Assembly: GCA_012839325.1 (NCBI GenBank)
Contig: DUNQ01000053.1
Span: 1-51,842, forward strand
Reading direction: 5' to 3'
DNA length: 51,842 bases
DNA from: Candidatus Cloacimonadota bacterium
Lineage (GTDB): Bacteria; Cloacimonadota; Cloacimonadia; Cloacimonadales; Cloacimonadaceae
This document shows positions 1-51,842 of the stretch, in pieces. Under the pieces are notes generated by a model. It was not told the origin of the DNA, did not search any database, and was given only the letters and a program-made list of their open reading frames with translations. Positions within the stretch are counted from its first letter, which is position 1, and each line of letters opens with the position of its first letter. Made by a program: the position numbers and the translations under genes.

Positions 1-85
1 CGCCCTTGGTCTCATGTTGACTTCCCGCTGGTGAGGTGTCAGGACTTCTTTCAGTCCATCGGCGCAGAAAGCATTCTGGGCAAAC
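1..85. other. Window edge, unassigned
   Basis: No gene can be assigned. The plus frame starting at base 1 is open to a stop at 133-135, and one minus-strand frame is open to the edge, but neither has a recognisable start, ribosome site or family motif. It may be the edge of a neighbouring gene that lies outside the window. Confidence 0.3.
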
Positions 86-115
86 AAAAAAAGCCGAGCG
101 TGAACCCGGCTTTTT
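86..115 (-). terminator. Rho-independent terminator of serA
   Basis: The arms GCCG (93-96) and CGGC (107-110) are flanked by A and T runs that lengthen the stem. On the minus strand the hairpin is followed by a run of seven T. It lies 17 bases past the serA stop, so it should end that transcript. The flanking A run means it could also work in the plus direction. Confidence 0.8.
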
Positions 116-131
116 ATGGATGGTTGTTTGT

Positions 132-1052
132 TTAGTTTACCTTAAAGGTCTTGTCGCCCTTCTCGATGAAACCGATGATCTGACGAGCTGCTGCGCCGCC
201 TGCATTGACGTTTGCTTCAAGGGTCTGTGCGCCCATCTTGCGAGGTGTGCAATAAATTCTGTCTGCATAATCTGCGTTGATCGCGTCAAGATTATCCGGA
301 GCAACGTCGCTCACATAGCGGAAGCCTTTCTTTTCGGCAAATGCTTTGAGCATGTCGTCTTCATTGATGAGCTCTTTTCTGGCGGTATTTACGAGGGTAA
401 AGTCGTCGCCAACGAGGGAAAGCACGTCCCAATTGATGGATCTGGAAGTCTCATCATTAGCGGGCATATGCAAGGAAACATAGTCACCGGTTTTGAAGAT
501 ATCGGCAACTTTGCTAAGCGGCTTAACGCCTTCTTTGGTCATAACTTCGTTTGCAATATAAGGGTCATAGGCATAAAGTTCCATGCCTATGCCTTTTGCC
601 ATGCGGCCAACGAGGCGAGCGATGTAGCCAAATCCAAAAAGGACAAGCTTTTTGCCTGCAAGCTCAGTGCCGCTCTTGCCTCCAAATTTGGCACGTGCGA
701 GGTAAATCATCATTCCGATGGTGAGTTCTGCAACTGCGTTTGCGTTCTGACCGGGGGTGTTCATCACGACCACATTACGGGCGGATGCTGCTTTGAGATC
801 AACGTTGTCAAATCCGGCGCCTGCACGAGCAACAATTTTGAGGTTCTTAGCTGCGTCTAAGACGGCTTCGGTCACCTTGTCGCTGCGGACGATCATTGCG
901 TCAACATCTGCTACTGCAGCGAGCAGATCGGCGGGATCGGTGTAGGATTCGAGGAAAGTGTATTCATAGTTTACAGCTTCAAGCTCGGCTTTGATCTTTG
1001 CGGCAGCTGCTGCGGCAAAGGGTTTTTCTGTGGCGATAAGTACTTTTGGCAT
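132..1052 (-). CDS. serA: D-3-phosphoglycerate dehydrogenase (lysine-type, no ACT domain)
   Basis: Oxidises 3-phosphoglycerate to 3-phosphohydroxypyruvate with NAD, the first step of serine synthesis in the cytosol. The 306 residues show the D-2-hydroxyacid dehydrogenase layout: split substrate domain, central Rossmann fold with G140-F-G142-Y-I-A145 (third glycine of GxGxxG is alanine), and substrate arginine R225 in VNTAR. The usual catalytic histidine of the TPH motif is replaced: the sequence reads TPRKMGAQT, with K272 in its place. This lysine variant is known from Bacteroides and from Entamoeba (type IIIK). There is no C-terminal ACT domain, so serine feedback through ACT is not expected. 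The start is fixed by GGAGG eight bases upstream. It is monocistronic, with its own promoter and terminator; no serC is next to it inside the window. Confidence 0.93.
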   Translation of the reverse strand: MPKVLIATEKPFAAAAAAKIKAELEAVNYEYTFLESYTDPADLLAAVADVDAMIVRSDKVTEAVLDAAKNLKIVARAGAGFDNVDLKAASARNVVVMNTPGQNANAVAELTIGMMIYLARAKFGGKSGTELAGKKLVLFGFGYIARLVGRMAKGIGMELYAYDPYIANEVMTKEGVKPLSKVADIFKTGDYVSLHMPANDETSRSINWDVLSLVGDDFTLVNTARKELINEDDMLKAFAEKKGFRYVSDVAPDNLDAINADYADRIYCTPRKMGAQTLEANVNAGGAAARQIIGFIEKGDKTFKVN

Positions 1053-1092
1053 TATTAGCCTCCATTGTTATTATTTTTATTCTTCTAAAAAC

Positions 1093-1121
1093 ATTATAAG
1101 CTTTTTGGGTGTAAATGCAAA
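1093..1121 (-). promoter_or_regulatory. serA promoter
   Basis: On the minus strand a perfect -10 TATAAT (1098-1093) is preceded by TTTGCA (1121-1116) with a 17-base spacer. The -35 matches 4 of 6 consensus bases. The predicted start is about 35 bases before the serA ATG. Confidence 0.5.
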
Positions 1122-1163
1122 GGATAATCTCCCGCATTTATGGTTTACAATCATATTTAATTC

Positions 1164-1182
1164 ACTTGCCTTTTTTGGCAAG
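1164..1182 (-). terminator. Weak hairpin after malQ
   Basis: CTTGCC and GGCAAG arms separated by six A (minus strand) lie directly after the malQ stop. The stem is short and no T run follows, so termination may be weak. It is the only candidate end signal for the seven-gene operon upstream. Confidence 0.35.
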
Positions 1183-1183
1183 C

Positions 1184-2632
1184 TTAAAAATCTTTTACTA
1201 TTTCTTTTATTGGGCTGTTCATGCGCCAATCCCAGTTGCCTTGCGGTGTTCCGGGGATGTTCATCCTGTGAGTTTCGTCCAAGCCCAAGAGGTCTTGCAT
1301 GGGTAAAATCATAGTCTTACAGCCGGAAATGCGTGCGGTTTCTGCCATGATCTTGTGTATGTTTTTCTCGCTGGGAGGTTTGCTTTTGGGGAGGTGTTTT
1401 TGGCAAAATAAGCTCAGGTTTTGTCTCGTTTTAGAGCTTTCAGGGAGGGATCTAAACCAACCTATTGAGGTGTTGTTGTCATGCGTTCCTGTATAGATGA
1501 TGCGGTCTTCGGGGAAGCGCGAAACATCCTGAACGCCGTCGTCGAAGCAAAATTGCAGGACTATCATGCCCGGAAAGCTGTATTTATCGCGATAGTAGCA
1601 AACTTCATCGTTGAGAATTCCGAGATCTTCAGCTATGAAACGCTGCTTTGAGAATCTCTTATTCAGCTCCTCGAAAAAGGCTTTGGGAATGGCTTTTACC
1701 CAGCTACCCATTCGGGCGTCCTTGGGTTCTTTGCCTTCGTTCAGCGGCACTTTCCAGTAATTTACATAGCCTATAAAGTGGTCTAATCTAAGCAGATCAA
1801 CGAAATCCAGGGCGTGGGCAAAGCGCTGCATAAAAAGTTCAAAGCTATCTTCTGCCATTTTCTCCCAAAGGTAGATGGGGTTGCCCCAAAGCTGGCCTTC
1901 ATCTGAAAATGCATCCGGTGGAACTCCGCCAAAGCTCTGTCTTCTCCCCTTTCTGTCGAGATCAAAAAGATCCTGAAAAGCCCATACTTCTGCGCTTTCG
2001 TAGCTAAGGTAAAGAGGCACATCGCCTATCATCTTGATGCCTTTTGAGATCACATATTCTTTGAGGCGCTTTAGTTGATCTTCAAAGATGGCTTGGATGG
2101 CGATAATCTCTTGTGCACGAGGCTCTTGAGCGATCTCTTGAAACAGCTCTTCACTGTAGCTTTTGTGTCTTTTACCCCAGCTTTGCCAGTTTGAATTGCC
2201 ATAGCTTTCACAGAGATATAAAAAGGCTGTGTAAGGCTTGATGTAATAAGCTTTTGCTTCAATATAATCGTCTATGCCGTGGCGCGCGATGTAGCGGCTT
2301 GCGGCGAGACTCAGCATCTTGTCTTTTGCTTTATAGACGCTTTCAAAATCTATTTCCCAGCCTTTGGGCAGGCGGATAGCTTCACTTTCCTTTAGCAAGC
2401 CGTCGTTTATAAGTAGCTCAGGGCTAATAAGATATGGATTGCCGGCAAAAGCTGATATCGGGCTATAAGGCGAGTTTCCATGTCCAGGGTGGTTCAGCGG
2501 CAAAATCTGCCAAAAGCTCTCCCCTCTGTCAGCAAGAAAATCTGCAAAGGCATAAGCTTCACTTCCCAGATCGCCGATGCCATAATCAGTATTCAAACTG
2601 CTGATGTGAAGCAAGATGCCGTTCTTTTTCAA
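1184..2632 (-). CDS. malQ: 4-alpha-glucanotransferase (GH77)
   Basis: Transfers alpha-1,4-glucan segments between maltodextrins in the cytosol, for glycogen or starch use. The 482 residues match the usual length of bacterial GH77 amylomaltases. Catalytic residues visible: nucleophile D284 in LRLDHFIGY, acid/base E335 in FIAEDLG, and D385 in GTHDNN. The N-terminal sucrose/maltose-binding region has the typical WQILPLNHPGHGNSPYSP stretch. The start codon overlaps the holA stop (ATGA), so translation is probably coupled to holA. It is the last gene of a minus-strand operon otherwise devoted to envelope and replication, so the pairing is probably incidental. Confidence 0.95.
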   Translation of the reverse strand: MKKNGILLHISSLNTDYGIGDLGSEAYAFADFLADRGESFWQILPLNHPGHGNSPYSPISAFAGNPYLISPELLINDGLLKESEAIRLPKGWEIDFESVYKAKDKMLSLAASRYIARHGIDDYIEAKAYYIKPYTAFLYLCESYGNSNWQSWGKRHKSYSEELFQEIAQEPRAQEIIAIQAIFEDQLKRLKEYVISKGIKMIGDVPLYLSYESAEVWAFQDLFDLDRKGRRQSFGGVPPDAFSDEGQLWGNPIYLWEKMAEDSFELFMQRFAHALDFVDLLRLDHFIGYVNYWKVPLNEGKEPKDARMGSWVKAIPKAFFEELNKRFSKQRFIAEDLGILNDEVCYYRDKYSFPGMIVLQFCFDDGVQDVSRFPEDRIIYTGTHDNNTSIGWFRSLPESSKTRQNLSLFCQKHLPKSKPPSEKNIHKIMAETARISGCKTMILPMQDLLGLDETHRMNIPGTPQGNWDWRMNSPIKEIVKDF

Positions 2633-3636
2633 ATCGTTCCCATTATCTTAATAAGGCAAAGTTCTATGATCATGTTTCTATCTATGGAGCTGCTTTTTAG
2701 CTCGTAATCGGTCTCATAGAGTATGTCCATGATTTTTTCCAGCGCGGGAAGCGGGTATTTGCGGGCAAAGTTCATATATTCCTTGCGCTGAGAGAAGAAT
2801 AGCTCAAAGAGGTGTTTGGCTGTGATTTCCCCGTCGCTAACCCTTCTTTGGCGAAGCAATTGTATCTTCCACAGGGTGTTAAAAAGCTGTATAAGTTGAA
2901 AGAGTATGCGTATGGGCTCTATCTCGGTTTCAATCATGAGATGCAGGTGGCGTATGGCGGCGGGGAGGTTGCCGGCTCCTATCGCGCGGTAAAAATCTAT
3001 CCGCGTTCCAAGGCGCTTGCCGCTGAGGCTGATCTCGAGGTCTTGAACGGTAATCTGATCTCGCTTACCGGTAAGAATATCCAACTTGATAAGTTCATTA
3101 GCGGCAGTGTAATAATCAAGTTCTATGCGCGAGATAAAGTCGTTTATCGCTTGTGCGGACATGCTCTTACCAATGCGCCTGAGCTCTGTGGAAAGCCATG
3201 CCCTTATATCTCCGCTAAATTTTGGTGGATCGCAATTCACTCTCAGACTGCCTGCCGTGGCTTTCTTCCATGCGGTGAATTTGCCGTCCACCTTTGCGCT
3301 CACGATGATAAGGCTTTGGCTATCTAAGGGGTCGTCAAAATATGAGCCAAGTAAGTCTAAGCTGCGCTTGTTCAGGGCTTCGGCGTTTTTGAGTATAAGT
3401 AGTTTCGCATCAGAGAAAATGGTATAGCTATCCAAGTGGTCTGCGAGATCTCCATAGCTCATATCATCGCCATAGATCAGCGTGGTATCCACATCTCCGC
3501 CCTCTTTGATAGAGCGCGATATCTGCGAGATTATCCTATCTATCAGATACGCATCCTCGCCCACAAGCAGGAAGTTATCTCCTATCTTTGCTTTGTGCGA
3601 GCCAAATTCCAGGGCATTGAGCGGGGAGTCTTTCAT
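2629..3636 (-). CDS. holA: DNA polymerase III delta subunit
   Basis: Clamp-loader subunit that opens the sliding clamp for loading at primed DNA. The 335-residue protein shows the delta layout: an N-terminal RecA-like domain (LLVGEDAYLIDRIISQI, in place of a working Walker A), the IVSAKVDGKFTAWKKA stretch, the central alpha-helical domain with the ELIKLDIL region, and a C-terminal collar domain ending in LIKIMGTI. No full Walker A motif is present, as expected because delta does not hydrolyse ATP. Its ATG overlaps the uppP stop by one base (TAATG) and its stop overlaps the malQ start by four. Confidence 0.9.
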   Translation of the reverse strand: MKDSPLNALEFGSHKAKIGDNFLLVGEDAYLIDRIISQISRSIKEGGDVDTTLIYGDDMSYGDLADHLDSYTIFSDAKLLILKNAEALNKRSLDLLGSYFDDPLDSQSLIIVSAKVDGKFTAWKKATAGSLRVNCDPPKFSGDIRAWLSTELRRIGKSMSAQAINDFISRIELDYYTAANELIKLDILTGKRDQITVQDLEISLSGKRLGTRIDFYRAIGAGNLPAAIRHLHLMIETEIEPIRILFQLIQLFNTLWKIQLLRQRRVSDGEITAKHLFELFFSQRKEYMNFARKYPLPALEKIMDILYETDYELKSSSIDRNMIIELCLIKIMGTI

Positions 3637-4448
3637 TAGAAGAAGCTAAGGTATCCCAAAGTTATAAGTCCTGCTGCCCAAAGGTAATAGGAGAAATATC
3701 TTAGTGAGCCGGATTGGATGAGACGAATCAGAAAGGCGATCACAAAATAGCCGCTGACGAAGGAGACTATGAAGCCGGCTATATAATTGCCCCACATGGC
3801 GCTCTCTATTTGCTGGAACTCTTTGATGCTCACGAGGTTTGCGCCTAAAATGGCGGGGATGGAAAGCAAAAACGAGAACTGAGCTGCATCCTTGCGCTTC
3901 ATGCCGCACAAGACCGAGGCTGCGATGGTAGAACCCGAACGGCTGATTCCGGGTATGATTGCTATTCCCTGAGCGATGCCGATGATAGTGGACTTCACCA
4001 CGCCTATATTCGATTGAGGCGTCTCTGTATCCTTTTTCATATCCGAGAGATAGAGGATCACGCCGGTGATGAGCAGCATGCCTGCCACCAGTCTCGGCAT
4101 TTCATACGCAGCTTTAAAGTATTTGCCGAAGATCAGATACAGCACTCCTGTGGCAAAGGTTGCGATGATCATATATACGATTATCATGCGGTTCTTGGCA
4201 TGACTTTCATCGATTGCATCTTTGCGCCATACAAAAAGCGAGACTATAAGATCCCAGATTTGACGATAGAAAAAGATTAGAACTGCGAGTAAGGTGCCGA
4301 GATGTAAGAAGATCTTAAAGGTGATGTTCTCCTCAATCCCAAAGCCGAACAGGCTTTGCACCAAAACTAAGTGGCCGGATGAACTGACGGGGATAAACTC
4401 TGTCAATCCTTGCACTAGGCCTAATATTATTGCTTCAATTAAGCTCAT
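3636..4448 (-). CDS. uppP: Undecaprenyl-diphosphatase
   Basis: Dephosphorylates undecaprenyl pyrophosphate at the inner membrane, recycling the lipid carrier for peptidoglycan and surface glycans; overexpression gives bacitracin resistance. The 270 residues carry both family signatures: GLTEFIPVSSSGHL (E17, S22-S24, H26) and PGISRSG (R170). About eight membrane helices are visible. Its start overlaps the deacetylase stop (ATGA). Being next to a polysaccharide deacetylase and two uncharacterised envelope proteins fits an envelope operon. Confidence 0.96.
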   Translation of the reverse strand: MSLIEAIILGLVQGLTEFIPVSSSGHLVLVQSLFGFGIEENITFKIFLHLGTLLAVLIFFYRQIWDLIVSLFVWRKDAIDESHAKNRMIIVYMIIATFATGVLYLIFGKYFKAAYEMPRLVAGMLLITGVILYLSDMKKDTETPQSNIGVVKSTIIGIAQGIAIIPGISRSGSTIAASVLCGMKRKDAAQFSFLLSIPAILGANLVSIKEFQQIESAMWGNYIAGFIVSFVSGYFVIAFLIRLIQSGSLRYFSYYLWAAGLITLGYLSFF

Positions 4449-5782
4449 ATAATCTCCGGTATATTGCGCTGGTCTAACTCCGAAAGCGGGATCAGAGTGA
4501 AACCTGCGCTTTTAAGTTTTCTTATTATTTCTTTCAAATAGTCCAGCTTCTCTTGGCTGTGGCAATGCGTGATTGCGATCACGTGCCGCTTTGAATCCGC
4601 GAGCCTGTTTATCTGGCTCAGCTTGGAATTCATCGTGGATTGGCTGATATTTGGGCTGTCTAAAAAGAGGTCGTTTCTAAAGGCTTTTATGCTGGATTTT
4701 TGGGCGGTTTGATATGCCACCGAGACGTTTGTCGTGCGGCTGTCCAAAAAGAGCTTATCGTGGTCTTTAAGCACGTTTATTACTGATTGCATGAGCTGAG
4801 GGTCAGAGGTTGCCAGACTGCCCATGTGGTTGTTTATTCCCAGGCTCTGGGGCATCTTTGCCAAATGCCCGCCTAATATCTTGCGCACCTGAGCTTCGTT
4901 GTGCTGCGCCAAGATTGCGTTCTTGCCGGGATTCACCTTAGGATAGCCTATGGGTTCCATGGGAACGTGTATGATGTAGTCGCGGCCTTGTCTATTTGCC
5001 AAGCGCACAGTCTGATCCGTGTATGGCGCATCCGGGAAGATGGCAAAACAAACTTCGGGATCTAGGGCAAAAAAGCCTTCCAAAAGCTTGCCGCCAATGT
5101 CGCCAAAGTCGTCTATCACTATAGTTATCGTCTTTTCCGAGGCTTTCTTTTGGTAAAGTTTGTTGTCGTAATAAAGGTCTATCTCATACTGATCGCTTGT
5201 GTTCTTGTGGCTAAAAAGCAGGCTCTGCTTGGTGCGACTGTCTTGACCTTTCACAAATTTCGCTGCGTTCATCTCCATCTTGCCTTTGAAGATCATGTTT
5301 GCATAGGTGAGATCCATCTGAGAGCGGTCTATGGGGATGGAGAAACTTACACGCTCATCTCGCTTTCGGCGTCTTACTGCGCTCACTGGAACGCCGATCT
5401 CGTCTGCGGTTCGGCGAATCACCAAGTCAATCTCGCTCTCGCCTTCATGCACCAAAGAAGGGCCTTCTTCTTTTTCGGGCTTTTGGTGTACGATTAGCTC
5501 AATCTCTTCGTCCTGCTCTTCTTGCTTGCTACGTTTTGCAGCCTTTGCTACCGCCTCATAACGCTCTTTGATCTTTTCTCTTTTATGTGCAACCCTCTCT
5601 TCGAGTTCTTGAGGAGCGGGCACGGGGTTTCTAATCAAGAGCCACATTACAAAGATCACGAAAAGCCCCGCTAAGAGGTAATATCCGAGGCGAGGACCCT
5701 TTGTCTTAGCTGTCTTTCGAACAGGCCTTTTCCGCGTTGTGCTCTTCTTTACAGGTTTGCGTTTATACTTGCGTTTTGCCAT
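4445..5782 (-). CDS. Divergent polysaccharide deacetylase, YibQ type
   Basis: Membrane-anchored member of the divergent polysaccharide deacetylase family (YibQ/DUF610). The N-terminus is very basic (KRKYKRKPVKK), followed by one membrane helix (about 32-50), a charged linker (about 60-115), then the NodB-like domain. Motifs include TITIVIDDFGD, HVPMEP, GINNHMGS, LFLDSRTT and AITHCH, typical of this divergent group. The substrate is unknown; a role on peptidoglycan or surface glycan outside the inner membrane is inferred. The gene overlaps the preceding membrane-protein gene by 20 bases and uppP by four. Confidence 0.85.
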   Translation of the reverse strand: MAKRKYKRKPVKKSTTRKRPVRKTAKTKGPRLGYYLLAGLFVIFVMWLLIRNPVPAPQELEERVAHKREKIKERYEAVAKAAKRSKQEEQDEEIELIVHQKPEKEEGPSLVHEGESEIDLVIRRTADEIGVPVSAVRRRKRDERVSFSIPIDRSQMDLTYANMIFKGKMEMNAAKFVKGQDSRTKQSLLFSHKNTSDQYEIDLYYDNKLYQKKASEKTITIVIDDFGDIGGKLLEGFFALDPEVCFAIFPDAPYTDQTVRLANRQGRDYIIHVPMEPIGYPKVNPGKNAILAQHNEAQVRKILGGHLAKMPQSLGINNHMGSLATSDPQLMQSVINVLKDHDKLFLDSRTTNVSVAYQTAQKSSIKAFRNDLFLDSPNISQSTMNSKLSQINRLADSKRHVIAITHCHSQEKLDYLKEIIRKLKSAGFTLIPLSELDQRNIPEII

Positions 5783-6626
5783 GGTCTCTTTGCTCTCTTA
5801 AGATGGGATGAAGCGCTAAACTAAGCCTATCACCCACATAAGTAAAGGGATAGAACAGTAGGTTTGATAAGAGGAATGCAGCGGATAAGAGGAAGATATT
5901 GATCGCCACACTGCTGATTTTATTAACAGGCTGAAGCATGATGCTCAGGCTGATGCCCGTCGCGCCATAGAAAAGATCTTGTAAAGGAATGAATACATAG
6001 CTGATAGCTAGCAGGTATATCCTTACTATTGCAGACATTATCAGAAGCATGATAAGGGTATATTTAAAAGCCTGAAAGGGATGTTTAACCACCCAGATAT
6101 AACATTTCAGCTGGCAATGCTTCGTGCTATAATGCTGCTCTCTGTATGGCTTCAGCCACATGGTATATACATAATAAAACAGGATGATGGATGATGTAAA
6201 TAGCCTAAAGGCATACATCAAGCCCTTCTTTAGCGGCAGCTCTATACCATAGAAATAAGAGAGGAACTTGGTTAGAACATAGAAGATCATCAGTATAATC
6301 ACGGTGTAAAAGAGATATCTGTGCAACCGGATCACGAGATCGTAAAACTCTTCCAAGCGGTTCTGATACTGCCTGCCTGAGCCGTCAAACACGCCTGTGT
6401 ATATCTTCATTACCATGAAGCCTACATATACCAAAAGCACGAAATAAAACACGAGTGGTAAGTAGTGAAGCCGTCTGCCAAGCAGGGTGGTGAAAGACAT
6501 CATCGCAGACTCATGGGAAAGCCAAAAGAAGAGCAATACGGGATACAGGAAGATCTGAACGCCGTTGTAACCGGAAAACATTGCCTTCAAAAGCCCTCTG
6601 AGAAAGGATGAAAACCTGCGCACCAA
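5763..6626 (-). CDS. Six-helix inner-membrane protein, unknown function
   Basis: Not recognised as a named family. The 287 residues contain about six membrane helices (roughly 22-37, 55-76, 102-127, 137-157, 187-212, 239-262), rich in aromatic residues, with short loops and a basic N-terminus (MVRRFSSFLRG). No catalytic motif is evident. The stretch HCQLKCYIWVVKHPFQAFKY between helices 4 and 5 is probably a loop with two cysteines. It starts 7 bases after the outer-membrane barrel gene and overlaps the deacetylase gene by 20, so the three are likely made together. A transport or envelope-assembly role is only a guess. Confidence 0.8.
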   Translation of the reverse strand: MVRRFSSFLRGLLKAMFSGYNGVQIFLYPVLLFFWLSHESAMMSFTTLLGRRLHYLPLVFYFVLLVYVGFMVMKIYTGVFDGSGRQYQNRLEEFYDLVIRLHRYLFYTVIILMIFYVLTKFLSYFYGIELPLKKGLMYAFRLFTSSIILFYYVYTMWLKPYREQHYSTKHCQLKCYIWVVKHPFQAFKYTLIMLLIMSAIVRIYLLAISYVFIPLQDLFYGATGISLSIMLQPVNKISSVAINIFLLSAAFLLSNLLFYPFTYVGDRLSLALHPILREQRDHGKTQV

Positions 6627-6633
6627 GACAGCC

Positions 6634-8103
6634 CTAAAACCTTACTTCAAGCCCGATAAAGGCTTTTAACTTCTTCTTGGGAATCTTGTGGTATTCTTCT
6701 ATGTCCATGTTGAGCAGATTCTCGATATTTAGATACATTCTGTTAAAGTCGTCAAGGTAGTAGCTTCCAAAGAGGCTCACATCGGCTATATACGGCAGCG
6801 CGCTCTTGTCCAAGTCTTTCCTGCGGGCTTGCTGCTCTAAGATCATGCCCAGCTCCAGCTTCTCTATGGGCTTTACGCCTGCTTTCGTGATGAGCTTAAA
6901 AGGCGCGTGATAAGGCAGCCAATTCTCTTCTGTATTGGGCAGATAAGGGATCTCAAAGCTTGCTATTTGTTCCACATGATAGCCTTTGCCTTGATACAGG
7001 ATGCCTGCATAACTGGTATTGCTAAAGTATTTATCAAAGACAATCTCGGCAATATCGCTATCGGCGTTGTAGTGTCTCACAGGCTTAGCGCTCTCATAAG
7101 TAGTGGTATTTGCTACCTCAAGCCTTATGGGAGAGCTGCCAAAGTGATTCTTCTGAAAGGCAAAGCTTAGATTCAGGGGCACCAAGTTATTCCTCTGCGT
7201 TTTGCCTATATCAGTCCAAGCAAACTGCTCTGAGAGCGCCCTGAAGCTACTATGGACAAGCCTTGGCTCGTTTGAGATGATCAAGTGGCTGTCATAATCC
7301 AGCACATTGCGCCAAGCAAAGCCGAGCGATGGGAAAAAGCTATGTTTATCGAACATGATATGAAGCCCGATATTGGCTTCATCGTGGTGATAATAGCGCG
7401 CAAAGCTATGCAGTGCAGACTCTTTCTCATCCAGGACAAAGCTATTGCCTATCATATAGTTATCCCACACCGCTTCGCTCTGATGGCGTGCACCAAAGCT
7501 CCAGCCGTCCATCCCGTTGTCCGCTACATACCAATTGGCGTCTATCTCATTGATTATCTTGCGGAGATCTAATTCTCCCAGTTCAAAGCTCTCTGAATAT
7601 GTTGATATCGCGCCGGTTATCAGTGAGTATGTATTGTTATTGCTCACTTGACCTTTTTGATAGACTCTTGTGAAGAGATCAGTGTTTTTAGAGAGAGTAA
7701 AGTCAAAGCCTTGAGCTTGCCACATCTCCCAATCACCTATGAGTGTTAATGTGTTAAGGTCAATGTAAGCTTCAGCATACAGGCTTTTCAATCTGCTCCT
7801 GATGTTTGTGAGTTTGACGCCGGCATACAGCTCATTATCACCGCCGCCATGAATGTCAAGATACCAAGAATATGCCTTGTTTTCTGCCTCCTCTTCTTCA
7901 TCTGAAAGGAAAGGCGTATCATAAGGAATGAAATTCGGCAATTCCCCCGTTTCGGGATCCATAAAGTTCTTTGGTATCTCTTTTTTAAGGAGAATGATAG
8001 AGTCCATTTTACCGCCGCCCACTTCGATATCGGGCAATTCCTGAACCTGAGCTAAGAGCATTCCAAAGAATAGAGTTAGGATGAGTAAGCTAAAGCGTTT
8101 CAT
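6634..8103 (-). CDS. Plug-less outer-membrane beta-barrel protein
   Basis: A signal peptide (about 1-18, ending MLLAQ) is followed by a short acidic linker (LPDIEVGGG..., DEEEEAENK) and then about 400 residues of alternating strands. The last segments (YLDDFNRMYLNIENLLNMD and LKAFIGLEVRF) resemble the closing strands of TonB-dependent receptors, and the protein ends in an aromatic residue as outer-membrane proteins usually do. No plug domain or clear TonB box is visible at 489 residues. I infer an outer-membrane barrel related to the receptor C-terminal half. Its start overlaps the TPR gene stop (ATGA), so the two proteins probably act as a pair. Ligand unknown. Confidence 0.75.
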   Translation of the reverse strand: MKRFSLLILTLFFGMLLAQVQELPDIEVGGGKMDSIILLKKEIPKNFMDPETGELPNFIPYDTPFLSDEEEEAENKAYSWYLDIHGGGDNELYAGVKLTNIRSRLKSLYAEAYIDLNTLTLIGDWEMWQAQGFDFTLSKNTDLFTRVYQKGQVSNNNTYSLITGAISTYSESFELGELDLRKIINEIDANWYVADNGMDGWSFGARHQSEAVWDNYMIGNSFVLDEKESALHSFARYYHHDEANIGLHIMFDKHSFFPSLGFAWRNVLDYDSHLIISNEPRLVHSSFRALSEQFAWTDIGKTQRNNLVPLNLSFAFQKNHFGSSPIRLEVANTTTYESAKPVRHYNADSDIAEIVFDKYFSNTSYAGILYQGKGYHVEQIASFEIPYLPNTEENWLPYHAPFKLITKAGVKPIEKLELGMILEQQARRKDLDKSALPYIADVSLFGSYYLDDFNRMYLNIENLLNMDIEEYHKIPKKKLKAFIGLEVRF

Positions 8104-11006
8104 CTTTCCTCCCCCAGCATTTCGGACAGGCTCTCTTTATGCTCCTCAGAGAGTATCTCCGCGCTATCCAAGAAAAGCATATTTGCCTCTTCTCTTGCAC
8201 CGATCTTAAGATAAGAAAGGATGCTGTAATAGGCACCGTCGCTTAATAATTCACCATAATCGGGAAAGAGAACACTGAGTTTCTTGAACTCCTTGATTGC
8301 TTCCACGTAGAAGGATTGTTCATAGCGGATAAGACCGATGGAGTAAAAAGCCTGCGCATGGTAGAAAGGATCGAGGTTCTCGCCTATGATCAGATCTGCA
8401 AGAAGCTTTGCTTCACGGAGCTTTCCACTCTCAATCAGATAAGGCAGATAGATGAGCCTTGCGTCTGCATTGCGGCCTCCTTTTTCTTCACCGAGCTCCC
8501 AGATGATGGAGAAGTCCTGATAGTCGGCAATCTGCGATGCTTTTAGCGCTAAGAGCCACAGCTCCTCATCATAGCCTTCATTTAGGCCTGTGATATACTT
8601 CTCTAAAGCACCATCATAATCGCCAAAGAGCAGGTCTATCTCTGCCCAATAGATCAGCGCGCGAACATCCTTTGTCTCGCCATACAAAGAGGATAGGAGC
8701 GTGTCTGCCTGATCATATTCATTGAGTTTGATAAGCCCCTGCGCGGAGAGCAGATTGAGATCCAAGCTCTCATGCTCCGGGAAACTCTCTCTTATTCTTT
8801 CAGCGCGATCCAGCACGTCCAACCAGTCTTCATTCTGAGCATAGAGCCGCGTAACGAGATAGGTAAGCTCAAAGCGCAGATAGTGGCTTTTATAGCTGTC
8901 TATACTATCCGCTAATTCATTGATAATATCGCTATTTTCAAGCTGCATGAGACTGAGCTCTATGCCCGTAAAGACCTCTGCTAAAAGACCTTGCTCACGA
9001 GGATTAAACTCTATTCTATTGCGGAAACGACTGAGCACGCTCTGATATGTATCGAATGCATCCTCATAGTTTTCCATGTTGAAAAGCACGTTTGCCATGT
9101 CTGTCAATACAGCCAGGAAGAGATCGGACTCAGGAAACTCATCCACAAACTGCTCAAAGAGATTGTAAGCAAGATTGAAGTCTCCCGCGGCATAGGCGGA
9201 TTTAGCACTCAGATAGAGGAATGTATCCGGGCTTTCCTCTCCGTCATAGAGCTCAAGATACAGCCGAGAAGCTTCATCGTATCTTTTAAGTTTATAATTA
9301 GTTAGCGCAAGATAGCTCTTAATTTCCTTTTGCTGAACATCGCTATCTGCATGCCTGATAGCCTTTTCAAAGGCATCTATAGCAAAGGCATATTCAGTTT
9401 GATTGAACCTGATATGTCCCCAAAGTATATATTTATCATAGGATTCAGCCAGATGCTCCGTCCAAGCCAATGCTTCGGGATAGTTCTCAAGATAATAATA
9501 ACATTGCGCAATCCTGAGACTGACATGCTGGCGGAAAGAATTCTCGGGAAGATCCTCATTAAGACTCATAAAGGCATTTACAGAAAGACTATAGTTCGCC
9601 TGAAAGAAATCAATCTCAGCGAGATAGAACTCAGCCGAGACCGCAAATTCAGACTGCGGGTATCTTTCTATGACATCATTAAAAGCCGCAATGGCAAGCT
9701 TATAGTCCTTAGATTTAAAATTGATATAGCCCAGATAAAAGAGCGAAGCATCGCGCTTATCCCCATCAGGATAAAGGTTTAGGTATCTATTATAACTCTC
9801 AGCGGCCTGACTAAAGCGCTCCAATCTCATCCAGCTTTGGGCTATCATGTAATCGATTTCAGAGAGTAGCACGCGGTTATCCGCCTCACCGCGTGCAAGA
9901 GCGAGATATCTCAGCGCTTCGGAATAATCTTCCGACACATAGGCAAAGTGGCTCATAGTATAGAGTTGCTGTGCATAAGCGACCGGCTGTTTTTGCGCCA
10001 TGAAAGCCTTTAATTGACGAACTGCCTCCTGAGGTTCGGACTTAAAAAGTATCTTAATCCTCTCCAAATATGCCAAGACGGACAGCTGAGCATCGCCTTT
10101 GCGCACCAGCCCGATAAAGAGCTCATCAGCCTCATCAATCCTATCATTATTAAGTAAATACAGCCCCTGATAATAGTCAAAATAATCACCGCTATTCTCG
10201 GTTTGTGTAAGAATTTCCTCTGCGGACTCATAGTCATTCGTGATAAAAGCCAGCCTGAGGCGGATCAGCTCCATGTTAGGCTCGCTTTGATACTTTTTGA
10301 TGCTTTCCAGATGCGCAGTGAGCTCTTCAAACCTATTATTATCAAGCAGATACTTGCAATATGTAATCTGCGACTTAACATAGTCCTCATACGCCTCATC
10401 CATCTGATTTAAAAAGAGCTCCGCTTCACTTTGTTTATCCAGCTTTAAGAGGCTTTCCAGATACTCGTACTGCACATCTTCACGCGCGTCATCATCAATC
10501 AAATGCTGATAATATCTCAGCGCACCATAATGTTGCCCAAGCATTCTATATGTTCTTGCACGATAGAGATTTGCACGTGAGATAAGCATAGGATTTTTAC
10601 TCTCATTTTCCAAGAGATCAAGCTGTAGAATGCCTTCTGAATATTGCTTTGTAGCCAAGAGAGACACAGCCTTTGATAGATAGACCTGATGCCTGAGCCC
10701 GAGATCAAGCTTCTCTCTTAAAAGCTTATCGAATGTATCAAGCGCCTCGGCATGCATCCCCTTCTCCTGCATGATATTAGCCCTGATCAGTCGCAGATTA
10801 TAGCGAAAATGGCTGTGCGGATATTGCGCCTCAAAAGCCCTAATCTCGCTCTCAAGCGCATCTCGCTCACCCAGTTCATAAAGATTTGCTATGAAACGAT
10901 AGGCATAGCTTTCCTGGTTATTCGGCACAGCCCTCGCCGCCATCGATAGAGGCAAGAGCATGATAATTAACAGGATAAGGCACTGTATTCTTTTTATTTC
11001 GGACAT
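8100..11006 (-). CDS. Large periplasmic TPR-repeat protein
   Basis: A signal peptide (MSEIKRIQCLILLIIMLLP...) is followed by about 930 residues of tetratricopeptide-like helical repeats. Canonical units include SQAAESYNRYLNLYPDGDK, YKLAIAAFNDVIERYPQSE and YEDAFDTYQSVLSRF. Such solenoids bind partners rather than catalyse. I chose the ATG at 11006 because GGAG lies six bases upstream; an in-frame GTG at 11033 would add nine residues but has no spaced ribosome site. It is the first gene of the seven-gene operon and overlaps the barrel gene by four bases, suggesting a periplasm/outer-membrane assembly. A TTGACA (minus, 11068-11063) lies upstream without a good -10. Confidence 0.85.
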   Translation of the reverse strand: MSEIKRIQCLILLIIMLLPLSMAARAVPNNQESYAYRFIANLYELGERDALESEIRAFEAQYPHSHFRYNLRLIRANIMQEKGMHAEALDTFDKLLREKLDLGLRHQVYLSKAVSLLATKQYSEGILQLDLLENESKNPMLISRANLYRARTYRMLGQHYGALRYYQHLIDDDAREDVQYEYLESLLKLDKQSEAELFLNQMDEAYEDYVKSQITYCKYLLDNNRFEELTAHLESIKKYQSEPNMELIRLRLAFITNDYESAEEILTQTENSGDYFDYYQGLYLLNNDRIDEADELFIGLVRKGDAQLSVLAYLERIKILFKSEPQEAVRQLKAFMAQKQPVAYAQQLYTMSHFAYVSEDYSEALRYLALARGEADNRVLLSEIDYMIAQSWMRLERFSQAAESYNRYLNLYPDGDKRDASLFYLGYINFKSKDYKLAIAAFNDVIERYPQSEFAVSAEFYLAEIDFFQANYSLSVNAFMSLNEDLPENSFRQHVSLRIAQCYYYLENYPEALAWTEHLAESYDKYILWGHIRFNQTEYAFAIDAFEKAIRHADSDVQQKEIKSYLALTNYKLKRYDEASRLYLELYDGEESPDTFLYLSAKSAYAAGDFNLAYNLFEQFVDEFPESDLFLAVLTDMANVLFNMENYEDAFDTYQSVLSRFRNRIEFNPREQGLLAEVFTGIELSLMQLENSDIINELADSIDSYKSHYLRFELTYLVTRLYAQNEDWLDVLDRAERIRESFPEHESLDLNLLSAQGLIKLNEYDQADTLLSSLYGETKDVRALIYWAEIDLLFGDYDGALEKYITGLNEGYDEELWLLALKASQIADYQDFSIIWELGEEKGGRNADARLIYLPYLIESGKLREAKLLADLIIGENLDPFYHAQAFYSIGLIRYEQSFYVEAIKEFKKLSVLFPDYGELLSDGAYYSILSYLKIGAREEANMLFLDSAEILSEEHKESLSEMLGEER

Positions 11007-11072
11007 CGGCATCTCCATCTTTGTGTATCTCACTTCTTTAATGAAACCGGACTCTCACATTTTGTCAAGCTA

Positions 11073-12221
11073 TTATTTAAATTTCTCTTCAGAGCTGAAA
11101 TCGCGCTTGGGATCAAAGCTCTTCAGTATCTCAAGATCGCTATCACGAAGGTCGTCGGTGATCATGCGCGTGAGCAGTTCTGCCATGCCGGGACCGAACA
11201 TGAATCCCTGACCGCACATACCCACAGCATTGAGCATATTCTCGGCGGTTTGGCTTTGCCCCACGATGGGAAATCCATCCGGCGTCATGGGATATTGTCC
11301 GCGCCATGTTCTGCGCACCCTTAGCAGTCTCAGCCTGGGATAAAGCTCTATCATCCGTTTGCTACACATGGGCAAAAACTCCGATGTGGAGAGGTTATTG
11401 ACCCCCAAGATAGGCGGATCGGGCGTGATGCAAAACAGCACTTGCCCCTCATAATTCTGATAGAAATAGAAGTTTGCGCTACCCGGCGCCTTCCTCATAT
11501 CGATCACCATGGGCTCAAAGAACCGGGCGACAGGCTCAGTGATCCCCGCCTCATGATTATCAGGAAAGACCTGCAAATCTTCATTGACCATCGCCCCTAC
11601 CTCGCGCGCATAACTACCTGCGGCATTTATCACGACATTCGCTTGATAGCGCCCTTTATCTGTGATGAGTTCGCTGATTTTATCGCCTTTCATCTTGATA
11701 TCTACGAGAGTTTCGCCAAAGCGGAAGTCCACCCCCGCCTTCAGGGCAAATTTATAGAGGGAACTATTGAAGAGAAGCGGTGAACAACTGCCGTCTTCCG
11801 GCGAATATGTGCTGCCTAAAAGCCCTTCACGCACGACGCCGGGCACGAGCTCTGCATATTCATCTGCACTCAGCCACTTGATATTCAGCCCAAATTCAAG
11901 CTGAATTTCCATGAGCTCTTTCAGCTCCCGCTCATCCTCCTTAGTATATGCAGGATAAGAATATCCGCCGCTGAACCAGCCGATATCGTCCCCACGGGAT
12001 TCATGCCAATTCTTAAAAACTTCGATAGTCCTGCGCCCTATGGATATTTTACCGAAATCCGAGTGCGTAGCGCGAACTCCGCCGATTGCTTTCTTATTAT
12101 TCTGCTGTCCTGGTCCCTTTTCACCGTCGATCACGAGCACCTTGAGCCCGCTTTCAGCAAGATCAACCGCAGTGGGCAAGCCGATGGAGCCGGCACCGAT
12201 TATAATTACGTCGTGTATCAT
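11073..12221 (-). CDS. FAD-dependent amine/amino-acid dehydrogenase, beta subunit
   Basis: DAO-family flavoprotein, the substrate-oxidising subunit of a two-gene dehydrogenase. The N-terminal dinucleotide fold (DVIIIGAGSIGLPTAVDLAE, then VLVIDGE) and the late PDGFPIVG...GMCGQGFMFGPG region, which closes over the flavin, are typical of the sarcosine/proline/glycine oxidase group. Length 382 is normal. Its start overlaps the stop of the larger partner (ATGA), so the subunits should be made in step. Substrate is probably an N-alkyl or cyclic amino acid such as proline, sarcosine or hydroxyproline. The sequence does not decide which. Confidence 0.85.
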   Translation of the reverse strand: MIHDVIIIGAGSIGLPTAVDLAESGLKVLVIDGEKGPGQQNNKKAIGGVRATHSDFGKISIGRRTIEVFKNWHESRGDDIGWFSGGYSYPAYTKEDERELKELMEIQLEFGLNIKWLSADEYAELVPGVVREGLLGSTYSPEDGSCSPLLFNSSLYKFALKAGVDFRFGETLVDIKMKGDKISELITDKGRYQANVVINAAGSYAREVGAMVNEDLQVFPDNHEAGITEPVARFFEPMVIDMRKAPGSANFYFYQNYEGQVLFCITPDPPILGVNNLSTSEFLPMCSKRMIELYPRLRLLRVRRTWRGQYPMTPDGFPIVGQSQTAENMLNAVGMCGQGFMFGPGMAELLTRMITDDLRDSDLEILKSFDPKRDFSSEEKFK

Positions 12222-14293
12222 TTCACACCTCCGCCGGGAAACACGCCAAGGGGAACTTCAACGAACACGGGGCGCTTTGTATTTGGCACAACCTCTTCGG
12301 GAGCGATTCCCTCTTCGCGAAGCAAACCTTTGATGAGAACCTCGCAAGTCTTTGCGCCACAAGGCCCCATACCGGCACGAGTGACGGCTTTGATCTGATT
12401 CAGATCGTGAATACCTTGACGAATCAGCGCACGAACCTCTCCGGCTGTAACGCGCTCGCAGAGGCAAACCATTGCGTCATCCTTCATCCTCTTAGGAATC
12501 ACGGGCTGCGGCAAGGGACGAGACACTTCCTGCGCCTGAACCCTGAATCCTGCCACTTTCTTAGCAATCTCACGCGGAACTTCAAAACGAACCAGCATAG
12601 TATTCACATTTCTAAAGTTATCCACCTTAACAACTTCAAAGCTTCCCAATGGATTTGCATCGATATCACACAATTCGCGTGTGTCCCCGGGCTTAACTTC
12701 ATAATTACCAATCTCATAAGCGATAGAGATCGTAGGCATATCCGCATTCTTTCGATAGTCCACCAAAGTGATCGCCAAACCGGGACAAATGAGCAAGCAT
12801 TTACCGCAACCGATGCACTTTCCATCGTATCTCGGCAGGGTGAAGAGCGAGCCATCCTCGGTGTGAATAGACTGCGTTGGACAAACCGTAGTACAAGGAT
12901 TACAGGGGATTTCTTGCAAACAGTGAATCACCGGCATCACCCCGCTCTCATCCGTAAGAGACTGATATTCCTTAATTTGCCCCGGATGTCTTTTCAGCAT
13001 ATCCGCCTTTGAATACCAGCTTTCCGGGATTTCTTCCACAGCATCGCCTTTGAAGATCTTCGCTATCTTGAGTCCCGCGATCTTGCCGTTGAACATGGCT
13101 GAGCTCGCCTCGGCTATCTCCAAAGCATCTCCAGCAGCATCGATAGGAATGCCGGCCTCTTCTGCTTCCTGAGTGAATTCATTTAAAGAATCCAGCCCCA
13201 CAGCCACAAGAACGGTGTCGCAAGTAAAACTCTTTTCCGTGCCCTCGATGGCATTAAATTTCTCATCGATTGCAGTGATTGTCACACCTTCCACGCTCTT
13301 ATCGCCATAAGCGCAAAGTATTGAGTGCGAGGTATATATGGGAACGCCGAAGCGTCTTAATTTATCTTCATGAACCTTATATCCACCGCAGCGAGGCATT
13401 GCTTCCGCCAGCCCCACCACTTCGATTCCCGCCTGCATGGCGTGATATGCAGCGATGAGCCCAACGTTTCCGCCACCAATGATGAAAAGCCGCTGTGTAG
13501 GACGCACAAGATCACGATTTACAAGGGTTTGAAACGCACCTGCGCCATATATGCGAGCAAGATCATTTCCCTGAAAACGCAGGAACTTCTCTCGCGCTCC
13601 GGCTGCATTCAGTATACGTTTCGGCGTTACGAGCTTATAGACTCCATCCTTGAGAACACCGACCTTCTTATCACTGAAAACAAAGAGCGCCGTGCTATTT
13701 TTCCATGTTTTGATGGATTTATATTGATCAAGCTCTTCGGCGATGATGATGCCGATGTGATGACCACGCGTTCCGGCACGGCTATCTTGCTCAGAACCAA
13801 AGAACTTATGCGTCTGCAAGACCAGCTTTCCGCCGAGTGTATTTTTATCGTCCAAAAGAATGGTGTCTACATCGTGCTTACCCAGCTCAGCCGCTGCCGA
13901 CAGCCCTGCCGGGCCTCCGCCTATGATGAGCACATCACAGCTGATCTCCTCAATGGGCTCAAAGCTCTGAGTTCTATCATCTTCGGGCAAGACGGGCAAA
14001 CCTTCCGCGCTTTGCACGATCATGTTCTCTTCTACTGCCGTCATGCAGGATTTCACCGCAACGCCATTGGCAATCACGGTGCATTTAGCACACTGTCCGT
14101 TCGCACAGAACAGACCCTGAGCGCTACCATCCTTGTGATGATGTCCAAAAATGTCAATTCCATTTGCGATCAAAGCTGAGGAAATCATCTCCCCTTTTTG
14201 CGCCTCGATCAATTTACCATTGAAATAAAAGCTGACCTTATCCAGCATCGGCACATTCAATATGGGATGTGCCTCAATCCTGAACTGTTTCAT
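12218..14293 (-). CDS. Flavin/Fe-S dehydrogenase alpha subunit (2Fe2S-FAD-4Fe4S-BFD fusion)
   Basis: Electron-transfer subunit (691 residues) with four modules in order. First, an N-terminal [2Fe-2S] domain with C63, C68, C71 and C83. Second, a pyridine-nucleotide-disulfide oxidoreductase core with two glycine motifs (LIIGGGPAGLSAAAE near 125; FIIGGGNVGLIAAYHA near 270). Third, a ferredoxin-like segment with CNPCTTVCP and CIGCGKCLLICPG. Fourth, a C-terminal BFD-like [2Fe-2S] domain (MVCLCERVT ... GMGPCGAKTC). This resembles the alpha subunit of dye-linked proline dehydrogenases and sarcosine-oxidase-like complexes; the added ferredoxin segment suggests passing electrons to ferredoxin or NAD during amino-acid fermentation (inference). 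Ribosome site AGGGAG lies seven bases before the ATG. A promoter and palindrome lie just upstream. Confidence 0.87.
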   Translation of the reverse strand: MKQFRIEAHPILNVPMLDKVSFYFNGKLIEAQKGEMISSALIANGIDIFGHHHKDGSAQGLFCANGQCAKCTVIANGVAVKSCMTAVEENMIVQSAEGLPVLPEDDRTQSFEPIEEISCDVLIIGGGPAGLSAAAELGKHDVDTILLDDKNTLGGKLVLQTHKFFGSEQDSRAGTRGHHIGIIIAEELDQYKSIKTWKNSTALFVFSDKKVGVLKDGVYKLVTPKRILNAAGAREKFLRFQGNDLARIYGAGAFQTLVNRDLVRPTQRLFIIGGGNVGLIAAYHAMQAGIEVVGLAEAMPRCGGYKVHEDKLRRFGVPIYTSHSILCAYGDKSVEGVTITAIDEKFNAIEGTEKSFTCDTVLVAVGLDSLNEFTQEAEEAGIPIDAAGDALEIAEASSAMFNGKIAGLKIAKIFKGDAVEEIPESWYSKADMLKRHPGQIKEYQSLTDESGVMPVIHCLQEIPCNPCTTVCPTQSIHTEDGSLFTLPRYDGKCIGCGKCLLICPGLAITLVDYRKNADMPTISIAYEIGNYEVKPGDTRELCDIDANPLGSFEVVKVDNFRNVNTMLVRFEVPREIAKKVAGFRVQAQEVSRPLPQPVIPKRMKDDAMVCLCERVTAGEVRALIRQGIHDLNQIKAVTRAGMGPCGAKTCEVLIKGLLREEGIAPEEVVPNTKRPVFVEVPLGVFPGGGVK

Positions 14294-14307
14294 CTATAAA
14301 CTCCCTA

Positions 14308-14325
14308 TCTAATCCGTAGATTAGA
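14308..14325. promoter_or_regulatory. Operator-like palindrome of the flavin/Fe-S operon
   Basis: TCTAATC (14308-14314) and GATTAGA (14319-14325) form a perfect 7-bp inverted repeat around CGTA. It covers the predicted transcription start and lies 14 bases upstream of the start codon. This is a classic place for a repressor; as RNA it would form a short hairpin just before the ribosome site. No regulator gene is adjacent. Confidence 0.5.
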
Positions 14326-14333
14326 CTAAATGA

Positions 14334-14362
14334 ATTATAAAACTGCTATTAAAAGCTATAAA
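14334..14362 (-). promoter_or_regulatory. Promoter of the flavin/Fe-S dehydrogenase operon
   Basis: On the minus strand a perfect TATAAT (14339-14334) has TTTATA (14362-14357) 17 bases upstream, a 4-of-6 match to the -35 consensus. The predicted start falls at the edge of the palindrome at 14308-14325. Confidence 0.5.
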
Positions 14363-14576
14363 CTTTTATTTTGCCTATAAGTGTCAAGAAAAGAGTTTTG
14401 CTTTTATTTTACGATAACGCTATCTTGCATGATATCAGAGCTTTATAATCTCATAATATTCTCAACTCAATTCAAATAAAAAAGATTTGTAAGAAATATA
14501 TGCACAATAAATGAACAATTATCAGCTTTCTTTAAAAAGAGACCTGAGCGCAATCACCCAAGAGAATTCCTCACCT

Positions 14577-14670
14577 CTTCCCTATTGGATTCTGCTCATC
14601 TTTTCCCTATGATGTGGTCATGCCTATGACCATATCATGACCACATCATCACCAGAACCCTATAGGGAAG
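14577..14670 (-). repeat. 94-bp nested palindromic repeat, copy 1
   Basis: Outer arms CTTCCCTATTGGATTCTG and CAGAACCCTATAGGGAAG pair at 16 of 18 positions. Inside, ATGATGTGGTCATG and CATGACCACATCAT make a perfect 14-bp palindrome around a 13-base loop. In reverse complement it matches the copy at 51527-51620 at 79 of 94 positions (gap-free alignment by hand). It contains no open frame of note. Confidence 0.85.
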
Positions 14671-14710
14671 ACATGGTCTAACTGCCATAAAATACAGTAA
14701 ATTAAGACAT

Positions 14711-14745
14711 AAAAAATGATGCCGAAAACATCAGTCCTCGGCATC
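14711..14745 (-). terminator. Terminator of the redox operon
   Basis: GATGCCGA (14718-14725) and TCGGCATC (14738-14745) form a perfect 8-bp stem. On the minus strand it is followed by ATTTTTTAT. It lies 28 bases past the stop of the thioredoxin-like gene. Confidence 0.85.
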
Positions 14746-14772
14746 AGCTATAGCTAAACTAAATAATATCAG

Positions 14773-15285
14773 TTATTTAACAAAGCTTTTAAGGTGATTT
14801 ACATAATTAGCAGGACCGCCATCTTGATATCCGGTTCTGCCGATTTCTTTACCTTCACCGCTCACGAGCAAAATGGTGGGATATCCCCTGATTCCAAATT
14901 GAGCTTGAAGCTGTCTGTTTTGGTTTTTAAGTTCATCGCTTTGCGGAACGGCGCGCGGAAAGTCAAGCTTGAGCAAGACAAGATTCTCTTTTGCATAGTC
15001 TTTAAACTCTTGATGATCAAAGACTTCCTTTACGAGTCTGATGCACCAGCCACACCAGTCTGAACCGGTGAAATTGACTAATACGGTTTTATCTTGCGCT
15101 CTTGCAGTTTCGATTGCGTTATCCCAGTTTTCTATCCAAGTTCCGGGCTCATACACAAATTCTCCGTCTGCAGTTTCCGTGTTTTCAGCGTCGATCGCGG
15201 GAGCGCTCGCGTCCGTTTTGGGCGCTTTCACGCATCCCAAAATAGCGACCATCAAGACCATTAGGATCGTCACTACATATCTCAT
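14773..15285 (-). CDS. Thioredoxin-like lipoprotein
   Basis: Cell-envelope thiol protein. A lipobox (VAILGC, lipidated C18) is followed by a flexible acidic linker and a thioredoxin fold of the thioredoxin_7/DUF255-like type, with the redox pair W-C78-G-W-C81, the cis-proline region GIRGYPTILLVSGEGKEIGR, and total length 170. It probably reduces or isomerises disulfides outside the inner membrane. The first residues overlap the OsmC stop (ATGA). It is the last gene of the glutaredoxin-MarR-OsmC operon and is followed by a strong terminator. Confidence 0.88.
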   Translation of the reverse strand: MRYVVTILMVLMVAILGCVKAPKTDASAPAIDAENTETADGEFVYEPGTWIENWDNAIETARAQDKTVLVNFTGSDWCGWCIRLVKEVFDHQEFKDYAKENLVLLKLDFPRAVPQSDELKNQNRQLQAQFGIRGYPTILLVSGEGKEIGRTGYQDGGPANYVNHLKSFVK

Positions 15286-15713
15286 TGAACTACCTCTTCA
15301 TCATTTATATATACTTTTACTATAATATTTGCAGCCTTCTTAAGCATCTCGGTTGCACCGCAATACTTGTCATTGCTGAGGTTTACGGCTCTCATGATTC
15401 TCTCGGGATTGAGATTTTCACCCTTGAACTTGAAAACCATGTGGATTGTGTGATAATAAATCGGATGATCTTCAGTGTTTTCTGCTTCCATTTCGATATC
15501 CAATTCATAGTTTTCAATCTTCATTTTTCTGAGGATTGATACGACGTCTATGCCGGAACAGCCGGAAAGAGCTGACAGCAAAAGTGGCTTAGGGCGAGGT
15601 CCCGTGTCTTTTCCACCCTTGTCGATGGAGGCATCGATGGGGATCTTATGACCATCGCTAAATGATTCGAAACTCATGCCCTCTACAAATCTGGTTAATA
15701 CTTTAGTATTCAT
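15282..15713 (-). CDS. OsmC/Ohr-family peroxide-reducing protein
   Basis: Thiol peroxidase-like protein that reduces organic hydroperoxides. The 143-residue product has both family cysteines: C52 in SALSGCSGIDV (helix start) and C118 in SNDKYCGATEM. The GPRPKPLLLSAL approach to the first cysteine is typical. I use the ATG at 15713, which has GAGG and AAGG upstream; an in-frame TTG at 15728 would overlap the marR gene. It starts 4 bases after the MarR stop and overlaps the thioredoxin-like start. Confidence 0.88.
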   Translation of the reverse strand: MNTKVLTRFVEGMSFESFSDGHKIPIDASIDKGGKDTGPRPKPLLLSALSGCSGIDVVSILRKMKIENYELDIEMEAENTEDHPIYYHTIHMVFKFKGENLNPERIMRAVNLSNDKYCGATEMLKKAANIIVKVYINDEEVVQ

Positions 15714-15717
15714 GCCT

Positions 15718-16173
15718 TTACACCTCAATGTAAGTTTCTTTCAACACTTCTTCATATTTTTCCACATAGGATCTGAAGGCTTTATACACTTCATCAACTT
15801 GGCCTTCCGGCAATTTGCTGAGCAGGCTGATCTGCTGATCCAACGCGGTCTTTTGACTGTTTTCAGCGAGCTTCTTGCCCTTCTCGGTGATCACTGCAAA
15901 CCAGCAGCGACGGTCTTTAAGACTGGGCTTTCTCATCACAAGTTGTTTGCTGACGAGGTTATCCATGATTCTGGTTACACGGCTGTGTGATACATTGAGA
16001 ACCTTGGCGAGCTCATTCATATTGATAAGTTCATCTGAATTATAGACATGCTTCAGCAAAAGGCATTCCATTCTGCCCGCTTGAAGACAAGCTTTCTGAG
16101 CATAATCTATCTCACTGAGCACGACTTGTAATCTGGTTACAAGCTCTTGAAATTTTTCTGCATTCTTTTTCAT
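15718..16173 (-). CDS. MarR-family transcriptional regulator
   Basis: Winged-helix dimeric regulator, 151 residues. The recognition region NMNELAKVLNVSHSRVTRIMDNLVSKQLV and the wing with the conserved D-R-R (SLKDRRCWFAVITEKGK) are clear. Cysteines at 29, 37 and 90 include two in the N-terminal dimerisation helix, close to where OhrR-type sensors keep their reactive cysteine. Because it sits between glutaredoxin and OsmC genes, I infer a redox-sensing autorepressor of this operon. The palindrome at 16489-16514 is a candidate operator. Confidence 0.9.
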   Translation of the reverse strand: MKKNAEKFQELVTRLQVVLSEIDYAQKACLQAGRMECLLLKHVYNSDELINMNELAKVLNVSHSRVTRIMDNLVSKQLVMRKPSLKDRRCWFAVITEKGKKLAENSQKTALDQQISLLSKLPEGQVDEVYKAFRSYVEKYEEVLKETYIEV

Positions 16174-16193
16174 TTTTATTCTCCTAATTTCTC

Positions 16194-16433
16194 TTATTTA
16201 ATCCCTAATAACCGGTCAATCTTGGCTTTATCGAAGCCAACAACCGGCCGGTTGTTTATCCATGTTTGAGGAACGCCTTCTTGATTGGTCTTACGAACCA
16301 TGTCTTGAAAGGCTTTGTGGTCTTTGGAAACATCCACTTCCTTATATTTGAAGCCGTTCTTCTTCATATAATCTTTTATCTTTTTACACCAACTGCAAGA
16401 TGGCGTGCTAAATATAATTATCTTTGGTTTCAT
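16194..16433 (-). CDS. Glutaredoxin-like protein (NrdH/GrxC type)
   Basis: Small cytosolic thiol oxidoreductase of 79 residues. It carries the redox pair C13-S-W-C16 in TPSCSWCKKIKDYM, the cis-proline segment GVPQTW and the C-terminal GFDKAKIDRLL that contacts glutathione or thioredoxin reductase. The start at 16433 is set by AAGGAG seven bases upstream; an upstream in-frame TTG (16463) would read through that ribosome site. First gene of the redox operon, 20 bases before marR. Reductant (glutathione or thioredoxin reductase) unknown. Confidence 0.9.
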   Translation of the reverse strand: MKPKIIIFSTPSCSWCKKIKDYMKKNGFKYKEVDVSKDHKAFQDMVRKTNQEGVPQTWINNRPVVGFDKAKIDRLLGIK

Positions 16434-16488
16434 CTTAGCTCCTTTTAAAATATTATACAACACTAAGGCACTAAAAGCAAATGTTTTA

Positions 16489-16514
16489 TATTTAAGTCAA
16501 CCTTGAACTAAATA
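16489..16514. promoter_or_regulatory. Candidate MarR operator
   Basis: TATTTAAGTCAA (16489-16500) and TTGAACTAAATA (16503-16514) form an imperfect palindrome, 10 of 12 pairs, with CC at the centre. Size and AT-rich arms suit a MarR dimer. It lies directly downstream of the predicted -10 (16530-16525), where binding would block transcription of the redox operon. Confidence 0.55.
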
Positions 16515-16524
16515 CACATTGTTA

Positions 16525-16554
16525 ATTATACCGCTTTTGTCAATATAAAGTTAA
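16525..16554 (-). promoter_or_regulatory. Promoter of the redox operon
   Basis: Minus-strand TATAAT (16530-16525) with TTAACT (16554-16549) 18 bases upstream. A second perfect TATAAT (16457-16452) lies just before the glutaredoxin ribosome site with a weak TTGCTT 17 bases upstream, so two start sites are possible. Confidence 0.5.
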
Positions 16555-16684
16555 GCTTTCTTTGTGTTTTGGCAAATTATTTCATTCACTTAGTTCTGTT
16601 TTTGATTGTTTTGGAAAATTCTCTTGCCATAAATGTAGTATCTTTTTAGTATGGTAAACAGCATTATAGCATCAGGAGTAAAAG

Positions 16685-18019
16685 ATGGCAAGTTCATTTG
16701 TATGTACAGATTGCGGATTTGAAGCCGGCAAGTGGAGCGGCAAATGTCCCAGCTGCGGAAGCTGGAGCACCCTCAAAGAAAGCTCTCGCTTTATAGGAAA
16801 AGCTGCTGCAAATAAAGTATCCGGCGTGATTGACAAACCGGAGAAGCTGATTGAGGTATCTTCGGAAGCCGAGGCGCGGATAGCAACGGGGAATTCGGAA
16901 TTAGACCTCGTCTTGGGCGGCGGAATCGTGAGCGGCATGCTTATCCTCATAGGCGGAGAGCCCGGCATAGGCAAATCCACACTCATGCTACAACTCGCGC
17001 AATGGTTGGGCGAAAAAGACAAAAAGATACTCTATGCATCCGGCGAAGAAAGCGCAGCACAGATACACATGCGCAGCAAACGCCTCAAGGTCACCAGTGA
17101 TAATATACTCCTGCTTTGCACAAATAATACAGAGAGCATCTTGGCTGCCATAGAAGAAGAAAAACCGGCACTGGCAATCGTGGATAGTATTCAATCCGTA
17201 GCCAGTTCTACCAGTGAGTCCACCGCCGGAAGCGTCTCGCAATTAAGAGAGAGCACAAATCACTTCATGCGACTGGGCAAAACCCTTGGCGTTCCGATCT
17301 TTATGGTGGGTCATGTTACCAAAGAAGGTTATGTTGCTGGTCCTAAGATATTGGAACACATGGTGGATACCGTGCTTTACTTCGAGGGCGAGATGCGTAG
17401 TCAGCATAAGATCCTGCGTGCAGTAAAAAACCGTTTTGGATCCACCAATGAAATAGGTCTTTTTGAGATGACGGGGCAAGGGCTAATCCCCGTAAAGAAC
17501 CCCAATTCCGTATTTGTGAGCAATCAGATGTCTCAGATAGGCACATCAGCTGCTTGCATCATTGAAGGAAGCCGCAGCTTCATCGTGGAGGTTCAGTGTC
17601 TTGCAACGGGCTCAAATTATGGCACGCCTCAGCGGGTTGTTGTGGGAATCGAGCAGAAAAAGCTCGCTATTTTATTGGCTATCTTAGAGAAGAATCTCGC
17701 ACTCTATCTGCGTAACAATGATGTATTTATCAATCTCGCAGGCGGGATCAGAACCGCGGACACCTCGCTGGATCTTGCAATCTTGGCTGCCATCATTAGT
17801 AGTCTGAAAGATAGTCCCCTACCGGAAAACTCGGTGTTCATCGGCGAAGTGGGGCTGAATGGCGAAGTGCGTCCTGTCTCGCAGCTTGAATCACGCATAT
17901 CAGAAGCCAAGAAATTAGGCTATGAAAACATATATGTCTCCGGCTATGCTCGCCTTAAAGGCAAGAAGGATGTGCATAAGGTCAAGGATCTGAAGGGCTT
18001 ATATCAGGCGATCAGCTGA
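16685..18019 (+). CDS. radA: DNA repair protein RadA
   Basis: Branch-migration ATPase that helps RecA in recombinational repair. The 444-residue protein has all RadA parts: N-terminal zinc finger (C7, C10, C21, C24), RecA-like core with Walker A at 91-99 (GEPGIGKST), the RadA-specific KNRFG motif (about 247), and a C-terminal Lon-protease-like domain without the catalytic serine. AGGAG lies six bases before the ATG. Monocistronic; its 3' end overlaps the convergent pyrD gene by 8 bases, so no terminator fits between them. Confidence 0.96.
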   Translation: MASSFVCTDCGFEAGKWSGKCPSCGSWSTLKESSRFIGKAAANKVSGVIDKPEKLIEVSSEAEARIATGNSELDLVLGGGIVSGMLILIGGEPGIGKSTLMLQLAQWLGEKDKKILYASGEESAAQIHMRSKRLKVTSDNILLLCTNNTESILAAIEEEKPALAIVDSIQSVASSTSESTAGSVSQLRESTNHFMRLGKTLGVPIFMVGHVTKEGYVAGPKILEHMVDTVLYFEGEMRSQHKILRAVKNRFGSTNEIGLFEMTGQGLIPVKNPNSVFVSNQMSQIGTSAACIIEGSRSFIVEVQCLATGSNYGTPQRVVVGIEQKKLAILLAILEKNLALYLRNNDVFINLAGGIRTADTSLDLAILAAIISSLKDSPLPENSVFIGEVGLNGEVRPVSQLESRISEAKKLGYENIYVSGYARLKGKKDVHKVKDLKGLYQAIS

Positions 18020-18956
18020 ATCTGCACGCGCCTTTTATATCATTCATACTCTTGTTATTGTTCAAAAGATAGTCGCCTAATCCCATCATCACCTCAGGTG
18101 CAGCCAAGGGATTCACGAAGTGCGCAGTTCCCAAAGCAATGGCGGAAGCGCCTGCCCAGATGAATTCCAGCGCGTCTTTCCAATCGTAGATACCGCCCAT
18201 GGCAACGATCGGGATATCAACTACTTGCGCGGTTTTATATGTAAGCGCTAAGGCTACAGGCTTGATTCCCATGCCGGTATATCCGCCCACGCCCATCTTG
18301 ATGCGGGACATGCCCGTTTGGTGGTCTACCGCCATGCCATAGAGGCTGTTGATGAGCGCAAGAGAGGTGGCACCTCCGGCTTCGGCGGCTTTTGCTATCT
18401 CTGTAATATCTGTTACATTGGGGCTGAGCTTGATGCAAAGTTCGCGCTTTGTGAGCGGCTTTAGGCGAGAGACGAGATTGTGCACCACATCGGCTTGAGT
18501 GCCGAAAGCAATGCCTTCGTTCTCTACATTTGGGCAAGAAATATTGATCTCATAACCGTCTATTCCTTCCTGGGCTTCCAGCATTTCCAGCATCTCGCAA
18601 AACTCGTCTGTGCTGGAGCCGGAGAAACTTACTATCAGCGGCACAGAGAGCTCTTCCCTATATCTCGGCAGATTTTCTTTGATGAACATATCTAAGCCGG
18701 GATTTTGCAAGCCTATGGAATTGATCAGGCCTGCCTCTGTCTCATAAAGCCTGGGCGGTGGGTTGCCTTTCTTGGGCTCGCGGGTAATGGTTTTGCACAC
18801 GAATGCGCCGAGGCAATTTTGGTCGTAAAACTCTAAGGTTTCGAGGTCGAAAGTGCCGGAAGATACGCTGATCGGGGTCTTCATCTTCAGCACGCCCAAT
18901 GAGGTCTTCAGCTGCTCGCCGGCGTCTTGTCTTTGCTTCATTACATTATTTCCCAT
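18012..18956 (-). CDS. pyrD: Dihydroorotate dehydrogenase B, catalytic subunit
   Basis: Oxidises dihydroorotate to orotate with FMN, fourth step of pyrimidine synthesis. Class 1B is shown by the NISCPNVENEG loop with the active-site cysteine, the FMN-binding GGIYDWKDALEF and AGASAIALGT segments, and by the pyrK gene next to it. AAGGAG five bases upstream favours the ATG at 18956, overlapping pyrK by 16 bases; an internal ATG at 18941 (TAATG with the pyrK stop) is possible. The C-terminal end overlaps radA on the other strand. Confidence 0.94.
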   Translation of the reverse strand: MGNNVMKQRQDAGEQLKTSLGVLKMKTPISVSSGTFDLETLEFYDQNCLGAFVCKTITREPKKGNPPPRLYETEAGLINSIGLQNPGLDMFIKENLPRYREELSVPLIVSFSGSSTDEFCEMLEMLEAQEGIDGYEINISCPNVENEGIAFGTQADVVHNLVSRLKPLTKRELCIKLSPNVTDITEIAKAAEAGGATSLALINSLYGMAVDHQTGMSRIKMGVGGYTGMGIKPVALALTYKTAQVVDIPIVAMGGIYDWKDALEFIWAGASAIALGTAHFVNPLAAPEVMMGLGDYLLNNNKSMNDIKGACRFS

Positions 18957-19732
18957 CTTATCTCCTTTGCCGAAAACACCGGCCCTTCTTTACACACTCT
19001 CAGATAGTCCCAATCCTCTTTTGTGCCTATGGGAACCGTGCAGCCATGACAAACGCCGATGCCACATGCCATGTAGGCTTCAAGGGAAGAATAGTGCTCT
19101 ATATCATACATTTCCGAGATGCGAGTTGCCTCTTTCAGCATGCCGAAGGGGCCGCAGCTATATATAAGGTCTATCTCGCGCTCTTTGATGGTATTTTCAA
19201 GATCGTCGCAAGCGCGGCCTTTGCGCCCGATGGAGCCGTCTTCAGTCCACATTTCATCGCAGGGAAAGATGTCGCTGCCCGTGGCGCCGCCGTGTATCCA
19301 ATACACTTTGTTTTGTCCGATCAGCTTCTTTTGTAGATACCAAAGTGGCGGGTATCCTGCGCCTCCGCTGATGAGAAGTATCTTGCGATCTTCAGCCAAG
19401 GGGAAGCCATTGCCTGCGGGGCCGATAAGCTCTAAGGTGTCGCCTGCTTTCAGCTTTGAAAGTGCGTTTGTTCCCAGCCCTACGCGCTTGATCATGAAGC
19501 CTATCCTGCCGCCTTGATTGTCGTAGATGCTGATGGGCTTGAAAAGCCTGGGGATGCTTACGCTGGTGGGCGCATCTTCAAAAACTGCAAGTGCGCGGAT
19601 TTCATAGAATTGACCGGGCTTGCATAGTGCGCCCATGTCTTCATCCCAAATCCAGAGGATGAAATAATCTTCAGAGAGTTCTTCTCTTTGCACGATTGCT
19701 CGTTGGCGATATTGGGGTTTAGTCATCTTCAC
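18941..19732 (-). CDS. pyrK: Dihydroorotate dehydrogenase B, electron-transfer subunit
   Basis: Passes electrons from the PyrD flavin to NAD through FAD and a [2Fe-2S] cluster. The 263-residue protein has the ferredoxin-reductase fold (FAD site near YEIRALAV; NAD site ILLISGGAGYPPLW) and the C-terminal cluster motif CGIGVCHGC with a fourth cysteine in RVCKEGPVF. Overlaps pyrC upstream by 14 bases and pyrD downstream by 16, consistent with equal production of the heterotetramer subunits. Confidence 0.94.
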   Translation of the reverse strand: MKMTKPQYRQRAIVQREELSEDYFILWIWDEDMGALCKPGQFYEIRALAVFEDAPTSVSIPRLFKPISIYDNQGGRIGFMIKRVGLGTNALSKLKAGDTLELIGPAGNGFPLAEDRKILLISGGAGYPPLWYLQKKLIGQNKVYWIHGGATGSDIFPCDEMWTEDGSIGRKGRACDDLENTIKEREIDLIYSCGPFGMLKEATRISEMYDIEHYSSLEAYMACGIGVCHGCTVPIGTKEDWDYLRVCKEGPVFSAKEIRWEIM

Positions 19733-20999
19733 TATCCTGATAGGTGATTTTTCCGTTCATAAATGTGTATTTCACGCGACTGGCTATGGTTTTGTTTAGC
19801 CAGGGGCTGTTTTTACTCTTGGAGAGGATGTTGTCCTTAGTGTGCGTGGTAGTGGCGTTTAGATCTATTAAAGTGAGGTCTGCGGCTACTCCTGTCTTGA
19901 TCTCGCCGCCGGGAAGCCTGAGGATCCTTGCGGCATTCTTGGTGAGGCTATCCACGAGGGTGGAAAGCGGGATCTCGCCGCTTAGAACGAGGCTTTCATA
20001 GAGGATGCCGAAGGCTGTCTCGAAGCCTATGATGCCGAATGGGGCTTGGTCGAACTCGCGTTCCTTCTCGAAATCGGCATGAGGGGCGTGATCGGTGGCT
20101 ACGCAATCTATCAATCCGCTCTTTAGCGCTTGAACGCATGCCAGGCGGTCTCTTTCGCTGCGTAAGGGCGGTTTCATCTTCGTGTTTGTGTCAAAATCGA
20201 GGCAGGCTTCGTCGTTGAGAACGAGGTGGTGGGGCGTCACTTCACAAGTGATGGGAAGACCTTTGGTCTTGGCGTTTCGTACGAGTTCCAATGCGCCGAC
20301 GGTGGAGATATGAGCGATGTGAAGCCTTGCTCCGGCGCTCTCTGCAAGCATGATGTCGCGGGCGATTATCACCTCTTCTGCCAGGGGCGTGATGCCGGAA
20401 AGGCCGAGCTTTGTGGCTATCCTGCCTGAATTTATCTGCCCTTTGCCGGCGAGCGCATAGTCCTCCGGATGGACGATCACCGGGATGTCAAAATTCGCTG
20501 CATAGCGCAGGCAGGAAAGCATCAGGCGGGCATCCTGCACGCACCAGCCGTCGTCGCTCACGCCTACTATTCCACCGGACTTCATCGTTGCCATCTCGCT
20601 GATCTCTTCGCCTTTGCTTTGCTTTGTGAGCGCGCCTATCACATATACTTTGGCGTGTCCGTGCTCCTTTGCTCTCAGTTGCATGTATTCCACGGAGGCG
20701 ATGTTATCGGTGATGGGATCTGTATTTGGCATGGCGCAAACTGAGGTGAATCCGCCTCTTGCTGCGCTCTTTGTGCCGGAAACTATGTCTTCTTTATAGG
20801 TATTGCCGGGGTCCCTTAGGTGCGCATGAAGGTCGATGAATCCGGGGAAAAGATGCATGCCTTCTGCGTCTATCACTGTCGCATCGGACGTATCTATTTC
20901 CTTTTCTATCCTTTTTATCTTCTTACCCTTTATCAGTACATCGAGCTTGGTGAGCTCTTTATCCATATAGACCATTGCGTTTTTAATGAGATATTGCAT
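19719..20999 (-). CDS. pyrC: Dihydroorotase (class I)
   Basis: Cyclises carbamoyl aspartate to dihydroorotate. The metal-binding H58-A-H60 lies in FPGFIDLHAHLRDPG. Downstream metal and substrate residues are visible in VHPED, HIAHIST and VATDHAPHADFEKE (catalytic Asp). Length 426 fits the class I amidohydrolases. It starts 18 bases after the pyrB stop. Confidence 0.95.
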   Translation of the reverse strand: MQYLIKNAMVYMDKELTKLDVLIKGKKIKRIEKEIDTSDATVIDAEGMHLFPGFIDLHAHLRDPGNTYKEDIVSGTKSAARGGFTSVCAMPNTDPITDNIASVEYMQLRAKEHGHAKVYVIGALTKQSKGEEISEMATMKSGGIVGVSDDGWCVQDARLMLSCLRYAANFDIPVIVHPEDYALAGKGQINSGRIATKLGLSGITPLAEEVIIARDIMLAESAGARLHIAHISTVGALELVRNAKTKGLPITCEVTPHHLVLNDEACLDFDTNTKMKPPLRSERDRLACVQALKSGLIDCVATDHAPHADFEKEREFDQAPFGIIGFETAFGILYESLVLSGEIPLSTLVDSLTKNAARILRLPGGEIKTGVAADLTLIDLNATTTHTKDNILSKSKNSPWLNKTIASRVKYTFMNGKITYQDSEDD

Positions 21000-21017
21000 T
21001 ATTTCCTCCTTTGTGGG

Positions 21018-21950
21018 TCATGCCCTTCCGCCGAGAATCAAAAACATCAGTGCCATCCTGATCGCAACACCGTTTGTTACCTGTTCTACGATCACGCTGT
21101 GTTCACCATCGGCTATCTCGGGGACGATCTCTACGCCACGGTTCATCGGGCCGGGGTGCATGATAAGTGCATTGGGTTTGGCGTGTTTCAGCGTGTCTTT
21201 ATTAAGTGCGTAGTGCTTGCTATATTCTTCCAGGCTGGGAAAAAGACCTTCAGACATTCTCTCGAATTGCATTCTTAGACCCATCACTACATCTGCGCCG
21301 GATAAAGCGCGACCTATGTCGTATTCAACTTTGCAGCCGTAAACGCTCTCTATTCCGCCCGGGACAAGGGTCTTAGGACCGCAAATGGTCACTTTGGCGC
21401 CCAGTTTGATCATTCCGATGAGATTTGAGCGCACCACGCGGCTGTGGAGAATATCGCCCACGATTGTGATCTTGAGCCCCCTCAAATCACCATATCTTTC
21501 CCAGATAGAGTAGATATCCAATAGCGCTTGGGTGGGATGTGCGTGTCTGCCATCGCCGCTGTTAATCACGGGTTTCTGGGAGTATTTGTGCACTAATTGA
21601 GAGCTTCCTGGGGAGCTGTGGCGAAAGCAATAAAGGTCTATGCCCATAGCGTTTAGCGTGTAAACGGTGTCTTGCAAACTCTCTCCTTTTTGGAGCGATG
21701 AGACGCTAGCTTGGAAGCTTACTACATCTGCTGAGAGACGGTTTGCAGCGAGTTCAAAACTCATGCGGGTGCGAGTGCTTTCTTCAATGAAAAGCGTGCA
21801 TACAGTCTTGCCCCTTAAGGTGGGTATCTTTTTGTATTCCCGCAAGTTGATTTGTTTCATCCCTTTGGCTGCTTTTAGAATATACACTATCTCTTCTGGG
21901 GAATAATCGTCCAGATCGTACATGCAGCGTCCTAAAAATTGTGGTGTCAT
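21018..21950 (-). CDS. pyrB: Aspartate carbamoyltransferase catalytic subunit
   Basis: Commits carbamoyl phosphate and aspartate to pyrimidine synthesis. It carries the carbamoyl-phosphate loop S58-T-R-T-R and HPTQALLDIYS (about 141-151). Length 310 is standard. No pyrI follows, so the allosteric subunit is missing here, as in many non-enteric bacteria. AAGGAG lies seven bases before the ATG. First gene of the pyrB-pyrC-pyrK-pyrD operon; pyrE, pyrF and carAB are not in the window. Confidence 0.95.
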   Translation of the reverse strand: MTPQFLGRCMYDLDDYSPEEIVYILKAAKGMKQINLREYKKIPTLRGKTVCTLFIEESTRTRMSFELAANRLSADVVSFQASVSSLQKGESLQDTVYTLNAMGIDLYCFRHSSPGSSQLVHKYSQKPVINSGDGRHAHPTQALLDIYSIWERYGDLRGLKITIVGDILHSRVVRSNLIGMIKLGAKVTICGPKTLVPGGIESVYGCKVEYDIGRALSGADVVMGLRMQFERMSEGLFPSLEEYSKHYALNKDTLKHAKPNALIMHPGPMNRGVEIVPEIADGEHSVIVEQVTNGVAIRMALMFLILGGRA

Positions 21951-22001
21951 ACTCGTTCTCCTTTCAAGCTCACTGGCATTGATTAAAGGTTATGTTGCTT
22001 T

Positions 22002-22031
22002 CTTATATTCTAAACTCGCTCAATCCGTCAA
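22002..22031 (-). promoter_or_regulatory. pyr operon promoter
   Basis: On the minus strand TTGACG (22031-22026, 5 of 6) and TATAAG (22007-22002, 5 of 6) are spaced by 18 bases. The leader before pyrB would be about 45 bases, too short for a typical attenuator. Confidence 0.6.
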
Positions 22032-22191
22032 GAATAATCTTGTATTATTTTATATTCGCGCGCATTTCGGTTGTGCTTTGCTTTTGCTTACAAATAAGAA
22101 TACTATACTTATTATTATAGCTAAGCTCTTGATATCAAGCGAGATTGCAGCTTTATAGCCGTAGATAAAAGCTATTTTATTAAGAATTGGC

Positions 22192-22218
22192 TTGACTTAA
22201 TATCAATCTCAATATTTA
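22192..22218 (+). promoter_or_regulatory. Possible promoter of the TPR lipoprotein
   Basis: TTGACT (22192-22197) is followed after 15 bases by TATTTA (22213-22218). The spacer is short, so the -10 may be shifted. It lies 34 bases before the start codon. Confidence 0.35.
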
Positions 22219-22251
22219 TGGGGGAAACAAATTATTAATAGGAGATTTCTT

Positions 22252-23334
22252 ATGAGAAAACTCATGATTGCCCTGCTGGTTCTCGTGCTCGCGCTTGGAG
22301 CTTGTACTACTACCAGACAGAAGCTGAGTCCTCAAGCTAATGTAAACGCCAAGACAGCTAATGTTTATTATGCTCAGAAAAATGTTGATAAAGCTCAAGA
22401 CTTTTATGAAAAGGTATTAGAAGAACACCCCGACCACGCTATTTCCTTGCGTCGAATGGGAGATATCTTCCTTCACAAAGGTGAAAACTTCCCCGATAAA
22501 GCAGTTGAATATAACAAAGAAGCTTTCCTCTATTATAGCAAAGCTCTTGATATTTACGCCGCTTACGAGAATGTTACCGACCAAGAAAGACTTGATGTTC
22601 GCAGCATGAACCGCAATAAAGAAGGTGCATGGGCGCGTATCTATCGCGCAGGAGACGTGCTTTTAGGCCAAGGTGAAACTCAGAAAGCCATGGAAATCTT
22701 CGAACTTGCACACGAGCTTCAACCCGAAGCATATCAGCCGATGATTCGCCTGAAAGACATCTATCAAAAAGAATTTGAAGACAATGAAAGAGCAGAAGAG
22801 ATTCTCCTTGCGCTCGTAGAGCAAGACCCGGACAATCTTGACTACAACCTCGAAACCGGTGCTTTCTACTATAACATTGAGAACTTCGCCAAAGCAGCGA
22901 CCTACTTTGAAAAAGCAAGTGAGCTTGCTCCTGCAAACCTTGACAACCTCATAAGCCTCTCTGTTGCTTATTATGAGATTGCTGAGTATAAAGACGCTCT
23001 TAGCGTAATCCAAAAAGCTATGGATCTTGGACCTCCGGATGCTGGCATACTGGAAACAGCTGCCGAGATTGCCGACAAGAGCGGTGATCAGCCCCTCAAG
23101 GTTCAATACCTCAAAGACCTCGTAGAAATCAACGCTGATGTAGATATATTTGCAGCTTTGGTATCTACCCTCAATCAGACTGAAGAATATGAAGAGATGA
23201 TTGAATATGCACTGAAATGGTATCATCACGACAATACAAGCCGTGATGCCGTGAACTTCATCATACTCGGTGCAGCGCAGACTGAAAATGATACCTTGCG
23301 TGATATCTATCAGAACATCCTTGGTTCAATGTAA
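22252..23334 (+). CDS. TPR-repeat lipoprotein
   Basis: Signal peptide with a lipobox (LALGAC, lipidated cysteine at 18), then about 340 residues of tetratricopeptide repeats, for example KAQDFYEKVLEEHPDHAISLRRMGD, KAMEIFELAHELQPEAYQPMIRL and KAATYFEKASELAPANLDNLISL. A scaffold at the periplasmic face of a membrane is likely; the partner is unknown. AGGAG lies seven bases before the ATG and a strong terminator follows, so it is probably a well-expressed single-gene unit. Confidence 0.88.
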   Translation: MRKLMIALLVLVLALGACTTTRQKLSPQANVNAKTANVYYAQKNVDKAQDFYEKVLEEHPDHAISLRRMGDIFLHKGENFPDKAVEYNKEAFLYYSKALDIYAAYENVTDQERLDVRSMNRNKEGAWARIYRAGDVLLGQGETQKAMEIFELAHELQPEAYQPMIRLKDIYQKEFEDNERAEEILLALVEQDPDNLDYNLETGAFYYNIENFAKAATYFEKASELAPANLDNLISLSVAYYEIAEYKDALSVIQKAMDLGPPDAGILETAAEIADKSGDQPLKVQYLKDLVEINADVDIFAALVSTLNQTEEYEEMIEYALKWYHHDNTSRDAVNFIILGAAQTENDTLRDIYQNILGSM

Positions 23335-23356
23335 TACGAGAGATACATTAATTATA

Positions 23357-23379
23357 GGGGGTATTGCACCCCCTTTTTT
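23357..23379 (+). terminator. Rho-independent terminator
   Basis: GGGGG (23357-23361) and CCCCC (23369-23373) around a 7-base loop, followed by six T. It ends the TPR lipoprotein transcript. Confidence 0.9.
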
Positions 23380-23407
23380 GTGCTTAAATTAAGGATGTGG
23401 AGACACC

Positions 23408-24292
23408 ATGACAAGAAAGGATGACAAGGCAAGCCTGATCTTTGCCGCTTTGGCGATACTCGCATGGAGCACGGTTTCCAGCGCGTTTAAGCTTGCGCTG
23501 ATTGACCTTAGCCCTTTGGGACTGCTTTTGATCTCATCTGTGGTGGCGACACTATTCCTCTTTGCATATAACCTTTGCGCGAGGAAGAAGCTCTTTGAAG
23601 AGTTCAGGCAAAACACCCGCAGCTCGCTTGCTGCGGGATTACTCAATCCTTTCTTATACTACCTTGTCTTGTTTTCTGCCTACGACAGGCTTCCCGCACA
23701 AGAAGCACAGGCGCTGAACTACACTTGGGCTATTGTTCTTTTTATCTTCAGCGTGATATTCTTCAAAGAAAGGTTCAGAGCGAAAGACTTACTTGCACTA
23801 TTGATCAGCTTTTTAGGCATACTGGTGATCTCAAGCAGGGGCAAGCTGACCAGCTTCAGGTTTGATGACATAGGCGGCATATCCTTGGCATTGGGCTCAT
23901 CCTTCATCTGGGCAGGATATTGGATATTAAACATGAAAGACAAGCGCGACGCGGGCATCAAGCTCTTTTATAACTTTATGATAGGAACATCTCTGATAGT
24001 CTTATATGCGCTGATAAGCGGCAAAGCATTGTTTAGCACGGGAGTGATCGCGTTTGGCACGATCGCCGCCATCTGGGTAGGAATCTTTGAGATGGGTCTC
24101 ACCTTCCTCTTTTGGCAGAAAGCACTTGAATATAGCACGAACACAGCTCGCATCTCGAACTTGGTATTTATCACGCCCTTTCTTTCATTGGTATTCATCC
24201 GAATCGTGCTTAACGAGGCGATACTTCCCTCCACGCTTATCGGGCTATTTTTGATAGTCTTCTCCAATCTCATTCAGAGAAGAAAAGATTAG
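23408..24292 (+). CDS. EamA/DMT-family exporter
   Basis: Inner-membrane transporter with the ten-helix, two-repeat EamA layout. The first repeat begins LIFAALAILAWSTVSSAFKLALIDLSPLG and the second GGISLALGSSFIWAGYWILNM. The end-of-repeat motif (ALNYTWAIVLFIFSVIFFKERF; LVFITPFLSLVFIRIVLNEAI) is clear. Members export amino acids or other metabolites; the substrate cannot be read from sequence. It starts 29 bases after a strong terminator, so it needs its own promoter, which I cannot place. Its stop overlaps the convergent cyclase gene by 4 bases. Confidence 0.9.
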   Translation: MTRKDDKASLIFAALAILAWSTVSSAFKLALIDLSPLGLLLISSVVATLFLFAYNLCARKKLFEEFRQNTRSSLAAGLLNPFLYYLVLFSAYDRLPAQEAQALNYTWAIVLFIFSVIFFKERFRAKDLLALLISFLGILVISSRGKLTSFRFDDIGGISLALGSSFIWAGYWILNMKDKRDAGIKLFYNFMIGTSLIVLYALISGKALFSTGVIAFGTIAAIWVGIFEMGLTFLFWQKALEYSTNTARISNLVFITPFLSLVFIRIVLNEAILPSTLIGLFLIVFSNLIQRRKD

Positions 24293-27078
24293 CTTTCAGC
24301 GAGCTTAGCGCGCACTGTTTCCACTGCCTTTTGGCTGGCCTCTATCTCCTTTTGATTGCCGATCTGTTCTTTGAGCGCAAGGCTTCGTTCATAATACTTT
24401 AGCGCACTTTCATAGTCGTCCTTTGCATAGCTGATATTGCCCAGATTCCCCACGGCTTTGATAAGCTCCGGTTTATCGAACATCTTTTCTGCCAAAGCGA
24501 GCTTTTGCATCAACCACATCTGCGCCTCATCGTAGTCTTTTGTCACATAATTAGCCCAACCGAGATTACCCAATGCTATGGATTCATCCCTTAAGAATTG
24601 ATGCTTGCGCGCGATGCTGAGACTCTCCAAGAGGAGCTCTTTTGCCCGCACAGACTCCTCTTTTTCAAGATAGATGAGCCCAAGATTGGACAAGGTCTTC
24701 GCCTGCCGCTGAGCGTCATTGATCTCACGCGCCAAAGCAAGGCTTTCCTGATGACTCTCAAGCGCTGCATCAAACTCTTTATTGTGCTGATGCCAAATGC
24801 CCATACTATTCAGCGCGATGCATGTCTGATACTTATCATCAAGACTGCGAGCGAGAGCAAGCCCGCTTTCAAAAGCCGTCCGCGCCTGATCAAGCTCTCC
24901 GCGATAAAAGGCCGTCATACCCCTTAATCTATAAAGTTCACAATATATAGCCGACTGAGAATCAATGAGTTCAGCCGCATCATTGATAGCAGAAACAGCC
25001 TCATCCCACGCCCCGCCTATCCACAAAGCATCCGCCAAGGTCATAAGCGTCTCCGCCCGCCTTTCCGGCTCCTCCACAAACTCCAAGAGCCGCTTTGCCA
25101 GCCGTATCGCCAGAGGATTGTCATGCAGCTTCAGCGCCTTCTTCAAAGCCTTGGAAAGCCAAAGCTCCGCCTTGACCTCATCCTCCGCCTTATCATAATG
25201 ATCCGCCAAAGCATAAACGAAGGAATCCAGCCTATCCGCAAAGAGCTTTTCTATAGCCTCCGCTGCCAGCTGATGCAGCATCTTCCTATTCTGATGCAAA
25301 AGAGTTTGATAAGCCACCTCACGCGTGGTGATATTCTTAAAGAGATAGCTGGAATAATCATAGCCTAAAAGCTTCATGATGAGCGAGTGATCCTCAAGAT
25401 CGGTAAGGGTTTGCGCCACATCCTCATCTTCATTGAGCTTCTTATCGATCTCACGCAGGATATCCACAAAGAACTCATTGCCAATCACCGATGCTTTGTG
25501 CAACATCAGCCTCAGATTGTGAGGAAGAGCATCCAAGCGCGATAGGATCAGCGCATGAATATTCCCCGGCACAGGATATTCATCAAGATCAGTTTGAGGC
25601 AGAGAGCCGATATAGCTACTCCACTGCTCCAAATAGAAGGGATTGCCGCCGGACAGCTCTCGCACCAGCTTCAAGGTCTCATCCCCAAGCCGCAAACCGG
25701 CAGTATATTGCTTGAGCATCTCATCCATCACCTCTCTGGAGAAAGCCCTAAGCTCCAAAAGAGTGAACCGCGGATGCTCCACCACGCAAGGAAGAATCTC
25801 ATAATCCAGCCTATAACTGAACAAAAGAAGCGCCGCTGTCCCCCGCTGATCAAAGCTCTGCAAGAGATAGTCCAAAAGCTGCGCACTCGCCTCATCTGCG
25901 AGATGGATATCCTCCAGAACTATGATGATATCCCGCCCCTTTTTCTCCGCAAGACTGATAATGGCAAAGAGAACAGTCTCCAATGCACGAAAGAGATGAT
26001 CCAAGAGATCTTTACCCTTTTGCTGAAGCCGTGCATCAGGAATGCGGATCTCCATCAGAAAGCCGATTAGCGGCAAGGCATCCAAGACGGAATCATCCCC
26101 ACACTCCTCTGCAAGCCCACGGAGAGCCTTATGCAGTGCATCTTTCTTCAGCGCAGTCTTCTCATTTGGATTGATGTCAAAATAGATCTGCAAGAGATTG
26201 GTGAAAACATTAAATGGACTGGGCGATATAGGCGAGCAATAGCCTTTCAAGAGCGAGATGTTCGACACAGACGAGATGAACTCACTGATGAGCCTACTCT
26301 TGCCAATGCCCGCATCTCCTTTGAGACCAATGATCTGGACACCTTGCTTAGAGCGCTGAAAAGCATCCGCCAAGACAGAGAGCTCTTCCTCCCGCCCGAT
26401 GAACTTATTTGAACGAGGACTACTCTTCTCAATCTTCTGCCCCGTCACCAGCCAACAATCTATGGGATCATCCATGCCTTTGACCATGACCTCTCCCCTA
26501 TGCTCAAACTCGAACACAGAATCCACGAGCTCCTTGGTCTCACGCGGCATCATGATACGATTTACCGGCGCATTACTCTCCATACGGCTTGCCAAGTTCA
26601 CCTGAGGTCCATATACGGTGAAATCCCCCTCACGGGACTCTCCCACTTTCCCCACCGAGACCAAGCCGGTATTGATACCTATCCTCAAGCCAAGTTCCAG
26701 CTCTTCAAAGCCCGGCTCTCGGCTGAGAAGCGAGTTATAAAGCTTAAGTTGCTCCTGCATCTTAATAGCCGCAAGAATAGCCCTTTGCGTATCCTGCTCA
26801 CTCGCTTTCTTAGCACCGAATAGCGCCATTACTCCATCGCCTATATATTTATCGACAAAGCCGCCATAGAAGTTTATACTACGGCTAAATATCTTGAGTA
26901 TCTCATCCATTTTGAGATGGATAACCTCCGGCGCAAAGAGGTTTGAGATATTGGTAAAGCCTTTGATATCGGCAAATAGGACGGCGACCTCTCTGAGCTC
27001 ACCTTCCTTGAGACTCAACTTGGGTTCTTGATCTTCTCCAAAGAAGTCAGCCCCAAAAAAGAGCTCGGTATCGATCAC
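24289..27078 (-). CDS. Class III nucleotidyl cyclase - AAA ATPase - TPR fusion
   Basis: Cytosolic signalling protein (929 residues), similar in layout to mammalian soluble adenylyl cyclase but with one cyclase domain. Cyclase (about 28-205): metal aspartates D37 (FADIKGFT) and D81 (GDGVMALFG), K77 and D152 (GDFTVYG) matching adenine-recognition positions, N161 and R165 (VNLASRM). All catalytic positions look intact, so cAMP production is plausible. ATPase: Walker A GDAGIGKS (254-261) and IIIVLEDIHLAD as Walker B, AAA_16/STAND type. C-terminus: TPR units such as AKTLSNLGLIYLEKEES and KAVGNLGNISYAKDDYESALKYYERSL. ATG overlaps the sirtuin stop by four bases. No cAMP receptor gene is nearby. Confidence 0.9.
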   Translation of the reverse strand: MIDTELFFGADFFGEDQEPKLSLKEGELREVAVLFADIKGFTNISNLFAPEVIHLKMDEILKIFSRSINFYGGFVDKYIGDGVMALFGAKKASEQDTQRAILAAIKMQEQLKLYNSLLSREPGFEELELGLRIGINTGLVSVGKVGESREGDFTVYGPQVNLASRMESNAPVNRIMMPRETKELVDSVFEFEHRGEVMVKGMDDPIDCWLVTGQKIEKSSPRSNKFIGREEELSVLADAFQRSKQGVQIIGLKGDAGIGKSRLISEFISSVSNISLLKGYCSPISPSPFNVFTNLLQIYFDINPNEKTALKKDALHKALRGLAEECGDDSVLDALPLIGFLMEIRIPDARLQQKGKDLLDHLFRALETVLFAIISLAEKKGRDIIIVLEDIHLADEASAQLLDYLLQSFDQRGTAALLLFSYRLDYEILPCVVEHPRFTLLELRAFSREVMDEMLKQYTAGLRLGDETLKLVRELSGGNPFYLEQWSSYIGSLPQTDLDEYPVPGNIHALILSRLDALPHNLRLMLHKASVIGNEFFVDILREIDKKLNEDEDVAQTLTDLEDHSLIMKLLGYDYSSYLFKNITTREVAYQTLLHQNRKMLHQLAAEAIEKLFADRLDSFVYALADHYDKAEDEVKAELWLSKALKKALKLHDNPLAIRLAKRLLEFVEEPERRAETLMTLADALWIGGAWDEAVSAINDAAELIDSQSAIYCELYRLRGMTAFYRGELDQARTAFESGLALARSLDDKYQTCIALNSMGIWHQHNKEFDAALESHQESLALAREINDAQRQAKTLSNLGLIYLEKEESVRAKELLLESLSIARKHQFLRDESIALGNLGWANYVTKDYDEAQMWLMQKLALAEKMFDKPELIKAVGNLGNISYAKDDYESALKYYERSLALKEQIGNQKEIEASQKAVETVRAKLAES

Positions 27079-27773
27079 AGACTCTCCACGATATTTTGCA
27101 CGAAATCAGGCAAGATCTCACCTGCTTTACCCTGATGAAATTCGTCTATAAAAGACATATTATCAGGCTTTTCGAGGTTGATTGCAACTGTCTTTGCGCC
27201 CAGATACTTAGCGGTCATAACAAGCCCTGCGGCAGGATAGACCACTCCACTGGTGCCGACCACCATGAAGACCTCGCACTTACGCAAGAGAGATTCGATC
27301 TCGCCCATCTTGTAAGGCACTTCGCCAAACCAAACTATATCCGGTCTGAGAAAACCATTACACTCCTCACACAAAGGCAGATCAGGACTGAGATCGATCT
27401 CAGCCATTTTATAATAGGTATTACAAGACTCGCAAAAGCAATCCTGCAAAGAGCCGTGCATTTCGATTACACGCTGATTGCCCGCCGTAATATGCAGACC
27501 ATCAATATTTTGGGTTATGATGTGAAAGTTATCGCCCAGAGCTTTTTCAAGCTCCACGAGCGCATAGTGTCCGGGATTTGGAGATACTTCCTGACTTTGG
27601 TGAAAGCGTGCTTTATAAAAGCGCCAGACCAGTTCAGGATTTCGGCGGTATCCATCAATGGACGCCACTTCATTCACGTCGTGATCTTCCCAAAGTCCGT
27701 CGTTATCTCTAAAGGTGCGAATGCCGGATTCAGCACTGATGCCGGCACCCGTTAAAATAAGGTATTTTTTCAT
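27075..27773 (-). CDS. cobB: NAD-dependent protein deacylase, Sir2 family
   Basis: Removes acyl groups from lysines using NAD. Motifs: GAGISAESGI (NAD), TQNIDGLH, catalytic H106 in IEMHG, and zinc cysteines C114, C117, C135 and C138. The Y53-x-x-R56 pair (FYKAR) is the class III signature that favours negatively charged acyl groups such as succinyl or malonyl, as in SIRT5 and E. coli CobB. The 232-residue length is a bare catalytic core. It overlaps the C25 peptidase gene upstream and the cyclase gene downstream by four bases each. Confidence 0.94.
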   Translation of the reverse strand: MKKYLILTGAGISAESGIRTFRDNDGLWEDHDVNEVASIDGYRRNPELVWRFYKARFHQSQEVSPNPGHYALVELEKALGDNFHIITQNIDGLHITAGNQRVIEMHGSLQDCFCESCNTYYKMAEIDLSPDLPLCEECNGFLRPDIVWFGEVPYKMGEIESLLRKCEVFMVVGTSGVVYPAAGLVMTAKYLGAKTVAINLEKPDNMSFIDEFHQGKAGEILPDFVQNIVESL

Positions 27774-30700
27774 TTTATTAACAACATCTTTTTGGTTTGC
27801 TGCTCACCTGCCACACTTATGCGGTAAGAATATATCCCGCTGGAGACAAGCTCGCCGCCGTGATTTTTCCCATCCCAAACCAGGCTGTGAGCACCGGAGG
27901 GAAGGGAGCCATCGACCAGAGTTCTAACCAATTGCCCCTTAATGTTATAGATATTCAACAAAACATTTTCTGCACGAGGCAGGTTAAAGCTGATCGTAGT
28001 TTCAGGATTGAAAGGATTAGGGTAGTTTTGTTTTAAGATAAGCGGCTGCATGATGCCGGGTGCTTCAGGATTGCTGACCGTGGGCGTTTCCACAAGGATG
28101 TCATCGATATACCAGCCTTCACCGCCAACGTAAGCATCACTGCCGAATACAAAGCGGAATTGCGCTACGCCTGATGCATCATAAAGCTCAAAGATCTCTT
28201 CACGCCAATCAAAGCTGCCGGAAAAGACCAAGGTTCCCGTTTCAAAGGGCGAAGCAGGATTACGCGAGATCGAATATGGATAACCGTTCTCAGGAAGAAT
28301 AAGCTCCCAATCACCGCCGTTGAGGGACATCTCAACCAAGCCGCCATCCCAAGCCTGATAACTGATGGTGCTATGATTCTCTGCATCCATCCAATGCCAG
28401 AACTTGAGCTTACTGCCCGGCGTGATATTGACAAGAGGCGAAACAAGTGCACCAAAGGATGATGCCGCATAGTCTCCGCTACCGGTAGAGCCAAACTTCA
28501 TGCTAAAGCTTCCGCCATCGGTATTGTTCCGCGCCTCCGAGCGATGCCATTGATTTACAAAGTTACTGCTGAGCTGAACGCTTTCCCAGCCTTCTAAATC
28601 GTGTTCAAAGCTATAGGTAACCATGCCAATGGGTATGCGGAATGTTCCGTCTTCGATATCTCCATTTTCTGCAGAGAGTATATAGCCGATGGACGCAACA
28701 TCCCCGGGCTCCGCTTCGGGAGAGATTTGAATATTAAACACCAAGCCATAGTCTATGGACTCGCCGCCCGGCAGAGGGTTAAAGTTCACATCAAAGACAT
28801 CTGCCACTCCAAGATCATCATAAGGGAATAGGATAAGCATGGGATTGAATGCCGTTCCGCTACCTGTGTTTTTAAGCGCAATAGAGACGCCCACAAGATC
28901 ACCGGGATTCACACAATTATCTGCATGAATGAGGTGATAGCTTTCCATAGAGATATTTGGCGTAGAGAGGATGATAAAGTGATTAGTATGGGAAACATAA
29001 TCGTCATAATCAGCAAGAATCTTAAATCTCGCCTGATGCCTATCCGGGAAATTGCCCACTATCGCTATCTCAAAGGCATCCTCAAGATCGATAGTTGCAC
29101 CGGCTGCCAATGCGCTAAAATCACAACTGCCTTGAACCACCTCAATATTATCCGACATACTGACGATGCTGAGAGTGCCGCCTTCCAGCTGATCTGCCGT
29201 GCCGATATTGGCAAGCGTTAGCCCGAGACTGACATTTTGCCCGGTGTGGAAAAGCATGCCCGGCTCAGGATATATCAGCGATTGCGTTGCAATGTAAGGA
29301 ACATCTTCCAAGATCACTTCAAACTCAGTGGAATAAGGATACCTGCCAACTGCCGTCAGGAATACCTCATATTCTCCCGGCATGAGCGGAGTAAAAAAGC
29401 CCACCGTGAAGTTGCCGTCTTCGCTAAAATCTTCATACAAGAGGTTATCGCCTTGCTTGATTTTGAGGAAGACATTCTCTGCATCTGTATCTATTTGATG
29501 TTGCGTTTGCTGCATAGGCCAGAGATAAGGCATATTCACAGTGATGGCTTGCGGGGTATCCGTCCAGACCTTTGTAGCGGGACACCCGAAAAGATTCATG
29601 TTATAGATAACCCAAAACATCACCGGAGTATTATGAGTATAAGGAATATTTGCAATCTTAGCATCCACCAAAGACCAGCCAAGTTCATACTCATCTTTAC
29701 CAAAGAGTGCATTTATATATTGACGGTGTATCTTTTGACTTGCACCGTTTGTAGAGCCCTGCACTCCCCATCCGTAGCGAGAGTTTGAGATCATGCCCGC
29801 AGCCGAAGTTGCTATCCCCGTAAAGACTTCAGAGATGCAATCCGCAGTATATTGCCCGGGATTGGTCTCACGATTGTCGAAACTGCCCGCATAACAGCCT
29901 TGAGTGAAATAGATGGAATAGTTCTGATCTACACCGTTATTTGTGATAGTATTTGCGCTGACTTGTCTATTACTTAAACGCATGTTATAATTTGTAAAAG
30001 AGTGTCCCAAGTGGTTCACGAGATTTGTGCCTTGCGAAAGGATGGGACGCACATGCGAAGAACCCCAAGCACCGTCATAGCCATAAGTTCTGTCATAGAG
30101 CTTTGTGATATCCCAATCCGTGGGCACGCCGACGGTGGTATATCCGTGCATGGAGCTTCCGCCTATCATCTCGTCCATATAGTCTCCGCCCCATGTAGGT
30201 CCCTCCCACAGCCATTCACCGCAGAAGAAAGAAGATTTGATGGCATCCTCCACGGGCGTGGTCTGATAGGACTTTATCTTATGAATTTGGTTCTGAATCT
30301 CTTCGTCGTTATTATAACAAATCCTGCCTATGGCAAGCTCCGGCGTGAGATCAGCCTCTTGCGGCTCGCCCCAATAACTATTATTGTTATCGTTCCAAGT
30401 TCCGTCTAAACAGCTATAATACATATCCGCAGGAATGTCGTTATCCACCTGACTTCCCGTGCCCATATTCACATAGAACCCGCGATGAGGGATTACATCT
30501 ACATCACCGCCCAAAAGCACATAGCGCAAGGGATTTTCATTATAATAGTTGATGATAAAGTTGCGTATCTTCTCTTGATCGTCCTGTCCGCTGCTATTTG
30601 CAATGATATAGCCCACATCCACCATCTCGCTGGAGATGCCGATAGAATAGAGATAATCAGCCAGTTCTTGCCAGATATCTTCCTTTGCGGAATCGATTAT

Positions 30701-31354
30701 CATGAGATATTCAATGGCGCGCAATACATCATATCTCGGCTGAACATGTCTTTGCGGATTATCTACAATCTTATTTATTTTATTTAAAACAAATGCGTCT
30801 TCTTTAAGCAAACTCAGCGCGGCATTTGCTCTGCCCGTATATTCTTCATGGATTTCCACACGCGCGTTTGTATAGAAATACAAGAGATTTTGCTGCGGAT
30901 AATACTCAAAAGGAGAGAAGTTGCCGAAAACCAGACTGTGTCCGTTCATAAAGTCAGTTCTGAGTCCATTTGCGCACTCAAGCGGGAAAGCTTTGTCACT
31001 ATTGTAGATATCAGGATTAGGCGCATCCGGCTTTTCTTTGATCGGGTGTGAAAAGGGATATTGAGTTTGCACCGGCGCGATCTTGCCGTCAAGCTTGATT
31101 TCCACCCTGCCACTGCGGATAACGGAGACATCTTTCGCCTCGCTTCCTTTGGGCAAAAGAAGGCTATAGCCAAAATATGGCAGGTCCGGCTCACCGGGTA
31201 AGCCGGCTGATTCGGCGCCGCTGAGCATAACCGATACCCCAAATTGAGATCTCGTGATTTTGGGCATATCCAATTGATAGTCATAACTGACAACTGCGGT
31301 CAAGGCGAGCGCAATGGTCAAAAGTGCGAGAATGATACAGGTCTTTTTCATCAT
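27770..31354 (-). CDS. Secreted C25 (gingipain-type) cysteine peptidase with C-terminal sorting domain
   Basis: Large exported protease, 1194 residues. A signal peptide (about 1-22) is followed by a pro-region (to about 205) with the SLLLPKGSEAKDVSV-type sequence, then the C25 caspase-like domain: YVLLGGDVDVIPH, DMYYS, ELAIGR, catalytic His in NHLGH (H451), and catalytic Cys in YFTQGCYAGSFDN (C487). Next come Ig/CARDB-like domains, a MAM/lectin-like beta-sandwich (about 945-1100), and a C-terminal domain with LKQNYPNPFNPETTISF and SGIYSYRI, the FlgD-like/type IX sorting type. It likely acts at the cell surface, degrading proteins for amino-acid fermentation. No type IX secretion genes lie in the window. 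Stop overlaps the sirtuin start. Confidence 0.92.
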   Translation of the reverse strand: MMKKTCIILALLTIALALTAVVSYDYQLDMPKITRSQFGVSVMLSGAESAGLPGEPDLPYFGYSLLLPKGSEAKDVSVIRSGRVEIKLDGKIAPVQTQYPFSHPIKEKPDAPNPDIYNSDKAFPLECANGLRTDFMNGHSLVFGNFSPFEYYPQQNLLYFYTNARVEIHEEYTGRANAALSLLKEDAFVLNKINKIVDNPQRHVQPRYDVLRAIEYLMIIDSAKEDIWQELADYLYSIGISSEMVDVGYIIANSSGQDDQEKIRNFIINYYNENPLRYVLLGGDVDVIPHRGFYVNMGTGSQVDNDIPADMYYSCLDGTWNDNNNSYWGEPQEADLTPELAIGRICYNNDEEIQNQIHKIKSYQTTPVEDAIKSSFFCGEWLWEGPTWGGDYMDEMIGGSSMHGYTTVGVPTDWDITKLYDRTYGYDGAWGSSHVRPILSQGTNLVNHLGHSFTNYNMRLSNRQVSANTITNNGVDQNYSIYFTQGCYAGSFDNRETNPGQYTADCISEVFTGIATSAAGMISNSRYGWGVQGSTNGASQKIHRQYINALFGKDEYELGWSLVDAKIANIPYTHNTPVMFWVIYNMNLFGCPATKVWTDTPQAITVNMPYLWPMQQTQHQIDTDAENVFLKIKQGDNLLYEDFSEDGNFTVGFFTPLMPGEYEVFLTAVGRYPYSTEFEVILEDVPYIATQSLIYPEPGMLFHTGQNVSLGLTLANIGTADQLEGGTLSIVSMSDNIEVVQGSCDFSALAAGATIDLEDAFEIAIVGNFPDRHQARFKILADYDDYVSHTNHFIILSTPNISMESYHLIHADNCVNPGDLVGVSIALKNTGSGTAFNPMLILFPYDDLGVADVFDVNFNPLPGGESIDYGLVFNIQISPEAEPGDVASIGYILSAENGDIEDGTFRIPIGMVTYSFEHDLEGWESVQLSSNFVNQWHRSEARNNTDGGSFSMKFGSTGSGDYAASSFGALVSPLVNITPGSKLKFWHWMDAENHSTISYQAWDGGLVEMSLNGGDWELILPENGYPYSISRNPASPFETGTLVFSGSFDWREEIFELYDASGVAQFRFVFGSDAYVGGEGWYIDDILVETPTVSNPEAPGIMQPLILKQNYPNPFNPETTISFNLPRAENVLLNIYNIKGQLVRTLVDGSLPSGAHSLVWDGKNHGGELVSSGIYSYRISVAGEQQTKKMLLIK

Positions 31355-31402
31355 AATTAAAACTTTTATCCTAAAGTTCGTATATTTTTTGGCTTATTTG
31401 CA

Positions 31403-31558
31403 CTCGATGCGCCTTTCAGACTTCTGACTCTATGCATCACTACGCAATAATCCAAAATACTTCCTAAGTGCAAGATTACACAAGCTTGAAATCTCGTCAA
31501 GCACGATAGCTTGCAAAGTTGAACAAAAAGAGGCGCATTGAGCGCAATGGCAAGCTAT
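31403..31558. repeat. Nested inverted repeats
   Basis: CTCGATGCGCC (31403-31413) is matched in reverse by GGCGCATTGAG (31532-31542) with one mismatch. ATAGCTTGC (31506-31514) and GCAAGCTAT (31550-31558) are a perfect 9-bp pair enclosing a small GCGC-ATTGA-GCGC hairpin (31533-31545). The arms are competing, so only one fold can form at a time. Confidence 0.5.
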
Positions 31559-31657
31559 TAGAGACTATAATTTAATTATTATCAGGCAGAATTATCGCGT
31601 AAATGGCGGATTTTCTCTTCTTTTATTTCATGCCGCTAAATGCCGTATTTCCCACAT

Positions 31658-31751
31658 CTTCCCTATTGGGTGCAGGTGGAGATGTGGTCATGATATGCTC
31701 ATGGCGATGACCACATCATGACCACATCTATAGCAGAAACCTATAGGGATG
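31658..31751 (-). repeat. 94-bp nested palindromic repeat, copy 2
   Basis: Ends CTTCCCTATTGGGTGCAG and CTATAGGGATG, with inner ATGTGGTCATG and CATGACCACAT arms. In reverse complement it matches the copy at 51527-51620 at 73 of 94 positions, gap-free by hand. It lies between the divergent C25 peptidase and TolC-type genes. Confidence 0.85.
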
Positions 31752-31865
31752 GCATGGTGAGCCGGGCTGACATCAGCTTAAATATCATAGAATTATGGGA
31801 TGCTTAAATGCAGATTCAAAGAAATATCTTGCCTTAAATCGCCCGTCATAGATTTTGTGCTCAAA

Positions 31866-31871
31866 TATAAT
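31866..31871 (+). promoter_or_regulatory. Possible -10 of the efflux operon
   Basis: A perfect TATAAT, but the bases 17 upstream (CCGTCA) are a poor -35. If real, the leader is about 95 bases and includes the inverted repeat at 31909-31936. Confidence 0.35.
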
Positions 31872-31908
31872 TCTCTTATTTTTTTAAAAAAGATTTGCAG
31901 GGAAATTG

Positions 31909-31936
31909 TTAGACAACCGTATAGATTGTAGTCTAA
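31909..31936. promoter_or_regulatory. Operator-like inverted repeat before the efflux operon
   Basis: TTAGAC (31909-31914) and GTCTAA (31931-31936) pair perfectly across 16 bases, with ACAA and TTGT placed inside the arms. The size suits a TetR or MarR dimer, common regulators of tripartite pumps. No regulator gene is adjacent. Confidence 0.35.
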
Positions 31937-31971
31937 ATAGAGTTAAATTTGAATATATAAGAAGGAAAAAA

Positions 31972-33222
31972 GTGAGAAACAAGTTAGCCTTAATACTGTT
32001 TATCTTGCTGCCAATCGCAATGGCGGCAAGCGTTTACACATTAGATGATCTGATCGAGCATGGCATCGAGCATAGCTTGAACATCCAAAAAGAGCTGCTC
32101 AGCGCAGAGAGCTCGAAAAGTGCTTTGACCTCCGCTTTGTGGAATTTTGCTCCGGAAGCAAGCATCAGCGCGGGGATAAATAAGGACTTCGATCCGCCGG
32201 TCTCGCGTTCATCGCTAAGCAGTCATGCAGGAATCGATATATCCAAAACCATCAGTTTGAACGATCCCAGCTATTTTAACTATCGCAGCGCTCTCTTGGA
32301 CGATCAAAGCGCGCAATTGAGACTTCAGAAAAACAAAAGCGAATATGCCTACAAGGTGTTCCAAGCCTTTCTCAGTGTGCTTTCAAACACGAAGCGCATG
32401 GAAGCCCTCAGCGAGAACCTTGAGATCCAAAACAGAGTGTGGGAGCAGAGCAAAACTCTCTTTCGTCTCGGCAAGATCACGCCTTTTGAAGTAAAGCAAA
32501 ATGAGATTGCCGTGATGAATTCTGAGATCAGCATTGTTCAGCTGGAAAACACGATAGAGAATGCGCGCGCCGAGCTCTTTTCCTTGATCCAAATGAAGGA
32601 CGAAGGCTATCCCCTGCAGGAGCTGGATATCGATATAAATAAGGACGTTCCCGCTTTTGACAGTTCGGAGATGATTCAACTGAGGCTTTTGGAGCAAGAG
32701 CTTAAAAAGCATGATCTGAACCTCACGCAGAACAATCTTAGCTATCTGCCGCGGCTGAACTTAGGCTACGGCTTTTCGCGCAAGGTATCCGGCGCTGATT
32801 TCGATTTTGATCAATATAACACCGTTCATAACGCATATCTCAGCCTCTCTTATCCCCTGCTCAGCTTTTTCACCAATAGAGAAAGTGCGAGCAGGCAAAA
32901 GATTGCTAAACAGCTTACTGAGCTGAATCTTGAAGATACGATACAGCAGAGCCAAAGCGACTATGAAAATAAGAGCAGGGTTTTAGAGTATCTCTTGCGC
33001 TTGGAAAGCCTCTATGCAGAAAGGCTTGAGCAAGCTTCGGCACAGATAGAGATCGCGCAGGAGCGCTACCGCCTGGGTCTCATTGAACTTCTTGAACTGG
33101 ATAAAACCAGGACTTCTTATATAGATGCAAGGCTTGAGTATGAAAATAATCGCTATGAAATCCTCAAAACTCAAGAGAGCTTAAACTTTCAAATGTCAAA
33201 ACCGATCTTAGGGAAATGGTAA
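31972..33222 (+). CDS. TolC-family outer-membrane efflux protein
   Basis: Outer-membrane channel of a tripartite pump. After a signal peptide (VRNKLALILFILLPIAMAAS) come two copies of the TolC helical hairpin: the first includes YKVFQAFLSVLSNTKRMEALSENLEIQNRVWEQSKTLFRLGKITPFEVKQNE, the second YAERLEQASAQIEIAQERYRLGLIELLELDKTR, each ending in the L-G-x-I-x-x-x-x-L/F pattern. I use the GTG at 31972, six bases after AAGGA and directly before a clean signal peptide; the frame is open to a TTG at 31906, but that would add 22 charged residues ahead of the signal. It overlaps the adaptor gene by 7 bases. Confidence 0.9.
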   Translation: MRNKLALILFILLPIAMAASVYTLDDLIEHGIEHSLNIQKELLSAESSKSALTSALWNFAPEASISAGINKDFDPPVSRSSLSSHAGIDISKTISLNDPSYFNYRSALLDDQSAQLRLQKNKSEYAYKVFQAFLSVLSNTKRMEALSENLEIQNRVWEQSKTLFRLGKITPFEVKQNEIAVMNSEISIVQLENTIENARAELFSLIQMKDEGYPLQELDIDINKDVPAFDSSEMIQLRLLEQELKKHDLNLTQNNLSYLPRLNLGYGFSRKVSGADFDFDQYNTVHNAYLSLSYPLLSFFTNRESASRQKIAKQLTELNLEDTIQQSQSDYENKSRVLEYLLRLESLYAERLEQASAQIEIAQERYRLGLIELLELDKTRTSYIDARLEYENNRYEILKTQESLNFQMSKPILGKW

Positions 33223-34532
33223 AAATGAAGAAATATATTAAATATGTAGTAATCCTGATAATAGTAGTCATCGCAGTAGTCTTGTTCGTTAGATATAGAA
33301 AAGCTAAATCCGCTCCGGAATGGAGAATGGACTCTCCTTCACGCGGGGCTATCCGTGAAGTGGTCACCGCCACGGGTTCACTGAATCCTTATGTGCTCGT
33401 GAACGTGGGAACCGAGGTGAGCGGTAAGATTGAAAAGTTGTATAAAGATCACAATGAAAAGGTAAGAAGAGGCGAGCTTCTCGCAAAGCTTGATACCGAG
33501 CTTTTGGATACGGCGCTGGAAGTAGCACGAAGCGAACTGGCAAAATCCACCACATCTATGCAAGAAGCAAAGCTGGATTTTGACCTCCAAGAAGAGCTGT
33601 ATGATAAAGATATGACCTCGGAATATGATCTTACCAAAGCTCGCTTCCGCTATCAAAACGCGCAGCAAAACTTGGCAAACTCTCAGCTAAACCTGCAGAG
33701 AGCCGAAAAGAACCTCTCCAATGCGCATATCACCAGCCCCATTGATGGCGTGATAGTTTCGCGTGCTGTGGACGAAGGTCAAACCGTGGCCGCCAGCCTG
33801 AACTCCCCCACCTTGTATATCATTGCGAATAATCTGGATAAGATGCAGATCACCGCAGGTGTTGACGAGGCAGATATAGGCAAAATCAAGCTGGATATGC
33901 CCGTGGAATTCACGGTTGATGCTCATCCTAATCAGCTTTTTTATGGCAAAGTTCAGCAGGTGAGGCTAAATCCCATCACGGAATCAAACGTTGTAACCTA
34001 TCAGGTTATAGTGGACGCATCAAATCCTGATGGCAAGCTGCTTCCCGGCATGACTACAAATGTAACATTCATCCTGCAAGCTAGCCCACAAGCTTTGCGC
34101 ATCCCCGAAACAGCCACGCGCTTCCGTCCCAGCAAAGAGCTTTGGGAGCTCTTTGGCCTGAAATGGAACGACGATATTCTCATGGCAGGGCGCAATGCTA
34201 TTCAAGAAGCGATGAGCGCACAGCAAGCCAAAGCCGCTGAGGCTAAAGATGAGGCTGCAGAAGCACCCGGAGGCGGCAGAGGCCGAGGAATGGGTATGCC
34301 TATGATGGGCGGCGGAGGCGGTGGTCAAGGCATGAGCAAGTACTCCGTGGTATGGGTGCTCAAAAATGATGTCCCCACGCCAATGGCAGTAAAGACAGGC
34401 ATCTCAGACGGTGCATTCGTTGAGCTTTTAGAAGAAATGGACGACAAAACCACGCTCATCACCGGTGTGAAATATAATGATCCCAAAAAAGCGCCTACCA
34501 GCAACATGGGACCGGGAATGAGAAGATTCTAA
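33216..34532 (+). CDS. MacA-like periplasmic adaptor (HlyD/RND family)
   Basis: Membrane-fusion protein linking the MacB-type ABC transporter to the TolC-type channel. One N-terminal membrane helix (about 7-25) is followed by a lipoyl half-motif (VVTATGSLNPYVLVNVGTEVSGKI), an alpha-helical hairpin (about 85-165), a second lipoyl half (ITSPIDGVIVSRAVDEGQTV) and a beta-barrel domain. Between barrel and membrane-proximal domain an insert (about 325-370) is alanine/glutamate-rich and then almost pure glycine, methionine and arginine; this is unusual for MacA. The start may be the ATG at 33216 or the ATG at 33225, which has the better-spaced AGGGA. Its stop overlaps the ATPase start. Confidence 0.92.
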   Translation: MVKMKKYIKYVVILIIVVIAVVLFVRYRKAKSAPEWRMDSPSRGAIREVVTATGSLNPYVLVNVGTEVSGKIEKLYKDHNEKVRRGELLAKLDTELLDTALEVARSELAKSTTSMQEAKLDFDLQEELYDKDMTSEYDLTKARFRYQNAQQNLANSQLNLQRAEKNLSNAHITSPIDGVIVSRAVDEGQTVAASLNSPTLYIIANNLDKMQITAGVDEADIGKIKLDMPVEFTVDAHPNQLFYGKVQQVRLNPITESNVVTYQVIVDASNPDGKLLPGMTTNVTFILQASPQALRIPETATRFRPSKELWELFGLKWNDDILMAGRNAIQEAMSAQQAKAAEAKDEAAEAPGGGRGRGMGMPMMGGGGGGQGMSKYSVVWVLKNDVPTPMAVKTGISDGAFVELLEEMDDKTTLITGVKYNDPKKAPTSNMGPGMRRF

Positions 34533-35275
34533 TGAACACGCTTTTACTTGAAACTAAAGGACTTTCAAAGACCTATATCATGGGTCAGATAAATGTGCAT
34601 GCGCTCAGGGATGTGGATATAACGGTGAATAACGGTGAATTCATAGCTGTGATGGGCGCCAGCGGAAGCGGAAAAACCACCTTTATGAACCTCTTGGGTT
34701 GTCTGGATAAACCTACTGAGGGAAGCTATTGGCTCGACGAAGTGGAAGTCCATAAGATGAGCTCCGAACAGCTCACCGTGATACGCAATGAGAAGATAGG
34801 CTTTGTATTCCAAAGCTTCTACCTTTTGCCGAGAACCAGCGCGCTGGAAAATGTGGAACTCCCTTTATTGTATTCCAAAAAAAGCAGCGCTCAAGAGCGT
34901 AAGGCAAAAGCCATGCAAGCTCTTGAAATAGTTGGCATTGCAGATAGATCTACGCACTTTCCAAATCAGCTTTCCGGCGGGCAACAGCAAAGAGTGGCAA
35001 TCGCACGGGCTATCGTGAACGACCCCTCATTCATTCTTGCAGATGAGCCTACGGGGAACCTGGATACACGAACGAGTATCGAGGTGATGGCTGTATTTCA
35101 ACAGCTGCACCGTCAGGGTAAGACCGTAGTGCTTGTCACTCACGAGCAAGAGATCGCACGCTATGCAAATCGTCATATCACCTTCCGTGATGGCAGGATA
35201 ATCTCGGATATAATCAATGAAAACCCTGCTGATGCGAGAGTTGATCTCAAGAACTTGCCATTGGAGGAAGATTAA
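34532..35275 (+). CDS. MacB/LolD-type ABC transporter ATPase
   Basis: Energises the adjacent permease. In 247 residues: Walker [11 protein letters not shown]-loop in [20 protein letters not shown], signature LSGGQQQR, Walker [13 protein letters not shown], and H-loop VLVTHEQE. The [22 protein letters not shown] stretch is typical of the MacB/LolD/FtsE branch. Start shares one base with the adaptor stop; the permease follows after 3 bases. Confidence 0.95.
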
Positions 35276-35278
35276 GCT

Positions 35279-36487
35279 ATGTCGATATTTGGAATAATAA
35301 AAATTGCGTTGAAGTCTCTCACGAGAAATAAGACAAGAACCTTTCTTACCATGCTGGGAATCATCATCGGCGTGGCGGCTGTGATCACTATGCTCGCTAT
35401 CGGTCAGGGCGCTAAAAAGATCGTTGAAGATCAAGTAAGCTCTATGGGCACAAACGTGATCATGGCACATTCAAACTTTAGCGGAACGGCTGTGCGGCAA
35501 GCTGCGGGCGGGGGTAACCTCATCACAGTGGACGATGTGGAAGCCATGCGCGATCTGGATGGCTTGCTTTATGCTTCACCGGTTTATAACACCTGGGGAC
35601 AGCTGAAATATGAAGGCAAAAACTGGCGCGGAAGCATTGCCGGAGTGGATGCGGACTATTTCTTCATCCGCAACATGAGCATAGCACAAGGTGAATTGTT
35701 CTATGGCTCGGATGTGGAAAATGGAAACAAGGTTTGCGTTATCGGTAAAACTGTGGCAGATAACCTCTTTGGAGATATAGATCCCATAGATAAGGTGATA
35801 CGCATCAGAAACATTCCCTTCACCGTGAGGGGAGTGTTAACCGAGAAAGGTCAAAGCGTGATGGGGCATGATCAAGACGATATCGTAATCGCGCCCTATA
35901 CCACGGTCTTCCAAAGGCTTTTGGGTAGACGCTGGCGCGTGATGTCTGTGATAGTATCTGCACAAAGTAAAGATCGCATACATCTCTTGCAACAGGATAT
36001 ATTGGATCTCTTGCAGGCGCGTCATCGCGGTACTACCAGTGAGGAATTCATCGTGAGTTCGCAAACGGAGCTGGCAGAAACTGCAAACGAAGTCTCTAAT
36101 ACAATGACCATACTCTTGGCGTCTATCGCCGGCATATCGCTGCTCGTGGGCGGAATCGGGATCATGAATATCATGTTGGTTTCGGTGACGGAGCGCGTAA
36201 AAGAGATTGGCATCCGCATGGCTGTGGGTGCAGGAAAGCGAGATGTGCTGCTGCAATTCATCATCGAGGCAATCTCTATCAGCATTATGGGAGGTATACT
36301 CGGCATCTTGCTGGGCTTCGGTGCTGCAAAGATCGTGGGTAATACCATGAGTTGGAATATCGCCGTTACACCTTGGTCTATCGCGCTATCCGTGAGCTTT
36401 TCTATGGCAATCGGCGTCTTCTTTGGCTGGTATCCGGCAAAGAAGGCGGCAAACCTCAATCTAATCGATGCCTTGCGCTATGAATAA
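35279..36487 (+). CDS. MacB-type ABC permease (FtsX fold)
   Basis: Inner-membrane permease with an N-terminal helix (about 17-40), a periplasmic MacB_PCD domain (about 45-260) and three C-terminal helices (about 275-385). The FtsX-family motif GIMNIMLVSVTERVKEIGIRMAVGA and the ending WYPAKKAANLNLIDALRYE are diagnostic. Unlike E. coli MacB, the ATPase is a separate gene. With the TolC and MacA-like genes it forms a pump for exporting peptides, lipids or drugs from the periplasm. A strong terminator follows. Confidence 0.95.
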   Translation: MSIFGIIKIALKSLTRNKTRTFLTMLGIIIGVAAVITMLAIGQGAKKIVEDQVSSMGTNVIMAHSNFSGTAVRQAAGGGNLITVDDVEAMRDLDGLLYASPVYNTWGQLKYEGKNWRGSIAGVDADYFFIRNMSIAQGELFYGSDVENGNKVCVIGKTVADNLFGDIDPIDKVIRIRNIPFTVRGVLTEKGQSVMGHDQDDIVIAPYTTVFQRLLGRRWRVMSVIVSAQSKDRIHLLQQDILDLLQARHRGTTSEEFIVSSQTELAETANEVSNTMTILLASIAGISLLVGGIGIMNIMLVSVTERVKEIGIRMAVGAGKRDVLLQFIIEAISISIMGGILGILLGFGAAKIVGNTMSWNIAVTPWSIALSVSFSMAIGVFFGWYPAKKAANLNLIDALRYE

Positions 36488-36517
36488 TTAGATCAAATAA
36501 CAATATAAAGACTTAAG

Positions 36518-36548
36518 TATCCGGCTCCGATGTGAGTCGGATATTTTT
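36518..36548 (+). terminator. Terminator of the efflux operon
   Basis: TATCCGGCTC (36518-36527) pairs with GAGTCGGATA (36534-36543) over ten positions with one G-U pair, around a six-base loop, followed by five T. Confidence 0.9.
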
Positions 36549-36583
36549 CTTGACATGAACTTTAGTTTGATAAGGCTTGCAGG

Positions 36584-39500
36584 ATGCTGAGAAATCAATC
36601 TTTCCAAAAAGAAAAGCAGGAGCGCTTGAAGAAGACCATCGATATGGTCACCCGCCTCTATGTCTATATTCTGAAAAGCGATAGCCAGATATCGGGCGCA
36701 GAGATAGAGATCCTTTATTCGCTACTCATCAATCTCTTTGCACAGGTGGATGTATCTTGGGAAACCTATGTAAAAGAGATAGTGGAAAGTGAATATCGCA
36801 TTGAGGATGTCTTTGTGTATCTGGATAGACATCTCTCGGTTTTCGATAAGATAAGGTTGATTCAATCGCTGGTGATCATGGCAAATACTGAGGCGGATTT
36901 TGCAATCAGCGACCTCACCGAGATCATGGAGCTGGCGAAGAATCTCAATATTAGTGCGGCTACTTTCCTGCCGCTTATTGATCACTTTGAAAAGCAAGCT
37001 CAGGAGTCCGTGCATATCGTCTGCCGTCATCATCTCAGCCATGTAAAGCATTCTGTATTTTCGGATTACGTGGTCTTTGGGCATGGTGATCCGGCGGATA
37101 TTCAATATAGGGATTCAAGGCTCAGCGCTTATGAAGGGGCTATCTTTGCTATCGATAAGTATATGTTTCTCAGCGTTGGAAGCGGTAGTAATGCCATCTT
37201 GGACGGACAAAAGGCGGAGCAAAATGCTATTCATCTGCTAAATGAATCTTCCGTCTTGATGATTGCTGATCGTGAGTATAGCTATTCTTGTTTGCAAAAG
37301 ATGTATTCACAAAGAGATCAGGCGGATGATATAGTCTTCCGTAAGCCGGAATATGAGTTTATCTTCCGTAAGTTTAAGAGTTCATATAGCATTGTGGTTT
37401 ACAACGGATCGATGAGCCTAAACGGCAGAGAGATGTCTCACAATCGGCGTTATGAAGTGTTTTATGACGATACTTTGCAGATCAGGAACTATGCCCCCTT
37501 CCACCTGGGGATGGTGATACAAGATAGAGCTGTAATCGGCATAGAGGACTACCTTCCGCAGGCTTTATATATCATCTCGGATAAGGGTTATCTGCATATC
37601 TCACGAGAGGATAGTGATAAGAGCATCACAAGTATACAATATCGGGATGATGGCTTTTATATCTATCCGCCACGCAAGGGCTTTCAGGTCTTTATAAATC
37701 AGCAGGAGTTAAGTGAGCCGCGACTCTTTAACCTCAATATAGATACCCTTACCATAGATAAAAAGAACTATAGAATCAATAACTTCTATGATCTGATTGA
37801 AACTCCTTTTGAGATAGAATCCTATGTGGTCACAGATATTAAGCACTACTTCCCTGATGGGGTGATGGCGCTGGATTCTGTATCCTTTGAAGCGAATAAA
37901 GGGCAGATGGTGGCAATCCTGGGGCAAAGCGGGTGTGGTAAATCAACTCTCACCAAAGTGCTATCCTCGGAGATCATGCCCACTTATGGTCAGATACGGA
38001 TAGATGGTAAAAACCTCTATACTAATATCTCATATTTTCAGGAGCATATTGCCTACGTTCCGCAAGACGACCTGCTTTATCCCAACCTCAGCGTGTATGA
38101 AAACCTTTGGTATAGGATAAGGTTGAGAATGCCTGAGGTGCAAAAGGAGATCCTTGAGCAAAAGGTGAATAATATCCTGCATCAGGTGAATCTAAGCCAA
38201 CATCGCGATACTATCGTGGGAGATTTTAAGAAAAAGAACCTCAGCGGTGGGGAAAGAAAGCGACTCAATCTCGCGCTGGAGCTGCTCTTTGAGCCTACCA
38301 TCATCATCTGTGATGAGCCCACCAGCGGGTTGTCTTTCAACGATGCGGAGCACATCATAGAGATACTATCAAGCCTTTGTGAGCAAGATAAGATTGTGAT
38401 CCTCACCATACATCAGCCAAATAGCAGTATCTATAGGAAGTTCGACCGCGTTATGATGATGGATATGGGCGGAAAGATTGCCTTCTATGGCACGCCTACG
38501 GAGAGCTTCCGCTATTTTGATGAAGAGCTGAGCATGCTGAGCGTGCGTAAGGCTGAGGTGGAGAAGAAAAGACACCTGCTCACTACCGACTATTTCTATG
38601 ATATAATCACCTATCCGCTTTATGACGAGATGGGACAGCCCGTGTATGAGCAAACTCATAAACAGGTGCAGGCAAAGCGTATGTTTCCGCCGGACTATTG
38701 GCGGGATAAATATAAGCGCAAGATGCTCTATGAGCTGATGCTCAGCGATGTTCAGAGCCTGCCTGTGCCCTCTGCGAGCGTGAAGCGAAAAGAGAAGAGG
38801 CTCAAGCCGAAGAGCTATTATATCTCTATGCTCTCCTTCATCTCGCGTAGCTTTAAGATGAAGATACGAAATCGTACCAATAATCTCATCACCTTCCTGG
38901 AAGCGCCGCTCTTGGGGCTGATCATCTCCTTCATCCTGCGCCATACCACCACGGGCGTATACTCTTATGCCGAAAACAATAACATCTCTATATATATATT
39001 TGTTTCCATCATTGCTTTCATCTTTTTGGGGATGTCGAACTCTATGGAGGAGATACTAAGCGAGAGAAAGATCATCCTGCGTGAGAGACTGATGAATCTT
39101 AAGGCGAGCAACTATCAGTTCTCAAAGCTCTTGGTACTATCCTTCTTTGGGCTGATACAAGCTGTATTGTATCACAGCATCGCAGCGCTGGTCTTGGATA
39201 TACGCGGGCTAAGCTTTATAAATATCTTCTATTTCTATCTGGCGTCGCTCATAGGCAATTCCATAGGGCTGCTTACCTCTGCTTTTATCAAAGAAAATAG
39301 AGCGATCATAAACTTCCTGCCGCTGATACTCATTCCGCAGATTATCTTTGGCGGTGCGGTGATAGAATTTGAGAGAATGAACCACGATCTTAAGCTCTAT
39401 GAAAAGCATCCCATCCCTGAGATTGTGCAGGTCGTGCCCTCACGCTGGCTCTTTGAGGGACTCGCCACAGCTTATGCCAAAAATACCGCATTTCATAAGA

Positions 39501-39850
39501 AATTGAACACTATTAAGAAAAAAGAATTGACATATTTGCAAGGCTACAGGAATGCTACAATCAGTAGCTCCCAGTTCCAAAAGAAGCGAACTGAGATCTA
39601 TTATGCAAAAACAAAACTCGCTGAAAAGTGGGATCCTAACCGCATTGTGAACGGCTATTTGAACTCTGCCGTGAGCATCATGGATGGCAGGGTTCTAAAC
39701 AGCGGGAAGAATGAGTTTCTCTCTTCCATCAAGCTGGTGGGGAGATATAGACGCAAAACATGGAACTATAATGCACTGGTGATAATGCTTTTTGCCTTGG
39801 CGCTGAATCTTATCACCTGGATTAAGATAAAATATTATTTTAAAGAATAA
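36584..39850 (+). CDS. ABCG-type half-transporter fused to TerB-like and FHA-like domains
   Basis: Single protein (1088 residues). Residues about 14-135 form an all-helical acidic domain like TerB (DMVTRLYVYILKSDSQISGAEIEIL). About 150-410 is beta-rich with two FHA-like stretches (VVYNGSMSLNGREM; LFNLNIDTLTIDKKNYRI). The ABC domain follows: Walker A GQSGCGKST (447-455), signature LSGGERKR from 553, Walker B IIICDEPTSGL. The C-terminal ABC2 membrane domain (about 790-1080) has about six helices and a large extracytoplasmic loop before the last one. Nucleotide-binding before membrane domain is the ABCG order. Similar fusions are known in Bacteroidota-like bacteria; the substrate is unknown. A lipoprotein gene follows after 12 bases. 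Confidence 0.88.
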   Translation: MLRNQSFQKEKQERLKKTIDMVTRLYVYILKSDSQISGAEIEILYSLLINLFAQVDVSWETYVKEIVESEYRIEDVFVYLDRHLSVFDKIRLIQSLVIMANTEADFAISDLTEIMELAKNLNISAATFLPLIDHFEKQAQESVHIVCRHHLSHVKHSVFSDYVVFGHGDPADIQYRDSRLSAYEGAIFAIDKYMFLSVGSGSNAILDGQKAEQNAIHLLNESSVLMIADREYSYSCLQKMYSQRDQADDIVFRKPEYEFIFRKFKSSYSIVVYNGSMSLNGREMSHNRRYEVFYDDTLQIRNYAPFHLGMVIQDRAVIGIEDYLPQALYIISDKGYLHISREDSDKSITSIQYRDDGFYIYPPRKGFQVFINQQELSEPRLFNLNIDTLTIDKKNYRINNFYDLIETPFEIESYVVTDIKHYFPDGVMALDSVSFEANKGQMVAILGQSGCGKSTLTKVLSSEIMPTYGQIRIDGKNLYTNISYFQEHIAYVPQDDLLYPNLSVYENLWYRIRLRMPEVQKEILEQKVNNILHQVNLSQHRDTIVGDFKKKNLSGGERKRLNLALELLFEPTIIICDEPTSGLSFNDAEHIIEILSSLCEQDKIVILTIHQPNSSIYRKFDRVMMMDMGGKIAFYGTPTESFRYFDEELSMLSVRKAEVEKKRHLLTTDYFYDIITYPLYDEMGQPVYEQTHKQVQAKRMFPPDYWRDKYKRKMLYELMLSDVQSLPVPSASVKRKEKRLKPKSYYISMLSFISRSFKMKIRNRTNNLITFLEAPLLGLIISFILRHTTTGVYSYAENNNISIYIFVSIIAFIFLGMSNSMEEILSERKIILRERLMNLKASNYQFSKLLVLSFFGLIQAVLYHSIAALVLDIRGLSFINIFYFYLASLIGNSIGLLTSAFIKENRAIINFLPLILIPQIIFGGAVIEFERMNHDLKLYEKHPIPEIVQVVPSRWLFEGLATAYAKNTAFHKKLNTIKKKELTYLQGYRNATISSSQFQKKRTEIYYAKTKLAEKWDPNRIVNGYLNSAVSIMDGRVLNSGKNEFLSSIKLVGRYRRKTWNYNALVIMLFALALNLITWIKIKYYFKE

Positions 39851-39862
39851 GGAGTAACGATA

Positions 39863-40660
39863 ATGAAGACTCGTTTAATAATTGCTGTCATAGCACTAAG
39901 CTTGCTATTCTCTTGGGGATGCAAGAAAAAAGCCGATCAGTTGCCTGATGAAGAGATGGCATCTATGATCACAACCTTCGCTCCGCTGCCTTCTTTTAAA
40001 GAAGTCTATGCGAGCTTGGATCAGGTTCAGGTGAAAGACATTGCCGCGGCAGTGCCCACCGAAATCTTTAAGACAAAGCAAGAAGAAGTTCGCAATGCGT
40101 TCTCACTGGGACTTCTCACCGCTGATGCAGTTCTCGCTGCAAAAGGTAGAGATAAGAACAAACTCAGAGACATCTCTGCTCAGATGATGAGCCTCACCGG
40201 CTTGCTCGGTCTCGAATCCGAAGTTAATCGCCTCGGGGACGAGATGAAGACCATGATTGAAAAGAGCGACTGGGATGGATTGGATAAGGCTCTCGACTTC
40301 CATAAAGAGGACGTGGAAAGCGCGCTCTGGGAAGCTGAGAACTATGACAACTATACACTTATGCTCATGGGTGGCTGGATCGAAGCCGCAAACCGCATCG
40401 CTTGGCTGGTGGATCAAGATTACTCTGCAGAGCGCACTAAGGTCTTGGCTCAAAAAGGAACCTTCAACCACCTTCACTCCAATCTTAAGCAAATCAAAAG
40501 CGAGCATGTGGTAGAACAAGCTGCCTTCCAAACTGCGCTTGAGAATGTGCAGGAGCTTAGAGAGCTGATCAATAGCGATCAAGACGGTGTTTATAACAAA
40601 GAACAAATTAAATCCATCATCGAGCTTACCGGCAATATCAAAGCCGCTTTTCAAGAATAA
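39863..40660 (+). CDS. Helical lipoprotein, unknown function
   Basis: Signal peptide with lipobox (LFSWGC, lipidated cysteine about 20), then about 240 residues predicted mostly helical, with no cysteine after the lipid site. The stretch NYDNYTLMLMGGWIEAANRIAWLVDQDYS stands out as aromatic and glycine-rich and may be a binding site. No family recognised with confidence. It starts 12 bases after the ABCG-type gene with AAGGAG upstream, so it is probably co-transcribed and may be an extracytoplasmic partner of that transporter or of the membrane proteins that follow. Confidence 0.82.
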   Translation: MKTRLIIAVIALSLLFSWGCKKKADQLPDEEMASMITTFAPLPSFKEVYASLDQVQVKDIAAAVPTEIFKTKQEEVRNAFSLGLLTADAVLAAKGRDKNKLRDISAQMMSLTGLLGLESEVNRLGDEMKTMIEKSDWDGLDKALDFHKEDVESALWEAENYDNYTLMLMGGWIEAANRIAWLVDQDYSAERTKVLAQKGTFNHLHSNLKQIKSEHVVEQAAFQTALENVQELRELINSDQDGVYNKEQIKSIIELTGNIKAAFQE

Positions 40661-40675
40661 ATCTCGATGTATCTA

Positions 40676-40740
40676 TTGAGCTGATGATCCCGTTTCTGCT
40701 GATACCGGAATCGGGACTCTTCAGTTCAAAAGCTCTTTTT
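40676..40740 (+). terminator. Stem-loop before the DUF6754-type operon
   Basis: TTGAGCTGA (40676-40684) pairs with TCAGTTCAA (40721-40729), nine positions with one G-U; an inner TCCCG/CGGGA stem adds five more. A CTTTTT run follows six bases later, immediately before the ribosome site AGGAG of the next gene. It could be a partial terminator that sets the ratio between the lipoprotein and the membrane operon. Confidence 0.5.
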
Positions 40741-40751
40741 AGGAGAATAAT

Positions 40752-41849
40752 ATGCGCAAGTGTATGCTCTTTCTTGCCTTTGTATTTTTGAGCACTTCGG
40801 TCTTTGCAAATGTCTTCATTGCCAAAGATTGCCCCTGTGATGACGGCACGGCTATAGACCTTTCTTGGGAGACCTGTCCCCTCACCGAATACGTCACCAT
40901 ATATAGGATGAATGACGATTCTAAGTGGGAAGAGATCGCCAAGATCAATCAGTCCAGCGGCACTTATAAAGATAGCGAGCTGGAAATCAACAAAGAATAT
41001 CACTATAGGCTACAGGTTCACTTCATCGATGATGATCTGTTTTTCGAGGCATCCGCAATCACTATAGAACAGTGGTTCAACACCAATAAGCTGGGCTTTC
41101 TCGTGATCCTGCTGCTCATCTGCTTTGCCATCATCTATTATATCATCGCTGCCCAAAGAGGGAAAGAGTTCTTTATTCGCCGCATATCTGGCCTAGATAG
41201 CATGGAAGAAGCAATAGGCCGCGCTACTGAAAAGGGTAAACCAATACTCTTCGTGCCCGGCATCAGCGATCTGGATAATATCGAAACCATTGCCAGCCTC
41301 ACCATACTAAGTCAGCTTGCTGAGAAGAGCGCTGAATATGGCACAGAGCTCATCGTTCCTTGCCGCTTCTCTATGGTGCTTTCGGCAGCCAAAGAAGTGG
41401 TGCAAGAAGCCTATATCAGAGCCGGAAGAGCTGATGCTTATAAAGCAGATAACATATTCTACCTCACTGATGACCAGTTTGGCTTCGTGGCGGGGATTGA
41501 TGGCATCATGCTAAGAGAACAGCCGGCGGCAAACTTCTTCTTGGGCTCCTTCTATGCGGAGTCTCTCATCTTGGCAGAAACCGGCTTCTCCACGGGTGCG
41601 ATACAAACGGCAGGCACGGCACAGGCTCATCAATTGCCCTTCTTTGTGGTATCTTGCGACTATACGCTTATAGGTGAAGAGCTCTTTGCAGCCAGCGCAT
41701 ATCTTTCTAAAAACCCTCAACAATTAGGTAGCCTCAAAGGGCATGACTTCGGTAAGATAGTTATCATCATCCTTATCATTGCCGGTGTCATCCTCGAGAT
41801 CCTCGGATATGGCTTCCTCAAAGAATTCATAGTAGGAGCTGTATCATGA
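40752..41849 (+). CDS. Membrane protein with FN3-like and DUF6754-like domains
   Basis: Signal peptide (1-19), a fibronectin-III-like domain (about 30-105: TAIDLSWETCP...YVTIYRMND...KEYHYRLQV), a membrane helix (about 114-134), a 200-residue domain (about 145-330) that I assign to DUF6754, and a C-terminal helix (about 335-357). The main domain alternates strand and helix (PILFVPGIS, ELIVPCRFSM, FFLGSFYAES, LPFFVVSCDYTLIGEELFAASAYL). The DUF assignment is from memory of the family and not from a search. No catalytic motif is clear. AGGAG lies six bases before the ATG. The stop overlaps the next membrane gene (ATGA); four membrane genes are tightly coupled here. Confidence 0.8.
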   Translation: MRKCMLFLAFVFLSTSVFANVFIAKDCPCDDGTAIDLSWETCPLTEYVTIYRMNDDSKWEEIAKINQSSGTYKDSELEINKEYHYRLQVHFIDDDLFFEASAITIEQWFNTNKLGFLVILLLICFAIIYYIIAAQRGKEFFIRRISGLDSMEEAIGRATEKGKPILFVPGISDLDNIETIASLTILSQLAEKSAEYGTELIVPCRFSMVLSAAKEVVQEAYIRAGRADAYKADNIFYLTDDQFGFVAGIDGIMLREQPAANFFLGSFYAESLILAETGFSTGAIQTAGTAQAHQLPFFVVSCDYTLIGEELFAASAYLSKNPQQLGSLKGHDFGKIVIIILIIAGVILEILGYGFLKEFIVGAVS

Positions 41850-42541
41850 AGAGAAATATACCCTTAGTCTTTGCCTTCGTGGCGGGGATGTTGGTCATCT
41901 TGGCAGAGTTTATCCCGCATAGACCATTCAATCAGATAGTATCCACTTTGGAAGGCTGGTTCATGATCATCTCCGGCTTTGCGATACTCTTGGGGCAGAT
42001 CAGCCTAATCAGGATGAATTCAAACAAGATAAGACATAAGTTGCCCGATTGGCAATATAGCCTCGCTGGCTTGATCAGCTTTGCGCTCATGCTCATCGTG
42101 GGACTACTTTGGGGCATGCAAGAGACACACGGCATCTTAGGAGAGGGACTTGGAATACAAGCGGCACTCGGAGCAAAGCCATTTGACTATCTCTTCACGA
42201 ACGCATTGCTCCCGCTCTCATCCACTCTCTTTTCACTGCTTGCTTTCTTTATCGCCTCTGCAGCATACAGAGCTTTTATATTCCGCAGCTTTGAATCAAA
42301 CCTACTGATGATAACCGCCGTGATAGTTATCATAGGACGCACCAGCTTAGGCTCCATGCTCACCGCGGGCTTGCCTGAATCACTGCAGTTTTGGCACATC
42401 CCAAACCTTGCAGATTTCATCATGGAATACCCCAATTCAGCCGCACAGAGAGCAATCTTGGTCTCGGCAGGACTGGGGATAGTGGGCAGCTCGCTGCGCA
42501 TCATCTTGGGCATCGAGCGTAGCTATTTAGGAGGCGACTGA
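41846..42541 (+). CDS. Six-helix membrane protein, unknown function
   Basis: 231 residues with about six membrane helices (roughly 8-22, 35-52, 68-92, 115-140, 150-170, 205-222). Conserved-looking loop features are EFIPHRPFNQ after helix 1 and LWGMQETHGILGEGLG after helix 3. I do not recognise a family. Start overlaps the DUF6754-type gene by four bases; the stop shares one base with the next ATG (TGATG). Likely a subunit of a complex with its neighbours. Confidence 0.82.
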   Translation: MKRNIPLVFAFVAGMLVILAEFIPHRPFNQIVSTLEGWFMIISGFAILLGQISLIRMNSNKIRHKLPDWQYSLAGLISFALMLIVGLLWGMQETHGILGEGLGIQAALGAKPFDYLFTNALLPLSSTLFSLLAFFIASAAYRAFIFRSFESNLLMITAVIVIIGRTSLGSMLTAGLPESLQFWHIPNLADFIMEYPNSAAQRAILVSAGLGIVGSSLRIILGIERSYLGGD

Positions 42542-43365
42542 TGAAGCTATCTGTAACAATAGAACGGCGCATCATCTTTACGGTCTTGCTCATCGCTGTT
42601 GCCTTGCCGCTGATCTTCCCCATCGGCTGGACAACCGGTATATCATCTTATACAGAGATGGTCTATGATCTCATGGAGGAAACGCCGGATGGCTCGGTAA
42701 TCATTCTCTCTTTTGATTATGACCCCTCTACGATCACCGAGCTCCAACCCATGGCAGAAGCAATGATAGAGCACGCTTTTAATAAGAATCACAAGATAAT
42801 AGCTACAGCGCTATGGCCGATGGGCGTACAGATGGCAGAGAAAGCCTTTGAGAAGGTCTTGGAAGAATACCCTGAGAAAGTGCGCGGCGAAGACTTCGTG
42901 AATCTCGGCTACAAGGTAGGCGGCATGGTGACCATCCAAGCTATGGGACGCAGCTTGCCTGAGGTGTATCCCAATGATATCAATGGGCGCAAGTATGAAG
43001 ACATCCCCATGCTAAAGGGAATACATCGCCTCAAGAATGTTGCCTTCATAGCATCTCTTTCCAGCGGAGTTCCCGGCCTCAAAGAATGGATGATGGTGGC
43101 ACATGACACGCACGACATCCCCGTAACGGGCGGATGCACAGCCATCAGCGCACCGGGCTTCTTCCCTTATATAAACGAACAAGAGCAGCTGCACGGCGTA
43201 TTGGGCGGACTCAAAGCAGCCAGCGAATATGAAAGCCTGATTGGTAAGATGGGCAGCGCTACCACCAAGATGGACGCTCAATCCATCGCCCACCTTTTGA
43301 TCTTGGTATTCATCGCCTTGGGCAATATCAAAGCCTACACCACAAGAAGGAGGAAAAAACAATGA
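42541..43365 (+). CDS. Two-helix membrane protein with a large soluble domain
   Basis: A membrane helix at 10-29, a soluble domain (about 45-240) and a C-terminal helix (about 245-262) before a basic tail (TTRRRKKQ). The soluble domain shows the same order of elements as the main domain of the gene at 40752: a leading strand (SVIILSFDY), a long helix, a second strand (HKIIATAL), a second helix (AEKAFEKVLEEY), then a glycine-rich C-terminal half ending GCTAISAPGFFPYINEQEQLHGVLGGL. I infer related folds. Function unknown. Overlaps neighbours by 1 and 4 bases. Confidence 0.82.
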   Translation: MKLSVTIERRIIFTVLLIAVALPLIFPIGWTTGISSYTEMVYDLMEETPDGSVIILSFDYDPSTITELQPMAEAMIEHAFNKNHKIIATALWPMGVQMAEKAFEKVLEEYPEKVRGEDFVNLGYKVGGMVTIQAMGRSLPEVYPNDINGRKYEDIPMLKGIHRLKNVAFIASLSSGVPGLKEWMMVAHDTHDIPVTGGCTAISAPGFFPYINEQEQLHGVLGGLKAASEYESLIGKMGSATTKMDAQSIAHLLILVFIALGNIKAYTTRRRKKQ

Positions 43366-44000
43366 GCGGATTCATGACAGTTCTCGGTATTTGGATAGCC
43401 GCCTTTTTCACCCTCAGCATCTTTAGTTTCTTGTATAAAGACAACCCCTTTTATAAGTTTGCCGAGCAAGTATTCGTGGGTCTTTCCGCGGCATACTGGC
43501 TGGTATATATCTATTATTCCATCATGTTGCCCAACCTATTTAGCAAGTTGGCAGCAGACTTTAGCGGCAATATCATCCTGCTAATCCCCGCCGGACTGGG
43601 CCTTCTCATGCTGATGAGATTACATCCCAAAACGCAGTGGCTGAGCCGCTTCCCCTTGGCAATCATGGTTGGCACCACAGCCGGCATCTCGCTCTTGCGT
43701 CATATGAAGAGCGATATCCTGCAACAAGTTGCCGCAACCATGATAAACCCCTTCGCAAGCGGACAACCCTCCGTGATCATAGGCAATCTGCTGTTGATAA
43801 TAGGCACGATTACGGGCATATTCTTCTTCTATTTCAGCAAGAAGCAAGAAGGAATATATAAGATCCCCTCTAAGATAGGGATATGGTTTTTGATGGTGAG
43901 TTTCGGCGCCACTTTCGGCTACACTGTGATGGCAAGAATCTCGCTACTGATCGGTAGGCTCGAATTCCTTTTGGGCGACTGGTTACATCTAATTAAATAA
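43362..44000 (+). CDS. Polytopic membrane protein, unknown function
   Basis: 212 residues with about six membrane helices, starting MSGFMTVLGIWIAAFFTLSIFSFLY. A notable segment is FSFLYKDNPFYKFAEQVFVGLSAAYWLVY at helices 1-2. Repeated arginines in the middle (LMRLHPKTQWLSRFPLAIMVGTTAGISLLRHM) may sit at the cytoplasmic face. No named family recognised. Overlaps the upstream gene by four bases; the ligase gene follows after 11 bases. Confidence 0.82.
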   Translation: MSGFMTVLGIWIAAFFTLSIFSFLYKDNPFYKFAEQVFVGLSAAYWLVYIYYSIMLPNLFSKLAADFSGNIILLIPAGLGLLMLMRLHPKTQWLSRFPLAIMVGTTAGISLLRHMKSDILQQVAATMINPFASGQPSVIIGNLLLIIGTITGIFFFYFSKKQEGIYKIPSKIGIWFLMVSFGATFGYTVMARISLLIGRLEFLLGDWLHLIK

Positions 44001-44011
44001 GGAAGTGTAGT

Positions 44012-45535
44012 ATGCTTTTATTGCATCAAATATTTATACGATCTGCAAAGAAATTCCCCAAGCGCATAGCGGTTTATGATAAGACCACCATGCAAGACTA
44101 TAGCTATGAAAAGCTTCTGATTGCGAGCCTGATACTCAAAGGACACATAGGCAAGATCAGAGGCAAATATATAGGCATCCTGCTTCCCACGGGTGCCGGA
44201 GGCATGCTCACCATACTCGGAACGCTGATGAACGGCAAGATCCCGGTGATGATAAACTATGCCACGGGCGCGATTGAGAACTGCAAATACGCTCAGGAAA
44301 AGTGTCAGTTCAGAACGATTATCACCAGCAAGCAACTGCTGAAGAAGATGGGCTTGGAGCCTATTGAAGACATGATCTTCGTAGAGGATATACTCTCTAA
44401 AGTGACGCTTGCATCAAAGCTTAAAGCAGCAGCTCTTTCCAAGCTACCTTTTGCCGTGCTCAAAAACCTCGTCCATACAGGCGACATCAACGAAACCTCT
44501 GTGATACTCTTCACCAGCGGCAGCGAAAGAGAGCCGAAAGCAGTGCAGCTTTCCCATAAAAACATCCTGCATAACGTGATTTCCTTCCCCAAGATGATAC
44601 ACTTGGATGAGAACGAAGTCTTTGGCTCCATACTCCCTCTTTTCCACGTGTTTGGGCTAACGGTTAACTTCTGGCTACCCATCACCATAGGCGCTTCTAT
44701 GATGGCTTATGCAAACCCCTTGGAATACAGAACGGTATGCGAACATATCAGACAATATAAGGTGAGCTTCATCGCGGCAACCCCTGCTTTCTTTTATGGA
44801 TATCTGCAGAGATCCAAGCCCGGCGACTTTGAATCCGTAAGAATAGCAATCGCCGGCGCAGACAAGCTTTCAGACAAGATATATGAAGGCTTCCTCGCCA
44901 AACACAACCTCACAGTATATGAAGGCTATGGCACGACAGAGACCAGCCCCGTGATCAGCACCTGCTTCCCCGGTGATCACAAAGAAGGCTCCATCGGACG
45001 CCCCATCCCAAACACACAGGTGAAGATACTTGATATCCACACCGATGAACTACTTCCCGCAAACAGAGAAGGCAAGATCATGGTAAAAGGCGACCTCGTA
45101 ATGGAAGGCTACCTCCACGATTTGGAACAGACCACCCTGCGCATACGCAACGGATGGTATGACACCGGCGATATCGGACTCATGGACGAAGACGGCTATC
45201 TCTTCCATAGAGGCAGGCTCAAACGCTTCGTAAAGATAGGCGGCGAGATGGTTTCACTGGTAAATGTTGAAGAGCATCTCAGCGAGCTTTTGCCGGATGA
45301 CGTAATCTGCTGCGTGGTAGATATCCCAAATCCCACCAAGGGCGCAGATGTTGTTGCAGCCGTAGCCAACGGTGATTTCGACATGAACAAAGTGCTTAAG
45401 AAGCTGAAGAAGCACCTCCCTGCAATCGCCGTCCCCAAGAAGTTTTATGTGATAGAAGATATCCCCATGATGGCAAGCGGGAAAGTGAACTTCCGCGAGG
45501 TGGAAAAAATAGTGCGCGAAAAGAGCAGGAAATGA
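44012..45535 (+). CDS. AMP-forming acyl ligase, acyl-ACP synthetase (Aas) type
   Basis: Activates a carboxylic acid as acyl-AMP, then passes it to CoA or ACP. Adenylation motifs: VILFTSGSEREPKAVQLSH (P-loop; the TSGS form is typical of the Aas C-terminal half), YEGYGTTETSPV, WYDTGDIG and the final MASGKVNFRE with the catalytic lysine. The 507-residue protein lacks the PlsC-type acyltransferase half of E. coli Aas. Fatty-acid activation for membrane lipid repair is the best guess. The start is preceded by AAGGA. Its stop overlaps the aldolase start by four bases. Confidence 0.87.
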   Translation: MLLLHQIFIRSAKKFPKRIAVYDKTTMQDYSYEKLLIASLILKGHIGKIRGKYIGILLPTGAGGMLTILGTLMNGKIPVMINYATGAIENCKYAQEKCQFRTIITSKQLLKKMGLEPIEDMIFVEDILSKVTLASKLKAAALSKLPFAVLKNLVHTGDINETSVILFTSGSEREPKAVQLSHKNILHNVISFPKMIHLDENEVFGSILPLFHVFGLTVNFWLPITIGASMMAYANPLEYRTVCEHIRQYKVSFIAATPAFFYGYLQRSKPGDFESVRIAIAGADKLSDKIYEGFLAKHNLTVYEGYGTTETSPVISTCFPGDHKEGSIGRPIPNTQVKILDIHTDELLPANREGKIMVKGDLVMEGYLHDLEQTTLRIRNGWYDTGDIGLMDEDGYLFHRGRLKRFVKIGGEMVSLVNVEEHLSELLPDDVICCVVDIPNPTKGADVVAAVANGDFDMNKVLKKLKKHLPAIAVPKKFYVIEDIPMMASGKVNFREVEKIVREKSRK

Positions 45536-46212
45536 TAGATATCACGCTCGGTGATGCACGCCTTGAGCCGCTACTACAACAGATTTCTGAAGTTGCTGGA
45601 CACATCCACAGCTATGGCTGGGCGGAAGCCAATGCCGGCAATATCAGCATCAACGTAAGCTCGCTTTTCACGCCTGAAGAGTTGGACTTTAAACAGCTTT
45701 ACCTCGTATCAAGAGCAGGAAGCAGATACAGACAAACTGCGCTGAAGCCAAAGGAGAACCTCCTACTTGTGCTCTCGGATAAAGACCAAGACATCTACCA
45801 GCCCAGTGATGCCAAGCCCACCAGCGAGTGGATCAGCCACAAATGCCTACAAATGCAAAGACCACGGTTCAGTGTGATCCTGCACACCCATCCCGCCGAG
45901 ATCATCGCCCTAAGACAGATCCCTAAGCTGCAGGATACCAAACTACTCAACAGGCTTCTTCCTGAGATACTTCCCGAATTTTCATTATACTTACCCGAGG
46001 GCATAGCCATGGCACCGCTCTGCCCTCCCGGCTCACAAGAGCTATGCGACGCAAGCAGCAGCGCGCTCAAAGACGAAAAAGCACTGATCTGGAGCGGACA
46101 CGGCTTACTCTCCTTTTCTGATGACCTCGATTTCGCGCTTGATTACATGGAGATAATCGTCAAAGCCTGCCGCGTCCTCTTCCTCTACCCCGAGCTCCTG
46201 AAGCTATTTTAG
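45532..46212 (+). CDS. Class II aldolase/adducin-family protein, RhaD-like
   Basis: Zinc-dependent sugar-phosphate aldolase fold, 226 residues. Phosphate-binding NAGNIS (34-39), catalytic acid E99 in PTSEWISHK, zinc histidines H118 and H120 in LHTHP, and H190 in SGHGLLSF all align with rhamnulose-1-phosphate aldolase positions. It is shorter than RhaD (about 274). No other rhamnose or fucose genes are near, so the substrate is open. It overlaps the ligase gene by four bases; the stop codon lies within the CIRCE element that precedes htpG. Confidence 0.85.
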   Translation: MIDITLGDARLEPLLQQISEVAGHIHSYGWAEANAGNISINVSSLFTPEELDFKQLYLVSRAGSRYRQTALKPKENLLLVLSDKDQDIYQPSDAKPTSEWISHKCLQMQRPRFSVILHTHPAEIIALRQIPKLQDTKLLNRLLPEILPEFSLYLPEGIAMAPLCPPGSQELCDASSSALKDEKALIWSGHGLLSFSDDLDFALDYMEIIVKACRVLFLYPELLKLF

Positions 46213-46235
46213 CACTCCCCACCCTCGACTGCTAA
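46209..46235 (+). promoter_or_regulatory. CIRCE element (HrcA operator) upstream of htpG
   Basis: TTAGCACTC (46209-46217), nine bases, then GACTGCTAA (46227-46235). The known CIRCE consensus is TTAGCACTC-N9-GAGTGCTAA; only one of 18 arm bases differs and the spacer is exact. It overlaps the stop codon of the aldolase gene and lies 75 bases before the htpG ATG, with TTGACA at 46244-46249 just downstream. Confidence 0.85.
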
Positions 46236-46253
46236 CAATCCCCTTGACAAGAT

Positions 46254-46276
46254 TGCCAAGCGCAGCTTTCTTGGCA
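46254..46276. promoter_or_regulatory. Second inverted repeat in the htpG leader
   Basis: TGCCAAG (46254-46260) and CTTGGCA (46270-46276) are a perfect 7-bp inverted repeat with a nine-base spacer, the same geometry as CIRCE but a different sequence. It lies between the TTGACA at 46244 and the htpG ribosome site. It could be a second operator or an RNA hairpin. Confidence 0.5.
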
Positions 46277-46309
46277 TCGTTAATAATATCATCAAGGAGA
46301 AACATAAAA

Positions 46310-48310
46310 ATGGCTAAGAAAAATGCACAAGAAACAGGTAGTTTCAGCATACACACTGAAAACATCTTTCCCATTATCAAGAAGTGGCTCTACTCCCAAC
46401 ACGACATCTTTTTAAGAGAGCTCGTATCCAACTCAGTTGACGCCATTTCCAAGCGCAGTTATGCGGATGATGGCTTCAAAGAAGAAGATATGAAGATTGA
46501 GATAAAGCTGGATAAATCCAAGAAGACTTTAGAAATTCACGACACCGGAATCGGCATGACTTCGGACGAGATCAAGAAATATATCAACCAAATCGCGTTT
46601 TCCGGCGCCGAAGAGTTTGTGAATAAATTCAAGGACGTTCAGACCAATATAATCGGACATTTCGGACTGGGATTCTACTCATCTTTCATGGTGGCAGAAA
46701 AGGTGACCATTGATTCACTCTCATACACGGAAGGCGCAAAGCCGGCATATTGGGAATGCGACGGCAGCACAGAATACCTTATGAAAGAAGGCAAGCGTAA
46801 AGAAGTGGGCACCACCATCACGCTCCACTTCAATAAAGAATCTGAAGAATATGCAGATTCCGACAAGATACGCGAGATTCTGCTGCGCTACTCAAACTTC
46901 CTACCCATCCCCATCATGTTTGAAGACAAGCAGATAAACCAGCTCGAAGCACTTTGGAACCGCGCTCCGAAAGACGTCACCGACGAAGAATACATCAAGT
47001 TCTACAAGGAAGTATTCGGCGACCACCGCGATCCCGTTTTCTGGATTCACCTGAACGTGGACTTCCCCTTCAACCTCAAAGGGATACTCTATTTCCCCCA
47101 ACTTCGCAACGAACCCGAATTCTTCAAAGGACAGGTTAAACTCTTTTGCAACAACGTATTTGTGGCAGACAACCTCGAAGAGCTCATCCCCGAATTCTTG
47201 CTCTTGCTTAAAGGCGGCATAGACATCCCGGATATCCCGCTCAACGTCTCACGCAGCTTTCTGCAAAACGACGCACAGGTGCAAAAGATCTCGCGCTATA
47301 TCATCAAGAAAGTCGCAGATCACCTCAAAGACACCTTCAAGGAAGACAGAAAGAAGTATGAAGAATATTGGGAAGACATCCATACCTTCATCAAGTTCGG
47401 CATGCTCAAAGAGGAAGATTTCTTTGAAGCTATGCACGAACATGTGCTCTTCAAATCAGCCTCCGGCGACTACCTCACCATAGAGGAGTATAAGACGCGC
47501 AACGCAGCCGATGATGAAGGCAAGACCCGCATCTGGTATGCAGCCGGCGAAGATACGCAGGTAAGCTATCTGAACCTGATGAAAGAGCAAGGCCTGGAAG
47601 TGATCTACCAAAACTCCCCCTTGGACGTACACCTCTATCAGAGACTTGAAGGCAAGTTAGAAAAGACCGAATTCATCCGAGTGGATAGCGAAGTAAACGA
47701 ACTGCTCGTTGATGAAGACCAAAGCAAGCTCGATAAAGACGATGTAAACCGCCTCAAAAAGCTCTTTTACAGAGCCTTAGACCAAAAGGTGGAAGCATCC
47801 TTCAGCGAGGAAAGCTGGAAGGAATTTCTCAAGAAACACCCGCAGGCTACCGAAGCGCTTACTCCGCATCAGATCCAAGAAGGCGAGACCACACGCTTTG
47901 ACCTTCTCGGCTTGCCCACAGAGGTAGAGGAAACCTTAGGCGAAGAAGCCATGAAAGAGCTAAACTCTCATGCCTACACCGAGGTGACAGTTGAGCTAAA
48001 GAGCTTGAAATCCAAGGAAATCCCCGGCATGATAGTCTTCAGCGAATTCATGAGACGCTGGCACGATATGGACATGATGAACACCTTCGGCGGCGGCATG
48101 GATATGCTGAAAAACCACAGCCTCGTGATCAACACCGAGAACCCCATCATTCAGAAGCTGGTAGAGCTGGACAAAGCGGGAGAGGATGAGAAAGTTCAGA
48201 CCATCTCTTCATACATCCACCGCCTCTCACTCTTGGAACAAAAACCCTTCACCGGCGAGGAACTCAAAGACTTCATCGCCAAAGCAAATAAGGTTCTTTC
48301 CTACTTATAA
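46310..48310 (+). CDS. htpG: Molecular chaperone HtpG (Hsp90)
   Basis: ATP-dependent chaperone, cytosolic dimer. The GHKL ATPase domain is at the N-terminus: FLRELVSNSVDAISK (catalytic Glu, metal Asn), DTGIGM, and GHFGLGFYSSFMVAEKV. The middle domain includes YFPQLRNEPEFFKGQVKLFCNNVFVAD and VSRSFLQNDAQVQKI. The C-terminal dimerisation domain follows. At 666 residues it is longer than E. coli HtpG (624). I start at the ATG at 46310, which has AAGGAG ten bases upstream; the open frame reaches a TTG at 46244 inside the control region. Heat-shock control by HrcA is expected from the CIRCE element; hrcA itself is not in the window. Confidence 0.96.
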   Translation: MAKKNAQETGSFSIHTENIFPIIKKWLYSQHDIFLRELVSNSVDAISKRSYADDGFKEEDMKIEIKLDKSKKTLEIHDTGIGMTSDEIKKYINQIAFSGAEEFVNKFKDVQTNIIGHFGLGFYSSFMVAEKVTIDSLSYTEGAKPAYWECDGSTEYLMKEGKRKEVGTTITLHFNKESEEYADSDKIREILLRYSNFLPIPIMFEDKQINQLEALWNRAPKDVTDEEYIKFYKEVFGDHRDPVFWIHLNVDFPFNLKGILYFPQLRNEPEFFKGQVKLFCNNVFVADNLEELIPEFLLLLKGGIDIPDIPLNVSRSFLQNDAQVQKISRYIIKKVADHLKDTFKEDRKKYEEYWEDIHTFIKFGMLKEEDFFEAMHEHVLFKSASGDYLTIEEYKTRNAADDEGKTRIWYAAGEDTQVSYLNLMKEQGLEVIYQNSPLDVHLYQRLEGKLEKTEFIRVDSEVNELLVDEDQSKLDKDDVNRLKKLFYRALDQKVEASFSEESWKEFLKKHPQATEALTPHQIQEGETTRFDLLGLPTEVEETLGEEAMKELNSHAYTEVTVELKSLKSKEIPGMIVFSEFMRRWHDMDMMNTFGGGMDMLKNHSLVINTENPIIQKLVELDKAGEDEKVQTISSYIHRLSLLEQKPFTGEELKDFIAKANKVLSYL

Positions 48311-48329
48311 ACCCAAATCAACCCATAAC

Positions 48330-48359
48330 AAAAGCCCCGGCATCACACCGGGGCTTTTT
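48330..48359. terminator. Bidirectional terminator between convergent genes
   Basis: AAAAGCCCCGG (48330-48340) and CCGGGGCTTTT (48348-48358) form a perfect 11-bp stem with a seven-base loop and T runs on either strand. It serves htpG on the plus strand and the coiled-coil gene on the minus strand. Confidence 0.93.
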
Positions 48360-48376
48360 CATTGTTCTAAGAAATA

Positions 48377-49249
48377 TTATAGAAGCTCAATCACGAGGAA
48401 CTTCTGCTTACGGAAGTTATCCGGATCTGTAATAGTGAGCACATATTCATCACCATCTTTCTCAACCGTATAGGTAGTAGCTATGTGATTGGAAAGTATG
48501 CTATATCCCTTCTTTGTGACAGGGAAGCGAATCTCGGTTTGATCCAGGAGATTGAGTTCGCTAAAGTTCATAGCATCGATAGTTTTCTTGACCATGGTGA
48601 CGCGCCCGATGCCGAGCAATCCGCCCTTACGATTGATCACCTTGTTATCCAAGAGCTGTTTGCGAGTGCCGACCGTGTAATAAATCTGGTTCTCACTGCG
48701 CATGATCTCACCGATTTCCTGCTCTTTTTCCAATACGGTTTGTTCGATCTCGGCAATTTCTCTTTGGCTTCTTCTGCGTTCTTCCTCAATGGTCTCATCC
48801 AAGATGCCCATGCGTTCCTGCAATTCTGACATAATCTGTTCTTTATCTGCAAGCGATGCTTTGAGGCGATCAACAGTTTCTTGAACCCCTCTGAGCTGCG
48901 TGCGCGAATTTGCGAGCTGAGCTTCGAGTTGCGCGATCTTCTTTTTATCCGCCTCAATTTGCTCTCTCATGATTGCAATAGATGCCACCATTTTGTCGCG
49001 TCTGTCCGTTGAATCGGTTTCGGAAAGCTCGGATTGCGTAAAGAGCTGTCCGGAGAGATCTTGCTCCATCTCGTCCAAATTGGCCTGGACGTCTGCAATC
49101 ATAGCAGATGAGGATTCATACAGACTCTCAAGTTCTTCTTTTTCTAATCTAAGTGCTTTATTGGCCTTCGAGGCGTTCATCCAAACGACGCCGAATACGA
49201 TCACTAAAAGTGCCAGCACTGTCATAATTATTGTTTGGGTAAATTTCAT
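48377..49249 (-). CDS. Membrane-anchored coiled-coil protein
   Basis: One N-terminal membrane helix (about 6-24), then a long coiled coil (about 30-185, heptads such as EADKKKIAQLEAQLANSRTQLRGVQETVDRLKASL), then a compact C-terminal domain (about 190-290) beginning IYYTVGTRKQLLDNKVINRKGGLLGIGRV. That last motif recurs, from memory, in uncharacterised Bacteroidota-type proteins; no function is known to me. The TM-coiled coil-globule layout suggests a periplasmic protein reaching away from the inner membrane. AGGAG lies six bases before the ATG. It has its own consensus promoter and shares the bidirectional terminator with htpG. Confidence 0.83.
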   Translation of the reverse strand: MKFTQTIIMTVLALLVIVFGVVWMNASKANKALRLEKEELESLYESSSAMIADVQANLDEMEQDLSGQLFTQSELSETDSTDRRDKMVASIAIMREQIEADKKKIAQLEAQLANSRTQLRGVQETVDRLKASLADKEQIMSELQERMGILDETIEEERRRSQREIAEIEQTVLEKEQEIGEIMRSENQIYYTVGTRKQLLDNKVINRKGGLLGIGRVTMVKKTIDAMNFSELNLLDQTEIRFPVTKKGYSILSNHIATTYTVEKDGDEYVLTITDPDNFRKQKFLVIELL

Positions 49250-49288
49250 TCTTGACTCCTACCGCGTTTTTATTCTAATGTCAACTTA

Positions 49289-49316
49289 ATTATAACACGT
49301 TTTTGTGTCAAGTCAA
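49289..49316 (-). promoter_or_regulatory. Promoter of the coiled-coil gene
   Basis: TTGACT (49316-49311), 16-base spacer, perfect TATAAT (49294-49289) on the minus strand. The spacer includes ACAC and GTGT arms that form a small inverted repeat. Confidence 0.7.
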
Positions 49317-49335
49317 ATGAAAAAGGAAACAGTGG

Positions 49336-50742
49336 ATGAAATATACTTTTTTGGCTGCATGGACGGCTGAACTACAAGGCTTCAAGGCTCAGATAGACAG
49401 GATATTGCTTACGGAAGACAGTCTGATAATCCGTCTCATCAGAAGAGGTGAATTCACCATTGTGTTAAACCCTCAAAATAGCTATATCTTTTATAGCAAG
49501 GACAATAAGAAGCACGATGAAGCGCACGAAATTTGGCAAAATCTGAAGAATTGCCAGATCATCGATCTTGATATCTATGACAGCGACCGCATCATCTTTT
49601 TTGAACTACTGCAAAGAAACATCTATGGCGAGGAGAAAAACATCACCCTACTCTTAGAGCTCATGCCGCCAAAACCCAATGTTATCGTGATAAATAAAGA
49701 GACGAACATAATAATCGACGCGCTTATCAAATACAATCTTTCAGATAACCCTATGCGCATGGTGCTCGCAAATCAGCCCTACTTTGCGCCCAAAACAAGC
49801 TTTACGCCGGATAGAAACGAGAAGGCCATCATCCCCGAAAGCTTTGAAGCAAGCAGCATCAACGAATATTTTTCGCTATATCACAAACAGATCCTCGTGC
49901 CCAAGCTGGAAAAAGACCTCACTGAGAGCAAGATCAAATTTTTGCAAAAGGAGCTGAAACGCCATAAGAACAGACTCAAAATGCAAAAGAAAGATCTCGA
50001 AAAGGCCGAGAAGGCTGACTACTATTTCGCCTGTGCGGAGGCGATTAAGCCCAATATGCAAAAAATGAAGCAAGGCGACGAAGTGCTGATCACCACAAAC
50101 TATTACGATCCTGAACTAAATGAGATTGAGGTGCCGCTGCTTACCGACAAAAGCCCCCTACAAAACCTGCAACACTATCTCAAGCGATATAGAAAAGCCA
50201 AAAACGGGTATGCCATCATCCAGCAGAATATCAAAAAAACAAAGAGCGAGATAGAAAGCCTGGAAAAGCTGGTAGCTCGCCTGCAAGACGGTGAAGATAT
50301 AGATATAGACATCCGCGATAGAGGCACTTCCATCACGCAGAAAATCAAGCAGATAGATAGGATCCTGCAGCTAAAATATGATGACGATTGGCAGATCTAT
50401 ATAGGACGCAAGGCAAAAGAGAACGACTTTATCACCACAAAACTAGGCAAAGCGCAGGATTGGTGGTTCCATAGCCGCATCTATCGCGGTGCGCATGTTC
50501 TCGCGCGAAATCTAAAGAAAAAGACTCCGCCGCTGGAGCTAATACAGATATGTTGCGCGCTCGCGGCATGGTATTCACAGGCGAAGTTCTCCGTGAATGT
50601 GCCCGTGGATTACACCCAGATACGCTATGTCCGCAAGCCCAAAGGCAGCCCTTCCGGATTTGTCACCTATACAAATTACAAGACGGTCTTTGCGAACCCT
50701 AAAGATCTGCGCACCATAAAGAAGGATCTCGGGCATGATTAA
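49336..50742 (+). CDS. rqcH: Ribosome-associated quality-control factor RqcH (NFACT protein)
   Basis: Binds stalled 50S-peptidyl-tRNA complexes and directs C-terminal alanine tailing of the nascent chain. The NFACT-N domain has the D84-R85 pair (YDSDRIIFFE) needed for tailing in characterised RqcH. A helical coiled-coil arm (about 195-335) and an NFACT-R RNA-binding domain (WQIYIGRKAKENDFITTKLGKAQDWWFHSRIYRGAHVL) follow. At 468 residues it is about 100 shorter than the Bacillus protein, mainly within the N-terminal half. AAGGA lies upstream of the ATG. Its stop overlaps recO by 8 bases. Confidence 0.92.
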   Translation: MKYTFLAAWTAELQGFKAQIDRILLTEDSLIIRLIRRGEFTIVLNPQNSYIFYSKDNKKHDEAHEIWQNLKNCQIIDLDIYDSDRIIFFELLQRNIYGEEKNITLLLELMPPKPNVIVINKETNIIIDALIKYNLSDNPMRMVLANQPYFAPKTSFTPDRNEKAIIPESFEASSINEYFSLYHKQILVPKLEKDLTESKIKFLQKELKRHKNRLKMQKKDLEKAEKADYYFACAEAIKPNMQKMKQGDEVLITTNYYDPELNEIEVPLLTDKSPLQNLQHYLKRYRKAKNGYAIIQQNIKKTKSEIESLEKLVARLQDGEDIDIDIRDRGTSITQKIKQIDRILQLKYDDDWQIYIGRKAKENDFITTKLGKAQDWWFHSRIYRGAHVLARNLKKKTPPLELIQICCALAAWYSQAKFSVNVPVDYTQIRYVRKPKGSPSGFVTYTNYKTVFANPKDLRTIKKDLGHD

Positions 50743-51472
50743 GTGTATCGGACTCATTCTAAACACTTTTCCCTATTCCGAGAGCAGTCTAATCCTGAAA
50801 GTTATCACCTGGGAACACGGTCTCATCTCCATCATTGCCAAAGGGATAAGGCGCAAGCAAGGAACGCTGATGCGCTTCGGTGAATATGAATTTCAGCTCT
50901 ATCCACCCAAAGAAGAGGGACTGTATCTGCTGAAAGATCACTCCCTTATCCGCGATTTTAGCACTTACCCCAGCCCTCAAAGCTGGACGGTTGCAGATTG
51001 CGGCTTGGAGCTATTCTCAAAAATCCTCTATCCGCAACCCGATAACAGAGAGTATTATACGCTGATCACCGAATATCTGAAATATCTGCAAAAGACCAAA
51101 CACAATGGCATACTCATCTTTTGGCGCATGTTTTCCCGCTTGCTTAAGATGATGGGCGTGCCGCTAAACCTTTCCACATGTTCTATTTGCAATCAAGAAC
51201 GCGCGCTGATTGCATACAATCCTTCCGGCGAACACATCTGCAATGATTGCAAGATGAATCTACCATTCGAGCATGGCTTTCGCGCGCTTAACCCAAATGC
51301 ACAGAAGATTATCACCCTGCTTCCTCAGATAGGTAATCACTTAAGCGAGATCAAGATAACACAAAAAGACATCACCGAGATCAACGAGCTCTTTCTTTTC
51401 CACTATGCAGCAATGCAAAAACAAAACCTAAAGCTGAAAAGCCTGAATGTTTTGTGTCAGTTTTATCCCTGA
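50735..51472 (+). CDS. recO: DNA repair protein RecO
   Basis: Recombination mediator that works with RecR and RecF to load RecA on SSB-coated DNA. It has an N-terminal OB fold (LILNTFPYSESSLILKVITWEHGLISIIAKGIRR), a helical domain and a zinc finger (CSIC at about 149-152 and CNDC at about 169-172). Length 245 is usual. It overlaps the end of rqcH by 8 bases. Confidence 0.93.
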   Translation: MIKCIGLILNTFPYSESSLILKVITWEHGLISIIAKGIRRKQGTLMRFGEYEFQLYPPKEEGLYLLKDHSLIRDFSTYPSPQSWTVADCGLELFSKILYPQPDNREYYTLITEYLKYLQKTKHNGILIFWRMFSRLLKMMGVPLNLSTCSICNQERALIAYNPSGEHICNDCKMNLPFEHGFRALNPNAQKIITLLPQIGNHLSEIKITQKDITEINELFLFHYAAMQKQNLKLKSLNVLCQFYP

Positions 51473-51842
51473 TTAATCATCTGTCTTTTCCTCATTTTTA
51501 GCAAAATCCATAGCCCTCACCCCCCGCTTCCCTATTGGGTTCTGGTGATGATGTGGTCATGATGTGGTCATAGCCATGAGCACATCATAAGCATTTAATG
51601 AACTGAACCCCATAGGCAAGGCATTGACATACAAATAGTTAGCACGCCTGAAACGGCTCACTCATCAGCCATCGATGGGGATTTCTCGGAAATTGGCTTT
51701 TTTGATGTTTATGAGTATGCAATAAGAGACCTTGTTCATCCTGTGGAAATGCAATTTTGTGTTATGTCTCAAAGGTTGGTGTAAATTCCAACTCCTTGAT
51801 TATGGTTCTATGAGGGCATCGTGCTGACCCCTCGTTCATCAC
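51473..51842. other. Terminal 370-bp intergenic region
   Basis: Holds the third copy of the 94-bp repeat (51527-51620). Beyond it a frame is open from about 51620 to the TAA at 51781-51783 (about 53 codons, encoding IDGDFSEIGFFDVYEYAIRD in its middle) but has no ATG near its beginning and no ribosome site; it may be a gene remnant. A small GTTGG/CCAAC hairpin lies at 51775-51792. No terminator for recO is visible. Confidence 0.45.
51527..51620 (+). repeat. 94-bp nested palindromic repeat, copy 3
   Basis: Begins CTTCCCTATTGGGTTCTG and ends CTGAACCCCATAGGCAAG, with inner ATGATGTGGTCATG repeated in part as ATGTGGTCAT. It has the same length as the other two copies and is in the opposite orientation to them. 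The right inner arm has decayed (CATGAGCACATCAT). It lies 54 bases after recO. Confidence 0.85.

Follow-up and report, generated by a model that had tools for sequence, protein, structure and literature searches.

Four overlapping genes of a Cloacimonadota bacterium, here called A, B, C and D, very likely encode the subunits of one cell-envelope complex, whose physical association and stoichiometry we infer. They lie as four plus-strand ORFs in the order A-B-C-D at positions 40752-44000 of a 51,842-nucleotide contig (DUNQ01000053.1 of assembly GCA_012839325.1; hereafter the window), and we refer to them as the DUF6754 module. The module is uncharacterised, with A carrying a domain of unknown function and B, C and D passing no Pfam cut-off. 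Its presence in 58 of 60 genomes, usually as two ancient copies, together with a core that is 85% identical, makes it likely to be central to the cell biology of its phylum. Cloacimonadota are largely uncultured and common in anaerobic digesters; the module marks a probable envelope machine of this phylum and offers a defined target for structural study.

Results

Gene organisation of the module

The overlaps of 4 bases between A and B, 1 base between B and C and 4 bases between C and D, reported in the initial annotation of this DNA, are confirmed by the ORF coordinates (Table 1). An AGGAG-like Shine-Dalgarno site lies directly 5' of all four start codons.

Table 1. Features of the DUF6754 module and its surroundings, in window coordinates
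Feature	Position	Strand	Description
ABCG-type half transporter	36584..39850	+	ABC ATPase and ABC-2 membrane domain; long N-terminal extension; linked in the window's family
Lipoprotein	39863..40660	+	265 aa, no family; directly 5' of A
Subunit A	40752..41849	+	365 aa; signal peptide, FN3, TM, DUF6754 core, TM
A, FN3 domain	40812..41060	+	residues ~21-103; periplasmic (predicted); AlphaFold and Foldseek
A, DUF6754 (PF20539) region	41067..41825	+	residues 106-358, both flanking TM helices included
Subunit B	41846..42541	+	231 aa; ~6 TM helices; both termini inside (predicted)
Subunit C	42541..43365	+	274 aa; TM, ~200-residue Rossmann-like alpha/beta domain, TM, basic tail
Subunit D	43362..44000	+	212 aa; 5-6 TM helices; R192 and R199 conserved in the last hydrophobic stretch
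AMP-forming ligase	44012..45535	+	closest to models of Aas (acyl-[ACP]-phospholipid O-acyltransferase), ligase half
Class II aldolase	45532..46212	+	nearest are sugar-phosphate and rhamnulose-1-phosphate aldolases
Terminator-like hairpin	48330..48358	+	11 pairs; strongest of the scanned region; after HtpG, between two convergent genes

The module is kept, lost and duplicated as a unit

Of the 60 Cloacimonadota genomes sampled, 58 carry every one of the four genes, and none of the four occurs in the remaining two, G028 and G044. The 62 loci compared come from many genomes and read A-B-C-D wherever the locus is complete, with deviations only at contig ends and at one split reading frame, so that within Cloacimonadota the four genes are not found apart. 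All titled relatives retrieved in a contig scan with close-range patterns are Cloacimonadota, and DUF6754 is absent from 14 well-known control genomes; DUF6754-like sequences may also occur in other phyla. The genomes G028 and G044 are each more than 90% complete and miss both copies of the module, while G028 retains the lipoprotein neighbour; lineages that lost the module in this way could reveal its purpose.

The host genome contains three DUF6754 genes. Two of them belong to a second operon, located on a different contig, which encodes a long A (970 aa), B, C (393 aa), D and then a second long A (919 aa), the second-operon A having a 700-residue ectodomain. Identity between the two operons is 37% for B, 32% for C, 43% for D and 46-51% for the A cores. 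Most members have both a short-arm and a long-arm version of the module, and some long-arm operons carry one further A. The trees of all four families split the short-arm from the long-arm operons, with node support of 1.0 on the long side and uneven support (0.08-0.93) on the short side. This separation in all four gene trees indicates that the whole module was duplicated, and early. Co-occurrence, gene order and whole-module duplication thus give strong support to the earlier proposal that the four proteins, with their complementary topologies, make up one coupled membrane module.

Subunit A combines a fixed DUF6754 core with a variable FN3 arm

Subunit A matches DUF6754 (PF20539) at 403 bits (Pfam, E=5.7e-121, model positions 3-255 of 257), the curated Pfam cut-off being 27 bits for the whole-protein score; over all 257 model positions, A and the two long-arm paralogues score 369-403 bits. 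PF20539 is a Pfam family of no assigned function, and its entry leaves B, C and D uncovered. Around a core of ~200 residues lie TM helices at ~116-134 and ~336-354, and the soluble core, residues 136-332, is predicted to be cytoplasmic. The AlphaFold model of this core is unreliable, with residues 240-331 below pLDDT 50, and a Foldseek match of A to the LNS2 domain of Nir2 (E=3.3e-5) was set aside, since its rmsd is 33 Å and it depends on model regions of low confidence.

The N-terminal arm is modelled with higher confidence (block-mean pLDDT mostly 85-94 over residues 21-103) and matches FN3tt (7jgu) in Foldseek with E=5.8e-6 and a target TM-score of 0.80. By sequence, FN3 stays below the Pfam cut-off in A, the best model being the FN3-like one of DSCAM (14.8 of 39 bits), and a search against the sequences of solved structures gave a weak FN3-like match at best (E=0.09). 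The signal-peptide/FN3/DUF6754 protein described initially is therefore recovered, with the FN3 fold resting on the predicted structure; the likeness to FN3 domains is confined to the arm, and neither the rest of A nor its partners are FN3 proteins. Across 20 relatives, mean identity is ~85% (minimum 80%) in the soluble core of short A and ~31% in the FN3 arm. The core contains near-absolutely conserved polar stretches that include GRATEKG, REQPAANF and CDYTLIGEE, and C302 and D303 are among the conserved polar residues of A. This contrast between core and arm, together with long-arm paralogues of 919-970 aa, fits a machine that stays constant while its arm adapts.

Subunits B, C and D are membrane proteins with predicted complementary topologies

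Topology was predicted from hydropathy and the positive-inside rule. Subunits B and D, annotated initially as two polytopic proteins of about six helices, have six hydrophobic segments each, the last one of D being possibly amphipathic, which leaves 5-6 predicted TM helices in D. Subunit C agrees with its description as a two-helix protein with a large soluble domain: residues 5-25 and 239-273 are TM segments and residues 36-233 form an alpha/beta domain (AlphaFold mean pLDDT 84, pTM 0.81). From the distribution of charges, the two termini of B and the DUF6754 core are predicted to lie inside, and the FN3 arm and the soluble domain of C to face outward. Within predicted membrane segments, polar residues are conserved in C (H251, N262) and in D (R192, R199).

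No Pfam or NCBIfam family reaches its cut-off on B, C or D, and sequence searches of the PDB found no solved-structure relatives for A, B, C or D. Homology between B and D was considered and dropped, as hhalign found nothing. The A core and C gave a collinear, full-length but weak alignment (hhalign P=0.016), and 2 of 180 column-shuffled controls were equally good; the sequences hint that the A core and C may be related domains, but the two are predicted to lie on opposite sides of the membrane. In genome G035 (L036 7824-9011), B reaches 396 aa through an insertion of ~165 residues that interrupts the family match within the third loop.

Genomic neighbours are conserved mainly within one family

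The genes around the module had been taken initially to suggest a link to lipid or envelope metabolism, and in the window's family these neighbours are indeed conserved: the lipoprotein gene is immediately upstream of A in 25 of 25 loci, the ABCG gene lies 5' of the lipoprotein gene in many loci, and an Aas-type ligase or a class II aldolase follows 3' of D in nearly all loci in which the contig continues. In the window, the ligase starts 11 bases past D and matches Aas ligase-half models with E=1.3e-138. The likeness to Aas belongs to this neighbour only and not to the module subunits, and the neighbour differs from Aas in having no acyltransferase half and in its inconstant linkage outside the window's family.

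Elsewhere in the phylum the linkage is mostly absent. The flanking genes there encode a MobB-like GTPase, a MoxR ATPase, an M23 peptidase, aconitase and ApbE, and the lipoprotein and ligase genes were found mostly on other contigs or were undetected in the phylum survey; two genomes of another family (G010 and G056) have the lipoprotein gene close to the module, and the ligase gene lies close to it in G027 and close to the long-arm operon in G014. Because such neighbours are conserved mainly within one family, the link to lipids or the envelope is weak, a lead and not a result, and because they change outside that family, context does not fix the substrate.

Discussion

A model for the complex and its alternatives

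The model that we favour, tentatively, is of a constitutive, obligate inner-membrane A-B-C-D complex with a variable periplasmic arm that functions in envelope assembly or transport, the transport role and the substrate being presumed. In this model, B and D would form a membrane core of ~12 TM helices, capped on the cytoplasmic face by the DUF6754 domain of A and on the periplasmic face by the alpha/beta domain of C, while the FN3 arm of A would extend into the periplasm and bind a variable partner, which may be an envelope protein, a glycan or a lipid carrier. Such a complex would most likely be a platform for envelope assembly or for transport, moving a substrate that is hydrophobic or bound for the cell surface through the inner membrane or releasing it from there. 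Walker A motifs are absent from the A core, B and D and occur in 1 of 63 C sequences, which is chance level; a module without an ATPase of its own must draw its energy from elsewhere, and ion gradients, partner enzymes or another ATPase, such as the ABCG protein linked in the window's family, could provide it. We further consider it possible, if rather doubtful, that the module is a core envelope machine of a new type, probably important for growth, with two distantly related alpha/beta caps (A inside, C outside), exchangeable periplasmic arms and an early short-/long-arm duplication of which almost every member has retained both products.

An unlikely alternative is that the module is a transmembrane sensor, in which the FN3 arm, with C, binds an envelope signal that B and D relay and that the cytoplasmic DUF6754 domain passes on to an unlinked partner. 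A variable FN3 ectodomain joined to a nearly fixed cytoplasmic core would suit such a sensor, as would the other ectodomains carried by the long-arm paralogues and the weak matches of 11 of 28 B members to 7TMR-DISM_7TM (best E=0.00088). However, the match that is fully seen, on B of the second operon (B2), scores 17.3 bits, far under the cut-off of 29, and could stem from TM composition, and although B is similarly multi-helix to the 7TMR-DISM receptors, with sub-threshold matches only, its chain has neither a receptor ectodomain nor an output domain. Moreover, no kinase, cyclase, phosphatase or regulator is found in the module or constantly adjoining it, and a simple receptor would not need three extra obligate membrane subunits. 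For the receptor-like face suggested initially, a variable FN3 arm is present, but the module has no domain for signalling output.

Somewhat less likely again is an enzyme complex in the membrane that takes part in lipid or glycolipid metabolism and in which the alpha/beta domains of A (inside) and C (outside) are catalytic or bind cofactors. The near-absolute conservation of the polar stretches in the A core is compatible with this idea, as are the Aas-type ligase and class II aldolase genes co-linear with the module in the window's family. Subunit C shares the alternating strand-helix order of Rossmann-like alpha/beta proteins such as GT-B domains and dehydrogenases, and many of its weak Foldseek matches are Rossmann-type enzymes. 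Yet no solved fold matches C at E<=0.001 (best E=2.6e-3; listed TM-scores <=0.47), and C differs from these proteins in its two flanking TM helices, its predicted periplasmic site and its lack of a recognised motif. No substrate-binding or catalytic motif was recognised in the module; HExxH and CxxC are not conserved in its subunits, and GxSxG is common only in D, inside a hydrophobic stretch, while linkage to the enzyme neighbours is not conserved across the phylum. A HAD, metalloprotease, thiol or P-loop enzyme was rejected because the relevant motifs are not conserved.

We regard as improbable a phylum-specific pathway for secretion to, or anchoring at, the outer surface, for example of proteins with C-terminal sorting domains. 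The near-universality of the module in the phylum would agree with it, and near the second operon lies a gene (L024 12535-14259) for a secreted protein whose C-terminal sorting domain, recognised by eye, is type-IX-like, but no subunit matches a known secretion family in Pfam or NCBIfam, and linkage to sorting-domain substrates is not systematic. Finally, that four unrelated housekeeping membrane genes are merely adjacent in one clade, for which only the absence of an assigned function speaks, has a negligible probability, since invariant order, co-loss and joint duplication contradict it across the phylum and rule out chance neighbours.

Relation to known systems

Neither DUF6754 nor PF20539 is named in the literature searched, and a phylum-wide paper on Cloacimonadota from 2026 mentions no DUF (PMC13082233). 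Neither in sequence nor in fold did the module match a known type of system, a provisional finding from alignments that are shallow and limited to Cloacimonadota. A role in anti-phage defence and a phage origin were both rejected: eight subunits have no PADLOC match at E<=0.1, the PHROGs phage families gave no match at E<=0.1, and no relatives were found in viral contigs or plasmids. A defence role is also disfavoured because the module is near-universal in the phylum.

Other features of the two loci

In the window, four co-linear genes at 31906-36487 include a MacB-like ABC ATPase and permease (Pfam), and the first two resemble the outer-membrane factor and periplasmic adaptor of a tripartite exporter; the ABCG-type gene lies directly 3' of this set. 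The N-terminal ~400 residues of the ABCG-type protein that precede its ATPase (36584-37800) appear by eye to be TerB-like and FHA-like, neither being named by Pfam. Near the second operon, a 678-aa protein encoded after the second long A (L024 8360-10396) matches the M29 metallopeptidases at 45.8 bits (cut-off 27), and a relative of this gene adjoins the long-arm operon of L058. Downstream of the module in the window, the hairpin at 48330-48358 possibly marks the end of the transcription unit. The gene before it, at 46244-48310, encodes HtpG (Hsp90-like, by eye) and has a listed start at the TTG at 46244, with a likelier start at the ATG at 46310, which is preceded 5' by the site AAGGAGAAAC.
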